Positions 1 to 64,000 of a DNA stretch of 64,000 nucleotides are shown in pieces. Positions within the stretch are counted from its first letter, which is position 1. The number at the start of each line of letters is the position of its first letter. Where the stretch lies: assembly GCA_037355855.1 (NCBI GenBank), contig CM074759.1:496001-560000 (forward strand). The letters are read 5' to 3'. The position numbers and the translations under genes were made by a program. The notes under the pieces are model-generated. The model did not search any database. It saw only the letters and a program-made list of their open reading frames with translations, and was not told the DNA's origin. This DNA is from Pseudo-nitzschia pungens. Taxonomy: Eukaryota; Bacillariophyta; Bacillariophyceae; Bacillariales; Bacillariaceae.

Positions 1-791
1 TAGAGATGCACGGAGTCTTTTTTCCATGTTCCAGTAGACCTTAGCATTGAATTGGTTTCAATGGATTATTCCTAGTAATACTAGTAGTAGTACTAGTAGT
101 ATCAATACTAAGATTACTACTACTAGTACTAATACCACTACCACTAAGAGTAGTATGTGTCTCCTAAACCTGAATCAATAATCCTTTCCAGTAATATTAC
201 TTTGGTCTGGTATGTTTAGTACTACTAGTAGTACTACTAGTATGCTCGTCCTTTTGCTTCTTCCTCCTCCTACTGCCTTCCTCATCTTGTTTCCCATAAT
301 GAATCTTGTGAATAACTGGTGTATTTTCTGCACCTACTAGTAGTACTACTACAGCAGCAGTGAAAGGTTGATGTTGCTGTGTCTGGGTGGATGAAAGTAA
401 GCCTTAAGGTTACCCACAGTTATGAAGGGAACTGAGGGTTGGTTTAGGGGCAACTGGAGCAACAGGGGCAACAAGAACAAAGGGTTATTCATCCCCCCTA
501 CCAGCCAAGAAAAAAAAATGCGCGAAACGATCCAACCAATCCCCTCTCTGTGGATCGATTTTTGATTTTTTTTTGGGAATGGACATCAATCATCATCGAT
601 CGAATGAACGACAAGCGTTGTTGAGAATTGAATATCTAGTCATTGCGCCGAGGACCGAATCCATCCATGGGAGACCGACTTGACTCTGCTCGACTCGACC
701 GATCTTCAACGATTGGTTGCTTCCCTCCCTCGCAAGACAGAAAACACTACTAGCAAGCTTGAACTACGCAAAACGTTTCCGGGTACCTGAC
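1..791. other. Intergenic, palindromic-word cluster
   Basis: No gene seen upstream of the AAR2 start. The first 350 bases carry several runs of the ACTAGTAGTACTACTAGT word family, at about 78-130, 222-242 and 335-352. The reading frame of the next gene stays open upstream to about 717, but only a TTG lies there, so this is treated as 5' UTR or promoter. Confidence 0.6.
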
Positions 792-2699
792 ATGGAGGAA
801 GACGACAAGCCAAACCCAAACGATGACGGTTTGGTGGTAGCCCTTCTCGATTTCCCCCGCGGAGGGGTCCTCGGCCTGGACGGTCAGTGCATCGTGTTGC
901 GAACAGACGATTTTGTGGGCGTCAGTCATCTTCCACCCGAGTCCGTTCACCTAGTGACCTGCAAGAACGGCAATCACTTCGCGAATTGTGCGGGAACAGC
1001 AGTTACGAACGAAACAACGGCAGCGACAACGACAACGACAACGACAACGGCGACTACTGCGGCTACCAACTCCATCGATACCGCCGTGACGGTGGGGTTT
1101 CTCGTCTTTGGGAACGGAACCGAGGACCGGAGCCATCTGGTCCGAAGATACGATCCGTTGACGGAAGAAGTTGCCTCGGAGGAAGCGTCGCCCATTGACG
1201 AACTCACGAGGCGCAATTTGCTGAGCCAGATCCAAGGCAGCAATAGCAATAGCAATAGCAATAGCAACGAAAACAACAATCTCCTACCTCCGTCGCGGGT
1301 GCTGCGCTACCATCAGATCGTGACGGGAAGCGAGGCCGATGCGCTTTCCCCGCAACGGTTCTGGAGCGAACTAACCCGGTATATCAACGCCTCGAAGGAA
1401 TTGTTGCTGGGGAAACTCCGCGGGCTGTCGAACGGGGACAAGATCGTTCCGGGCTGTTACGATCCGAACCACGACGACGAACCCGACAAGGGAACATCCA
1501 CCGGCACCGGCACCGGCACCGGCACCGCAGCGAATCCCGAGCGCAAAAGCGCGCCTCCCGCCGACGGCACCAGCCCGGTGTATCCACCGATTCCCGTCGT
1601 CGATCCGAGGGTATCGGTAGCGACGCACAGGCACGCCGGAACCAAGCGATTCCTATCGCGCCTGGAGCCCGGTGAGAGGACCGCCCTGTTTGTGTCGAGA
1701 CAAAAGTGGGCCTGGCTGGACACGGTGCTGGAAACCTTCTACCAGCACTCCTGGGAGGCCCTGCTGGGCGATCTGCAGCTGAGCTATCTGCTCTTTCTGC
1801 ACCTGGGATGCTACTCTTCCCTGGGCCACTGGAAGGACCTTCTGGCCATGCTCTCGCTGGCGGTGGTCGGCGGGCATGGTGGTGGCGGGGAGAGAGACGA
1901 GGACGGGTCGGGAAACCAACAACAACACAAAGACAAACACGAGGACTTGTACCGTGGCTTGCTCCGGTTGCTCCCCTACCAGTTATCGAGCATGACCGAC
2001 CCGGAGTTTCTGGAAAACGTAGACGAGGGGGGCGGCAACTTCTTGGTCCCGAGCCTGGCGCGCCTGCTCCGGTACTACGAGGCAAGGGGAGAAGAACCTC
2101 GGCAGCAGCGGCAGCGACAGCGACAGCACAACACGGACGAGGAGGCCGAGTGCCTGTCCCGATTCCGGCACGTTGCGTGTTCCAAGTTCCCGAAAAGCTT
2201 TGGTGCCCCACGCACTGGTCCGAAGATCACGAGACTCCGGAGCGACAGCGACAGCGACAGCGGGGAGGACAACGACAACGGAGAGAGGGGGACGGACGCA
2301 ATGGAGGTGGAGGAACGGAACCACCAACCGTTTGTTGGTGGCCCACCGTACGACTTTTTTTGCGATGACGACGACGACGAAGATGACGATGGCCCCGTGG
2401 TGGTCTCCTCCGAGGAGATCGAGGCGTCCATGGCTCGGTTCTCCAGCGGTTCCAACGGTGGGAGGTATGGCGCGGCGTCGCTTCTTCCGACCGACGCCAC
2501 GGCAGCAGCAGCAGCAGCAACGGGAATGGCACAGCTCCGGAGGGACTACCCGATGCTGGCGGCCGCGATCGTGCCCGGGGAGGACGTCCTCATGACCTGC
2601 GCCCGGGCCCTGGACCAGCGCATCGATGTCTCTCTGGTGCGAGAGGCGGCGGCCTACCTCGAGGAGGTCGAGCAGTACCAGCACAACCCCTTGTTCTGA
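792..2699 (+). CDS. AAR2: AAR2 splicing factor family protein
   Basis: AAR2 is a U5 snRNP assembly factor that holds PRP8 before BRR2 joins. The call rests on two blocks. The N-terminal AAR2 beta domain begins with VALLDFPRGGVLGLDG followed by a GVSHLPPESVHLV stretch, the family's 'LLDVPRG..GID....KF.G.K.IPPG.H' signature. The C-terminal helical domain has LDTVLETFYQHSWEALLGDL followed by LSYLLFLHLGCYSSLGHWK. The product from the ATG at 792 is 635 aa against roughly 350-400 in animals and yeast. The excess is low-complexity insertion: a Thr run encoded by ACGACA repeats near residue 80, Asn/Ser and Gly/Thr runs, and Asp/Ser-rich stretches between the helical segments. It is a single exon. The frame is open upstream but lacks an ATG before 792. 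Confidence 0.85.
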   Translation: MEEDDKPNPNDDGLVVALLDFPRGGVLGLDGQCIVLRTDDFVGVSHLPPESVHLVTCKNGNHFANCAGTAVTNETTAATTTTTTTTATTAATNSIDTAVTVGFLVFGNGTEDRSHLVRRYDPLTEEVASEEASPIDELTRRNLLSQIQGSNSNSNSNSNENNNLLPPSRVLRYHQIVTGSEADALSPQRFWSELTRYINASKELLLGKLRGLSNGDKIVPGCYDPNHDDEPDKGTSTGTGTGTGTAANPERKSAPPADGTSPVYPPIPVVDPRVSVATHRHAGTKRFLSRLEPGERTALFVSRQKWAWLDTVLETFYQHSWEALLGDLQLSYLLFLHLGCYSSLGHWKDLLAMLSLAVVGGHGGGGERDEDGSGNQQQHKDKHEDLYRGLLRLLPYQLSSMTDPEFLENVDEGGGNFLVPSLARLLRYYEARGEEPRQQRQRQRQHNTDEEAECLSRFRHVACSKFPKSFGAPRTGPKITRLRSDSDSDSGEDNDNGERGTDAMEVEERNHQPFVGGPPYDFFCDDDDDEDDDGPVVVSSEEIEASMARFSSGSNGGRYGAASLLPTDATAAAAAATGMAQLRRDYPMLAAAIVPGEDVLMTCARALDQRIDVSLVREAAAYLEEVEQYQHNPLF

Positions 2700-4548
2700 G
2701 CGGGGAGGGCGGCAGGGCAAGGCAAGGCAAGGCGCAATGCAAATCGTTGCGCCCAAAGTTGTTGCTGCGAGAAGGTTGGGCCGGTGGTGGAAAAGAGATG
2801 GTCCGCAATTCACAACAAGCAATCATCACGATCCGACTCCCCGACGACTTGACAGGAACGGTTTGGGGCACAAAATTGCCCATTGCATTGCATTGCATGC
2901 AGTTGGGAAATTGGTAAAAGTCTTCTGTCTGCCATTTTGTGGGAGGACCGGATTCTATCGCAGCTTCCGCTCCATGGCATTTCCCTACTCCAACAACACC
3001 GTGCGCTGTTCGGCTAGTAGACACGCCAATCTGTGTTCCGTACAGTTCGTAGCCACATCCGTTGGATAAGTTTTGGTTTCAAAAGACAGAAATCCGAACT
3101 ACGTACCCATGTTGCCACTTTTTTCCACCGCCGTGGTCTCATTGCTCCCAACAAAGCAGGCTTCACAACACTACAACATCTACCCTAAATAGGCGACCTG
3201 TTTGAGATCCAAGAGAGCAAGTTAAAAGCTAGGATACCTATGTAGTGAACTAGGACTAAGTTTTGCCTGACCGTCATATGAGATCGTGTAACATTTAGTA
3301 GCATGTCATTGTTTTGGACTTGACAAGACCACTGTGCCATATGCAATTCTGTTGGGAAGTTGCAATCTAGCGTTGGAAAGCAATGAACAAGGTATTTTCA
3401 TATCGCAATTACGGGTAATTTACAAGTATGAGTTAGATGACCATTCTCTTCTTCGGAATGGTATCTTGTGGAATGTCTCGAGAACATGAGAATATAATAT
3501 ATTATGAAGTACGAGTAACCTTACGTAGTATTCTTTTTGCCGTCCGGCAAAACGGTACTTGTTGCAACTACACAGGCTACCGAGGACACGCAAAATTACG
3601 TAGATTGACTTCGTTCAGTACAAGCGCAGAAAAACTTTTGGGAAACGAGCTCTTAGGGAAAAAAAAAATATCATCCTCATCAATCGAAAAAGATCTTTGC
3701 TCTCTCACCAGCAGCACCTTCCGTGGCGAGAGGTGCGGTTCATCGCGCGCTGAGTCAAAAACGATGCGAGCAGCCGAACGAACCAATGAAGGAATCGAAT
3801 CAATCGCGCAGAGCAAGCTACACAGTAAATTAGTACTAGTTCGTCTAACAAGAAGCGCAAGATTACGTCGTAAAATTACTTCGAAGGATTTTTTCGTTGT
3901 GTGTTCTCCGTTTGTTTTTTGAGGGAGTGACCCCAACGGGCAAGTAGAATTGGAGAATACGAGTAGGCATCACAGACCGCGGTCACGTGTCGTCCCTCAA
4001 CAGATCAATAAAAAAAAAAAAGATCACAAAAGCTGCACTATTTGTTTTACGACAATCCCACAGTACGAAGTCACCGTACGGTACTCGTACTGTACTGTGA
4101 AGCATCACTTACACACAAGACTGAAGACTGCAAAGGAGCGACACCATCATTCGAGGTAGAGACCTTGACCAACACCAGAGACATCTCCTCTACGACCTCT
4201 ATCTTGTCTGTGATTTGGTCACTGCAGTCTCTCGGTCATCTCTGATTGCCAAGCTGCAACTACCGGAAAGTGTTTCGTTTTTCGGGTCATAGAGAGAACA
4301 AACAGTACCTACGGGCTGGTGAAGTGGTTCTGGTGCTGCTGCATTGCGTCGCCTTTCACAAAAATCGATATCTTACGCCTCGGTTCGTGGATCCTTTCAC
4401 GTAGAATTCTACGTTGTTTCATTAGTGAAAAACTCACTGAACTGTTTCAAAGAGTGCCACCAGTTCCTGCATTAAAGACACTCCTGTTTGGAAGTCATTC
4501 ACCGTACAACAGGACATAACAATAGCGTCCATCCACACCACCTCCCAT
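2700..4548. other. Intergenic region
   Basis: About 1.85 kb without a supported gene. Open frames at 3437-3922 (+) and 3577-3936 (-) overlap each other, resemble no family and look like chance frames. The 5' flank of the kinase gene holds TACTCGTAC/GTACGGTAC-like words near 4075-4100. Confidence 0.5.
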
Positions 4549-6523
4549 ATGGCATCGATATCTGCGGCACCGAACACTAGCAGCAGAAACGCTTCTTCCC
4601 CCCTCAAAGCAGCTACGGCATCGATTCCACAGCCCAAGCCCCCGTCGAGATCCCGAGCCACCTCCTGCTCCTCGGGTCCAACCACTAAGAAAAACAACAA
4701 CGCTGCTTCCAGCACGATAATGTCAGGAAGATCTCATCGTCCCAGCGTGTCGGAGAACAATGCATCTTCGACCGCAACTGCGGGAACGGCTGCCGCTACC
4801 GCCGCCCACGAATCCGCGTCTCCCGCTGCCCCGACGTCCCCCGACCGCGGAGGGGCGGAAAACATTAGCTACTCGGCGGAGCGGATCATTGGCAACGGGA
4901 GTTTCGGAGTCGTTTTCGAGGCGAGGGTAGTGGAGACGAACGAAGTGGTGGCGATCAAAAAGGTCCTGCAGGACAAGCGATTCAAAAACCGCGAACTGCA
5001 GATCATGAGACAGCTAGTGAAGGATCCGCACACGAACATCGTGGCGTTGAAGCACTGCTTTTATTCGCAGGTACGTAGTATTGGACACGGCAGAAAATGA
5101 CAGAAAAGTGTGCTGGCACCGACTGATCTGCGTTTGATGCGAGGCGGGTTTGACACTGACCGGAGGAACGCTGGGAAACTTGGATGGATCTTTGGGTCGA
5201 GTGGATGATTGGTCGCAATTGGCAAGATCTGTTTTTTGTTTGTTTTGGACTCGATTCGATTCATTCTGCATTGCATCGGTATACACTGAGTGATGAAGCA
5301 AAAAGAAAATCCCGAACCTTTTTTTCTAACCATCTCTCTTTTTTCTTTTTGTTCGAAATGTTTTCACCATGAAACAACGAAACTTTTCATCAGGGCGAGA
5401 AACAAGACGAACTCTATCTCAACCTTGTTTTGGAATATGTCCCCGAAACTGTGTATTCGATCAGCAGACGGCATCACAAGCACAACATTCCCCTCCCACT
5501 CATGTTTGTGAAATTGTATTTATATCAGCTGTCAAGGGCGCTAGCTCACATCCATGCGCTCGGAATTTGTCACAGGGACATCAAACCCCAAAATCTTCTG
5601 GTCAATCCCAAAAACCAGCAATTGAAATTGTGCGATTTTGGTTCGGCAAAAGCATTAGTGCCGGGAGAACCAAACGTTAGCTATATCTGCAGTAGGTACT
5701 ACCGAGCACCGGAACTTATTTTTGGCAGCACGGATTACACTACGGCGATCGATATTTGGTCTGAGGGTTGCGTCGGAGCGGAACTGCTGCTGGGTCAGCC
5801 CCTGTTTCCCGGTGATTCAGGAGTCGATCAACTCGTTGAAATCATCAAGGTACTGGGAACACCCACCAAAGAGGAAATCCGCAGCATGAACTCGAATTAC
5901 ATCGAATTCAAGTTTCCCCAGATCAAGGGTTGCCAATGGAAGAAGATATTCCGCAACAAAACGCCCGACGAGGCGATGGATTTCATTGCCAAAACTCTGG
6001 CATACACACCGAGCAAACGGTTGAACCCCCTGGAAGGATGCGCTCATCCCTTTTTCGATGAGCTGAGGGCCTACGGGACGGAACTTCCCAACAACGGTGG
6101 ACAACTCCCGCCGCTGTTTGATTGGACACCGCACGAACTGGCGGCGCCCCAAGAATGGCTTGAAAAGGTGAGTTTGGTGTTATGTGTGACAGTGGAAGCT
6201 TGCGCATCCCACACTTATTCTTGAAACAGGACCGAGACAGTTTGACTTTTGAGAGACTACCAACGCGAGCTGCGATGGTTTTCTATCTGACACCCCGATG
6301 ACGATGATCTATTCAGACTTATATTATGTGGTGAAACACAATTATTAATATGCATGGCTTATCGGAGGGGTGGGGTTACCGCGTTGTCCATTGTGGCTGA
6401 ATGAAGGCAAAATTCCCATCGTCACTGGCTAATACTCTTGTTGTTTTGTTATGATCTCTTGTTTCTGTTCTGTGGCAGCTGATACCTCCTTGGGCTGACA
6501 GCGGTGACGAGAAGCAGCCATGA
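4549..6523 (+). CDS. GSK3: Glycogen synthase kinase 3 (GSK3/shaggy), three exons
   Basis: Ser/Thr kinase of the CMGC group acting on primed substrates. Exons are 4549-5070, 5394-6167 and 6479-6523, all joined in phase 0 at GT-AG introns of 323 and 311 bp, giving 446 aa. Residues 1-105 are a Ser/Ala/Pro-rich disordered tail. The kinase core shows the glycine loop IGNGSFG (114-120), VAIKK with catalytic Lys137, HRDIKPQN with Asp236, DFG at 255-257 and the GSK3-specific [17 protein letters not shown] with activation-loop Tyr271. KRFKNRE and FGSAK supply the basic residues of the priming-phosphate pocket. Exon 3 adds only [14 protein letters not shown] and a stop, resembling the end of animal GSK3. 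The subdomain usually reading WSAGCV is WSEGCV here. The splice junctions were chosen because they restore an unbroken GSK3 alignment. Confidence 0.95.
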
Positions 6524-8275
6524 TAGAAAGGCTTCATCAAAAAAATAGCAATAATAAATTGTTGTTACAAACGCGAATCATGCTAGCTCTTGCATGCAGC
6601 CATGTACGCATGCATGTGTCCTGTAGAACATGTGCGTAGATGATGGTGCTTCTCGTTGTTCGATTGCTAACACGCGCGGTTTTTCCCTCCAGTGGTGGTG
6701 GAATGTAATTATCTGTTGCTTGGTATGGAGGTGGGGACGTCACAGAAAAGCGAGTCGGTCCGGGGTAGCAGGTCCAGTCGTACCGAACGAGACATAAGGC
6801 GACCTCCTGTCGTCGGAGGACCTGCCGACTTTGCCTCCAACCTTGGTCAAATGGGTTGCTGCTCACCCGACGAAATGAAAGTTGTGCGTTCATGAAAGGA
6901 TACACGATGCATACAACACTCGACCCGTGGATTACGGTGGCGAATACACTTCTAAACTTTGCCGAAGTGTATTGAACGAGAGACAAACAAGAATATTAAT
7001 ACTGACGACGACGAATATGATGAACAGAAGAACGATAATACAATGTACTAAATCAATTAGAATCTAAGATAAATAGCTTGATTCACAGCACATCTTTGTA
7101 ACTCCTGCAAACAATAAGTTGAAATCGGATCTCATCATTTGTGAGCGAAAGCCAGTCCGTTGCGCACTGCTGTGGCAACAATGGAGACGCATCATTATTA
7201 GTATTTTTCATAACGTTGTGTGGACCACTCTTTTCCCGTGAATTGTTTTGTGTCGAAAACGAAGCTCGGGACTCTCGAAACTTTCTTTCCACCTCAATCG
7301 AGGAGCGAGAACTAGTGGAAATTGTTTTCCATGGCAACTCATTTCCGACAGATCTTGCGATTTCAATAGTCCTTGGAAGCAAGATGCGAATGGCAGGATT
7401 TCGCGACACGAAGCCGTATCCCGGACCCCGCGACGCATTTTTGGGCACGGGATGCGGATGACGCTTTGCGGCATCTCCGTCGCGAAGCGACAAAACAATT
7501 GTCAATGTCGTCGTCTCGAGATGGCAAATTACTCCTCCTTTCTCTGTCCATTACACTGCGAAATAATAGTAATAATAACAATGGTGGAACAGATGATGTT
7601 TCGAACGTTCGTCGATGTTGCGTTCGAAAAATGCTCCCCGGTGCCGAATGCTTCCGTTAAAGCTCTCGGGAGCGCCGCCGAAGGAACGGCCACAACCGTT
7701 CTGTACGCTGCGTGGATGTCACTCGTCGTCACTGCCACGGGAACACGTAGGCAGTCGGTGGGAGGAAAACACTACTGCAATGAGTCGACGGAATGATCTC
7801 CCCCCATAGCAGCAAACAATGGATGCCATGGTTGCGGATTGATGATTCCGGTCACCATCTCGGGCGCTTCCATTGCTCCGATCATACTGATTCGACGATG
7901 AACTACAGAACGCGGAGAAGAAGGGAGATGTCACACCCGTGGCCGTATCCAAATGATCTCAATTGCTAGTACGATTCGGTGTTTTGGGATGTGGACGTGA
8001 CTGTGTATGGTGACAAAATTATACTCTAGTGCGCCATTGTCTAGGACTTTCAATATTCTACAACAAAGCCAAAAACGATGTCTCCCCAACCGATTTCGGC
8101 GGATGCGCAAATGACGGAGCCTGCTTGTGTCGCGGGATCCGGTCCTGTCCAATCCAATCCAATCCAATCCGCAACAAAAAGGTTTGCGCTTCGCACCACT
8201 TCAACGGGATGCGCGTAGCTTTCGGAACGATATTGCGCGCAAGCCGGGGATCGATGCGCCCGGGAGAGTCTTCGA
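6524..8275. other. Intergenic region between convergent genes
   Basis: 1.75 kb between the kinase 3' end and the acetyltransferase stop. Open frames on both strands cover 7083-7960, the longest being + 7248-7796 and - 7083-7505, but they contradict one another and match no family I know. A peptide IEVERKF on the minus strand recalls CYTH phosphatases, but no other CYTH residues follow. No gene called. Confidence 0.5.
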
Positions 8276-9049
8276 TCAGGACGCTTCCCTCTCCATGAGC
8301 CAGTTCGTGCAACCGGGTGCGGGCTGGTCGCTGTCCCCGTATTCGTCCCGTTTCACGACCTCGAACCCGAGCCTGGAGTAAAAGGCAACGTTCCTTTCTT
8401 CCTGGGTAGCCAAGAGGCAGGGGGCGGAACCCGACTCCAGGGCCCGCTTCAGAAAGTAGCTCCCGATCCCCTTTCCCTGAACCGAGGGATGCACCACCAT
8501 TCGTTCCAGAAACCGGCGCGGACGATCCTCCGTCGCGCAATGCCCGGCCATGGCCGCATCGAAGTAGTCCTTGACCAGCAGCAGCCGGTACAGCACCCGG
8601 AACCCAAAGAGAATCGGAAAGCGGAGAATTCCGTGGCGGATCATGCTCCACGCGGAGATCTTGCCGCTGTCGTCGTCGCCGTTGCCGTTGCCCTCGACGT
8701 CCTTGAGCACAAAGAAGCACACCATCGTCGGCGGTTCGTTGGGCGGTCGGCGGAGGGCGCACCGGCAAAAAGTGTTCCGGCCCAGCGCCGCGTCGCGCTC
8801 GAGCTGAATCTCCAGGTTCTTTCGAAAGAGCCAGGCCAGGGCCTCTTTCTGGCGCCGGCGCTTGTCGGTGCCGGGCGTTTCGGGCAGCAGCAGGTCCTCG
8901 ACGATCCAGCTGTACTGCGGGGAGGGATCGGCATCGTCCAGGAACGCGTTGGCCAGCAGCGAGGCGGCTTCCTCCACCTGGTGGGGTTGCAGGTATTCGA
9001 GTGTGTCGCTCACGTGTTCGGGCAGGGTCATCGTTTCGGGCAGGGTCAT
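8276..9049 (-). CDS. GNAT-family N-acetyltransferase
   Basis: Predicted acetyl-CoA dependent N-acetyltransferase of 257 aa. The acetyl-CoA pocket (motif A) is MVVHPSVQGKGIGSYFLKRA with the Q/R-x-x-G-x-G/A loop as QGKGIG at about 191-196. Motif B follows as NVAFYSRLGFEVV at about 220-232. The N-terminal half has a helical segment near 'QVEEAASLLANAFLDD', common in diatom and fungal acetyltransferases of unknown substrate. No signal or membrane segment is clear, so a soluble protein is inferred. The first ATG in the frame is at 9049 and a second lies at 9031. They sit in an 18-bp tandem duplication, so the first residues are MTLPETMTLPEH. Upstream, the open frame runs through a CAA repeat without an ATG. 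Substrate unknown. Confidence 0.75.
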   Translation of the reverse strand: MTLPETMTLPEHVSDTLEYLQPHQVEEAASLLANAFLDDADPSPQYSWIVEDLLLPETPGTDKRRRQKEALAWLFRKNLEIQLERDAALGRNTFCRCALRRPPNEPPTMVCFFVLKDVEGNGNGDDDSGKISAWSMIRHGILRFPILFGFRVLYRLLLVKDYFDAAMAGHCATEDRPRRFLERMVVHPSVQGKGIGSYFLKRALESGSAPCLLATQEERNVAFYSRLGFEVVKRDEYGDSDQPAPGCTNWLMEREAS

Positions 9050-10658
9050 CGTTGCCGAGGAAGACGAGGTGTTGTTGTTGTTGTTGTTGTTGCTGCTCAG
9101 AGACGTTTTGGTTTCGCGGGATAGTAGTTTTGTTTTTGTGTGCGTGCGATCCGTTGCATTTCCTGCGTCGATCTTCGACCAAAGTGAACAGAGCAAGGAT
9201 TGATTGATGAATGAATGAATGAATGAATGAATCAACAATCAAAATCAAAATCGAAACGTGGTGAGCGGAGGAATGGCGATCTTGCGTAGGAAGATTCGGT
9301 TTCAATCGATGCGACCGGACTTTCGGTTTCGACCGCGACTCTCTGCGAGGAAACGATCGGCTGCGATAAGTTTGTTTCACTTCTGCCCATCGATCAATGT
9401 ACGGAGAAGTTTCATCGCTCCTGCGTGCTTGGTTCTGTCCGCAAAAACGCGAACAACACAATAATATTATGGTAACGGTACTGGGTACAAGTAGTCATAA
9501 TCTTACTGTATTGAACAATCTTACCGCAAACCTTACCATTCACTCGCTATCCGCCATGTTCTTCAATCACTCAACAATCATCTCAACAAGATACCAATAT
9601 TTCGGAGCGAAGATCGAAACATTATTTCGTGAAAACAACGACGATGCAAAACCGGCACCGGTGGGAAAGTTGGCGTACAGTAGGAGTTCGTAACCTTACG
9701 TACTCGTACGTATGGTTACCGGTACACACCCTCCACTATGTTCAATGAATCAAAAGAACAATTTTTTTATTCCCGTGTCTGCTCCGTTCCGTTGACACTG
9801 TGAGGATGATTGAGATTGATTCATTCCTTCATCATCCTTTTTTTCAGTCGTGCACATGTCTGTACATCGTACGGTTATCCGCAATTGCGCCCTTCCATCA
9901 CCCGCGCGCTGCCACACAATTACGGCGGCAATGGCACGGCGGAACTTGGTGTGTCGTCGTCGTGCCTTCCTCAAAATACGTAGTATCACACAACATACTA
10001 AACAATAATTGAATCGAACACCGCCGATCACTCCTACGGCACAGCGTACGAACGAAACAGACTTCTTCCGCTGTACCAGTACGTGTACGTTACTACGTGC
10101 AGACGCCTAATTTTTGCGCCGATGAAGACTCGATTGTTCCCCGGGGATCGATGCATTCCTAGTAATTCCCATGTTGCAGGTAAGGTTAGCTGGTACCGGT
10201 ATTACCGAGTCGAGGACTAGCGTACTAGCGTGTTTGTTGAGACCAACGTGTCTAACGTGATAGCCTACCGTCCACAACCAATAATAATTAAGATTACTAG
10301 TACAACACGAATTGATTGATCACCCACCCCAGCCTTCTAGAACGGCAATCTTCCCGATCATCGAGACAGTCACAAACAACCCTACGGATACACAACACTG
10401 TAGCAACTTTCCGAGCATTTGCTTGCAGTCAGACTCCCAACACACCGCTCATCACCCGAACCGACCCGAACCACGGTTCCCAAACACAAAAGCACCGCAC
10501 GTTTCTCGAACATCCTCGAGAACGCTTCCGACGCATCCCGACAACAAACCCCTAGAGATCCAAACGGATCCCGCGACATCTGTTTCTTTTTTTCCACATC
10601 CCTGATCCCTGCGTTGCTTTTTGCTTTTCATTAGTTTCACTGCAGCAACGAAATTACA
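9050..10658. other. Divergent intergenic region
   Basis: 1.6 kb shared upstream region of the acetyltransferase (-) and the acidic protein (+). It contains a GAAT tetranucleotide run at 9201-9232 and clusters of GTAACCTTAC, TACGTAC and TACCGGTA words at about 9685-9725 and 10060-10300. No gene seen. Confidence 0.55.
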
Positions 10659-11725
10659 ATGAGTCGATGGGCCGATTCCACGGACGATGAGGGTGACTAC
10701 CTCAACGACGATCCCGAAGATTTCGTCGAGCACGCCGTGACAGCGGATCAAGTGAGTAGGATTGCTTGCTTGATTTTGATTGATTTTGATTGATTGAATC
10801 GAATGCGCGGTGGATCCAAAAGAGGAAGCCGAATCCTTTCGAAGGTCGCAGTGGCAAATCGACTGCTCGGGACCCGCAATGCAACACAAAACAAAACCGG
10901 TCTAACCATGCCTACCGCTGTTTTTTTTTGTTTCTTTCCGTTCCACTCCGTGTCGTTGTCGCATTGTCTGTGTTTCATCGCGCAAATCTGTGTGGATCAC
11001 GACCAACGCTTTGACTCTGGTTTGCGTGCGCATTGCACAACGTTCGGTTGCGTTGTTGTTGTTGTTGTTGTTGTTATTCCTTGTTGCAACAGCTGCGGGA
11101 GCCCATGCCGCTCCCCGAACACAACGTGCACCTCCCGGAACAGGCCATGCCGGGGGGCACCGCTGACGAGGACGCCGAGGACGAGGCCGAGGAAGAATCC
11201 GAAGAAGAGGAGGAGGAGGAGGAAGAAGAAGAAGAAACCGAGGAAGAAAAGGCCGAGCGGCAGCGACGCCTCGACGAGGCAAGAGCGGCCGCCAAGGCCA
11301 AAAAGGAGGCCGAGGAAGCGGCCGCGAAGGCCAGGGCCAAGAAAGACGACCTCGACGATCTCGACGACATTCTGAACGAGATGGGCATCGACGCAAACGC
11401 CGCGGCTCCGGAGGAACCCGAGGGCGACGACAACGACGACGACGACAATAAGCAAGCCGGTGGCGGCAGCGGCAACAACAACCGCCGGAAAAAGAAGAAG
11501 AAAAAGAAGGGAGCTTCCGCAGGAGCACCTTCCGAGGAGGCTCCCGAGGAACCCTCCGGTACGGTGGACGTCGCCGCCGTCCTCAAGGCCAAGGCCGGGA
11601 AAAAGAAACCCACCACGAACGCGGCCAAGGCCGCCGCCGTTGCCGCTTCTTCCGAGAGCAAGGCCGGAAAGGGCAAGAAGAAAAAGCAGAGCAAAAAAGA
11701 CAGGGCCTTGCAGTACGGACGGTAG
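10659..11725 (+). CDS. Acidic and lysine-rich hypothetical protein, two exons
   Basis: Function not recognised. Exon 1 is 10659-10751, starting MSRWADSTDDEGDYLND, and exon 2 is 11093-11725. They join in phase 0 across a 341-bp GT-AG intron whose 3' part is a GTT repeat. The 241-aa product is strikingly segmented: an acidic N-terminus, a Glu run of about 20 residues followed by a charged coiled-coil-like stretch rich in Ala, Lys and Glu, a DDLDDLDDILNEMGID helix-like motif, and a C-terminal half dominated by Lys runs ending KDRALQYGR. Such a layout suggests a nucleic-acid or ribosome-associated, largely disordered protein, but that is inference only. The start was chosen because it opens exon 1 and splices cleanly; exon 2 alone has no suitable start. 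A possible AATAAA polyadenylation signal lies at about 11824. Confidence 0.7.
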
Positions 11726-13281
11726 TGCCCAGGCCGCTGGCACGGACGCGATTGTTGCCGGTCCCGCACCAACAAGCGCGGTTGGCAACGAACCGCCCGC
11801 GTGCCGCATGTAAAACCACACGAATAAACTAACGAGAATTCGATTAAAAAATCTTATCCCAACGGTGCCATCTCTTTGAATGCTTCCTATCCTCGAGGAA
11901 AAGAATGCCTCGCGAAGCAAAATGCGTTCGAACGCGTGGACGGGACGATTTGCGCTGGAATCGCCCTTTGCAACATCGATCTCAATAACAAAACACGGCA
12001 ATCATTGTCGTTGAATCTAGCTAGGAGTAGTCACTTTTTATGCACGGCAAGCACAGCTTGTGTTGCACCCTTCGAAAGGAAAGGCAACCGTGTTCCACGT
12101 GAAGTGAACGTCGTCGTACTCGGAACCAATGCAAATGCACAACTATCTACTGTACATTTTACGAAAGAGAGATGGCATAGAATCATGTATTGATGTTTCG
12201 GGCTTTCTTGCTTCAACAAGAAAATCCATTCCCATGGTAATAGCCTCTTAGCAACAGTACTACAAGCAATCGAAGGAATCCTGCTTCGAGGGCTCCGAAG
12301 GAAAGATGTTTCATCCGAGCTTTGCCATCGTTTAGTTGAATACGGTAAGATTACTGTATCTCATCATAGCATTTTTTGATGATGAGAACGTTGAGAAAAG
12401 AATGGAGATGCACCAAAAGTAAGGCCTTACCCTACAGTAAACCTTAATTGTTTCTTACGGTAACCTTATGCAACATGCCTGCGCATTCCATAATAAAAAA
12501 ATGATGTTGTCATTCATACGGTAAGATTACCGGTGCTCTTACCGTTCGATTGCATGGGTCAAACTGATCGCACTCGAATGTCGTACGTGCGTACTCGTAC
12601 CTCGTACTAGGAACTATACCGAAGCTTGAAAGGTAAGATACCAAGTTGAATATCCAGTCGTGTCATACACACGTGGGAATGGAATTCAAACAAGATTTTC
12701 ATTCCTTTATTTAAATACCGGTAAGATCTTACCACCAAAAGAACGAAAGAACGATCGGCCGATAATACTGTACGTAAGACTTTCCTGTACACGTACGGAA
12801 GAAAAAACGTTACGCAGTTCACCGGGCGACTTTCAGACTCTTGTTCCAAAGGTCACCCAAAAAGCCTGTAATTGGGTGACACCGCGGAATGCTGTTGTTC
12901 CGACGGTATTTCCTACGGATCATCGTCGAATGGAATACGGAATGCCACGAATAAGGATTGAACAATGGCCCGTTGACCATTGAAGGAAGACAAAGAATGT
13001 TTTGATGCAAGTCTTACGGAGAGAACAAGCATTGCATAGTAACCTTAACGTAACAAGGCTTGCCAATGGAATCAACAATCGTAAAATTCCATCGGTGATG
13101 TCGACTGGAACCCAATACCATGTAGTGCGATAGAGACGACGAACGATGTTCATCTCCATAATCAAAACGCACCTCGCCGACGTTGATTCGACCGAAGATC
13201 AATATCAACACAATAACTTGCCAGAAACCACAATACAATACTGCAATCTCTATTACTACTGCTCTTCTGTTTGTACCAACC
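11726..13281. other. Intergenic region
   Basis: About 1.55 kb with no supported gene. It is rich in GTAAGATTAC and GTAACCTTA words, for example near 12345, 12425-12475, 12520-12545 and 12720. It ends in the 5' flank of the methyltransferase gene. Confidence 0.55.
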
Positions 13282-14442
13282 ATGACGAGCCAGCAATGCG
13301 AACAAACGGTTGGGGAGGAAAAGAAAGAGGATGTGGGTGTTACTGGCGTTGCTACAAATAGCAAAAGTATTGCACCCGCCAACGCATTCGAAGAATTCGT
13401 ACCCGACCCGTCGCTGATACAGACCGTGTCACCCAAGCTTTGTTTTCGAGAAGAATGGAACGCCGACATCGACGAAGACGACGGTGCCGGTCCCGTCATC
13501 TTTCACGTCGCACTTCCTTCATCGACACCACAACAGTCTCTCACCCGCCTCACATTCCGTTGCCACGACCGTTCGTCCGGGGTCCTCCTTCCGTCGGAGA
13601 AAGAAGAGTTATCGCCATTGTCGTCGCAGAATGCGAGGGAGGGCGGTTTTGATACATTGTTCTTCGAAAAAGGATTCAGTCTCGAAGCCAAGACCGGCTT
13701 CCAAGTCTGGCCGGGGTCGAGGCTGATGGTGGAGGCTTTTGCATTGCACACGCTGGGCGAATTGACGACGAAGGGAGAGCCGCTCAACATACTCGAGGTC
13801 GGAGCTGGAATGGGTCTCGTCGGAACCTGTCTCGCAGCCGCCGGGCACCACGTGCTGATCACGGATCTCCCCTTGTTGGTGGACCATGGGATTGCAGCCA
13901 ATCTACGAAACAACCGACTCGACTCGGGGGACGAAGAAGCTTCGCCGCCCTCGTTCGTCGCCCACTGGCATCCGGAAGGAGAACTTCCATCGACCCAATT
14001 CGATAGCGACGACGACGACTCGGACTGCGACCCGGATCGCAGGGTGGGAACTCCTGTTCCCGTCGGTAAGGGTTGGGCCACAGCGGTGCCACTCGATTGG
14101 CGTTCGCCACTCCGAGAACAACTGTCGTCGGAAACCCTTGCTTCCACCGACATCATGGTGGGGTGTGATTGCTTGTTTCTGAGAGCCCTGATCGATCCCC
14201 TCCTGTCGGTCGTGGGTCAGTTCTTTGCGTCCTCGCGATCGTCCTCACCCGCGTTTTACTTCACGTACGAGCGCCGGAACATGATGGGGCTCTTCATTGG
14301 GTTGGAAGAATTGCTCCACAAAATCCGGAGCGAGACGGGATGGATTGTGGACCTGGTGGCGTGGCGGACGATCCCCGTCGAGGGCGACGGAGACCACGAC
14401 CTCCACATCTTTCGCTTGTCGCCGAAGTTGCCGGAGCGATAG
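13282..14442 (+). CDS. METTL21-like (Methyltransf_16) SAM methyltransferase
   Basis: Predicted S-adenosylmethionine-dependent methyltransferase of the seven-beta-strand protein-lysine group (METTL21/22/FAM86-like), 386 aa. Motif I is LNILEVGAGMGLVGTCLAAA (about 169-188). It is preceded by GFQVWPGSRLMVEAFA, the family's substrate-side 'G..VWP.G..LA' block, and followed by an acidic motif VLITDLP. A later VGCDCLFLRALIDPL stands where the family has the conserved D-x-x-Y-like strand, here D-C-L-F. An Asp-rich insertion separates motifs II and III. The substrate is unknown. The ATG at 13282 has a good context (accATGacg); the open frame continues upstream to an in-frame ATG at 13183, which would add 33 residues that look like UTR. 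Confidence 0.8.
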   Translation: MTSQQCEQTVGEEKKEDVGVTGVATNSKSIAPANAFEEFVPDPSLIQTVSPKLCFREEWNADIDEDDGAGPVIFHVALPSSTPQQSLTRLTFRCHDRSSGVLLPSEKEELSPLSSQNAREGGFDTLFFEKGFSLEAKTGFQVWPGSRLMVEAFALHTLGELTTKGEPLNILEVGAGMGLVGTCLAAAGHHVLITDLPLLVDHGIAANLRNNRLDSGDEEASPPSFVAHWHPEGELPSTQFDSDDDDSDCDPDRRVGTPVPVGKGWATAVPLDWRSPLREQLSSETLASTDIMVGCDCLFLRALIDPLLSVVGQFFASSRSSSPAFYFTYERRNMMGLFIGLEELLHKIRSETGWIVDLVAWRTIPVEGDGDHDLHIFRLSPKLPER

Positions 14443-15271
14443 GGTGAGTTGGGGGGCACTGAACGTATGGAATAACCCCGCAAAGACTGCTCGGCGTTGG
14501 CAAAAAAAGACCGGATACTAGACTTGTTTTTGCGTCATTCTTCCGGATTTTTTGGCATTAGAGGAGATGATGGTTTCTTGTCGAGATTGTGATTCGGGGA
14601 AGGTTGTGTTGTACCATTCTTCAAACAGACGCTATCCAAGAAGGAAGCATGTTGATTCTTACGAAATAAATATCATGTGACACTTGGTTTGCATTTTTGA
14701 GATTGTCTTTCTGCACATACATACATACTACTACTACTACTACTCTAGAAGTATTTACTAATTTAGAGACTATGTAGCATACGTCAAGTGTTTGCATCAA
14801 AATTACAGAACAAGGACGTAAGGTTTTACCGTATTTGTCGAGGCGAAGAGGTGATGGTGTCAAAAGGAGGGCTAATCACATCAAAAACTTGTGAGATGCG
14901 TGTTTCAATGAAAACAAAAAATAACGGTATTTTGTAAGATTACTTCGTATTTCGTGATGACTGTCTCATCGTCATCAAGGAAAAAAATCTTTCTTTTCTT
15001 TCTCGGATCATCGCCACGGGCAACATCGGGCATCGGGACAAGCAAGTATTATTCCAACAGTTGTCAGAAATCACACGTGTTTTCTTTCCTTTCGGGAGTG
15101 CACAAAGTTCGAAAATACCATTCGTTGTCTTGCGATCCGTGTTGCATCCCCTCGGAAGAAATTGATAGCATACACCCCTACAATTCTACATACCATACCG
15201 CTGCGGTTATTGTAATTGGGCAGGGAGATTAAAAAGTGCCAAACGGAACGCAGAACCGAAGCCGTCCCAGG
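14443..15271. other. Intergenic region
   Basis: About 830 bases between two genes on the same strand. It contains a short ACT repeat at about 14727-14745. No gene seen. Confidence 0.6.
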
Positions 15272-16996
15272 ATGCTCTTCCCGCTGTTTCCCATGCCGAA
15301 CTCTCGAATGAGGCAACTGCATCTTTTAGCTCTTGCCTTATTGGTTGCGTCGATGCTATTGGGAACCACCGTGCCAACAGTCCTTGGCTTTGCGCCGTCA
15401 CCACGGGGTCGGCTATCCTCGCGGGATAACTCCGGTTGCGCCATCCCCAACACGGGTAGTGGAGTCGGACACCAACGAGGGTCCGTGCTGTTCTCTGCCC
15501 CCAACGACACCGACACCCAAAAAGAGGAAAACCTTCGCCTTCTGGAGTCGATTCGGTCCATGCGGGTCAAGGAACTCAAGGCGGAACTGGCGGAGCGGAA
15601 CATTTCCTCCGCCGACGCCTTTGAGAAGGAAGAACTCGTTCAGCGGCTCTACAAGGCCAAGCAGCAAACCGCGAACACCCCCACACCCTCGGCCACCCCC
15701 GCCAGCTCGCCCGGCGTGCTCCGCACCAATCTCTTCTTCACAGGGGTGGACACGGACCGATCCATGGCGGGCATCGCCTCTGACACCTCCGAGAGGGTCA
15801 CCATCCGGGCCGACGCCGGGAGCGATCCCTATCCCACGGTGGTACTGGACGTGCACGACGGCAACCGTGGGTTTCCCCTAAAACTCCTCGTGGACACGGC
15901 CTGTTCCGGGTTGGTGCTGCGTCCCTCGGTGGTTCGGAGGCATTCGGGATCTCTGAAATCGTACTCGACCCCCGTCACCATGACGGGAGGTGCCGGAGCC
16001 GCTGCCAGCACCGGCCTGACCCAGGTCGAATCCTGTTCCTTCGGTGGCGCACCACAGCAGCGACTGGGTCCGTTGCCGGCCGCGGTTCAGGACATTGGTG
16101 CCCTCCCGCTGGAACTGGACGGGATTCTCGGCCTTTCGGTGCTGGGTCGATACGCCTGCGTGGAATTCGATTTGGACAGGGGGTGCTTGGCGCTCTACGA
16201 GAACGAGTTTCGGCCACCCCTCGACGGCGGCGACAGCGAAGTCATGGTCGCCGAAGCAGAGCTGTCCCCTACCAAGCTGGGAATCTGGACGGTTGACATG
16301 TCGGTTTTGGTGGAAGGAACCACTAGCAAGCCCGTCAAGATGCTGGTCGACACCGGGGCTATGTGCACCTTTCTTACCCACAGGGGCCTGGAGCAGACGG
16401 GTATTTCCAAGTCATTCGTGAAGGATTTGACCCGACCCACCGGGGCAATGGGATCCGACAACATGGCCATGAGCCTGACCAAGCGCATCGAACTCGACGC
16501 GAACGCGCCCGTTGCGTTCGGGAAACGCTCCAATGCGCCGCTGCCGGGTCTCTCCCTCCGCGGTTCCCTGCCGATCGACATTGGAAACATCGGCATTCTG
16601 GACGACCAGCTCGCCACGGACAACGTTGTCGGGATTCTGGGCATGGACGTTTTGTCCAAGGCATCCAGGATCCGAATGACCGTCCGCGGACCAATCCCGA
16701 GACTGACCCTCTACCAGAAAAAACAACGGTTCGAAGCGGAACGCGGCAACGCGTCTGCCGAGTCGCCCAAACAAAGAATCACCGCCGACGCTGCGTCCCC
16801 GACGGTCGAGAGCACCGCAACGGATGCGGTAACACGAGAGAAGGAATCGGAGGATGGTGACAATCCGATTCGCGCATCCTCCTCCGAGCCGACAAATGCA
16901 CCATCATCGTCTTCAGAATCCGTTTCATCTGAAACGGAAGCAGAAGTTCCTCCACCGAAGAAGAAGAAAAAGAAGAAGAAGCGTCGATACGATTAA
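15272..16996 (+). CDS. Plastid-targeted SAP-like and tandem retropepsin-like protein
   Basis: Hypothetical protein of 574 aa with an unusual layout. A hydrophobic signal sequence (LLALALLVASMLLG) ends at VLG|FAPS, the diatom ASAFAP-type junction, followed by a Ser/Arg-rich transit-like stretch, so import into the complex plastid is predicted. Residues about 89-130 form a SAP-like helix pair (SMRVKELKAELAERNI then FEKEELVQRLY). Two aspartyl-protease half-domains follow. The first has LLVDTACSG with Asp208 and a GILGLSVLG flap-strand partner near 286. The second has MLVDTGAMC with Asp360 and GILGMDVLS near 453. Both repeats thus keep D-T plus the downstream G-I-L-G. The tail is Ser/Glu-rich and ends in nine basic residues before YD. 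Start ATGs at 15272, 15293 and 15308 are possible; all keep the signal. Protease activity is not proven, because the first site reads DTA rather than DTG/DSG. Confidence 0.75.
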   Translation: MLFPLFPMPNSRMRQLHLLALALLVASMLLGTTVPTVLGFAPSPRGRLSSRDNSGCAIPNTGSGVGHQRGSVLFSAPNDTDTQKEENLRLLESIRSMRVKELKAELAERNISSADAFEKEELVQRLYKAKQQTANTPTPSATPASSPGVLRTNLFFTGVDTDRSMAGIASDTSERVTIRADAGSDPYPTVVLDVHDGNRGFPLKLLVDTACSGLVLRPSVVRRHSGSLKSYSTPVTMTGGAGAAASTGLTQVESCSFGGAPQQRLGPLPAAVQDIGALPLELDGILGLSVLGRYACVEFDLDRGCLALYENEFRPPLDGGDSEVMVAEAELSPTKLGIWTVDMSVLVEGTTSKPVKMLVDTGAMCTFLTHRGLEQTGISKSFVKDLTRPTGAMGSDNMAMSLTKRIELDANAPVAFGKRSNAPLPGLSLRGSLPIDIGNIGILDDQLATDNVVGILGMDVLSKASRIRMTVRGPIPRLTLYQKKQRFEAERGNASAESPKQRITADAASPTVESTATDAVTREKESEDGDNPIRASSSEPTNAPSSSSESVSSETEAEVPPPKKKKKKKKRRYD

Positions 16997-18278
16997 ATAC
17001 TGCGTGTGCTAGAAAGATGCAATCCCCCTCCGCTTCCGGAGCTTTTCAATTTCACCGCATATTCAAAGAACGTACGAAGAGAATGCGCAGGGACCTACTC
17101 GGATGCATCGAAAGACCATTATCCTTCAGGTTGGCATTCGGAACAACAGCTACCCCAAGGAAGTTTGTGGTTCCGTGATGGAACGCGGATGTTTCATAGC
17201 TATTTTGATTGCAGCAACGATTTTTCCGCGCGTGATGGCCGATGGAGTGAGGAGTGAGCGATTGAATGCAATGGAATTTCATTTTAAATGATTTCCGCAC
17301 CAGAATAGAATTAGATTCCCAACGAGAATGGCGAGGAGCAACGGAAACTTCAAAAAAATAACTAGATCACCAGGCGATGTATATAATATATCCATTGTAT
17401 ACATCACGAAAATCATTCTTCTAGCACGGCGACGGAGGATGAATGGTGCCTGTGTGTTGCTCGTTCTCAATTCGATTGACTTTCTCTGGAAATTCTTTTT
17501 TTGTTCTTCCCTTCTGTACGATGGTCTTAAAACGCCAAATGATACTCGATAAGAAAGTAAGCATCATTCCGAGTAAGAAATAGTAACCCCAAGAGCAGTG
17601 ATGAAAGTATTGTTATTATTGTGGTTAATTCTTTCGATGAGATCATAACACCATTTAAAGCAGCAGAGCAGTTTTCGTAGTTTGGTTGAAGTTGAATTTC
17701 GAATCTTAGTACGTGCGTTCGTATGATGTAGTATCACAGAAGCGTGCGGGCAGGAAAAAACGATGACAGCGATGGGTGGAAACAAACAAGACCGCAACCG
17801 GAACGCGTGCAGTGTTGTGTGCAAGCAACACGACGGTGGCGATGGCGATGGCGATGGCTATGGAGTGATTGCTCGACATTTCGTGCCTATTATTGAAGTA
17901 AATAGTGTAATGACGCAGTCGGCGTTTCGATAATATGTATCCATCGTTCAATCCTTCAAACGCTTTCCATCCAAGGGCCTCAAAATGGATCTATAGAGGC
18001 ATCGCATACTGAGCTACACTCCACAGAGGCGGGCCTCCTATTACAATTATCTACACGATTGAAAACTTCAAAAGTTCATAGTTTAGTACGTAGTAGTTGG
18101 TAATGTTTCTAATCTCTATGCTTGTGCGTTGATTTTCGTTTGTTTGTTTGTTCGTTCGTTCGTTCGTTCGTTCGTTGTTCCTTTGTTTGTTTGTTCATTG
18201 TAAATTATATACGTGATTTGTGTAGATGGATACACATACAGACACATACTGCGTTTGATCGATTCTCAACAAACTAAC
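16997..18278. other. Intergenic region between convergent genes
   Basis: About 1.28 kb, no supported gene. A compound TTTG/TTCG tetranucleotide tract lies at about 18140-18196, just beyond the stop of the Gln-rich gene and so probably in its 3' UTR. Confidence 0.55.
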
Positions 18279-19766
18279 TTAGCAGCCATTTTCCTGGTCG
18301 CTGACCAGTGTCATCATCTTGGATTTGTTATAGTAGTGAGTGCCAAAGGCCGAGTAGTACATTGGTTTGCCCATCTTTTTCTTGCTGGGTTTGCCCAATA
18401 CTTCGTCGACGTCGACATCAACACCCACATCGGTGCCACTCACATCTATAATGACCTCGTTGTTCTCCCCGTCGTCGATGCTGTTTTCATTGTTATTGTT
18501 TTGAATCATGCTGTTGTTGGCTTTCTTTTTCTTGAAATTGAAGACACGCCTGCTAAATTCTCTGCGAACCATGCCCTTGCGTTGTTGCGGTGGCGGCGGT
18601 GGGTTGTCCACAGTAACTTCCATTGAGATGTTGTTGTTGTTGACGTTTGTGTGTTCGTCTGGTTCTTCACCTCCCGGTTTGACTTGGATGCCATCGTAAT
18701 ACGGCGGATTCTGGAGCAATTGAAGCTTTTGAAGCTCCAACAAATCGCCTCTCAGATCTAGATATTCTTCCGCACCTTCATCCAGAGCCAGAAAGTAATT
18801 TCCACCATCAACAGCGATGTACGATGCAATGTCGGAGAACTGCTCCTGCGAGTCCGAGTCGCTGTTGTCAACGTCGTGGGAGTTGTTATCAGAAACCGGA
18901 TTCGTATTTGATACGTCCATGGAATTGGTATGTCCAAGGGCGGGTGGCGGTGTACTACTGCTTCCTGTTAGTGTAGCTGCCAATGGTGGAACTTGAAGCC
19001 AGTCGGCAACGGGGACTTGCGTTGTGTGCTGTTGATACTGTTCCTCCTCCCTAACCACACACGATTGTGGCTGTAAACTTGAATGGTTATCCATAGTCTT
19101 CCTTCTCCGTTGTCGGACTATTGTTATTGTGATTTCTTCGGGAGGAACGAACGGCTTGTTAATATTAGCGGGGTGCAAGGGATCCTTGGAAGGGTCGTAC
19201 CTTGGATCAGGTCGGATCGATCCAAAGGGAATGGACGAAACATCGTCGCTGTTGTCATTTTCATCACGACTTGGCCGTGTCGTCGTTTGAAGTGGCACAT
19301 GCTGCCGAGGGTAATTTAGATATTGTTGTTGCTGTTGTTGTTGCTGTTGTTGATGCTGCTGTTGTAGCAGTAGTTGTGAATGTTGCTGCTGCCAAGCCAT
19401 GGTGCCATTGTGAACCTGCGCAGCAGGATGCTGGTGATTGACATTCGGAGCTGCAGCGGGTACTGCATAATACTGCGGCGGAGGACTGAGATTGTTGCTA
19501 TTGGTGTACAAAGGATGGTTTGGTTTGGTTGGAACCATAGCAATCTCTTGCCGCGGGGGTACGGGACTCACTACAGGGCTGACTACCCGAGATTGTTGTT
19601 GTTGTTGTTGTTGTTGTTGAAATTGCAGTTGGGTGTTGGCTGCGATGCCTCCACCGGCTCGAATTGGGAACTGCGATTGGTTGTTAGAAGCTAGTCCTGG
19701 CTTAGTGGTTGTTGTTGCTGCCATTATCGGAGTTGAAGCATACTGTGCTTTAGGGTTGTTGGACAT
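18279..19766 (-). CDS. Gln/Pro-rich hypothetical protein
   Basis: Not recognised. A single exon encodes 495 aa from the ATG at 19766; the codon opening the longer frame is GTG. The N-terminal 230 residues are dominated by Gln runs encoded by mixed CAA/CAG, with Pro, His and Asn. There follows a conserved-looking block, DVSSIPFGSIRPDPRYDPSK, with a Pro/Asp-rich continuation ending FVPPEE. The middle has a Ser/Asp-rich stretch and a helical DLRGDLLELQKLQLLQNPP. The C-terminal 100 residues carry a basic segment (RREFSRRVFNFKKKK) and end in a compact KPMYYSAFGTHYYNKSKMM. No signal peptide or membrane helix is seen. A nuclear regulatory or RNA-granule protein would fit the Gln-rich composition, but this is only inference. 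Confidence 0.6.
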   Translation of the reverse strand: MSNNPKAQYASTPIMAATTTTKPGLASNNQSQFPIRAGGGIAANTQLQFQQQQQQQQQSRVVSPVVSPVPPRQEIAMVPTKPNHPLYTNSNNLSPPPQYYAVPAAAPNVNHQHPAAQVHNGTMAWQQQHSQLLLQQQHQQQQQQQQQQYLNYPRQHVPLQTTTRPSRDENDNSDDVSSIPFGSIRPDPRYDPSKDPLHPANINKPFVPPEEITITIVRQRRRKTMDNHSSLQPQSCVVREEEQYQQHTTQVPVADWLQVPPLAATLTGSSSTPPPALGHTNSMDVSNTNPVSDNNSHDVDNSDSDSQEQFSDIASYIAVDGGNYFLALDEGAEEYLDLRGDLLELQKLQLLQNPPYYDGIQVKPGGEEPDEHTNVNNNNISMEVTVDNPPPPPQQRKGMVRREFSRRVFNFKKKKANNSMIQNNNNENSIDDGENNEVIIDVSGTDVGVDVDVDEVLGKPSKKKMGKPMYYSAFGTHYYNKSKMMTLVSDQENGC

Positions 19767-22597
19767 GATCCAGCACACGTAAGCGCTGAGTTTTGTGTTC
19801 TTCAGTTCGGTTCGTTGCGTGACAATGAAATGACTGGAGGTGCGTTCAGTAATGGGCCTTTTCTCTCAGAAAATCTCTAGAACACTCTCTTTCCGATTGA
19901 AGTCAATAGAAAATCGCTTACAGATAATGAATAGCAAGCGCGGCACCAAGTCGAATTGAATGGGTCGAAACTTTCGCTGTTACCGAGTCGAGTCTGCTCC
20001 AGTGTAAAAAGAGTATTAGTCGTGCTCTCCCTGTCTCACGCCTCTCTCTGCGATAATCCCAGCGTTTGAAAAGAGTCGTGTGTATGTTAATGGCGTTCAG
20101 TTCCGTTGACACCGCTGATTAGTGTTAATTAATGTGTGTGCTTAGATAAATGATTGCAAATGGAAATTTCGGTTCGAACTCTTTAGTGAGTAGAAGTGGG
20201 CGGGTTTTGCACACACAGCAGAATCAATGAATCTGGCAACGATGCCTTATGCACAAAAAAAGATTATTCGGGCGTGCTGAAAAATAAAAAATATTCTTCG
20301 GGAGTTTCACAGGAAGACCGGTAATTACCAGGTAACCTTATGACTACCGTACCCGTAACTTACTCGTACAAGAAGTACAGGGGACAACAACTTCTACGTG
20401 TACGAGTCAGACGATTGGTAACGGTACTTTTGCACGATAGTAACCCACAATGGGAGACAAAACCGGTACGTAACTGAAAAAAGGTGCACGCGCTGTTTAC
20501 GTTGCTTCCTGAACGAGTCGCAGGCACTCGAGATTCTCACAGCGCTTTCCTCTAGATAAGACTAAAAGTCTTGCTGTCGTGCCAAGATCGACAACTTGGT
20601 CGTGAGTAGACCATCGTTGGAATTATACTAAGTTCTACAGGACACAACTATTTTCAAGTTTTCCATACAGAATCGCAATGGCGAGCATCCACGAGTCACC
20701 GATATCGCCAGTTCCATAACCTTCAGCAAATAATCTTAAATAGACGAAATGCCACTCAGTGACAGAAACGATCGTCACTTTCCCCCAGCACATAGGCTTG
20801 TTGGTGAGCGCGCAGCTCGCGGAAATTTCTTGTTTTTGACCAACGGAAGATGCCTTCCCTAACAATTGTTTCCGTTCCATGGCGATGATACGGAATCTAT
20901 TCGGATCGCGTCCCCAAAATTTCTCGGAGAATCGATTTCGATGGGACGCAACGTAGCAGTGGCGTTGGATTTCTCGATGAAACAACGCTGCCGCCGCTGT
21001 CACAGACAGAGAATCTTCTGATGATGACGTTCCACCATCAGAAACTTGTGTTATTCCGGCGATACTATGATGTGGCACCGTTAAACAATGTTTCCTAGAA
21101 TAGAGTCCCACCAAGCTACGGTACTCTATCTAAAGCTCTCTCTAATCCCGTACGTCATGAGGGGTTAGTAGAAATAAATACTGTAATACGGTAAGATTAC
21201 CTGGTAACCTTAATCATAAAAGAATAATAATACTTCCTACGTACCGTACGGTAAGGTTACCTTACTGTACTGTAATGGTGATATGATTATTACGAAGCAT
21301 TTTTCGGAACGAATCTTCCACCTGGAAAACTGAAAAAGATTTTGAAGTTCTCAAAATCAACAATTTTATCGGTACGTCTTACGTACAATTACCGGCACAG
21401 TTTCTCCCCTAGTATCACCAGCAGTCAACTGCTTCGAAACAATTGAGATCTGCAAAAGGGCAATCATTTCTTTGCACACACTTGTTTGTGCTGGTGATGC
21501 TTCAAATGACAAAAGAAGCAAATCCTTCTCTCAAGAAGATGGTAATATCAGCAACTGCTGGATGGACTTCAGTGTCTCAATACGATATCTACTAGTAGTA
21601 CTACTAGTACGACTAGTACGACTAGTAGTAGTAATCTCCTCCACAAGTCAACTTCACCAAGTTCTTGTGCTGGTCAGTAGACAAGATTATGCTGCTGCTG
21701 TTGTTGTTATTATCCCTGGATGAGCTGATGTCACTCTGAAAGAAAGAACAATACAAATCAGATTATTACTAATAGTATGACTCATGCTACTAGTAGTAAG
21801 ATTTATGCTCAACATACTGTTACGGTAAGTTAGGTCTCTGATATACCGTAACATGAAAAAAAATTATGTTATCATCTTGTCTATTACTGTACTTTTTTTA
21901 ATGGACGACGATACGTATGATGTACGTATGTTTATCTCCACCTTAATACTAAGTAACCTTAAGATCTTACGTAATTAAGGTTTACCGTAGTTTTTGCGCT
22001 GGAGCAAGTTTGAAAGAGAACCCTTCCAATTTTTAGTCAGAAGAATACGAAGAACGTAGTAAGAAAAGGAAAATGTTTTGACTTTTTCGATTTTTAGCTA
22101 GCAATTGTTTATCATTACGGGACCATTATTTATCCAATTTATCATTCTATTTCCAAAATTTTCCTAAACGATATGCGTAATTAATTTTTGGAAAGGTTAT
22201 TGACCGTAAAATGTAATACAGCTGAAAATAAGCATGATAGGAAGTCGAGTAAACCTACCGGTACGGTACTTGCACTCCGACTAGTATGTAGTACTACTTA
22301 CGTACAGGAATACGTTCTGTACAATTTAGTAGTACTATTACATTTTTACACGTACTTGACAGTAGTATTATTTTTCTTGATAAGGATTGCTAGAGATCTT
22401 CTCGTCTTGGTCTAAGAAGGATATGCAATCTACCGGTACAGGTACTGTCGCGATGAACTACAGGAACATATTTTCTTGAAGACAAATTAAATTGATCGTT
22501 GTCCCACATATTCGTGCTTCGGGGAAGATATTTGAAGAAGTAAGACTTCGTGGAAATACGAGATGCTACTCGTTCAGCTGACGACGGCAGATACTTC
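19767..22597. other. Large intergenic region with word clusters
   Basis: About 2.8 kb without a confident gene. GTAAGRTTAC-type words cluster at 20320-20470, 21180-21265, 21820-21850 and 21950-21995. ACTAGTAGTACTAGTACGACTAGT-type words lie at 21588-21632 and 21765-21802. A 159-codon open frame on the minus strand (21114-20635) has no ATG in its first half and no recognised domain, and could be a gene remnant. Confidence 0.5.
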
Positions 22598-24415
22598 CTA
22601 ATCCGTTGGGAAAAAGGCTTTTCCGAAACAAGTCCCGTTATCACAATTCTGATTGGCATTGAAACAATCAGTCTTTCGGCGTTTCATCGGATGATTCTCC
22701 ATTCTATAATATTGCTGGAGGGGATCGACGTCGCTGCTGTCACTTTCGTGGCCGCCGCACGATGCAGCAACTTCAGTTGCTGTCTTGATGGAATTGGTAA
22801 TTTCAGATGGATCATCTTTCCTCGTGCGTTTGTATTGCTTTAGGGCAGCGGCGACCTTCGTTCGAACCTTATTGCGGTCATGCATGACGATCCACATTTG
22901 GTTCTTTCTCGACCACTCCAAAAAGCGTCCCCCTCGTTTCTCGATCATTTCTACGATGCGTAGCGTGATTTGGTATTTCTCGATTCTAGTATCCCGGCTA
23001 GCGTGTTCCTTACTATGCGTTTCGATTAATTCTCGATAAAACATATTTCCAGGGTTATTCCGAAAGGTGGGGCCCTTCCGGAAGATCACATCGTATGACC
23101 TCGGGCAATCAACAATCTCTTCTGTTGCAAATCTTCCTGACTCTTGTGGATTCAATCTAGCTTGGAGCAAGTTGAGCCAAGCCGTATGATTGTTGAACTT
23201 CACCGTTCCCGTGGAAGAGATTTGCAGCAAATCTGCTGGAATGCCATAGGTTGCCAGTTTGTAACGAAGTTCAGTCTCTCCTCCTAAGTTTGAATTATAG
23301 TAGAAAAAACTCTGGTAAGCACTCTCTGTCGGAGAGAAAAACTCATAGAAGATTTTATTCGTTCAATGCACAATGCACGTACCAAAATGTGCCTTATATA
23401 TCGATCGATGATGCGAATCCAGGCCGAATACGTACAACGCCTGCATTCCTCGAAAGAAGGCGGTGTCCCTGAAGTATTGTTGCAAACTTGTGAGTCTCAC
23501 TGGAAGCGATTTGTTTTGACGCTTGTGGTACGGTCGAAGTCTCGATTTCATTCGGGGTCGTATAACGGATTCCCACGAGAAGTCATCGCCCTCATCGAAG
23601 GGAAAGGTGACTACCACAACGCCCTTTCGTTGCGTCTCCAAGTCTGCAGAAGCCTCCCAATGGAGTAGCATAAGGATCTTGAAAAGTAGAATTTCTGGCA
23701 AATGGAAGTTGCAGCTTCCAACCCCGACAAGGACACGGCGTCCGCTCCGATCACGAAAAGGCAGATATTGGGCTCTGGAGTTTCGCAAGGCTGTCACTTC
23801 TTCATGGGTCTTGAAATCTGCAATGCTCACAGGACGGTCAGCAATGTGACTACCAAATAGTTCGCACATGAACTCGAGAAAGTCGATGAGCCGTTGAACT
23901 GCCTTTGGTACATTAAAACATTCAGCTCGCAAAAAGCGCAGCCTTACATCCTGGCCGTTAAGGTAGCAAGTGCTTTGAGGCTGCTGTATTGCTTGTGCTC
24001 GAGTTGTGTATATAACGTTCCGCAAAACCCCGTGGCCTATTTTTCTTGCATTCAGTTGCAAATCAAAGTCTCGCAGCGACCGATCGAGGAGCTCGGGTGT
24101 CTCTTCCGCTGCTACGCAACGAACGCCGTGTATTTCTTCTTCGATCGCTTGACGATCCTTGAAACTCAGCTTCAGGAGTTCCTTCGCCAAGGTAGTGTCT
24201 ACTGCAAAATTCGACGGAGGATCTACTAAAACAGCGGAGTTCCGATCCATTTCAGCTGATATCTCCTGAGTAAAATCGTAGAGTCGTGTCGCTGGTGTCG
24301 ATGATACCCATGCGCTCGTGGTACTTGCTTTGCCGTCCAACTTCGTATCGATACCGCCCTTCTGGTTGCAATACCCGTTACCGACTATGTCGTTGGTAGG
24401 TGGCGTTACGATCAT
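22598..24415 (-). CDS. CRAL-TRIO-like protein with C-terminal DUF6824-type domain
   Basis: A two-exon gene of 586 aa. Exon 1 is 24415-23383 and exon 2 is 23325-22598, joined across a 57-bp GT-AG intron (23382-23326) in phase 1. The junction gives YKAHF-E-SAYQSFFYYN and removes the only stop between two long frames. The N-terminal part carries the diatom CRAL-TRIO-associated block (LSFKDRQAIEEEIHGV, then EETPELLDRSLRDF) and a lipid-binding-like core with RFLRAECFNVPKAVQRLIDF and an LPFRDRSGRRVLVGVG strand. The C-terminal part at about 416-510 matches the DUF6824 pattern, with D-V-I-F, a NNPGN-like core followed by FYRELIETH and GGRFLEWS, although the usual GRG is RKG. The last 60 residues are Ser/Asp-rich with a short basic patch (MKRRKTD). 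A lipid-responsive regulatory role is possible but unproven. Confidence 0.75.
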
Positions 24416-25854
24416 TTGCAAATCTGGATTAAAGGCAAAAGGTCAATTACTGTACTATTTTGGAGTCGATATTAAAATCTCCAGGTTGGTTTGTTCCAAC
24501 TCTTTCTCGATCTAAAAAGCAAGAGACTTACCGCTGGCAGAATTGCTGCTGGAGCGTTTTGCTGTGAAATCGGAAAGCCGCTGGAGGTCGAAAAATCGAT
24601 GAGACCGAAGTACAGTAACCTTACGGTAAGATTACGAAGTAAACCTTACTTCGTACGAAGTACGGTATTTCGTATCACTTTTTCTTCCCGGGCAGGGTTC
24701 TGGTTTTCCTAAAATGAAACTAATATTGCCTTGTCACAATCTCGATTGTCAACAATAAGTTTGAAAAAAAAAAGATTCTCAGTTTTGACGTTTTGGATGA
24801 AGGTCATTCTTTCTTTCCTTTCCGAAGGTCGGAAGAGCGTTAAATGCATTTTCTACAAAAAACTTAAAAAGTTATAATTGAGTGAAAAGCTGACTACGTA
24901 CGGTACACGTATCGAGAAGATGCGAACGAACGTAATCTTACCACGAATAAGCCTTACTTAGAAAAATCAACACTCAAGTTCTCGTTCGTACCGTACTAAG
25001 GTTACTTCTATTGAATAACATTGAATTCTCATCAAAACTTCAAGGACTAATGTACTGTACCAGTTTTTAAGAAAAGAAAATCTTTCTTCTCCACAATGAA
25101 TACAAGTAAAAAATATCATTCGTATCGATTCGGCCTAAGGTACTTCATAAGATCGATGTCAATAAATATCAAGTAAATTTTCGTCAAAGAAGCTCGCTTT
25201 CAGGCTTCCAATAATGAATACCGGTTATTCTTTTGTTTCTGTATTCTTAAAAAAAGTGAAATACCGTCCGGGCGGGATCTCAGTTACTGCGCAGGCCCAG
25301 GCTCTGTTTTTTCGATTGATCTTTCCTTCTGTCACAAAAATAATTGCAGTTCAACTATCAACTGTCATAATAACCATCATTCATAACATTACATGACATA
25401 AGCAGTGAAGCGTCCAGAAATAATAGCCAAAGAATTCCTCGGATTTATCGCATGGTTCAAAACGTGAGGGAACGGTGAAAGGAACTTTGGAAAAAAATAT
25501 CGGTAATTTAATTGAATCGAATCCGATTCGACCTTCGATGTTATCAACGCATTGAGTTAGGATCGGGAATGTCCAGCAACTAAGACTAAATCTTGCAGCT
25601 CAATTGGTAGGTACCTATCATGACTATCCAATTGAATGTTCACCTCTTCTAGCAACCAGGAATCTCCGATCAAGTCTCACCTCTCGCGTGCCTATTCCAT
25701 CTAATCTACACTATTTGCACAGTTGACTTATTGTCAAAGTCAAAGTTCGATTGCAATACAGAACAATCATCCTGGTAGCATAATCCCAACGGCGCAGCAG
25801 TCATTCACTCACTCACTCACTCACTCGAACACTCACAAACCACATACCCAAAAG
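24416..25854. other. Intergenic region
   Basis: About 1.4 kb, AT-rich. GTAACCTTACGGTAAGATTAC and related words sit at 24610-24670 and 24930-25010. A short CACT tetranucleotide run lies at about 25803-25826, before the next open frame. A D-arm-like string at 25596-25610 lacks the rest of a tRNA. Confidence 0.55.
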
Positions 25855-26461
25855 ATGGCTTCGGTTGGTGCCTTGCGGATCGATCAAAACGCAAGCCCGG
25901 AACTGATTGGGTTGGATTCGATTCGATTCGATTCGATTCGATTCGGTTTGAATCATCCCGCTTGCAATCGATTGCTATCAATGCTGTCCGGTGCCGGTCG
26001 ACGCGAAAGTGGGTTGTTACATGATGCAAAACTTTGGATTTGGAACCCAGAATGGATTTTGCCTGCAAAACGATTGCACCGCACGGAATGCCCGATCAAC
26101 TATTTTTGCAATAGTCGTTCGTCACCCATTTCAAAACCTACCGGTGCAAGAAGATCCCATCCCTGCGGACAACTTTTGGACCATGAGCGACCCGAAGAAG
26201 TCGATGAATTGCAATCGGGATATCTGCATTTCATCCTCGGGCATCCGTTGGGATGCACCCTTCGACGATAGCAGTTGCTGCTTCGACGATGGTTGCTTCA
26301 CGACTGTGTGCTCCGACTCTCGGTGTATTTCGGATCTTACCAGTCAGCACGCGCTACTAGTAGTAGCTATGCCCTTTCGCCTTTCGAATTTGGATATGGA
26401 TTGGCCCCTTGTTTGTTGTGATATTCTTCAGTTTACCGATCGGTGCTGCCTGCTGAGATGA
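25855..26461 (+). CDS. Possible small Cys-rich protein gene (doubtful)
   Basis: Two overlapping open frames make this a candidate only. One starts at an ATG at 25855 (MASVGALRIDQNASPELIG) and runs through a GATTC repeat. The other, open from 25952 to 26461, encodes a Cys/Asp-rich stretch including NCNRDICISSSGIRWDAPFD followed by DSSCCFDDGCF. A 142-bp GT-AG intron at 26009-26150 would join them in frame, giving about 155 aa, but the acceptor lacks a clear pyrimidine tract. An unspliced reading from the ATG pair at 26021 is an alternative. No known family recognised. The last 40 residues overlap a CTAGTAGTAGCTA word and may not be coding. Confidence 0.25.
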
Positions 26462-27801
26462 CACCGAAAAAGGGATATCGAATACGCGTTGTGTAACTTA
26501 TTAAGTATCAAAATATTGAAAGTACACGTATAATACGAATGAATGAGATAGAGCATTTTACTTGAAAACAGCAGTTTCTGTAACACTGGATAGAAAGTTT
26601 GATTGCAATGATGTATCGGCATAAGTAGTCTCACCACGGGGTGACAATCTATCTTCTTTTTCCTGAAAAGAATAATCGACGACTCACTAATTCATTCATT
26701 CATTCATTGCTCGTGCAGTATTGTCGTCTTGTTAGTTTTTTACTCATTCATTCGTTCGATGGATGGCGTTCGGTAGGTACGCAGAAGGGAGAGAAGCGTC
26801 GTGTTCTGTTCTAGTACCCGTCTGGACTTGTCTCCCCAAACGAACGAAAGAATCATCAAAAGGAATGAATCAAAAGGAACGAACGAATCCATGAATCCAT
26901 GAATCAAAAGGAATGAACGAATCAATGAACGAATGAATCAATGAATGAATGAATCAATCAATCAATCATCACTCCTGACACGATTTGCTTCTTCTTCGTT
27001 GGTTTTGCAACTCTTTGGACGGCACCAATCGGGATGGATACAGAATGGTACCATGCCATAAAATCTTACCATACCATAGCATGCTTGCGCGCGGTGAGTT
27101 GGTTGCGTACACTACCAAGCAACACACATAAAAAATTGTGCAAACAGCACGTTCCCATTATTCAAATGGCATTCCAAACGGCATTCCAAACAGCATTCCG
27201 AATTCCACTCCACTCCCCTTCCCTTCCCTTCCCTACCATCCTCGAGGCAGAACCAAGGCGCACGGGAGCGGTGCATGTGCGGCAGGATACTGCACGGTGC
27301 GATATCGACGAGGGGTGCGGGCGCGATGATTCCGGATTTTGGTTGCCGGGTGATACGGTAGCCAATGTGGGTGGAATGGAATGGAGTGGAACGCGCCGGT
27401 CGACGACCGGTGCTTGCACCGTTTTGTTCCCGGTTTCGTTTCTGCGAATGCATTTGGTCGCTGGCTTGAACCAAGGAGGTACGGCAAAGTTCTTTGGAAC
27501 GCACGCACGCATTCACGCACGTACTCATGCACGTACTCACCGATCCGCGAGTGTTGTTGATAATGGGTTGTTTACTAGATTTATTGGTTTCAGTCCGTGC
27601 GTAGCTGAATAGTATTATTCGTATTCGTATTCTTAGTCGCAATCCTATTGGTATTCGTTGGGGGTTCCTTGGGTTTTGCATCCCCTCCACTCCACTCCAC
27701 TTCACTTCACTTCACTCCAATCGACTCCACTCGACTCCACTTTTGCTGTTTGCAGCGTTGCATTTGGTTGCTTTGCTGCTGCGTTTCGTGGAACCGACGG
27801 G
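26462..27801. other. Intergenic region with tetranucleotide repeats
   Basis: About 1.34 kb. A compound GAAT/GAAC/CAAT repeat spans about 26860-26972, imperfect GCATTCCAAAC repeats 27170-27200, and CACG-type repeats 27500-27542. Long frames at 27034-27612 (+) and 27112-27705 (-) are produced by these repeats and are not called. Confidence 0.55.
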
Positions 27802-29967
27802 TCAGCGGCCCCCGAGCAGCGCCGGGGCAAAGGAAGAAGCAGTGCCGGTGCCGGTGCCGCCGTCGGTGTCCATGCCTACGACGGCATCGCCTTCGTCTTT
27901 GGTTTCTTCTTTTCCGCTTCCGTTTCCGCTTCCGGCATTGGTGCCGTCCTCAAAGTACAGCGTGACGGTGAATTTCTTGTCGTCCTCGTCCCAGTGGGTG
28001 ATCAGCCGGCCGGGGTCTCGGTCCAGCGGTTCGTTGGGGATCTTGAAGGCGATCGTCTCGTAGGGTTCGGCCGCAAACAGGACGTACTGGTAGCGCTTGT
28101 CCCGGGGCAGGTCGACCCTTTGTTCGAAGGCCGACATGAATCGGTGGCGGGGCTGCAAATCCTTCCGAATGTCCTTGTAGGTGAGCTCAAAGGTCAGGCA
28201 CCGCTGGGAGGTCTCCGGATCCTTGGACTTGAATACCTGGTAGGCCGGGCGGCCGATCTTGGGCATCTTGGTGGCCGGCGGGCAGACAAAGCGTCCGCCG
28301 GGAGGGGGCCGCTTGAGCTGGTTTCGGTCGGCCAGTTGCTCCTCCCGCTCCTTGCGGAGTTTTTCCATGTGCGCCCGCTTGGCGAGTCCCGACTGGTGCT
28401 TCTTTCCCTGCGTGTGTGCCAGGTAGTTGGCCTCGTTGGTGTGAAGGGTTAGACATAGCTTGCACTCGTAGGTTCCAAGGTGGTTTCGCATCAGGTAGGG
28501 ATCCTTGGCGAGATCGATCGATTCCAGCGCCAGCTGCTTGAGTCGCTCCTTTCGCTCTCGCTCGGCGTTTTGCGAGGAGGATACCCCACCGCCTCCAAAC
28601 TTGGACCCGACCCTGTTTTGGCGATCGATACCTCCCAGCAATCGAACCGAGGTCGACAAGGTGAGATAGAGCGGGAATTGCGGGGCGGCGGAGGATGACT
28701 GCTCAGTTATTGTTCGGTTCGTTGCCGACGGCGATGGCGACGGCGACGGCGAAGACGACGAGGATGCCGTAGCAGAACCGGGGTTTGTCGAAGCAGGCGA
28801 TTGGGTGATCCATTCCCAGATCCGATCCAGCGACACCTTTCGTCCCTGGTGGTAAAAGGCAACCATCAACGGAGGGGGAGACGAATCAGAAACACAAGCA
28901 GTAGGAGGAGCATCGTTGACCATCGCCGTACCGGAGAGTCTTCCCTGCGGCGGAGGTGTTTGTTGGTCATATTCATGGCATTGCCGCGAGAGCGTTGGTT
29001 CGTACCGCTGGCGTCTCCTAGTGGCTGTAGATGAACATGTAGACGAACATGTAGATGCACATGTTGCTGCCGATGTGGAAGTGGAAGTGGATGCCGATGT
29101 GGATGTGGATGTGGATGCGGATGCCGATGTGGATGTAGAAGTAGATGTTGCTTCCGCTGCTCCAAACGCCATGGCAGTGCGGGCCGACGAATGCGAGTAG
29201 AATTTTCGCCGGCTCTTGAACCCGTTGCTGCTGTTGCTGTTGCTGCTGCTGCTTCGGCAGTGACGATCCCGGTGGATCGTCATCTCCTCGAAGCGATGGG
29301 CCACCGACTTTTGTTCCGGATCGTCCGTACCACTGCCAATGCCAATGCCGCTGTCACTCCCACTTTTACTGTGGAAGGATTGTTCGTCGACAGAATCGCT
29401 ATCAATCTCCATGTCCATGCCCATGCCCATGCCCGTGTCAGTACCAATTCCAGTACCAATTCCAGTACCAATTCCAATTCCAACGCCAGCGCCCGTGTCG
29501 ACATCCATTCCGTCGTCCTCGCCCTCCACCTCCAGGTTGTAGACCGATCGCAGATTTCGCTTGCGCCCCACGTCCCGTCGCTTCGAGGCCCCAATGAGGT
29601 GAAAGAGGAGTTCCTCCTTGCTCTGCCGATCGGGATCGTCGTTTCCGTTTCCATTTCCATTCTCGTTCGGGTTGTGATTCTCAAAGATCCGGCTCGCATC
29701 GACGGCCGAAGCCAAGACGGCGGCCTGTGCATCCACCCGGGAGAACATGGTTGTTGCGGAATGGCACGAGAAGGAAACCGCGCTTTCTTCCGCGGCGGAC
29801 AATGCCAGCGTGGGCTCGAAAGAAGAAGAAGAAGAGAAAGAAGATGACGGAGCCGATCCCCTGGACTTGGCCATCGCCGCCGATGCCCGGGCCTTGGCCA
29901 CAAAGTGATCGACCGGGATGACGGCCGTGTTTCCGCGGGGCGTCTTGAGCAGGATTTGCTTTGTCAT
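27802..29967 (-). CDS. SF3A2: Splicing factor 3A subunit 2 (SF3A2/PRP11) with long N-terminal extension
   Basis: SF3A2 is part of the U2 snRNP SF3a complex needed for branch-site recognition. The SF3A2 core starts at about residue 448 with DRQNRVGSKFGGGGVSS and continues RLKQLALESIDLAKDPYLM. The matrin-type zinc finger follows at about 500-525 (YECKLCLTLH, then YLAHTQGKKHQ: Cys2His2). Downstream are KIGRPAYQVFKSKDP, PRHRFMSAFEQRV and AAEPYETIAFKIP, all family hallmarks. The total is 721 aa. The first 446 residues are not part of the normal protein: they begin MTKQILLKTPRGNTAVIPVD and contain Gly/Met/Asp and Ala/Ser/Thr/Cys hexanucleotide-encoded runs plus a short ordered-looking VAFYHQGRKVSLDRIWEWI. 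The frame is continuous from a genuine ATG, so either a long extension or an unrecognised intron or second start is present. Confidence 0.88.
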   Translation of the reverse strand: MTKQILLKTPRGNTAVIPVDHFVAKARASAAMAKSRGSAPSSSFSSSSSFEPTLALSAAEESAVSFSCHSATTMFSRVDAQAAVLASAVDASRIFENHNPNENGNGNGNDDPDRQSKEELLFHLIGASKRRDVGRKRNLRSVYNLEVEGEDDGMDVDTGAGVGIGIGTGIGTGIGTDTGMGMGMDMEIDSDSVDEQSFHSKSGSDSGIGIGSGTDDPEQKSVAHRFEEMTIHRDRHCRSSSSNSNSSNGFKSRRKFYSHSSARTAMAFGAAEATSTSTSTSASASTSTSTSASTSTSTSAATCASTCSSTCSSTATRRRQRYEPTLSRQCHEYDQQTPPPQGRLSGTAMVNDAPPTACVSDSSPPPLMVAFYHQGRKVSLDRIWEWITQSPASTNPGSATASSSSSPSPSPSPSATNRTITEQSSSAAPQFPLYLTLSTSVRLLGGIDRQNRVGSKFGGGGVSSSQNAERERKERLKQLALESIDLAKDPYLMRNHLGTYECKLCLTLHTNEANYLAHTQGKKHQSGLAKRAHMEKLRKEREEQLADRNQLKRPPPGGRFVCPPATKMPKIGRPAYQVFKSKDPETSQRCLTFELTYKDIRKDLQPRHRFMSAFEQRVDLPRDKRYQYVLFAAEPYETIAFKIPNEPLDRDPGRLITHWDEDDKKFTVTLYFEDGTNAGSGNGSGKEETKDEGDAVVGMDTDGGTGTGTASSFAPALLGGR
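29030..29155. repeat. Coding GATGTG/GAACATGTA-type minisatellite
   Basis: Imperfect 6-bp repeats (GATGTG, GATGCC, GAAGTG variants, and an ACATGTAGA family at the left end) inside the SF3A2 extension. On the coding strand they give alternating Ser/Thr/Ala with Cys. The frame is preserved because the unit is a multiple of three. Confidence 0.75.
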
Positions 29968-32647
29968 GATCGGTTGTTTTTTTTTGCTTTTGCTTTTGTT
30001 TGGTTGGTTGGTTGGTTGGTTGGTGACGATTCGTTGATGGATTGGCTCCGGCTAGCAACGTCGAAGCAGAAAACACGATGGAGTTCGGGACGCAACGAGT
30101 TGATGATCGGTTGGGAGACAACACAAAATGGTTTGCAATGGTTTGCGATCCAATGTGTCTAAGGTCGTTTTGACGTTTGGCGGAGGAAAAGCGGTACGAT
30201 TGATCGGCGCACTGTCGATCCGCCGGTAAAGGGTGATCGTTGTTGGTATTGTACTGGATTGTACTGGATGTTATTGGATGTTATTGGATTCGATTCGATT
30301 CGATTCGATTGGATTGATTCGATTGGATTGGATGCCGTTGCGTCAAACGGGCAGTTCCTCTGTGCCTGTGACAACGGCGATCGGCGATCGGTTATCGGTT
30401 GTCGGATACCGTACCGTACCGTACCGTGCCGTATAGCACTCGTTGCGGTTTGGATGGGCTTGTTTTTTGTTGTTTTTGTTTCCCTCGGTGTGTTTATTTC
30501 TCACGATCCAACCAATGGGTTGAGCTCCGTCTTGGTTCTCTTCCGTCTTCCGGAGCTGCGAAGCACAAGCGCAAGCGCAAGCACAAGCGCAAGCACAAGC
30601 GCAATTACAAGCGCAAACACGATGAGTAAGATACGGTGCAGCAATTTTCGAGCAAGCCGAATGAATCAACAATCCATCAATCTTGGACTCACTCTCGTAG
30701 TAATTATTGTACAAATTTCGCAACCCGACGGCGATTCAGTAGTCTCGCAGTAATTAGTAATTACCGTACGGTAACTTACCTCGTAACCTTAGTTCGTTGT
30801 TGCTTGTCAAACCCACCAAAACGAGCCAGAGACGGATGAGACACCGTCGGAGAACGGCGGGGACGGGCGACGGTTTTCGGACAGGGAGAGAGGGAGAATA
30901 GAGAGAATGATGATGCAACTGCCCGCGCCACCGGGAGTAGTTGCCGTACCGTACAGTCAACCGTTCAATACCTGCGAATGCCGCGAATAATCGTTCCCTG
31001 TACGGTAACTTACTTGTACCGTTACGTTCGGTAAAGTACCGTACTGTAATTACGAACACTGTCTTGCATCGAATGGCGATGGGAACATCGCTCCGCGTAC
31101 GGTTGAAGTCAGTTAACGTTCGTACCCGTTCGTACGAGTACTCGCACACAGAATATCATGATTTGTCATGCGTTCAGCTCGACGGAATTCAGAACGATGC
31201 GCGCTGGCCGAGAGGGGAAGCGACCCGAAGCAAAACTGCGGTACAGGTAAGGTTAGTCCGTAAGGAGCACCCGTAACTTACCGTAGATTACCGTAAATTA
31301 CCATGCCAACTACAAACAACACGGAACGAGAGGTTCATTTGGTACGATTAAAAAAGGGTACCGGTATGACTCGTAAGTCACGCAACAGTGCTGTACTACG
31401 AAGTACGAAGTACAGTAATTACTTCGTATTGCGTTAGTTAACTTACCGGTAAGTTTTACCTACAGGGTTGAATGAATGAATCTTAGGCATAGAAACGCGC
31501 GACAACGAGTCACTTCACGACTACAAAAAAGACCGGGATACATCGTACGATTCGAGAACAAGGTTACTCGTACTCGTACGGGTAAGTTACGAGTGGACAG
31601 AATGAATGAAATGAATGAAAGAATCCATCAATCCACCGGATCCATCATCAACAACGACAACGTGTCGCCAAAAAACAAAACAACCGATCCCCAAGATGGG
31701 TCAACAAGTTGCGTTGTGTTGCGTGTGATGTGAGTTCCACAAACGTGTCTCCAAAAACGAAACACCCGATCCTTGCGGAATGATGTGTACGGTACGGTAC
31801 TACCAAGTATAAGTAAGTTACCTTACGTACAGTAGGGTTGGAGTTCATGTTCGTTCTGGTAAGGTTAATCTTTAATCTTACTTTACTGAACTCAAACTTA
31901 CCGGTACGTACTCGTACCGTAAGATTACCCGGTAACCTTAATGTACGAGTATGAGTTCGTACTCGTAATTTACCGGTACGTCCTTTGTATGAGGATGGAA
32001 TTACGTGTAAGTGCCATTCCGTGTGCAACACGAACCAATGAGACGAACCGAAATAAGGTAAGTTACTAGTAACAAAATAAATGATGAACCCAGCAAATCC
32101 GAACGATTTCAAATACCAATAATAATTCCCTCATTTTTGGATACTACAAAAAATCAAAATCGTACACGTAAGCACGTAGCAAAGTTGATTGTACCTTAGG
32201 AACCGTCCACCGAAACACTAAACACACACGAGAGTTATTAACCTTACTACCGTACTTGTCCTCGCTCGTACTCGTAGCCGCTTCTTCCCGCCACCATCAG
32301 CATTCTTCTCGTTTCTTCTCGCGTTTCACTCTCCAAACAACATCAGCCATCATCCGCATCCCGCATCTTCAACCAACCAACAACCAACAACCAACAACCA
32401 ACGAACAACAACAACAAACAACACGGTTGCAACATCATCAATTTTAGATCATCAACAACACTCCACCTTGCCCGATCCCTATCCGCCTTTCCCAAGCGAA
32501 GACACGGGACGATCCCCGGGTGATTCCTTGATTCGAAAGCAGCTCGATCGGCTCCGCAACGCAATTTTGCCCAACAACTCTATCACATCACATCATTTCA
32601 CAACACAACACAACACAGCATCCCAACGGAACGGAATCCAACACACC
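29968..32647. other. Large divergent intergenic region, repeat- and word-rich
   Basis: 2.7 kb between the SF3A2 start and the next gene on the plus strand. It holds a GGTT run (29998-30021), a GATTC/GATTG tract (30285-30332), a hexamer array at 30561-30619 and a 7-bp ACCAACA array at about 32371-32428. The densest set of GTAACTTAC/GTAAGGTTAC/TACGAAGTAC words in the window lies between 30750 and 32260. No gene called. Confidence 0.55.
30561..30619. repeat. AAGCGC/AAGCAC hexamer array
   Basis: About ten tandem 6-bp units alternating AAGCGC, AAGCAC and AATTAC. Intergenic; open frames crossing it translate to Ser/Ala/Thr or Cys/Ala runs and are artefacts. Confidence 0.8.
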
Positions 32648-34948
32648 ATGGTGTTCCCGGCGCTCCGGAATTCGCGGTCCGTGTCGGGAATGAGATCTTC
32701 GTCCCGATCCAGATCCGGAAGGTTCCCCGGGTGGAGCGCGGCGGCACCGGTGGCGGTGGCGATCGTCGCGATGGCGATGACAATGACACTGACAATCGCG
32801 GTGGCAACGATCGAGACCGCGAAGGAACGCTGGATTCCCTCCGCGCACGCCTGGTCTCCGGCAACCTCCCCGGTTCGCGCTTCTCCGGGTCGGCACCGGG
32901 CGTCCGGCGATCGCCGCGGAACCATTCCGATACCGGTTCCAATCGCGATCGCGAGAAGGAGCACGAGGACGGAACTCGGACGCTTTCCCCGGACGAGATT
33001 TCCGTCATCGACATCGAAATGGTCATCGTCATCCTCTCGCTTGTTCCAAGGTTTCTTCGAGAACAACATCGACGATGATGCTGGCAGCTACAACCACGAT
33101 AACCACAACCACAACCACAATCACAATCATAACCAATACCACCCGAACAACCGAGGCAATCCAAACCGGGGAGCACGATTCTCCGGTTCGAACAACAACC
33201 AGAACCAAAACCAGAACCCAAACGTCAATTATTACGACTACGAATTCCGCAACGAGAGGGAACAACGACACCACAATCAAAATCACAATCACAACTACAA
33301 CCGGAATCGCGGATACTACGAATCCCTCGAGTTCATCAAGAACTCCGCCCGGGAACGACGGCGGAACGCCCCGGGAGTCGATGCCATGGGCAGCCATTCG
33401 CAACGGCAGCAGCAACCGCAGCGATCCGGATCGCGGAGACCCAACTTTTCCGGACGGATGCAACGGCCCCAGCCCCAGGCTCCCAGCGGCGGCGGCGGCT
33501 TTCCCCCGGACGCCCCCTTTGGACGCAATCGGAGGCCCTTCGCCCCGCATCCGCACCCGCGCGCGGCGCGGCCCCGGCAGAGACCCGATTTTTTCGACGA
33601 CGCCTGGCGGGTTCGGCAACCGAGGCCGCAGTCGCAGTCGCAGTACCAGTCGCAGTACCAATCGCAGTACCAATCGCCTCCCCCGAGAACGATTCCCAAC
33701 AACAATCCCATGGATGGAGGAGGAGGCGGTGGTGGCAGGGGAGGACGAAGCCGAAAGAACTACCAGAATTCGTATTACTACCAGGAATCTTCGTCGTCGT
33801 CGTCGTCGTCGTCGTCGTTTTTTTCGTCCGCACCGCACTCCAATCCCTCGGTCTCGTCGGCCTTCAACCCCCCGCGTCCCGGCAGCGGAGTGGGAGGAGG
33901 CCGGTCGGTGGCCTACTTTGCGACATCGGCGTCCGCGCCAAAGCCAACGTCGGCACCGAACCCGCGCCCGAATCCCCGCCGCCGCGCCCGGGCCCGGGTC
34001 GATCGGTCCTCCCCGAGCATCGATCCGTTTTCCTTTCAGCGGGTCGATCCGTTCGGGAGCAACCGGTGGTACGAGGGAAGCGGGGTCGTCAGCGGGGGCG
34101 CGGGTCCGCGCCGGAACCAGAACCATCCCGATGACGCGCCCTATCCCCCGCCGCCGCCGCCGTCCTGGTTCGTCCGCGACGAGGACGTCTTTGCCTCGGC
34201 CGCGTCCGGGGTGCGACGGCAGTCCGTGCCGTCGTCGCCGCCGATTCCGAGGGACGATTACTCTCGGCGGCGTCCGGGCGCCCCGCGGATGCCCCGCGAC
34301 GACGCGGACGGCGACTTTTTTTACGGAAATCCTCCCGGGGATTTCGGGCGGTTCGAGAGGGATCCCGGCGGGGAACGACGCGGCGGAGGTCGAGGTCGCG
34401 TCGGCGGACCGAGGAGCAAACTAATGGACGACAGCGACGTGATCGATGTGGAAATCGTTTCGGAGGAAGAGATCGACGACGAGAACGATGATGATGAGGA
34501 GGATGAGGATGAGGACGATAGCGATGACGTCAAAGACGTTGTTAAAAATGTCGTCAAAGATAAGAAGAAAAAGGAGTACAAGAAGCATTCGAAAGACAAG
34601 GATAAGAAAGACGAACGCGATGACGACAAAGATGATGAAATAACAGATGACGACCACGACGATACGATTGCAATGGACGACAACGGTTACGAGGACGACT
34701 ACGACAGTCGTGACGATGATGATGATGACGACCACGACGACCACGAAACATGGAACGGGAACAAAGAGGAAGAGCTGTCGTGGACGACGACTGCCAACGA
34801 CAGTGGCGGGAACATCGACAGCGAATTCTGGCATCCCGGTGACGACCAATCCTCGTCTTGGACGGTCGGCGACGAAGGCGAATCGTGGGATCCCAGCGAG
34901 GACACCGACCGACCCTGGACGGCGGCTTCGAGAGACTCGTCGTATTGA
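32648..34948 (+). CDS. Large disordered protein with presequence-like leader
   Basis: Not recognised; 766 aa from the ATG at 32648 (ccATGg). The leader has an Arg/Ser-rich start, a 25-residue hydrophobic stretch (VAVAIVAMAMTMTLTIAVAT) and then SAHA|WSPA, which resembles a signal peptide cleavage before an aromatic residue and a Ser/Arg/Pro-rich transit-like region. Plastid or secretory targeting is therefore possible. The body is almost wholly low complexity: Asn-His dipeptide repeats, Asn/Gln/Arg/Tyr-rich segments, Gln-Tyr-Gln-Ser repeats, a Ser run, Gly/Arg patches and Pro-rich tracts. The last 200 residues are extremely acidic, interrupted by a Lys/Asp/Glu helix. They end in a series of spaced tryptophans (ELSW, EFWHPGDD, SSSWTVGD, ESWDPSED, RPWTAAS). 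No catalytic motif is visible. GC content is higher than in its surroundings. Confidence 0.6.
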   Translation: MVFPALRNSRSVSGMRSSSRSRSGRFPGWSAAAPVAVAIVAMAMTMTLTIAVATIETAKERWIPSAHAWSPATSPVRASPGRHRASGDRRGTIPIPVPIAIARRSTRTELGRFPRTRFPSSTSKWSSSSSRLFQGFFENNIDDDAGSYNHDNHNHNHNHNHNQYHPNNRGNPNRGARFSGSNNNQNQNQNPNVNYYDYEFRNEREQRHHNQNHNHNYNRNRGYYESLEFIKNSARERRRNAPGVDAMGSHSQRQQQPQRSGSRRPNFSGRMQRPQPQAPSGGGGFPPDAPFGRNRRPFAPHPHPRAARPRQRPDFFDDAWRVRQPRPQSQSQYQSQYQSQYQSPPPRTIPNNNPMDGGGGGGGRGGRSRKNYQNSYYYQESSSSSSSSSSFFSSAPHSNPSVSSAFNPPRPGSGVGGGRSVAYFATSASAPKPTSAPNPRPNPRRRARARVDRSSPSIDPFSFQRVDPFGSNRWYEGSGVVSGGAGPRRNQNHPDDAPYPPPPPPSWFVRDEDVFASAASGVRRQSVPSSPPIPRDDYSRRRPGAPRMPRDDADGDFFYGNPPGDFGRFERDPGGERRGGGRGRVGGPRSKLMDDSDVIDVEIVSEEEIDDENDDDEEDEDEDDSDDVKDVVKNVVKDKKKKEYKKHSKDKDKKDERDDDKDDEITDDDHDDTIAMDDNGYEDDYDSRDDDDDDDHDDHETWNGNKEEELSWTTTANDSGGNIDSEFWHPGDDQSSSWTVGDEGESWDPSEDTDRPWTAASRDSSY

Positions 34949-35935
34949 TGACGGAAGCGAAGGAACGGATGCGCGCATCGAACGAACGACGCGAAGCGGA
35001 GCGGAGCGAGCGCGAAACGGAGCGAAAAAAATCGAACACCAAAAGAACCGACCCCACCCGATCGGTCGGGGACGACACGAAAACCCAACGGCGAGACCCT
35101 CGGTCGGCGAAGCAAGTGTATTCGGGAAAGGTCCGCAGATCTCTCGATAGACAATAGAATAGAAGCAGAATCCAAACCAAACCAAACCAAACCAGACCAG
35201 ACCAAACCAGACCAACCGCGGGTGCCCGTCGCGCTTTGGACCGCGAACAGAATGTTATTGAATGCTTGCTGTGGAAGATTCATTCGACCGACACGCGGAG
35301 CGGAGCGCAACTCGATGACCTCGTGCTTGGATGCGCACCGGGCGAAGAAGGTGCCGTCTGCCGCGACGAGAAACTGTTCCGAAACGAAACGAAAAACTCC
35401 GGTCGAAAAAAGAACTAATAATTGTAACAATAAATAAATAAATAAATAAATAATAGTAGTATGCCATTCGACGCAATGCGATGCGATGCATGTCTTCCCC
35501 AAAACAAATGATAAAGCAATGGTTTCGATGCGCGCAGTTTTGCCCGTTGGTTCCGCGACTTTCGTGGCACCGGTTGCGTCGGAACCGCCGCGCAAATCAA
35601 GCCGGGAAAGGTCGAATCGAATCGCATCTCATCGCATCGCATCGCATCGCGCTGTTTCCGGGGGTACACGGTCTTTTTGCGATCGGACAACGTAGTTCCG
35701 GCTATCATCTCGAGACCGCGGGAACGGGAAACAGAAGCGGTTTCAAACACGAGAGAAAAAATCCAAAGTGTGTGTGGGTGTGTGGGTGGGGGTGTGGGTG
35801 GGTGTGCTGATCCTCAAACAAACGTCTCATCTACCAACCGATGCCGTCCATCCAGAAAAAAACCGATGGATGGATCGATCCATTTCGGAGAGGAGCATTT
35901 TTTCCGTCCTCCACCGATTCACGCAAGAAGCACTC
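34949..35935. other. Intergenic region between convergent genes
   Basis: About 990 bases with simple repeats: ACCAA/ACCAG (35170-35215), AAAT (35428-35454), GCATC (35625-35650) and a GT-rich tract (35766-35803). No gene seen. Confidence 0.6.
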
Positions 35936-37561
35936 TCAATGAAACAAAACAGCATTGTTGCCGGTGCCACCCGCCTCCTCTCGCCGAATCCAGAATTCTC
36001 GCGCGTAGACCAGCGAGGACGAGAACCGTTCCAGAGTGTTGACGAGAGCCACGGCCTCCTGCCGCGACAAGACGAGGCGTCCGTTTTCGGATTCGGATTC
36101 GGTTCCGGATCCTTCGTTGCGGCACAAAATCTTGAGGGCGGTACCGATCCCCAGGGTCTGCAGGGTCCCCCAGAGCTTGCACCGATCGCAACCCACGCAC
36201 CGCACGATGGACTGCAATTCCTCGAAGCGTCGCTGCAGCTCGGATCGCTCGGTTCGCCCGGTTTCGTCGACCAGCACCCGGCAGAGATCGTCGGCGATTC
36301 GTTCCGGCGCGTCTTCGGAAAGCGACGAGAGCCGTGGCCGAAGGGTTTCCCTCCACAGCTGCCGGCTGTCCTCCCACGAGGGATCGTCGTCTACCGGGAC
36401 GGCGGCTTCGATGGCGTCCTCGGCCCGGATGACCGCGTGAAGCAAGAGAGAAAAGGCAGCGTACAGATTCTCGACCCGTTGCGGGTGAGAGAGCACCCGA
36501 TCGTAGGCGAGTCGGTCGTTGAGACCCCACAGCGAGCACTCACCGACTCTGTCGGGGTTGAGTTCGAGGCAATAGGAATGGGCGATGTGGAGCGAAATAG
36601 ACGAATGCATTCCCGATACCAGGCGATTGTAGAGCCGCTGCTCGGGCGGCAACGAGTTGTGATAGGGACCGATTTCCTCCCCGTTCCCTTCGTCGACCTT
36701 GTTGCCGGGGTCTTTGTGCCGATTCCCATCCTCGATAGTGGTAGTAGGTTCTGCCTGCTGTGTGGCCCCTGGCGGTTGGAAGCAGTTCTGCGAATGCACG
36801 GCGGACCAAACTTTTTCGGCGGAGGCACCGTCGTACCCGGTGTATCCCTCCGGATTTTTGATGAGGTCCACCACTTGCGCATTGTTGTTGCCGAGCAGCA
36901 AATTTCTTGCTTCTGGCTCCGTCTCCAACAGCAGCGATTCGAACCGAGCGCCCGTGATCGGGTCGCTGCCGAAAGTAGTATCAACAGAACTCCATCCAAC
37001 ATCGGCATCACCTCCGCAGTCCGGCCCCGTTGGAGGAAGTTCGGGAACGTTCCGAAAGGACCAGCTCGGTGGTTGGTCGCACTCGCAGACACTGCAGTCC
37101 TTCATTCGACAGAGAGGTGCATCCTCCCACAGTTCGCACGATGAACACAGATCGATCTTGAAATGGGAAAAAAACGGCGTCTGCACGATCTTGCGAAGGA
37201 GTGGTTGAATGACCTCCGCATTGACCTGCTCGATTTCGGAAAAGGAGCAGTCACACAAGGGTATGTTGTGTCCCTTGAATCCCATGCCGGCCGACAGAGT
37301 GGACGGAATTGTGGTGCCTGGTATGGGTTCTCTCGCGGTGGTTGGCGACGGTGATGGCGATGATTGTGCCCGGCTGTTCGAGCCGGGAACCGTGTCGTTG
37401 CCGAAAGCAGTGGTGGTGTTCTCCACCAACGACGGGTTGAAGGATTCCGAACAGATTTTCCACGACGTTATTCCAATTGTTACCGCCACTACAGTGGCAG
37501 TAGCAACGATGAGTAGCAGGGCCGATCTCGTCCTCGTTGACCACGGTAAATGTTTTTTCAT
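35936..37561 (-). CDS. ERO1: ER oxidoreductin 1 (ERO1)
   Basis: FAD-dependent thiol oxidase that reoxidises protein disulfide isomerase in the ER lumen. The 541-aa product from the ATG at 37561 begins with a signal-anchor (SALLLIVATATVVAVTIGI, about 13-31). It then shows the N-terminal CDCSFSEIEQVN and the shuttle region DLCSSCELWEDAPLCRMKDC with the family's closely spaced cysteines. Next come NPEGYTGYDGASAEKVW, which matches ERO1's FAD-contacting 'NPE.YTGY.G..A..IW', and a C-terminal active site CVGCDRCKLWGTLQTLG with Cys455, Cys458 and Cys461. A conserved SISLHIAHSY block between them carries the flavin-site histidine region. There is no C-terminal KDEL, so retention would rely on the membrane anchor or partners. 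It is one exon; the open frame upstream of 37561 has no ATG. Confidence 0.92.
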   Translation of the reverse strand: MKKHLPWSTRTRSALLLIVATATVVAVTIGITSWKICSESFNPSLVENTTTAFGNDTVPGSNSRAQSSPSPSPTTAREPIPGTTIPSTLSAGMGFKGHNIPLCDCSFSEIEQVNAEVIQPLLRKIVQTPFFSHFKIDLCSSCELWEDAPLCRMKDCSVCECDQPPSWSFRNVPELPPTGPDCGGDADVGWSSVDTTFGSDPITGARFESLLLETEPEARNLLLGNNNAQVVDLIKNPEGYTGYDGASAEKVWSAVHSQNCFQPPGATQQAEPTTTIEDGNRHKDPGNKVDEGNGEEIGPYHNSLPPEQRLYNRLVSGMHSSISLHIAHSYCLELNPDRVGECSLWGLNDRLAYDRVLSHPQRVENLYAAFSLLLHAVIRAEDAIEAAVPVDDDPSWEDSRQLWRETLRPRLSSLSEDAPERIADDLCRVLVDETGRTERSELQRRFEELQSIVRCVGCDRCKLWGTLQTLGIGTALKILCRNEGSGTESESENGRLVLSRQEAVALVNTLERFSSSLVYAREFWIRREEAGGTGNNAVLFH

Positions 37562-38664
37562 CTTGACTCGTTTCACTGTGTTTGTGTCGTGTGAGATGGG
37601 CTTTGATTGGAATAGGAGTTTTTTTTGCTTATAAGTTTCGTGGTGTTGAATAGTGAAAAATTGTTTCAGTTTATGTTTCGGACCGTCGTGTTCCCAGTTT
37701 TCTTTCGTTTTGCTTTGTTGGGTGCCAAACACGAATCTGCATGAATTAGAGGAGGATTAGTGAGGCAGCATGGACAGCGTGTACTAATAGTGCCGGCACG
37801 TCTGCTCGCAAGACTCAGAGTTGGTCGTATTATGATTGTTTTTTGAGACAAGTTTCGAGTTGCAGTCTTGGAGTGAGGTATTTTTTGATGAATGCCATTA
37901 CTCGGAAGGCTTTAAGGTTACTCGTAAGGTTACTTTGTCCTCGTAACTTACATGGTAAGTTACGCACGTTCGTATCTCTGAAAAGGACGCAGTCTTGCGA
38001 CAAACGACACGTGTTGAAAAAAATTAGTGTTACGCATGAACTACGAAGTACTACGTACTACGTACAGTAGTAAACAAAGAACTTCCACAATTTCAATCAA
38101 GTTACTCGGACGTGTATTTGTCGCATTGAAGGGTCGATGGAGTTGGTGTGTTTCATTTAGGTGTTTAGAAGAGTTCAGTTGTCCCTACCGGTAGTTGATT
38201 GAATGAATCTGCTTCAGTTGATACGTATCTGCCCGGTTACAGCATGAAGAATTCTGTGGTAGACGAGGGATAGCAGCAATATCAACAGTGGCATATGGCG
38301 GCTTCGTATCTGTTACATTGCTGGGGCGTTTAGGTGTAGCACATAGTAGCACACAAACCGGTGAGATATCAGGAGTCACAATAAGAAGTGGCGTATAGTT
38401 AGTAGTTGTACGTAGTAATTCGTATACAATTCTACACACCCAGAAAGCGCCGATTTCGAACTCCGCATTCCTAGAAAGCGCCAAATTTTAAGAAGCGTAG
38501 CCCCCCAGAGTCCCCCACCCCTACCGGGTCCCCTACCGGGTAGAATGGTCCGCGGTTTCCAAGATTAAGCTCGCGGATAACATTCATAAAAACAACTCCA
38601 CAATTTCTATTTGGACTGGGGGACAGCACTCGTTCATGTTCATGTCATTGCAACAAAATTTGGA
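37562..38664. other. Intergenic region with G-rich strand
   Basis: About 1.1 kb. GTAAGGTTAC/GTAACTTAC words cluster at 37910-37970 and TACGAAGTACTACG words at 38040-38070. A C-rich run at 38501-38533 gives four G-runs on the minus strand (possible quadruplex). No gene seen. Confidence 0.55.
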
Positions 38665-39488
38665 TCATTGGTACTTAAATGAAGCCCGCTGCGCTATTCG
38701 GGTTCGATGAAGGTCTACTTTTCCTTGTATTTGACGCTTTGGTACCGTGGGTACTAGTTGTTGGTGTTCGTAGGGGCAACCCAAGACGCCGAAACTCAAT
38801 CTCTCGATCAGATCTCTATGGAATTTGATATGATCCTGACAGGACACTTGCGCTGCCGCCCTGCCACCGTGGTAGTGGGACATGCCCATCGTTTTCAACG
38901 ACGAATCATCTCCCATAGCTCCCTTTCTGTTGCCGTATTCCCGGCTCTGCGTTTTGTTTCCCACAACTCGAATGCAACGCCGGTGGGCGCTGCTTGGTTC
39001 GCCATTGGATTCACCATCTAGAATAATTCCGGCATCGACAAAGTCTTGCATCGTCTTGTTGTCTAGGGTTCCTTCGTAGATCTCGAGGGGAACATAGCCA
39101 TTGGTCTCAATTCCGACCCCAGTCTGGAAATAAAAATAAGCCCCATTTTGTAGGCATACGGCACGGCAGATTGGGCCGGCATGTTTCTCATTACAAACCT
39201 TGATTTGGACAGGACACTGATGCCGTCATGCAGCGTCTGCAGCATCCAGGGATGATTCGGAGAGGTTGCGAAAAAGAACCGAGAAGTAATTTCCATCGCC
39301 TCCAGCGGGGGAAAGGCATCGTCGTCGGGCAGAATGGTGCTTCCGTTGAATCCTGTGGGGGTATTGTCCATTTGGGTGTAAATGCCACCGTAATACCACT
39401 TGGGAACCATACAAATCACCCAACGACAGAGGTACAAATCACCCAACGACAGAGGTACGTACGTACGTGTACGCGCGAGCAAACACAA
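38665..39488 (-). pseudogene. GT32 (OCH1-like) glycosyltransferase remnant
   Basis: The minus strand encodes the second half of a DXD-type glycosyltransferase of the GT32/OCH1 sort in two frames. The upstream frame reads LCRWVICMVPKWYYGGIYTQ then MDNTPTGF and continues to FFATSPNHPWMLQTLHDGIS. The downstream frame, shifted by one, reads VQIKVCNEKHAGPICRAVC, NGAYFYFQTGVGIETNGYVP, GTLDNKTMQDF, then RVVGNKTQSREYGNRKG and MGMSHYH. The switch lies at about 39200-39225. The DXD position reads QMD, missing the first Asp. The N-terminal half is absent, and a perfect 23-bp tandem duplication sits at the upstream edge. Together these indicate a truncated, frameshifted copy; an unusual splice form cannot be fully excluded. 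Confidence 0.6.
39411..39456. repeat. Perfect 23-bp tandem duplication
   Basis: Two identical 23-bp units (39411-39433 and 39434-39456, beginning ACAAATCACCCAACG) followed by an ACGTACGTACGT run, at the truncated 5' edge of the glycosyltransferase remnant. Confidence 0.9.
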
Positions 39489-39805
39489 AATGAGTTGTTG
39501 GGAACGGACTAGGATGGTTTGTCATAGCGGTGCAGGAGTGGTTTGACTTGCCAGCAGCGTGTATCGCCAAATGTCCGCTATCGTCGCACCCGACGTCTCA
39601 CAGGAAATAACCTTTTCCAGTTCACTGGATCTAGCGTGGAAGCACCCTTGTTCAACCGATATGATATCTTTATCTGTCACTTGAAAAATGGAAGTGTGCC
39701 ATTGTGCAAAGTTGCTGTGGTTAAGCTGAAGTAACCTGTCTGTGACGCTGGGTAAGTAGGTCCCCGATTGGCTGAATGCTTTGGAATGCTTTTACAGATC
39801 ATGCC
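39489..39805. other. Short intergenic gap
   Basis: About 320 bases between the glycosyltransferase remnant and the next gene's stop. No missing N-terminal glycosyltransferase sequence was found here. Confidence 0.5.
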
Positions 39806-41416
39806 TTAGGCAGTAGTAGCAGAGGTTGTCAGAGCAATCCGAACCTGTTGTTCCCATGCGGATGGAGCATCGACACAATCCTTCAATTCGTCCTCGGTAA
39901 GAAAAAGATTTTGGTAACTCCGTCGAGCACGAGAACTTGCATTGTCTTCGGTCAAGGGCAGGGCAAACAGTAGTTTGTGTCGATTCGAAACCTTTGCTTC
40001 TGCTGGAGGTGAAACTGCCAGTATCTCGTACCTGTGCTCGGAATCATAGTCATCGAAGGCATTTCGCATGGTATCCATCAGCTCGGTGATTTCGGATTCG
40101 TTCCCAATCGCGTTCACGCCAACAACGGGTCGAACGCGACCTCCGTGACTCGATGTTCGGTCCGAATTCAAGGCAGGAAGGACAGTCTCGATCCAGAAGA
40201 CGTCCGTGCGCATGGATTTTGGGGGTGCGGAGCCGTCTTCGGCATCGATGATCAAAACATCGACCATTCGTTGTTGCGGCTCGCTTTCGTCCTTGCCACT
40301 CAACAGCGACCGAAGGTACGATTCACCCGTGTCACAAACGAGGTCGAAGGATGCTGGCAGCGGATTTTGTCCCAGCGATGACGCCGTCCCGTGACAATTC
40401 TGTTTCTGGTCTCCCGCTCCAAACCACAGCTGCGAAGCACGGAGGATTTCCGGGCAAGCCTCGACGGCTGTGAGCAGGGGTCGTTGCGCGTGCGAGTAGT
40501 GTCGGTGCAAATCAGCAGCCAGTGTGTGGGCCAGAGAACAACCGCCCGCACCGAGCAAAATGCAATTGGGAACCTTGCAAAAATCATCATCTAGAGGTCG
40601 AACACCAACGCCTTCGTTCTCCGCCCCACCTCTCGTGTTGCTGCGACAATGCACGGGTGCACCTGCAACAGCATTGGCTTTGCGCCAGAAGGGCAGAGCC
40701 ATGGCCAGACCCCCTAGGTGTGTTTGCGAAATGGGAGAGGGTGGGCGGGAGACCAACTCTTGTCCATCGGAATGGTAGTAAGGAGCTCCCACGCAATCCA
40801 CTTCGATGGCGGTTTGTATCAGGTGCGGACGTTCGTTGAGAACAAGGTATCGGAAGACCCGCTCGCTGTTCTGTTGACCGTTTGTGCCATCGGTTTCCCC
40901 ATTGTGAATAATACCTTTGTTGGCGGTGCATTGATGCTTGTCCGCCGAGGATGATTCAGGAACTGTTTCGACTGCATCGATCACCGAAACCGTTTTAGTT
41001 CCATACACAAAACGCTTCGATTGGGTTTCCCACAATTCGTCTTCGAAGTCGTCTAGCAATTGATCTGGAACCAGTCGGATTGCCTCCCAAGCGGATTCAA
41101 AGGAATCAAATTCCGGAGGTTCTTCCTCCTCGTCTACCCCTTCTGTCTCTGGATGTGGTTGGTGAGAATGAAGGCCCGCGAGATACCCACACGCTCTGTG
41201 GTGGTAGGAAGAACGGAGGATCCTTTGATCGAATGGTACACTTCCTTCTTGCCGAGTTGCGCTTCGTTGTTGTTGCAACGTACGTGTAGCAGGTTTTCTC
41301 AACGCACCCAATGATGTACTGACTTTTTTAGCTTGTCCTTCCCAGCGCCCTCCGTATGCGCTCGAATAGGATATCAATCTACGCAATCGTGAACCCAGCA
41401 ATCGTGTCTCTGCCAT
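39806..41416 (-). CDS. METTL13/spermidine-synthase-like methyltransferase
   Basis: Predicted SAM-dependent methyltransferase of the spermidine-synthase-like branch that includes METTL13 (eEF1A methyltransferase); 536 aa from the ATG at 41416. Evidence: an upstream ERVFRYLVLNERPHLIQTAI block as in METTL13 (about 185-204), then motif I NCILLGAGGCSLAHTLAADL (about 284-303), an acidic-end strand LLTAVEACPEILRASQLWFG, and a catalytic-side strand VDVLIIDAEDGSAPP with a following helix TDVFWIETVLPALNS. In this group the third and fourth elements carry the SAM-binding acid and the 'D-A-x-D' loop. The first 60 residues (MAETRLLGSRLRRLISYSSA, then basic and Ser/Thr/Gln-rich) resemble a mitochondrial presequence, but this is uncertain. 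An Asp/Glu-rich linker precedes the domain. Substrate unknown. Confidence 0.72.
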   Translation of the reverse strand: MAETRLLGSRLRRLISYSSAYGGRWEGQAKKVSTSLGALRKPATRTLQQQRSATRQEGSVPFDQRILRSSYHHRACGYLAGLHSHQPHPETEGVDEEEEPPEFDSFESAWEAIRLVPDQLLDDFEDELWETQSKRFVYGTKTVSVIDAVETVPESSSADKHQCTANKGIIHNGETDGTNGQQNSERVFRYLVLNERPHLIQTAIEVDCVGAPYYHSDGQELVSRPPSPISQTHLGGLAMALPFWRKANAVAGAPVHCRSNTRGGAENEGVGVRPLDDDFCKVPNCILLGAGGCSLAHTLAADLHRHYSHAQRPLLTAVEACPEILRASQLWFGAGDQKQNCHGTASSLGQNPLPASFDLVCDTGESYLRSLLSGKDESEPQQRMVDVLIIDAEDGSAPPKSMRTDVFWIETVLPALNSDRTSSHGGRVRPVVGVNAIGNESEITELMDTMRNAFDDYDSEHRYEILAVSPPAEAKVSNRHKLLFALPLTEDNASSRARRSYQNLFLTEDELKDCVDAPSAWEQQVRIALTTSATTA

Positions 41417-42773
41417 GGCGTCTCGGATCACGCCTTGGACAAATAAGTAATAATAATGATCAAGGAGTCGGAAGATGGCGAACAGCAAATTGTTCGGAGC
41501 CAAAACGAAGCAGTGCTTCCTCTGTTCTTTGGTTGTTATGCGATGACACCAAAAATGGTAGCGATGTTTTCGGTAAGATCATTTCGTGACATCGGAATTT
41601 CGACTTTCGATCATGTGATTGTGTTCTCGATCTTGTCGGTAAGAACACGACGATACAGGAGAATACAGGAATGATGATGATGTAATCAATTTACAATTTA
41701 CTGTTATTTTTTGTACAACCGGTAAATCTTACCTGGTATGACCTGGTATGCAACCTCACCCCTGTTAGCAACGGTACCGTAAGTAAGTTACTGAGTACAG
41801 AAATTGTTCTTGGTCCGGAATCAGTAGCTGCCGAATGTGTCTTGAGTTTATTACTAGTACTAGTAACCTTAGTTGTAAATCGTAGTGCAATTACTACTAC
41901 TACTACTACTAGTTGAATTTCTTTCTGCTCGTTCTTGAGGAGGCAAAACTCTGTCACAGACCTTACATGGATGGACAGTACTACAAACAGCATGCATATA
42001 GTAATGCTGGGTATGGTTTTCTCACTCAATCAGTATCCATTTCTTAGTACTAGTAGTAGCTATTCTGCTGATGTCGCCACAGCAACCCAGGCGAAAACAG
42101 TGAATTTTTGAAGTTCATACCAGAGTACATGTAGTAACACAATGGAAGAAAGTGTTTGATGAATGGAAGTGTATCAGAAGAGTGTTGTGGTGCAGACTAC
42201 TAGAAATGCTTTCCACAGCAGGGACAAGTAAAAGAAGAATACTCCTTCTTGTGTTGTTCCAGTAGAGAGGGAACATGGATCGAATAATGGAATGTCAAAA
42301 AACTACTATGGAACCTTCTTGCACATCAAGAAGGTAGTAGTAGTAGTAGTAGTAGTAGCACTGCTGCTGAGGAGGAAATCCATTTCAAACACACAGATTA
42401 GTAGGATGACGAAGCATCACTACTAGTACTAGCAATGTGTTGGAACCGGAGGCTCCTCAGCCAGCACCAAATGGAATCAATCACGTCATCACAACTCGTC
42501 GAAACTACGAGGAGGTACTACAAAGTTTGTATGACGAACTACTACTAGTAGTACTACTACTAGAGAAGTAGCACAAAACAGGATTATTATTTCGTGTTGT
42601 AAAGAAGATATTGAATATATGCTTTGTAGAGGCACGAAGTTCCCGTAACCTTACTTATTCATTCTAAAATAATATTTTTATCACCCCGGCTTCCAATTTA
42701 TTGTAACCGTACTTCGTAGTAGAGGCTTGACCTCGTCAGAGTTTTATTACTTGCTGATTTTGGTTTCGAATCC
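41417..42773. other. Intergenic region, word-rich
   Basis: About 1.36 kb upstream of the transposon. ACTAGTACTAGT/ACTACTACT words at 41848-41912, 42043-42060, 42333-42358, 42418-42433 and 42538-42565; GTAAGTTACTGAGTAC-type words at 41720-41800. No gene seen. Confidence 0.6.
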
Positions 42774-42776
42774 AAT

Positions 42777-42798
42777 GAGTGATTCCCGGAAGTACATA
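42777..42798 (+). repeat. Harbinger left terminal inverted repeat
   Basis: 22 bases identical to the reverse complement of 45839-45860. The 3-bp AAT duplication lies directly outside. Confidence 0.93.
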
Positions 42799-43109
42799 TC
42801 GACATAATACATATAAGCAATCCCGGAATGACATAACACATATAAAAATTGCGCGCCCAACGGAAAACCTAGATCTCCCTCAACGCACGAGGCCTATTTT
42901 GGAATTAGGAATCTTGGGAAAAGAAACAAAAAATTCCCTTTTAACTGTCAACCCGCGCCTCTATCGACTATTTTTTGCGCGCCAGCAATCTTGTGTTCTT
43001 CGAAATTTTGTCGAAGTTTGCAAATTTGCTATCCTCAACAACAGGGGGTAGTTTGGTCTCCAATAAAAAAAATTGTTGCTGCTCACTTTTTCTTTTCTTC
43101 TGACAAATC

Positions 43110-44288
43110 ATGTCGCTGGAGTTACTGTACTACTACTACTACGACAAGCACATAGCTGTCGATTACAATCGTCCAAGGCTATGTGACGAGGATAAAAAGA
43201 ACAGGGATCGGAGAACCCCACGGATTGCCATTCGAAGATATTCTTCTTCTCCATTCACCTACATGTTCCGATCCGGAGATAATCAAGCCCTTCTCAATTG
43301 CTGTGGGGTCAACCATCGGGTATTCAGAGAGCTGTTGTCCATCTTTGAGCCCTTCTATGAGATGTACACCTACGACGATCTAACTGGAACAGTAAGGAAG
43401 TACAAGACAAACAAGAACACAGGGCGGAAAAGAGAGTTTGATCCAGTTGGATGTCTTGGACTTGTCTTGTTTTGGTTCCGAACGCGTGGATCAGTGGCAA
43501 GGGGATTGAGTATGGCGTTCGGTCTAACTTCTACTCCCATGTACAAATGGCTGAAGTATGCCCGAAAGATACTACTTTGCGCTTTGCAAACTAATCCTGT
43601 TGCTGTTGTCAAATTGCCTTCCGAAGAACAAACTGAGTTGTACGTCGATGCTCTTGCTTCCAAGTACCCTGTCTTGCGTCCGCACAGAGTCTGGGCTGCT
43701 TGCGATGGGATTAAGCTCCCAATCCAAAGGTCTGGAAATTGGTCGAAACAGAACAAGTTTTATAATGGATGGACTGCTGGCACGTATGTTAACTGTGTGT
43801 TTGTCTTTTGCCCGGATGGTAAGATCCGGGCATGTACGTTGAACGCTCCAGGTTGTTGGCATGACAGCACTCAAGCTGACTATGGCATGTACAACAAGAT
43901 GGAGGAAATGTACGAACTGTATGGAGTGAAGATTGTGGTAGACTCAGCTTTCAACCTGGGAGCAAAAGACTATCTGATTAAGAGCAGTCAAACGAATCCG
44001 GACACGGCGGAAGGAATTGTTCTTAACCAAGCAGCGACGAGCTGTCGGCAGCTCTCTGAATGGGGCATGAGACAGATCCAAGGTGGCTTTCCCCGACTCA
44101 AGGACAACATGCTTCTAGAAGAGAATGGAGAGAGGAAGATCATCCTGAACCTCATGGTTCTTCTGTACAACTACCAAACTAGTAAAGTGCAGATTAATAC
44201 CATCCTGAACACGTTCATGAGCGAGACGAAGGGATTCTTCTCTTACGGCATGGTTCCGACTGCTACGGCCGATGGCGTCTTTGGTTGA
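43110..44288 (+). CDS. PIF/Harbinger DDE transposase (DDE_Tnp_4)
   Basis: Catalyses cut-and-paste movement of the element. The 392-aa protein has an N-terminal helix-turn-helix-like region (RKREFDPVGCLGLVLFWFRT, then VARGLSMAFGLTSTPMYKWL). The RNase-H-like core carries the DDE acids in the family's contexts: Asp199 in VWAACDGIKLPI, Asp278 in VKIVVDSAFNLG and Glu317 in CRQLSEWGMRQIQGGFPRLK. The strand between the first two (WTAGTYVNCVFVFCPDGKI, then GCWHDSTQ) is also typical. No stop or frameshift interrupts it and its length suits the family. The ATG at 43110 begins MSLELLYYYYYDK; a later start is possible. It needs the partner Myb-like protein for nuclear import or end binding in better studied members of the family. 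Confidence 0.93.
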   Translation: MSLELLYYYYYDKHIAVDYNRPRLCDEDKKNRDRRTPRIAIRRYSSSPFTYMFRSGDNQALLNCCGVNHRVFRELLSIFEPFYEMYTYDDLTGTVRKYKTNKNTGRKREFDPVGCLGLVLFWFRTRGSVARGLSMAFGLTSTPMYKWLKYARKILLCALQTNPVAVVKLPSEEQTELYVDALASKYPVLRPHRVWAACDGIKLPIQRSGNWSKQNKFYNGWTAGTYVNCVFVFCPDGKIRACTLNAPGCWHDSTQADYGMYNKMEEMYELYGVKIVVDSAFNLGAKDYLIKSSQTNPDTAEGIVLNQAATSCRQLSEWGMRQIQGGFPRLKDNMLLEENGERKIILNLMVLLYNYQTSKVQINTILNTFMSETKGFFSYGMVPTATADGVFG

Positions 44289-44460
44289 TAGTTCTTAAAA
44301 TAAACAAATTAAAATCAAAAAACTCTATCGAAAACATCTTTAAAACCCTTAACAGCAACAACAAAAAGCACACTCTTTCTCCTGACAGACAAATCGTCCG
44401 ATAGAGGTGCTGCAAAAAAAAAAACTATAAGTCGATTGAAATAAAAGTCGATCACTACTA

Positions 44461-45387
44461 CTAGTCACTGTCGCTGCTGCTGCTACTACTACTACTGCCG
44501 TCGTCAATTGCTGCTTCGGATCGATGGTTGCCGGTTACGGATCGACGACGCTTCTTGTTCCTCTTTCTTTTCTTTTGGCGTTGTGTTCCCTGGAAAGCGT
44601 TAACAGCGCCATTGATACAGGCTTGTAGTGCCTCCATCAACATCTTTCTGTCAGCTGTAGCTTGTTCGCAGACCTTAGTGATCGCGTCTCTTTGCGCGTC
44701 TTGGGAGTTCTTCATAGCTTCAAAGAATCGGTCATCTTTGTCTGCTTTCTTGACGTAAGATCTTTTTTTTGCTGGTGTTCTTGCAACAGCAGAAGAAGCA
44801 AATGTAGAGGTGGTTGAAGCGCTGGATCTAGATTGCGAACCAGGAGTCAACATTGGAGGTTGTTCATTGTCGAGCTGGGTGGGTTGCCCAAGTGGTAGAG
44901 TGTCACCATCACCACCAGCAGCGCCTTCCGGAGGAGCAGGAGTAACAAAGCATCCTTCTTCTAGGTCATAGATCTCTTCGCCGTTTCCAAGTTCAGCCTT
45001 CTGTCCAATCAAGTATTTGATAGCCTTTGCCTCCTTCACCTGCCAAGGACAATTTGGATCTCCAGTGGGGATACTTCTTCTGTGGCAACTGGCAAACTTT
45101 CTTCTGATGGATTCCACATCTCTTCCGGGGTAAAGAATCGAGTGTCTATCAGCGACTTCCTGCCACTCGTCAGGTCCAATTGGTAACACTTCCCTCATTA
45201 TAGAAAACAAGTTCCTCAGTTCGGGCTCGCCATAGTTGACTGAGCCGCTTTTCCTTCCACCATTTACACCTGGCATGGTGGTGGTGATGCTGATTGTTAT
45301 AGTGGATGGTATGTTTTGGTTCTTTCTCTCTGTTTCGAAGCGGGCGCTACTTTCTTCTTCGGACGTTTCGAATACTTCTTGCCGCAT
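44461..45387 (-). CDS. Harbinger-associated Myb/SANT-like DNA-binding protein
   Basis: Second gene of the transposon, 308 aa, convergent with the transposase. The DNA-binding region at about 50-130 has the Myb/SANT-like pattern with spaced tryptophans and basic helices: LRNLFSIMREVLPIGPDEWQ, then DVESIRRKFASCHRRSIPTG, then DPNCPWQVKEAKAIKYLIG. This block is typical of diatom and oomycete Myb-like proteins linked to Harbinger elements. The middle is Pro/Ser/Thr-rich. The C-terminal third is a helical, Lys/Asp-rich segment ending in KKRKRNKKRRR, a probable nuclear localisation signal, and a Ser/Asp tail. The ATG at 45387 gives MRQEVFETSEE; an internal ATG 37 codons later (MPGVNGG) is an alternative start. 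Confidence 0.85.
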   Translation of the reverse strand: MRQEVFETSEEESSARFETERKNQNIPSTITISITTTMPGVNGGRKSGSVNYGEPELRNLFSIMREVLPIGPDEWQEVADRHSILYPGRDVESIRRKFASCHRRSIPTGDPNCPWQVKEAKAIKYLIGQKAELGNGEEIYDLEEGCFVTPAPPEGAAGGDGDTLPLGQPTQLDNEQPPMLTPGSQSRSSASTTSTFASSAVARTPAKKRSYVKKADKDDRFFEAMKNSQDAQRDAITKVCEQATADRKMLMEALQACINGAVNAFQGTQRQKKRKRNKKRRRSVTGNHRSEAAIDDGSSSSSSSSDSD

Positions 45388-45430
45388 GCTGACTAAGAGA
45401 CGTTCTACGGGGGGTTACGGCAAGATAACA

Positions 45431-45574
45431 ATGGATGGCTGGGAAAGGACAACACCAGAGTCTGACGCTGCTGGTGGATCTTCGGTGTTTAGCAAATTGA
45501 AGTTCAAGCTGAAGAAAACAGCAACAGCAGCAACAACAAGGGATAGTTTGTACCTGAGCAAAGCAAGACTTTGA
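45431..45574 (+). CDS. Possible small third ORF of the Harbinger element
   Basis: A 47-codon frame from the ATG at 45431 lies between the Myb-like gene's start and the right inverted repeat, divergent from that gene. The product is hydrophilic at the front (MDGWERTTPESDAAGGSS) and then amphipathic and basic (VFSKLKFKLKKTATAAT). It resembles nothing I know. It may be chance sequence in the promoter of the Myb-like gene. Confidence 0.2.
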   Translation: MDGWERTTPESDAAGGSSVFSKLKFKLKKTATAATTRDSLYLSKARL

Positions 45575-45838
45575 GGTAAACCTACAGAGGTACGGTACAT
45601 GAAATTTTGTTCGACGAAAATGATCGCCAAAAGAAACACATCATGTGTCACAGGTTTGACATGCGTTGACATGCGTTGAGTGACTGAAATTTTTGATTCT
45701 TAGATTCCATCTAGGTTTATGTCGAATGGAAGTCGGACAGACGGCCCTTCCACTATATATGTGCTGAAAACCTAAATATATCTCCCTATGTTTTCAGGAA
45801 CGTTCCATTACATTTTCTAGGATACATAAGTAATGTGT

Positions 45839-45860
45839 TATGTACTTCCGGGAATCACTC
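45839..45860 (-). repeat. Harbinger right terminal inverted repeat
   Basis: 22 bases that are the exact reverse complement of 42777-42798, followed by the AAT duplication. Confidence 0.93.
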
Positions 45861-45863
45861 AAT

Positions 45864-46881
45864 AATGAAATTGAAAAAAAGTACGAAGTAACTTAAAATC
45901 TTCGTAAGGTTACGGGTTCGTAAGATCTTACGTCGTGCTTCGAATACAGTATCGTAGATCTTCGTAAACCGTCACGAGCGCGCTTGTACTTGTACGAGGA
46001 CTGTTACGTGAATCATGGGTCATTATTATTTTTTCTATTTTTTACTTCGTATTTTTTTTTTTGAAGAAGAACTACGATTACGGTACGTATTCCGTACGTT
46101 CTCGGAAAGGTAGAAAAATACCACCAGCCTAACTAGTGTCTAACCAGGCATAGAGAGTTTGTTGAGGAGAGTTTAACCCAAAAAGAACGGTTTGAATTGG
46201 TTGAAAATTGATCCCAAGTGCAAAGATTTTCGCTATATTGCCCAGTATTTCGGACCAGAGATAGTATTATTTTTCCGATTCCTGTGATCACCTCAGTCCC
46301 GGATTTGAGGATTAGCGTTTTACATAAGGCTCTCGAATGTGTTACTGGGAAGATAAGCCTTACCGTACAGTCCTAGCAAGAAGAACAAATGACACCATGA
46401 GTTGTACTGTAACAAAAAATAAAAGTAATTCTAATAATGCAGTCCTCACTGGAATCCAACGTGAAAGGAACGATTCAACTCGATCCCTCCTTGGCTATCC
46501 CGTTTATCTATTGACATTGAGTATCGATTCTGCATACTTGTACCAGTGGTGATCTTGTTGTTGCTGATTCTAAACCAGGGTTTCTGGCTCGGGCGGGTTG
46601 GCTTGGAGAAGTATCTTCTCGAATGACAACAACAAGTTGCTGCATCCTTTTCATCTCAATTGATAGTCGGAAAATCTATAGGGAACATAGATTATGTAAC
46701 AAATAGTATTACGTCTTAATTTCGTACGATGTCCTTTGCATATTGCTATCAAAATCATAGAGATGGCGAATGATTATCATTGTTTTGTTCTCTATTGTTA
46801 TTTCTATTCATATTGTTGTAGTAGTTTACATTTATTGGTCACAACCTATTGATTCTACGCCGTTGGCGTTCCCCGGCACCC
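45864..46881. other. Intergenic region
   Basis: About 1 kb between the transposon and the protease stop. GTAAGGTTAC and TAAGATCTTA words lie at 45903-45935. No gene seen. Confidence 0.6.
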
Positions 46882-48920
46882 TTACTTCTCGTACAAATGT
46901 TTGCACACTCCCAGACCTGCCTTTTTCCCACAAGTTTGCGGACAGACGTCGTATACCTTTTGGTTACCAACATACTTCTTCTTGCACTTCTTTTTCCTCT
47001 TTTTAAGGCTTCCTTTGCCTACCCATTCGCAGTTCTTCTGCTTCTTTCCAATCTTAACATTTTGATTGATGCAACTAATGCTGGGTTTTGTGGGCGCAAG
47101 TGTTGGCGGATTTGTGGGACGAGCTGTTGGTACTCTTGTCGGTAAGGCTTTACTTCCTGTGCAGAATGCCTTCCATTCGTATGCTCCGAAGTCAGCGCCC
47201 GAAAATACCTCTTTCCCGTTCAGGGATCCCTTGTAGAAACCCTTCTGTCCGCCACCAACGAGGCCGTCTCCAAAGTCATCGAAGATTTCGAAAAGATAGC
47301 AACCGTTCAGTTCCAGACAGTAGTAGGAGTTATCGGGATATCTGTACGAGACGAACGCCTCGAATTCAGTCGGGTCGGTTCTGGAATCGAAAATTTTACC
47401 AGTTTTAGCATTATTCATGTCGAAAGTGTTGGGATCTATCTCGCTCATGATCCATTTGGTTTCACCGCCGTAATCGTCAATCTTTATTTCCATTTCGAAT
47501 TGCTTATTCCTGTCGCCTCCACACTTGCCGGTAGGAGGAGGAGCTTGGGTGGGGGGTGATACGGGAGCCGGAGTGGGCGGCAGATTCTCGACAACTTTTC
47601 CGTCTTTGCTAACGCAGAATTCCTTGGTTACTGAGGTAGCGAATTGTCCGTCGCCCTTGAAAAATGTTTCTCCGGCCAAACTCAATTGGTAGGCTCCGCA
47701 GCCCGCCTGGGTTGTGCACATGCCATCACCGTAAGTATCTGTGATTTCAAACTTGTAGCAACGTTTCTTCTCGATGCAGACTTCATGTTTGTTGTCGTGG
47801 AAATTAAGCAAGTACCTTCGCTTCTTGATCAATTCGCGACTGTCCCTATCAATTAGGGTCCAACCAGTTTCGCTTCCATAGATGTCCGTTGTAACCTCAA
47901 CATCGAGTTCCACCTCGCATTTTTCCGCTTCAATTTGCTTGTTGTTGCAAAAGGATGCAGTACTTTTGAAATCGTTACACCCAGTTTTTTCGATGAAGTC
48001 GATGGCCGAGCTAGTGCGACCGTAGACACCCGGTTTGTTGGGCAACGCGCACCCTTGTCCCCAAGAAACAATACCCACGTGATAGTCAACAAATTTTCCA
48101 TTGTTTTGGTATACTCGCTTCACAAGTGGACCGCCCGAGTCTCCCTGACAGGAGTCTTTTTCTCCTTTTGGATATCCAGCGCAAAGCATTGCGCTCGTTA
48201 CTCCTCCATTGTAGGAAGCGGGTGCGTTGCAATCTTTATTTGAGATGACGGGGACCGTGACATTGTGGAGAAATTGTGGACCAACTCCATTCTGTGCCAG
48301 TGCTCCCAACCCCATTACAATCAACTCTTCCCCTCCGTTTAGAGGCACCAAGTCTCTGTTCAATTCTAACCGGACAAAGTCTTCGTCAATGTAAACGGGC
48401 TCGTTGAGTTTGCACAGAGCAAAATCGTAGTTGATTCCGGAACCACCTTGGCCGTACTGTGGATGTGATTCCCACTTTTCGCAGAAGCGGGGTTCGGAAC
48501 CGAAGGAATCAATGCGTTTTTCGTACGCACCAACGTTAACTTGTCTGTCATGCCAATCGCCACAGTGTGCCGCGAGCAAAACGAGGTCGGGTCCTATTAA
48601 AGCACCACCGCAACCTCCCATTTCGACTGTAGGCGAAAAGAAGTCGAGAACGAGGAACAATAAGCAGCACCATTAGATTCATAATTTCCCACGGGTAGTT
48701 GATCGAAAATACGAATGGCATGTGTTCGCGTTTGCTTACCGAAATAGGGGAAGTCGCCAACAGTAGACGCGGATCCACCGACAATTTTAGGTGAAATGGG
48801 GATGCCTGCAGTCATAAGTTCCACAGCTCTGTCGGACAAAGGATTTGATTGTACAACGGCCACAACAACTGCTAACGCGACGATGCGGAAAATTACCGAT
48901 GAGGTCGAAAACGCAATCAT
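46882..48920 (-). CDS. Secreted trypsin-like serine protease with C-terminal repeats
   Basis: S1-family endopeptidase, 641 aa, from two exons: 48920-48740 and 48626-46882. They join in phase 1 across a 113-bp GT-AG intron, giving DFPYF-V-EMGGCGGALIGP. A signal peptide (IFRIVALAVVVAVVQS) precedes a propeptide and the activation site KIVGG (45-49). The triad is His81 (LLAAHC), Asp128 (NYDFALCKL) and Ser224 (CQGDSGGPLV). Asp218 at the S1-pocket position predicts cleavage after Lys/Arg. After the protease come two related domains of about 100 residues with D-x-Y-G-x-E-T-x-W and CY-F-E-I-x-D-x-[YF]-G-D-G motifs, separated by Pro/Thr linkers. The end is a six-Cys, Lys-rich module (NCEWVGKG to YDVCPQTC, GLGVC) shared with the gene at 52209. 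An ATG at 49103 is open but would bury the signal peptide. Confidence 0.88.
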
Positions 48921-51900
48921 TTTTGATTTAGTTGTTTGCGTTGTCGCTGCATATGGAAAATGGAAAAGTAACATTGTTGTTATTTTTTGAGTTGAAACCC
49001 GATCGGATTCCTCCTTGAAAGTTTGAGATATTTTAGCCTTCTCAGTTCCAAATTGTTTATTTTGTGTGATACGGTTGTAAATTAAGCGTTTCAAAAAATG
49101 CATGAATTTTCGATGGTATGTTTTGTCATTAAGACTAAAGAAAGTCTATTGGGAAAAATACATATTGGTTGCAACGGATGAATTGAGGATTGAAGACATA
49201 GCTTAAAATATTGATAGAGTTGCGAATCCATAAAAAACTGTTGGTCTAGAATGACACCCAAAAAGGGAACTCAAAGTAATTATGGCTTAGAATTTCATCA
49301 GAAAGCCTGACATCGAAGAAAGGGACAAAAGAAGTAGAGATAGTTTTTTAATTGGAAAAAAACATTGCAAACCATTTCCACATTGTCATTAAACAAGGGT
49401 GATCAAAGAACAAATAATAATTCTCAGAAGTACTTAAAAGGCGATTTCTATTTTTGCTGTTAATGTGATTTTGCAAATGGGATCTCATCCGACATTTAAC
49501 ACAGTTTTAACCTGAGCTCATATGCCTTTCGTCCTCTCTTCCCATATTTGAGTGGTACGTAATACTGTATTTTAGTATTTTATCTCGATGTATTCTAGTC
49601 ACGGTAGGTTAAATTATCGAAGAAGGATGGAACCTTCGTCCTCCCATATCATGACAAACATACGGCATGCAATCTGAGAAGAATATCAACTAAAGCCTTG
49701 GTCAAACAGAATAATTGATTTCCATTAACATCCGCTAGAAAGAGAGATACGTCACCAACTGCTGGATGGTACAATTGGTTATCATTCGGTACCGTATTGT
49801 CACACCTAAGGCTTACCTGCAAAAGTTGTTCATGCTGCGAGACCAAGATACAAAGTTCCGTATTGATTAATTTTTACACCCTCAATACCGGAAAATCCCC
49901 AAGGCTGGAAGGCTTTTTCCCTCGACCAGAAGAACTTCGAAAAAAAAATAAAAGGAATTCATCATTCTTCTCGCCGGCTCCCTTAATGTCACTCTTCGTA
50001 CCCGGCATCTGTTGTTTACTATGGACGAATAATCGAAATCATAAGTAAATGTACTACTGGGGTATAAAAATTGATCGTATCAAACAGGAGTGAAGAATCA
50101 GTCAATCCATTTTTTTCGCCGAGGCTTTTTAAATTCGACAAAGAAAGTTCAGAAGCGAAAAATACTTTTTTTGATTTTTAAAGAATATCTCGCCTATGTT
50201 GCGAAACATAATAACTAAATTCCTACATCGGAAACATCAACTATGCGCGTCGACAGGAGATCACATTACATCCAATCGGAAACGTCGGAAAACTATTCGA
50301 ATTTGCACCATTATCACTTATGAAAATTTGGCACGTGCAACAAACCAAACCGAGGGTGTTACCGTAACCTTACCGCTATTCGCCATCGGTGTTGGTTCGC
50401 TGTGCAAGTTCGAAGCGCGGTAAGGTAAGATTACCTGGTACTTGTACTTCGTATTACGAATATTATGATACGACATTGTTTTGCTGTACAAAAACTACGA
50501 AGTTGCAATCGTCCACACGGGTACTCGTATTTGATCCTTTACGGTAAGATTAGTAATTGCATCAGGAAGATTAATATTATTTTCTACTGCCATCTCGTTG
50601 CAGCATGTCCAAAATCGGCGCATATGCGCTTGTTCATGTTTGTTCTAAAGCATTGATCCAATAGCGACATGGGATAGCTTGATGATAGAAAGCTCTTACT
50701 CTCGCTATCACCAGTGGGTAATATACCTTACCTTGTAAATGGATATAGACTATTGAGAGGTGCTTTTGTTGTTGCAAATAAGCTTAGTACTCAATGAAGT
50801 TAGCGAATGAAGATTTTGGCATCAGGGCACGTGCGCCGATTTAGCCCAAGGCGCATTTACTAGTAATGACTACTTCGTAATTACTGTGGCGAGGGTTCTC
50901 TGTTTTATTCTCAGAAAGAACCGTGGAAGGCACATACGGTATGGTTTCCTGTAAGGTTACACACTGGCTGTACATTTTAGATCATTGAAACAAAGGAGAA
51001 GAAGTCAGGCTCTAATGTCGGTTACATTGTTTTTGGCGCACACGAATGTGGAGTAAGGTTTAAAAAACTGGACTATTTTATTAGGATCACCCATTGACTT
51101 TCTCCACTACTGTAGTCGAAGTGTACCGTAGTATTTGACGAATATGACTGAGAAACAAAACCGTCCAAAATCTACTGCGCCGCAGTAGATTTTTCCTCCG
51201 GAACTAACTAATGTTTATTTGTACTCGTACAGTACGGTAGACGATAAGATTACTTGGTATTGACAATTGCGGTAGGGAGCGAATGATTGTTACCTTACGG
51301 TGACCTTACTCGTATGACCAAATCAAACGCCCACACATGACGTACCGGTAAGCGAATCTTGCACGGAGCAACATGATCGATTCGCACTGCTACAGAACAA
51401 AACACAATGTACTATTACTTCGTATTACTTTTAGTGAACAATGAAGTGCTACAGGAGTATGGTAAGCATTACTCTTTTAAATAGAAGTAAGATTACTTCG
51501 TAGTATTCTTACTTGAACCGGTAGACGTAATGTACGGTACGTAAGGTTACCTGTTACTACCTCAGTATGTTACTAAAGGACGCTTTCCATCCATCTTTTC
51601 ACATCCAAGGAAGTCAAGGACAGGTCATACTTCGTAATTCCAATTAGAGCTCACCAACGGTTCGCTCTTAATTTCGACGTTAATCAGGAAACAGAAGTCA
51701 GGAGTCCATTAATTCCCATCAGAATGTCTTGTCAAAAAACTTCATTCTTCATTAAATTGGCACGATTCGATAATCTTTATCACATTCTTGAATAAGATCA
51801 ACATTCTGTTTCTGGGCTATTATTTTGGATGTCTCGTGGTTCCGAATTTAGGCATTTTCATCCCATGAACCACCGGCGGAACTTGGATGGTCTTGAAAGG

Positions 51901-52208
51901 CGTAAAGGTCTTTGGATTTTGCGCCGACCCGTTGTGTAACGTACCATTCTCCTAGTGGTTGAAAGAGTGTCTCTCGGTTCGGAAAAACGTTCGTACCGGT
52001 TTCGTCAAATGCGCGACCCTAATTTTGTCAAAAGCGGCCATTTCAAACCATTTCAACGTACATGTTGGTATTCACTGGTGGACGAAATTCCAATCTCAAA
52101 AGAAACGTATTATTGTTTCCTCGCTTTCTTGTATCATAAAACTAGCAAAACTAGCTCTGTTGCACACCTCAAAGCCATCAGCAAAAAAAAAAAAAAACCG
52201 AATATACC
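48921..52208. other. Large AT-rich divergent intergenic region
   Basis: 3.3 kb upstream of two divergent secreted-protein genes. No frame longer than about 90 codons looks coding. GTAACCTTACCGC, GGTAAGATTACCTGG and TACGTAAGGTTACC words lie at 50360-50440, 50540, 51225-51310 and 51480-51550. An A-run at about 52181-52197 precedes the next ATG. Confidence 0.55.
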
Positions 52209-54140
52209 ATGTTGTTCCTCGTGCTTCTAGCAACGTTCACGCTCCTGGTAAAATCGGAACCATCCGGGATCTCGAGTGGGGATGCCCCCGATCTTGTCGT
52301 CGGGAATGGTTCCACCGCACGTGCCAAGAACGAGAGGTACTACCAGCACGTTCGAAATTCCTACGTTGAGAGCGGTTGCGTGGACTTCTTTGGGGAATTC
52401 CCATCCTTCACCGCCGCCAAAGACTACGTCGGTGGCAGCGTGAATAACTTTATACCCACGCGACGACGCCGTGTTCAGGCGATGGAACGCGACACAGTAA
52501 CCGGTGGCATGGCTTGCAGCTGTGCCATGCTCCACGATCTTGGTGCAACGGCGATCGCCGCCTACATCCAACACGACGGTTTTGCCGCTGCCACTTACGC
52601 AGAACCCAAGATAATCGGGGCGGCCGACTGCACGAATGGCGTCGCGTCGGGCTATGAATGCAAGAACGTTGATTTGGTGACGTTCGTTCCGAAAGACTCG
52701 CTGCCGGTGCCGGGAACTACGATATCTCCCATGAACGCAAACGATGTCTGGGGCTGGACGAGCAGCGACGGTCGAGAATATGTCATCTGGGGCGTAGAGG
52801 AAGGTGTGTACTTTGTGGAAATCAAGATATCGGCGGAGGGTGTTGTGAGGGGATTTCTCCCATCCAGCTCGGGGGCGATATTACAGCGAGACATCAAGGT
52901 CATTGGGGACTACGCCTACATAGGATCCGAATCCAGCTTTCACGGTCTGCAAATCTTTGACATGACCAAATTGTTGGAAATCAAGAGCAATCGCGATTGC
53001 GAGAGCGAAAAATACTGCACGGTCCTCGATGCGGACGGGGTCTACTATGGCCCCGAGTCGGGAGAATACGAAGTAGGAAACACGCACAACATTGTGGCGA
53101 ACGAAGAGAGCAACTTTCTTTACCTGGTGGGTGGAACCAACGGGTGCTTCGGTGGTCTGCACATCGTGGACGTTTCGAATCCGCTCAGCCCCAAGTTTGT
53201 GGCGTGTTTCGGAGACGACGGGTATGTTCACGACGCGCACTGTGTCAACTATAAGGGACCCGATCCAAAGTATCAAAACCGAGAAATTTGCGCATGCTTT
53301 AATGAGGTACATGTCGCAATTGTGGACGTCACCGACAAGTCCGATATCTTTATTATTTCCCGGACCGAATACGGAGACAGAGGATACACCCATCAGGGAT
53401 GGTTTTCCACCGACCACACACAAGTCGTCTTTGGGGACGAGGTGGACGAGGTACGCGCTTACGTTAAGAACACCAGGAGCATGATCCTGGACGTTAGAGA
53501 TCTATCGAAACCCACCAATTTCCGAGAATTCTTTGGGGACTCAAAATCCATCGATCACAACCAGTATATTGCGGAAGCATCGGCGTACGACAAAAACCTA
53601 TACAGCGGTACGGACCTGATTTTTCAAGCGAATTACGGAGATGGACTGCGCATCAAACAGGTCGTGGATTACGATACCAACGAAATTATCGAGGTAGGAT
53701 TCTTTGATACGTTCATTAATCCTCCTTTTGAAATGGCTGCATCTTTCGTTGGTGCGTGGTCGGTCTACCCTTATTTTGCGTCTGGTATGGTCGCCATCAG
53801 CAGCATCCAAGAAGGATTGTTCATTGTCAAACCAAATCTGGAGAATGCTTTGGTCGCGCCGCCGAATAGTCCGACGAAATCTCCAACGCTCGCGCCGACG
53901 GCAAAACAAACCAACCAAACCCCCACCAGAGCTCCTACGGTACCGAACTGCGTGGACAGCGAGACCCTGGATTACAAGGGGAAGGGGAAGGGATGCGAGT
54001 GGGTGGGACGAGGCTTCGGCAACAAGAAAAAGAAGAGACGGAACCGAAGAAGAAAATGCAAGAAAATCTGGGAGGGAGAGCGTCTCTACGATGTTTGTCC
54101 GGCGACATGCGCCTTGGTCGGACTCGGGAGTTGCGCATAA
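52209..54140 (+). CDS. Secreted choice-of-anchor-B (LVIVD repeat) protein
   Basis: A 643-aa single-exon protein. A signal peptide (MLFLVLLATFTLLVKS) leads into a beta-propeller-like LVIVD domain. The choice-of-anchor-B signatures are all present: NANDVWGWTSSDGREYVIWG, RDIKVIGDYAYIGSE, THNIVANEESNFLYLVGG, GGLHIVDVSNPLSPKF, VHDAHCVNYKGPD, YTHQGWFSTDHTQVVFGDEV, then DHNQYI and FVGAWSVYPYFASGMVAIS. Bacterial relatives carry variable C-terminal surface anchors. Here the position is taken by a Pro/Thr linker (SPTKSPTLAPTAKQ) and the six-Cys, Lys/Arg-rich tail (GCEWVGRG, RKCKKIW, YDVCPATC) also found on the neighbouring protease. An extracellular or wall-associated role is inferred; no enzymatic function is assigned. 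The ATG at 52209 directly precedes the signal peptide. Confidence 0.85.
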   Translation: MLFLVLLATFTLLVKSEPSGISSGDAPDLVVGNGSTARAKNERYYQHVRNSYVESGCVDFFGEFPSFTAAKDYVGGSVNNFIPTRRRRVQAMERDTVTGGMACSCAMLHDLGATAIAAYIQHDGFAAATYAEPKIIGAADCTNGVASGYECKNVDLVTFVPKDSLPVPGTTISPMNANDVWGWTSSDGREYVIWGVEEGVYFVEIKISAEGVVRGFLPSSSGAILQRDIKVIGDYAYIGSESSFHGLQIFDMTKLLEIKSNRDCESEKYCTVLDADGVYYGPESGEYEVGNTHNIVANEESNFLYLVGGTNGCFGGLHIVDVSNPLSPKFVACFGDDGYVHDAHCVNYKGPDPKYQNREICACFNEVHVAIVDVTDKSDIFIISRTEYGDRGYTHQGWFSTDHTQVVFGDEVDEVRAYVKNTRSMILDVRDLSKPTNFREFFGDSKSIDHNQYIAEASAYDKNLYSGTDLIFQANYGDGLRIKQVVDYDTNEIIEVGFFDTFINPPFEMAASFVGAWSVYPYFASGMVAISSIQEGLFIVKPNLENALVAPPNSPTKSPTLAPTAKQTNQTPTRAPTVPNCVDSETLDYKGKGKGCEWVGRGFGNKKKKRRNRRRKCKKIWEGERLYDVCPATCALVGLGSCA

Positions 54141-55311
54141 ATCCATCGAAACGAAAGGTTGTGCGACTGGTTCGCGAACGTGTAATATGATTTGGTACCG
54201 CATGGTTCGATTTGGTATGATTTGGTTGCCTCTCGTTTTCACCATCTGGGATCGGTGCTGCGAGCCCCATGACTGAAACGAATCACCTGCTTTTCTCTCC
54301 CCCGGACGACCGGGAAACCCTTGCTAACCCGAACAACGGCGAGCATTGTGATGTCGGAACTCGCGCTAGTACGCACGAGGTACGCGTACAGTGTGAGGGA
54401 TGAAAATATCTTTTCCTAATACTCTTTCGGAAATTCGAGACGAGATGTTTCGTTATTATTATGCAATTTCGATGATTTCGCAAATTTCCCGATTCGTCTT
54501 CCGCACACACGATGTCCGCCTGCCTACTCTTGACATAGGTAATACAATCAGTGTATACAATCAAAGATCAATTGGTTCCAAACGGCACAATAGAAATAGT
54601 TAGTGCTCAATGAGTTTCAAAATCGATTGTTTAGTACGTATCATTGATCGCGGAACCGTTTGCTAGGATCACTTCACTTTTGTTTCTTGCCCGAGATCCG
54701 ATCGTTCTCGTGCTCCGCAGTGTGCCAGGGAGAGAGATCCCCAGATCACGGAAAACACACCATCGACGTGTCTGAATTCATTCTGTACAGAGGATTGGCA
54801 TTGCGTAGGTCTAAGGGACTCCTCGGCCTCCGAGCCAAGGGCGCGGGACACTGCGGAAACAGGTGGCGTGGCGTGTTCGGCGGTGTGTACGTCCGACGCG
54901 TGATTTGATTCGGTTCGGTTCGGTTCGATTCTCTTTGGTTTCGTTGTACTGAATTCAATTGTATTGAATCCAATTGCATTGAATTCAATGCGAACCATGG
55001 GTCTTGCGTGTCGTCCCGGAGACAAAATCTTGCGTTCAACAAACACAAGGAGCGATCGACCAGATTGGTTGCGGGAACATCAAGCACCAACCGAGACGGA
55101 CTGTTCCAGCGTGTGGTGTTGCCTGCCTCCTTGCTTGATTCAATCGCAAGAAGTACGGCTTGCGGCTGCCGCAGAGCTCGGTTCTGCTCATACACCCACC
55201 ATGCTTCTTTCCCTCAAAGCTTGGAATATTCTCGTTTGGATATATCATGCACGTTATCTCCGGAGCTCTTCCCACAACCGGTCGGTTGTGACGGTCCATC
55301 CACCCTTCTCA
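54141..55311. other. Intergenic region between convergent genes
   Basis: About 1.17 kb, no supported gene. A GGTTC/GATTC run lies at 54905-54930 and a TTGAATTCAATTGTATTG-type imperfect repeat at 54950-54990. Confidence 0.6.
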
Positions 55312-57768
55312 TCAAACCCTATCCAGAGCACGAGGGGTGTTGTCGGTTGAGGTCTTTGCCTCGTCTTCGTCTTTCGCATTATCCACGTCATCGTTGTTGG
55401 TATCGTCTTCTTCGCCAATCGACATGATCATGTTCACTGTGCCAACACTGCCACTGCTGCTGGCAGTGGTTCGGTAGCTTTCGTCGATTTCGTCACTCCC
55501 CCGGCTGCTGTCGTCGGAAAAGGCCGGTTCCGTGTCGCTTTCTTGATCGTCGTCGTCGTCGTCGTCGTTGTTGTTGTCGGAGCGTTTCGTTTTCTTCAAA
55601 GCGTCTGGTTCATTGCTTTCGTTCTGCTCTTGCGCATCCTCGAGATCGAGATCCAAGTCGTCGTCGTCGTCTAGGTCGTCCTCGAGGCAGACAGTCCTCC
55701 CGTCGTTTATGGTGGCAAAGTCGCGCGTGTTGGATTTGCAGCACTTTTCAAAGCCCGCCGACAGGAAGAAGGCGAGAGCTATGGCCGCCGCCACGATTCC
55801 CACGGATTTGTAGAGGCCACCCAGGTCCGCCGCTCCGTGACCGGAAGAGGACGAGGACGTCGAACCGTGTTGGTTTGGACCGCGTTGGCTTTCGCTGTCG
55901 CTTTCGTCGTCGTCCGCCCGGGGATGGACCTTCGGAGACACCACAAACACCGCGGCGGAAGATGTCGATTCCGAATCCGAATGCGAATCAGAAAACAAAT
56001 CCAAAAGATCCTTTTCGGAGGGTGTCGTCCGGAGGGTAGCGGTGATGTGACCCACCACCCCGTACTTCGTGGGCGAAAAGGCGAGAATGCCACCGCACAC
56101 GGAGTCATTCTCCACGACGGTAATCTCTTCCAACGAAAGGGCCGTAACGACATTGTCACTGCCATCGCCACTGTCATTGCCACCGATAGAAATCATCACC
56201 AGGTGTACTCTGGGGGAGGATGAGGACGAGGACGACGACGACGAGGAGGAGGAAGAAGAAGACAGCTCTCCCGATGGAATGCCGACCTGGTAAGCAAGCA
56301 CAACGTCTTCGTCGTACCCCCACGCGCTTCCCAGCACCACCAAAAAGGATTCCGAGTAAGTCCCGTAGACGTCAAACTCTTGAAGTATAGAAACAACGGG
56401 AGAAGACATGGAAGACGTAGCACCTTGGGAAGGAACATCCTTCGATACGGACCGACAAGGGAGGAGACCGATTCTGCCTTGGACGTCGTCATTGTCATTG
56501 TCGCTGCCATCGACATTGTCGTGGATCACAGACAAGCAGTAGGGATTGGTTTGGATCAGGTCTCTGCCGGTCGTCGATTCTCGAACTGGAGCCAGCGATT
56601 GGACCCTGCCCTCCGGGGTGACGACAAAGCGCATGTGACGGCTTGCCGTCCTCCCCTGCGAGCCTTTCTCTTGCGTGAGTGACGACGATGACGACGACGA
56701 CGACGACAAAGCGTCTTCCTCCCGGCGGTGGTGGTTGGGGTGGCCCTCCGAGGTCGGACACTCTTGCAGCACCAATTCGTATTCGTATTCGGAGGGATTG
56801 GCATCGGAGGTTGGTTGACTGAATTCGGAAAATCTCGGTCCCAAACACCGATCCTTCTTCCCGTCACCGGGAGTCAAAGTCACGGCGCGAAGCAATCCGT
56901 TGTCGAACCGCCATTCCAAGGGTGGTGAGTGACGGTGGTCATCGTCTCCATCGTCTTGTGCTTCTTCTTTTTCGTCTGGCGTTCTCTTGGGTGTTTGCCG
57001 GAGCATTCCGACTAATGTTGTTTGAGTTGTTGCTTTTGCTGTGCTTGGGAATTCAGACACAGCATCTGACTGCGAAAGATTGATGTCACTGTTATCTTCC
57101 GGGGTTGTCGTTGTCGTTGTCGTTGTCTTCCATCCCAGACAGGATCGGAACGATTGACGGGACGCGGGATCGCCGTGGGACAAATCGCTCGTGCACAGGG
57201 CAAGATTTCCATTTCCCGGCTGTTGCTGTTGCAGATGCGATGGCGACGAGGGATCCAAGGCATAAAACTGTATGGGAAGGAACGGGTCGAAAGAAAGGAA
57301 AAGAAAGATGCATGGCATGGCATGGCATGGATCGTGTGAGAAAGGTGTGTGGATGGATGCAAGCCGTCAATCCGTGATGGATTCATTCATTCGTTCATTC
57401 ACTCCTTCGCGGATAATACGGTGCATTCATTCTCTCAAAACAGGTCGTTCGTTAGTTTGTTCGATCGTTCCTTCCGGATAGGGCAGAATCGAATCGATAG
57501 ACAATCCAACCAAATCATCGGTTTCCTAGTATCTGCAATTGTCAACTCGACTCGACTCAAGTCGACTCCATCTTCGCTTGGCAATGCTGCGCTTCGCTTC
57601 ACTTCGCACGTGCATACGTACCAATTCCTCGGCCCCGGTGGTGGTTGCCGTCAAAGCCACCACGATGGATGAGAAGAGAAGAAAGCGTCGAATCGACCGC
57701 AACAACGATGGCATTGACATTGGCGATGTCGATGACGAGGGAGAGACCGAAGGTTTCCAGCGCTGCAT
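55312..57768 (-). CDS. Predicted type I membrane protein, two exons
   Basis: Not recognised. Exon 1 (57768-57622) encodes a signal peptide: RSIRRFLLFSSIVVALTATT with a cleavage-like TTTGAEEL. Exon 2 (57267-55312) follows in phase 0 across a 354-bp GT-AG intron (57621-57268), giving GAEEL-FYALDPSSPSHL, 700 aa in all. In-frame ATGs at 57720 and 57714 would fit a signal peptide better than 57768. The lumenal part holds scattered cysteines and conserved-looking strands (LALCTSDLSHGD, RFVVTPEGRVQSLAPV, NPYCLSVIHD, FDVYGTYSESFLVVLGSAWG) separated by Ser and Asp runs. A single membrane helix (SVGIVAAAIALAFFLSAGF, about 537-555) is followed by KCC and a cytosolic tail of alternating Asp/Glu-rich and Ser-rich stretches. 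Surface receptor or trafficking adaptor roles are possible but unsupported. Confidence 0.68.
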
Positions 57769-58060
57769 GATAGTATTGTGACGTGATGTGTGACTTTTTG
57801 CCGCTGTGCGTGATAGAGAATGCCGTGAAGGACGGGATGAATGATATTTTGACAGTGCCACTGTTACCACTCGAGAGAGTTTTTGGTTTTTGTCTAGTGT
57901 TCAGCTATGTTTGCAACAACTTGGCGTTTGCGTACCGGTGCAAGTACGAGTGTGGAGACTAAGTGATTGTTGTTTTGTTTGGGAGGCACAGGATGGCCTA
58001 CTATGGCATTAGACTACGTTATCACTTTTGACCACAGACTACGAGTGAGGTTTACTGTAG

Positions 58061-58154
58061 TTTGAATACGGTAGATGAATGAATGAATCATTCACATGAG
58101 CCTTGGATTTGAATACGGTATTTGAATACGGTAGATGAATGAATGAATCATTCA
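58061..58154. repeat. 34-bp direct repeat, 60-bp period
   Basis: 58061-58094 and 58121-58154 are identical (starting TTTGAATACGGTAGATGAAT). A partial extra copy of the first 13 bases lies at 58108-58120, so the array looks like a tandem duplication with a slipped unit. Confidence 0.9.
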
Positions 58155-61100
58155 TGCATGCGCTAAGGTATTCGTAAACCTTACCATCCTCCGTTGTGAT
58201 GGAACGAAAGAATTTCGATCGGGATTATCATAAGGCTACTCATAGTGCGAGAGGGTGCACGGCAGCAAGGGTGACATGCTCGTCCAAGAACTATCCCCCT
58301 TTCGTAAAGCAACCCACGTATTTATTCTTTGGTGGTGCTTTGCTTTTGTTATTCTTTACGGGTAGGGTTCGTACCGGTACCTGTATCATAGACGACGTTT
58401 CTGTTCGAACTACAATATTCCATCCTTTGGGGTTTTCTTCGAGGTGGGATTTCTGACGAAGCACCTTCGAATCATTGATCACTAACTTATTTGTGCAACA
58501 GACGAATTCAGAACACAACATGTTGCTTTTTTAAGAATGTTCTATGGGATAGCAGTTCTCTCTTCCTTCCAGTCACAATAATGGAGGCACACATGAAAAA
58601 ATCGCCAAATCCGAGTGGAAGCAATTGCCGCGTCTTCAATTGCCTCAATCTCCTTTGTTCTTCTTTTGCACTGGGCATTACAGCTTCTCCCTACAATTTG
58701 CCAGAAATTGACGCCAAGGTTCGATACAATTCACTTTGTGCGGGTAATCTGTCGGATTCGTCATTGCTCTTATCCCCCCACCGTTTACAACATTCCAACT
58801 TCGAACCCACGGATGGCAGAACGGCCGAAAGGTTCGAGGTTTTGCACGAAACCATGGAGTTCCCTCCGGGTGACCGATCAGATTCTCCGTTCTTCTGACA
58901 CGTGCAATGCGAAGTGATCGAAGGACCATAGCAAGGAGAGGAAGTTTGGGGTGTGGCACCGAACTGCCGTGGAATTCAGTCCCGCCCATGGGGAGTCCAG
59001 GTTCTCCGCGATTCGAATTGGGACCGTTTGCGGCCAATCGAAAGGGAAGAAGATGGTGCACTGGTCGCAGCCACGACGGAACTTCCCGGAGCCGGAGAGA
59101 GGCATGACCGAATTTGGGTGTCGAGAGGATCGTGATTTGAATTGCGAGAATGTTGTTATCTTAAGGTTTACTACTACTTGTACCGGAACAAGTGTTAATC
59201 ATCTCAAAATGAAGCAAAACCACTCCTCCATCCACGGGGGGAAAAGATCCGTTCGATTCCCCCGCGGGGTAGCGGATTGCTTGAAGCGCAATGAATGTCA
59301 TTGAATCTCGGTATGATACGGTACCACTGTGTACCAGTAAGAGTAACGGTCATGAAACTGCAATCTCTGCTCCCGTCGCTTACTGGTCATCTTTCCCACG
59401 AATGCATCTAAAAAGATGATCAAGAATAAAGCAATGATGAGGTGAAAGATTATGGTAGAGAACTTAGCTATTACTAGTAGTTGTAACCTTACTACGAGAC
59501 AGCATGAAATAATCATTCATAATGACAAGCACTACACGTACCGTACTACAAGTAGTACTAAATAATGCATGCAGTAAGCGATAGCCAACCGGACACTGCT
59601 GTAAGGCCAAGTAGGCTTCTTCCAAACGTGATGGTGGAGGGTAGGAAGCAGAATGACTGTAAAGCGCTACTACTAGTACTAGTAGTAACTTACTCCTACT
59701 AGTACTACTAGTATTAGTTCTAGTCGTACTACTACTACTGATAGTTGGATCGCTCGTCTCCAAACCTCCCTTGGAGAGCACATGAAATGCCACAGACTGG
59801 TGGGTGATGTACTCACTACTAGTACGGTTGTGGATCTTGTTGTTCTTGATCTCGTCATACCATTATCTTTTCGAGATATCCTCAACTTCAACTTCAATCC
59901 ACAACATCAACCTTGGTTGAATGTAGTCAACATCCTTCAATCTTCAACCTCAACCTCAAGAAGCTTCAAATGTTGAACAACCAACAACCTCAATATTGTC
60001 ACGTTCAACTTACAAAACCCTTGACCTAAACTCTTTTAGTTTGTTATGTAGGACCAACAACTTCCAACTCCCATCATTTGTAAAGAGACAACCTACTGCA
60101 TAAGGAGGGTCCAACAAGTGATGTGTTCGTTTGGTCCTTTTTTCATCCATGAAAAAAGTGTGTGTGCATGCAAAACCCACCCTCAACTTCTATTCATTGT
60201 AGTATTTCTATGCTCGTTCTAGTGTTTTTTCGGTTTGTCTCTGGTACGGTGGTGCTCCGTTCAGTAGTACACTGTTGTATTGAGATACTATTTTTCAGAA
60301 CAAAATTATATATTCACCTTGTGCTTGTGCACGCAGCTCTCGTTGAAAACCAACATAAATGATGAAAGATGAGGTGGCATGGAGGGATAGTAAGACCCCT
60401 AGATCTTGTTGTAATTGGAACGGCATTGTAGTAGTTTGTTACTGCAATTTCTGCTATAGATAATCTGTAGTATGCAGTTGTAGTGTAGCGCCGAGCAGCC
60501 CTTTGTAGTTCAGTGTAGTGTAGTAGTGTAGTATGAAGCCGCCAGCACGGCACGTATCCTTGCACCGCTCCAATTTCGTTGGAACCAAGATCAGGGACAT
60601 CGAAAACTATCACAAATAATCTCCAATGGCACCTTCTCTATCGTACGCAGTGCACACCACCGCTCGATCTCGGTTCCGTGCACTCGCTTCGGTTCCGTGC
60701 ACTGTTTTCCTCGCGCAATCCAGTTTTCTCTTGGTTGTTCCTCTGTTCTGTAGTACCAATCGCCGAGTGAGTCCTCGTCCTTCTTCCAGCCATCCTCGCC
60801 ATCCGGGTCCTCGTTTCCGCCGTAACGGCGGCGGGCATCTTGTCAACTCGATAGCTAGTTAGCTGGCTACTTAGTTAGCTAGCTAGTAGCTATCACCCGG
60901 CGAGTTGGGAATGGAGGCACGACGATCGTTCACGTTGAAACTCTGCAAGCCCTTCGGCAAATGTTTTGTCTCGGTTGGTCTTTGTTCGTTTTGGAGCAAA
61001 TGGTAGGTACGTGTGCTGCATCCAAAACCACCGCTTTGCCAAACCGATCGCACGAAGGAATGGTCGCAGCCATCTGCCGTACCGATTCTTCGTCTTTCCA

Positions 61101-61310
61101 CACGAACCGCGAAACGACAAGGGTGACGCGGCGCGGCGCGGCGTCCCGTGCCTTCCCCTCCGAGTCGTGATCGTCGTTGGCACCGTCTCGAGACGCGTCG
61201 TGTTGTGGCGGATGGCAGTTGATGGATGGGTTTTGTTCCGAACAGAATGCCGACCGCGCAAGAATGGTTTTGGTGATCGTGCGATCGATCACAGCCCGCG
61301 GATGCTACTG

Positions 61311-61397
61311 CAAGTGCGAGTGCGAGTGCGAGTGCGAGTGCGAGTGCAAGTGCGAGTGCGAGTGCGAGTGCAATTGCAATTGCAACCGCAACTGCAA
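61311..61397. repeat. GAGTGC hexamer array
   Basis: About fourteen 6-bp units, GAGTGC with AAGTGC, AATTGC and AACTGC/AACCGC variants towards the right end. It forces long open frames on both strands (Ala/Leu runs on one, Cys/Glu runs on the other). Confidence 0.85.
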
Positions 61398-61634
61398 ATG
61401 AAATGCACGCTCGGATTCCTTTCGTTCCCGGGTTGTGGCTTCCTGCGTTGACCACGCCACGCCACGCCACGCCTCTCAACAACTGCGCAATTTCCATTCC
61501 GGTTCCGTTCCGCTTCCGTTCCATTCCACAACTGCGCAATTTCCATTCCGGTTCCGTTCCGTTCCGTTCCATTCCTGCATTCATTTCTGTGTTCATTCCC
61601 GTATGTATTCACTCACTCACTTCACTCACTCATT

Positions 61635-63008
61635 TCACTCCCATTCGAACAGTCCGACCCGGGGATTCAGCATCGCTTCCGGGATGGGCAGGTCCCTCTT
61701 GACCATGGTCTGCGCCCGGAGTTCGGGCAGGTCTCCGGCCCCCGGAACGTCCTCCAGATAGACGGTTCGGTTGTCAGCCTCGGCGGTCCGGAGGCGATCC
61801 GCCACCAGCTTCGACAATCCCTCCGCCTCCGCTCGGGTGGTCGAAACGATCGCCGCCGACCCCGAGGACGCCAGCGACGACGCGCAAAAGTCCAGGGCCG
61901 ACCCGAGCGAGGCCGCGACCTGTCGGAGCCGGGCGATCTCCGGCCCGATCTCGTTCCGGAGGCGGAGCTCGATGGAGGAATGAAAGTGGGCCCGGGCCTG
62001 GCAGACCAGCGACCGGGCCTTGCAGTGGGCTCCCCACTCCCTGCAGCGGTTCGGGAGCTCCGATTGGAGGCGGGGATCCTTGGCCAGCGTCAGCGCCTCG
62101 TTGTAGAGAAGCGCCGCCCCCTGGATCAGATAGGCCAGCGTGGTGTGGTTCCGGACGACGCTCCCTCCGCCGCTCCCGTCGCCGAGGTTGGCCAGCTTGT
62201 AGATGCAGGACTGGGCCTGGGCCAGCAGGAGCGTTTCCCAGAAGCGCAGCATCGGCTTGGAGAGATCGACCGTGGAGACGTACTCGTTCTCGCCGGAAAA
62301 GTCCAGGAGTTGCCGGCAGAGCGACAGATGGCTCGCGGCGTGCTGGAGGTTGGAAATGGCCGACTTGAGGCCCTCCCTGGTCTTGTCGTCGGATTCCAGG
62401 GCGGCCGAGGCCGACCGGAGCGCCGCAATGTTCCAGAGCGTGCAGGCCCGGTCCCACAGGAGGGTGTGGTGCGTTTCGGGCGCCCCCCGGTTGCCCCCCG
62501 CTCTCTGGGGTTCGTAGTATTCGGTTCCGTTTTTGCTTTTGCTTTTGGATTTGTTTTTGCTGTTGTTGATTTCGTTGTCGACGACGACGTCGTCCGAGAA
62601 GGCCCCCAGCCAGGTGAGCAGGATCCCGTTTTCCTCGTCGGCGTTGCCGGTCGGAAAGCCGCGCTTTTCGAACTCCAGGAGGGTGGCGTGATAGTCCTGG
62701 CAGTCCCTGAGCATCTGGTGTTCCTCCAGCGCCGATCGGTGGGAATCCTGCAGGGATTCGGACAGGCAGTTTCGGAGGGCGGCGATCCGCAGGAGTTCCG
62801 ACCGGCATCGGGCCGAGCCGTACGCGGGTTTGGGCAGTATCATGGAGGGTGCCGCATCGGCTTCGGAGGAAGAAGAAAAGCCGCCGCCGCTGGATTGGTT
62901 GCCGAAGGCTACCTGGGACTCGTCGTCGTCCAACCAGTTGGCGAGCGGTTGGGTCAGATCGCAGCGGACGGGAACCTTGAAGGGGAGGTACAAGAGCGGA
63001 GTGGGCAT
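61635..63008 (-). CDS. BRO1-domain protein (ALIX/Bro1-like)
   Basis: The BRO1 domain is a boomerang-shaped helical fold that binds ESCRT-III (CHMP4/Snf7) in endosomal sorting, cytokinesis and membrane repair. The 457-aa protein starts MPTPLLYLPFKVPVRCDLTQ, the usual short strand before the first helix. The core marker is LLWDRACTLWNIAALRSASA, matching the BRO1 'FE.A.VLFNLAAL.S..A' helix. It continues with NLQHAASHLSLCRQLLDFSG, LLLAQAQSCIYKLAN, then helices beginning LIQGAALLYNEALTL and HCKARSLVCQARAHFHSSIE, as in Bro1/BROX. The protein ends shortly after the domain (VYLEDVPGAGDLPELRAQTM onward), so it lacks the V-domain and Pro-rich tail of ALIX and is closer to BROX-type single-domain members. 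An Asn/Lys/Ser low-complexity loop interrupts the front half. The first ATG is at 63008. Confidence 0.82.
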   Translation of the reverse strand: MPTPLLYLPFKVPVRCDLTQPLANWLDDDESQVAFGNQSSGGGFSSSSEADAAPSMILPKPAYGSARCRSELLRIAALRNCLSESLQDSHRSALEEHQMLRDCQDYHATLLEFEKRGFPTGNADEENGILLTWLGAFSDDVVVDNEINNSKNKSKSKSKNGTEYYEPQRAGGNRGAPETHHTLLWDRACTLWNIAALRSASAALESDDKTREGLKSAISNLQHAASHLSLCRQLLDFSGENEYVSTVDLSKPMLRFWETLLLAQAQSCIYKLANLGDGSGGGSVVRNHTTLAYLIQGAALLYNEALTLAKDPRLQSELPNRCREWGAHCKARSLVCQARAHFHSSIELRLRNEIGPEIARLRQVAASLGSALDFCASSLASSGSAAIVSTTRAEAEGLSKLVADRLRTAEADNRTVYLEDVPGAGDLPELRAQTMVKRDLPIPEAMLNPRVGLFEWE

Positions 63009-63653
63009 GTTGATGTTGTATTTGTTGTTGTTGTTGGAGTTGTTGTTGGACTTTACAAGCACTTGGCTGCAGATGATGTGCGTCTTGTTTTGTGTTTGAA
63101 GGTTGTCTCTTGCTCGGTAAGGTTATCTCGAGGAGGATACAAACGACGATGCTCTCGGAAGCCGCTCGGGATTGTGTCGTGTCAAAATTGTTCCTCTTTT
63201 CATCTTCCTCGTAAACGTACTGTACAGTACGATACATCGTGAGGCTTACTCGTACATGTACACAGTAACGGAGATGCTATCATCGAATGAACGGCACGCA
63301 CTAGTATGTAGCCTTACGTATAAATAGCCTGTACGGTAAGTCTTTTAAACCTTACCCGGTAGCAGAGTTTCTTCAATTCGTTTCCTTCCAGAGAAAAAGT
63401 GACCGCGCCGTGCCGAGTGCCAAGTTGCATCCGTTGGATATTGAGTCGTGCATACAGCAGGAAGGAATTTTAATCGTGAACTCTATCTCGAAGTGCAACT
63501 AAACAGAGCAATACCCTACATACCATATGTACTATACGTATACGTACCTTGCGTATCTTTTGTTTTTTGTGACAACTTTCCAACCATCTCACTTTTTCAT
63601 CAATCAAAAATCAATCACCGACACTTCGTTTCCCACTTTCACACATCGCTCGC
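63009..63653. other. Head-to-head promoter region
   Basis: About 645 bases between the divergent BRO1 gene and the gene at the window end. GTAAGGTTATC and TACGGTAAGTC/AAACCTTACCCGGTA words lie at 63115-63125 and 63330-63363. Confidence 0.55.
63319..63327 (+). promoter_or_regulatory. TATA-box-like element
   Basis: TATAAATAG at 63319-63327, about 330 bases ahead of the predicted ATG at 63654 on the same strand. It could serve that gene if its leader is long; no start-site evidence is available. Confidence 0.25.
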
Positions 63654-64000
63654 ATGGCGTCAAACCAATTGACGATGGAACAGAACCAAAGGGCCCAGCA
63701 TCACAATCTGCTCATAGATATCAACAAAAGCAACAACAAATACCGTACGTGTACCAATCAAAGCAAGAACCACACAAGAATCGCAACAGCAAGAACAACA
63801 ACAACGCCGATGACGACCAATACCAACACCAACACCAACACCAACACCAAAAACAACACCAAAAGCACCATCCCATGACGGCAACGCCGCCCCCCAAAAG
63901 TGGGACCGGTGGAGGACCAATCCGTACACCGTGCTGCCGCACGTTTCCCCCGAATCCAGGTCCATCGCCGAGAACTATCAGCTCAAGCCGACGGACGTGG
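63654..64000 (+). CDS. 5' part of an unrecognised gene, runs off the window
   Basis: The right edge encodes QKWDRWRTNPYTVLPHVSPE, SRSIAENYQLKPTDV in a frame with no ATG and with a stop at 63811. A model that reaches it starts at ATG 63654 (cgcATGgcg, MASNQLTMEQNQRAQHHN), splices at C|GTACGT (63744/63745) and re-enters after AAAAG at 63865. The 121-bp intron joins in phase 1, giving NKY-P-PSHDGNAAPQKWD. The acceptor lies in a CCAACA repeat with no pyrimidine tract, so it is weak. A second open frame from 63527 is Gln/Asn/His-rich and also runs to the edge, but becomes Pro/Arg/Ser nonsense-like after 63875. Function unknown; more sequence to the right is needed to judge it. Confidence 0.35.

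Follow-up and report, generated by a model that had tools for sequence, protein, structure and literature searches.

We find that the element at 42777..45860 (forward strand, 3,084 bp) of a 64,000-nucleotide stretch of Pseudo-nitzschia pungens DNA, hereafter the window, is in all likelihood a structurally complete two-gene transposon of the Pangu (Harbinger2) type, and that a mechanism involving both of its proteins can be proposed for its movement. By target and anatomy it fits the Pangu group of the PIF/Harbinger-ISL2EU-Spy (PHIS) superfamily. The element also provides a well-defined example from a transposon group that has received little description: elements of full length occur beside near-identical derivatives, and the target has been measured.

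The limits of the element were placed on the basis of its terminal inverted repeats (TIRs), its target duplication and the existence of copies with the same ends. The left TIR (22 bp, 42777..42798, forward strand), which has genome-wide matches, and the right TIR (22 bp, 45839..45860, reverse strand) are inverted-identical at 22/22 bases. Flank comparison defines an AAT target-site duplication on the left (42774..42776) and on the right (45861..45863), and the 23rd base (T/A), next to the TIRs, is part of these AAT flanks. Between the ends lie two uninterrupted open reading frames in convergent orientation, the first on the forward and the second on the reverse strand. When the genome (66.9 Mb in 28 contigs) was searched with the end sequence at up to 3 mismatches, 144 places were found versus 0 for a reversed control, ruling out chance as the origin of the element ends. 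A first-pass annotation had described these limits, the perfect 22-bp ends, the AAT flanks and the two intact frames, all of which proved exact to the base, and had named copies whose ends do not coincide with 42777 and 45860 as a ground for refutation. Copies were checked for this, and L002, L003 and the derivatives L044-L047 and L049-L051 begin and stop at the shared end sequence, differing by no more than one base and each flanked by a target duplication of its own. The annotation's assignment to a structurally complete, two-gene DNA transposon of the PIF/Harbinger superfamily is likewise upheld by the DDE_Tnp_4 match, the intact frames and the perfect ends. So is its reading of the genome as diatom-like, since Pseudo-nitzschia proteins rank among the best relatives of one host protein.

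The first gene (43110..44288, forward strand) encodes a transposase of 392 aa, an identification supported by profile match, alignment, structural model and dN/dS. It matches the Pfam family DDE_Tnp_4 (PF13359) with an E-value of 4e-12 and 46.4 bits (cut-off 24.8); no second Pfam domain was detected at E up to 1, and the NCBIfam transposase models gave no match to the window element. The DDE triad is present in the sequence as forward-strand codons for D199 (GAT, 43704-43706), D278 (GAC, 43941-43943) and E317 (GAA, 44058-44060), and it is conserved across an alignment of 41 proteins, comprising the window protein and 40 of 120 listed homologues (337 found), in which D278 never varies, while D199 and E317 each reach 90% or more. 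In an AlphaFold2 model (mean pLDDT 82.9) the catalytic region aligns with DDE transposases and integrases; a long helix carries E317, D199 sits within a strand and D278 follows just past one, a placement resembling the superfamily description in the accessible part of Han et al. (PMC4482050). The MMETSP transcript-derived protein P0001 shows 82% identity over 81% of the transposase, among the matches listed.

The second gene (44461..45387, reverse strand) encodes a protein of 308 aa, supported by profile match and dN/dS, that matches the Pfam family DUF6818 (PF20681) with an E-value of 3e-10. The DUF6818 domain spans residues 69-132 (44992..45183, reverse strand) and has a predicted fold resembling that of Myb DNA-binding domains, the Myb-like part covering approximately residues 46-130. 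The protein had been annotated as a Myb/SANT partner; it is Myb-type by predicted fold, and no Myb or SANT domain of Pfam was matched at E up to 1. A long C-terminal helix (residues 217-282; 44542..44739, reverse strand), which may form a coiled coil, is modelled with a pLDDT of 92-94 at residues 221-260, and of 84 and 75 at residues 261-280. Among the matches listed, the transcript-derived MMETSP DUF6818 protein P0123 shows 42% identity over 72%.

Genome-wide, 40 of the 60 places encoding DUF6818 adjoin a DDE_Tnp_4 gene, and in 40/40 of these the two genes are convergent; in 1,000 shuffles chance pairing averaged 0.54 and never exceeded 4. This close pairing and constant orientation suggests that DUF6818 is linked to transposition, and a domain of unknown function thereby gains a suggested job. 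No mention of DUF6818 was found in the available portions of the literature searched, the Ectocarpus paper (PMC12477816) included. The other 20 of the 60 places lack a DDE_Tnp_4 gene within 4 kb and may be partners standing alone, remnants of decayed elements or genes that were domesticated; in two of them, at C6:1631078-1631296 and C11:1954517-1954708, the frames stay open over 330 and 402 aa. There are also multi-copy DDE_Tnp_4 genes with equal or almost equal scores and no DUF6818 within 4 kb (C7:1812186, C5:5556794, C5:5749463, C2:6348089, C6:3072286, C9:59007, C10:2360243 and C12:1583424), which represent other Harbinger-type families.

The family includes many short derivatives. From 50 short-element loci examined (L044-L093), 39 were accepted, in which neither end exceeded 3 mismatches and the length stayed under ~1 kb, and 11 were left out. 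Twenty-nine of the 39 measure 404-436 bp, six measure 560-566 bp and the remaining four are 363, 384, 390 and 746 bp long. Within the ~405-bp group, 16 of the 29 copies differ from the majority sequence by at most one substitution over 405 bp and 19 by at most three, the most divergent being L086 with 83 substitutions. Flanks are common to L059 and L060, both in this group, and to L049 and L050, both among the six. L059 and L060 lie ~115 kb apart on contig C1; their flanks are the same but their orientations opposite, an inverted duplication of their surroundings. At the 363-bp L092 (C11:1340919) the ATT directly abuts another element end (GAGTGATTCCCG), an arrangement that is an insertion beside or into a copy.

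We consider it more likely than not that a different subfamily, rather than the window copy, mobilised the 405-bp derivatives, a possibility that is compatible with the window element being a complete Pangu-type transposon and is weighed separately from it. Over most of its ends the 405-bp L056 shows 91-94% identity to L005 and L042, but its identity to the window element, where the two align, is about 83-84%. Against this, the TIRs of the listed 405-bp copies differ from the window TIR at only 1/22 bases, and the 566-bp L044 agrees with the window element at 98.5% across 194 bp of the left and 197 bp of the right end, indicating that the window subfamily moved derivatives of its own; L049 and L050 are less close, with a left end at 90% and a right end at 95%. 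Since L056 is closer to L005/L042 and L044 is closer to the window element, it was probably a sister subfamily (L005/L042-like) that drove the burst of 405-bp copies, and the window subfamily has its own, fewer derivatives of the 560-566-bp type.

Full-length relatives were also compared, with 40 of 235 candidates scored, so that the element copy counts are lower bounds. At 90% identity or more over most of the length four copies are listed, the window copy included, and it is the only one that keeps its ends together with both frames. L002 (C2:5536894-5542988) and L003 (C7:3124674-3130764) are 92% identical to the window element, the highest value among the best 40 of the 235 candidates; they belong to one segmental duplication (99.5% over 4,970 bp), and in both the transposase frame is broken and the partner frame shortened to 225 aa. 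The fourth, L004, is a 90% copy with both frames open and its right-end region split by ~2.0 and 4.8 kb of other DNA. This insert DNA in L004/L094 (C1:6484691-6494662) consists partly of tandem repeats. More distant two-gene relatives with open frames are L005 and L043, and three further full-length relatives, L095-L097, are all flanked by AAT. Over the element alone L095 and L096 are 99.1% identical, and their insertion sites are unrelated.

Both genes show low dN/dS in each comparison among the window copy, L004, L005 and L043. The dN/dS ratio is 0.08-0.11 for the transposase and 0.18-0.35 for the partner in 6/6 pairs each, values that are rough in the several pairs with dS above 1. Such low ratios in all pairs indicate that both genes were kept working during lineage divergence. 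Among the matches listed, L004 is the relative closest to the window copy that has both of its frames open, at a dS of 0.19-0.24; the window insertion is thus not datable via a sister copy. Identical TIRs are weak evidence of youth, being common in the family (35/46 elements). No paralogous empty site was found for the window copy, whose flanks have no near-full-length match elsewhere in the genome; they do contain one 162-bp repeat and a 66-bp stretch that recur at other places. The 162-bp interspersed repeat lies in the right flank at 46105-46266, and 40 scored of 187 candidate copies are 82-98% identical. No Rfam match was found within the window.

The wider family has moved recently, as the near-identical 405-bp copies and the 99.1% identity of L095 and L096 attest. 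Recent movement had been proposed from the identical ends and intact frames of the window copy; it is borne out for the wider family (16/29 derivatives at most one base off, and L095/L096) and not for the window copy itself, whose nearest full-length relatives stand at 90-92% and for which no empty site was found. The window copy might be an old immobile relic or a host-domesticated pair, its frames kept by chance or by host selection. In keeping with this, no full-length relative exceeds 92% among the best 40 of the 235 candidates, the flanks yield neither a paralogous empty site nor a near-full-length match, and the three relatives at 90-92% are broken or interrupted. However, identical TIRs, matching AAT flanks and two intact frames would not be expected together in such a relic, the low dN/dS of both genes is common to four separate copies, and the near-identical derivatives and the L095/L096 pair mark the wider family as mobile. 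We therefore regard a relic or domesticated pair as improbable and retain the view of a complete two-gene transposon.

The target of the family was determined from the 46 elements with both ends, 43 of which have matching 3-bp flanks. After removal of four elements that share flanks with another copy, 39 distinct sites remained, with duplications of ATT (20), AAT (18) and ACT (1); in nearby DNA the trinucleotide background is 5.5% for AWT and 3.9% for TWA. The wider context is YAWTR, with T or C before and A or G after the duplication in 79% (both strands counted). The three mismatched pairs of flanks are those of L005 (AAT/AGT), L086 (TGA/ATT) and L088 (AAT/ATT), of which the last two possibly arose from recombination between copies. 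The joined flanks of the 561-bp L049 match uninterrupted DNA at L079 with a single AAT, a paralogous empty site that agrees with a 3-bp duplication. It is highly improbable that the window element is a canonical TWA-targeting PIF/Harbinger with AAT as an atypical insertion: the superfamily, the DDE_Tnp_4 transposase, the two genes and the 3-bp duplication are shared, but the 39 distinct sites reject this reading, as none is TAA or TTA, 38 are AAT or ATT and one is ACT, and no boundary shift converts AWT to TWA. According to the available text of Han et al. (2015, PMC4482050), target duplications in the PHIS superfamily are TWA for PIF/Harbinger, AT for ISL2EU, none for Spy, CWG for NuwaI, C|TNA|G for NuwaII and ANT for Pangu. 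The first-pass annotation had called AAT slightly atypical; with ANT being the Pangu target, AAT is instead diagnostic of a known group and not an oddity.

For the movement of the Pangu-type element we propose the following scheme. The DUF6818 protein would bind the element ends, at the TIR and at repeats of its TCCSGGA core, via the Myb-type domain and, possibly as a dimer formed through the long C-terminal helix, would recruit the transposase. The transposase would excise the element and insert it where A-W-T has received a 3-bp staggered cut, with gap filling then producing the AWT duplication. The two proteins of the window element may act in trans on the 560-566-bp derivatives, and those of 405 bp were most likely moved by related L005/L042-like subfamilies.

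The distribution of TCCSGGA is consistent with such end recognition. In the window element the core recurs as TCCCGGA at 42821..42827 (forward strand), a candidate binding site. This is element position 45, where the core is found in 4/8 full-length elements (window, L002, L005 and L042), and it is found near the right end in 2/8 (L005 and L042). Across the eight, the 1,600 terminal bp hold 16 occurrences, of which 10 are the TIRs, versus 1 in 23,773 interior bp, counts that are not independent since the elements are related. TCCSGGA is absent from L095-L097, whose TIRs are TTCCTGAA or TTCCCGAA, and it is put forward as a putative binding site for the window subfamily only. More speculatively, DUF6818 might be the hallmark second subunit of stramenopile ANT-targeting (Pangu) elements, a Myb-type recognizer of both ends and target that helps to set AWT. 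If so, some of the 20 unpaired DUF6818 genes would be host-domesticated or trans-acting partners.

Among known systems, the canonical PIF/Harbinger elements, exemplified by PIF, Ping/Pong and mPing, resemble the window element in combining a DDE transposase with a second protein. Their short derivatives are moved in trans, as stated in the accessible part of PMC2836001, and they have a TWA target and a Myb/SANT partner in that of PMC4482050, whereas the window family shows TWA at 0/39 sites. Compared with ISL2EU, the duplication is 3 bp and not the 2-bp AT, and there is no YqaJ match in Pfam; compared with Spy, the lack of a duplication, the insertion into AAATTT and the single ORF are not features of the window element. 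The IS5 family is bacterial and is not known to carry a partner gene, and the window element further differs from it in matching no NCBIfam transposase model. An ANT duplication like that of the window family is nonetheless attributed to it in the portion of Han et al. at hand (PMC4482050).

The closest likeness is to Pangu, which an extract of PMC12730594 equates with Harbinger2 of Repbase, and for which PMC4482050, in its available text, records one heterokont host among 15 genomes. The window element has the PHIS feature of a DDE_Tnp_4-kind transposase with an intact triad, and the Pangu features of ANT at 39/39 distinct matching sites (38 AWT, 1 ACT) and of two ORFs, one of them a DDE transposase without other domains. 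As far as that text describes Pangu (PMC4482050), the group shares the ANT duplication, the two genes, a DDE transposase with no other domain reported and TIRs of 11-40 bp, and its autonomous elements average ~3.5 kb versus 3,084 bp here. The window family departs from this description in the middle base, A or T in 38/39, in the first bases of its TIR, which are GA where Pangu TIRs usually start with AG or GG although the 22-bp length fits, and in its DUF6818 gene. On the second Pangu ORF the same partial text says two things, no known motif in the Results and Myb/SANT in the Discussion, and the DUF6818 pairing bears on whether that gene is Myb-like. The brown alga Ectocarpus, as portrayed in the available part of PMC12477816, has ANT-targeting Harbingers, and its autonomous Harbingers all carry two genes arranged tail-to-tail; likened by description, they share the tail-to-tail pair, the ANT target and a stramenopile host with the window element. 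Taken together, the window element is a new example of an already reported ANT group, to which the DUF6818 pairing adds a modest new point.
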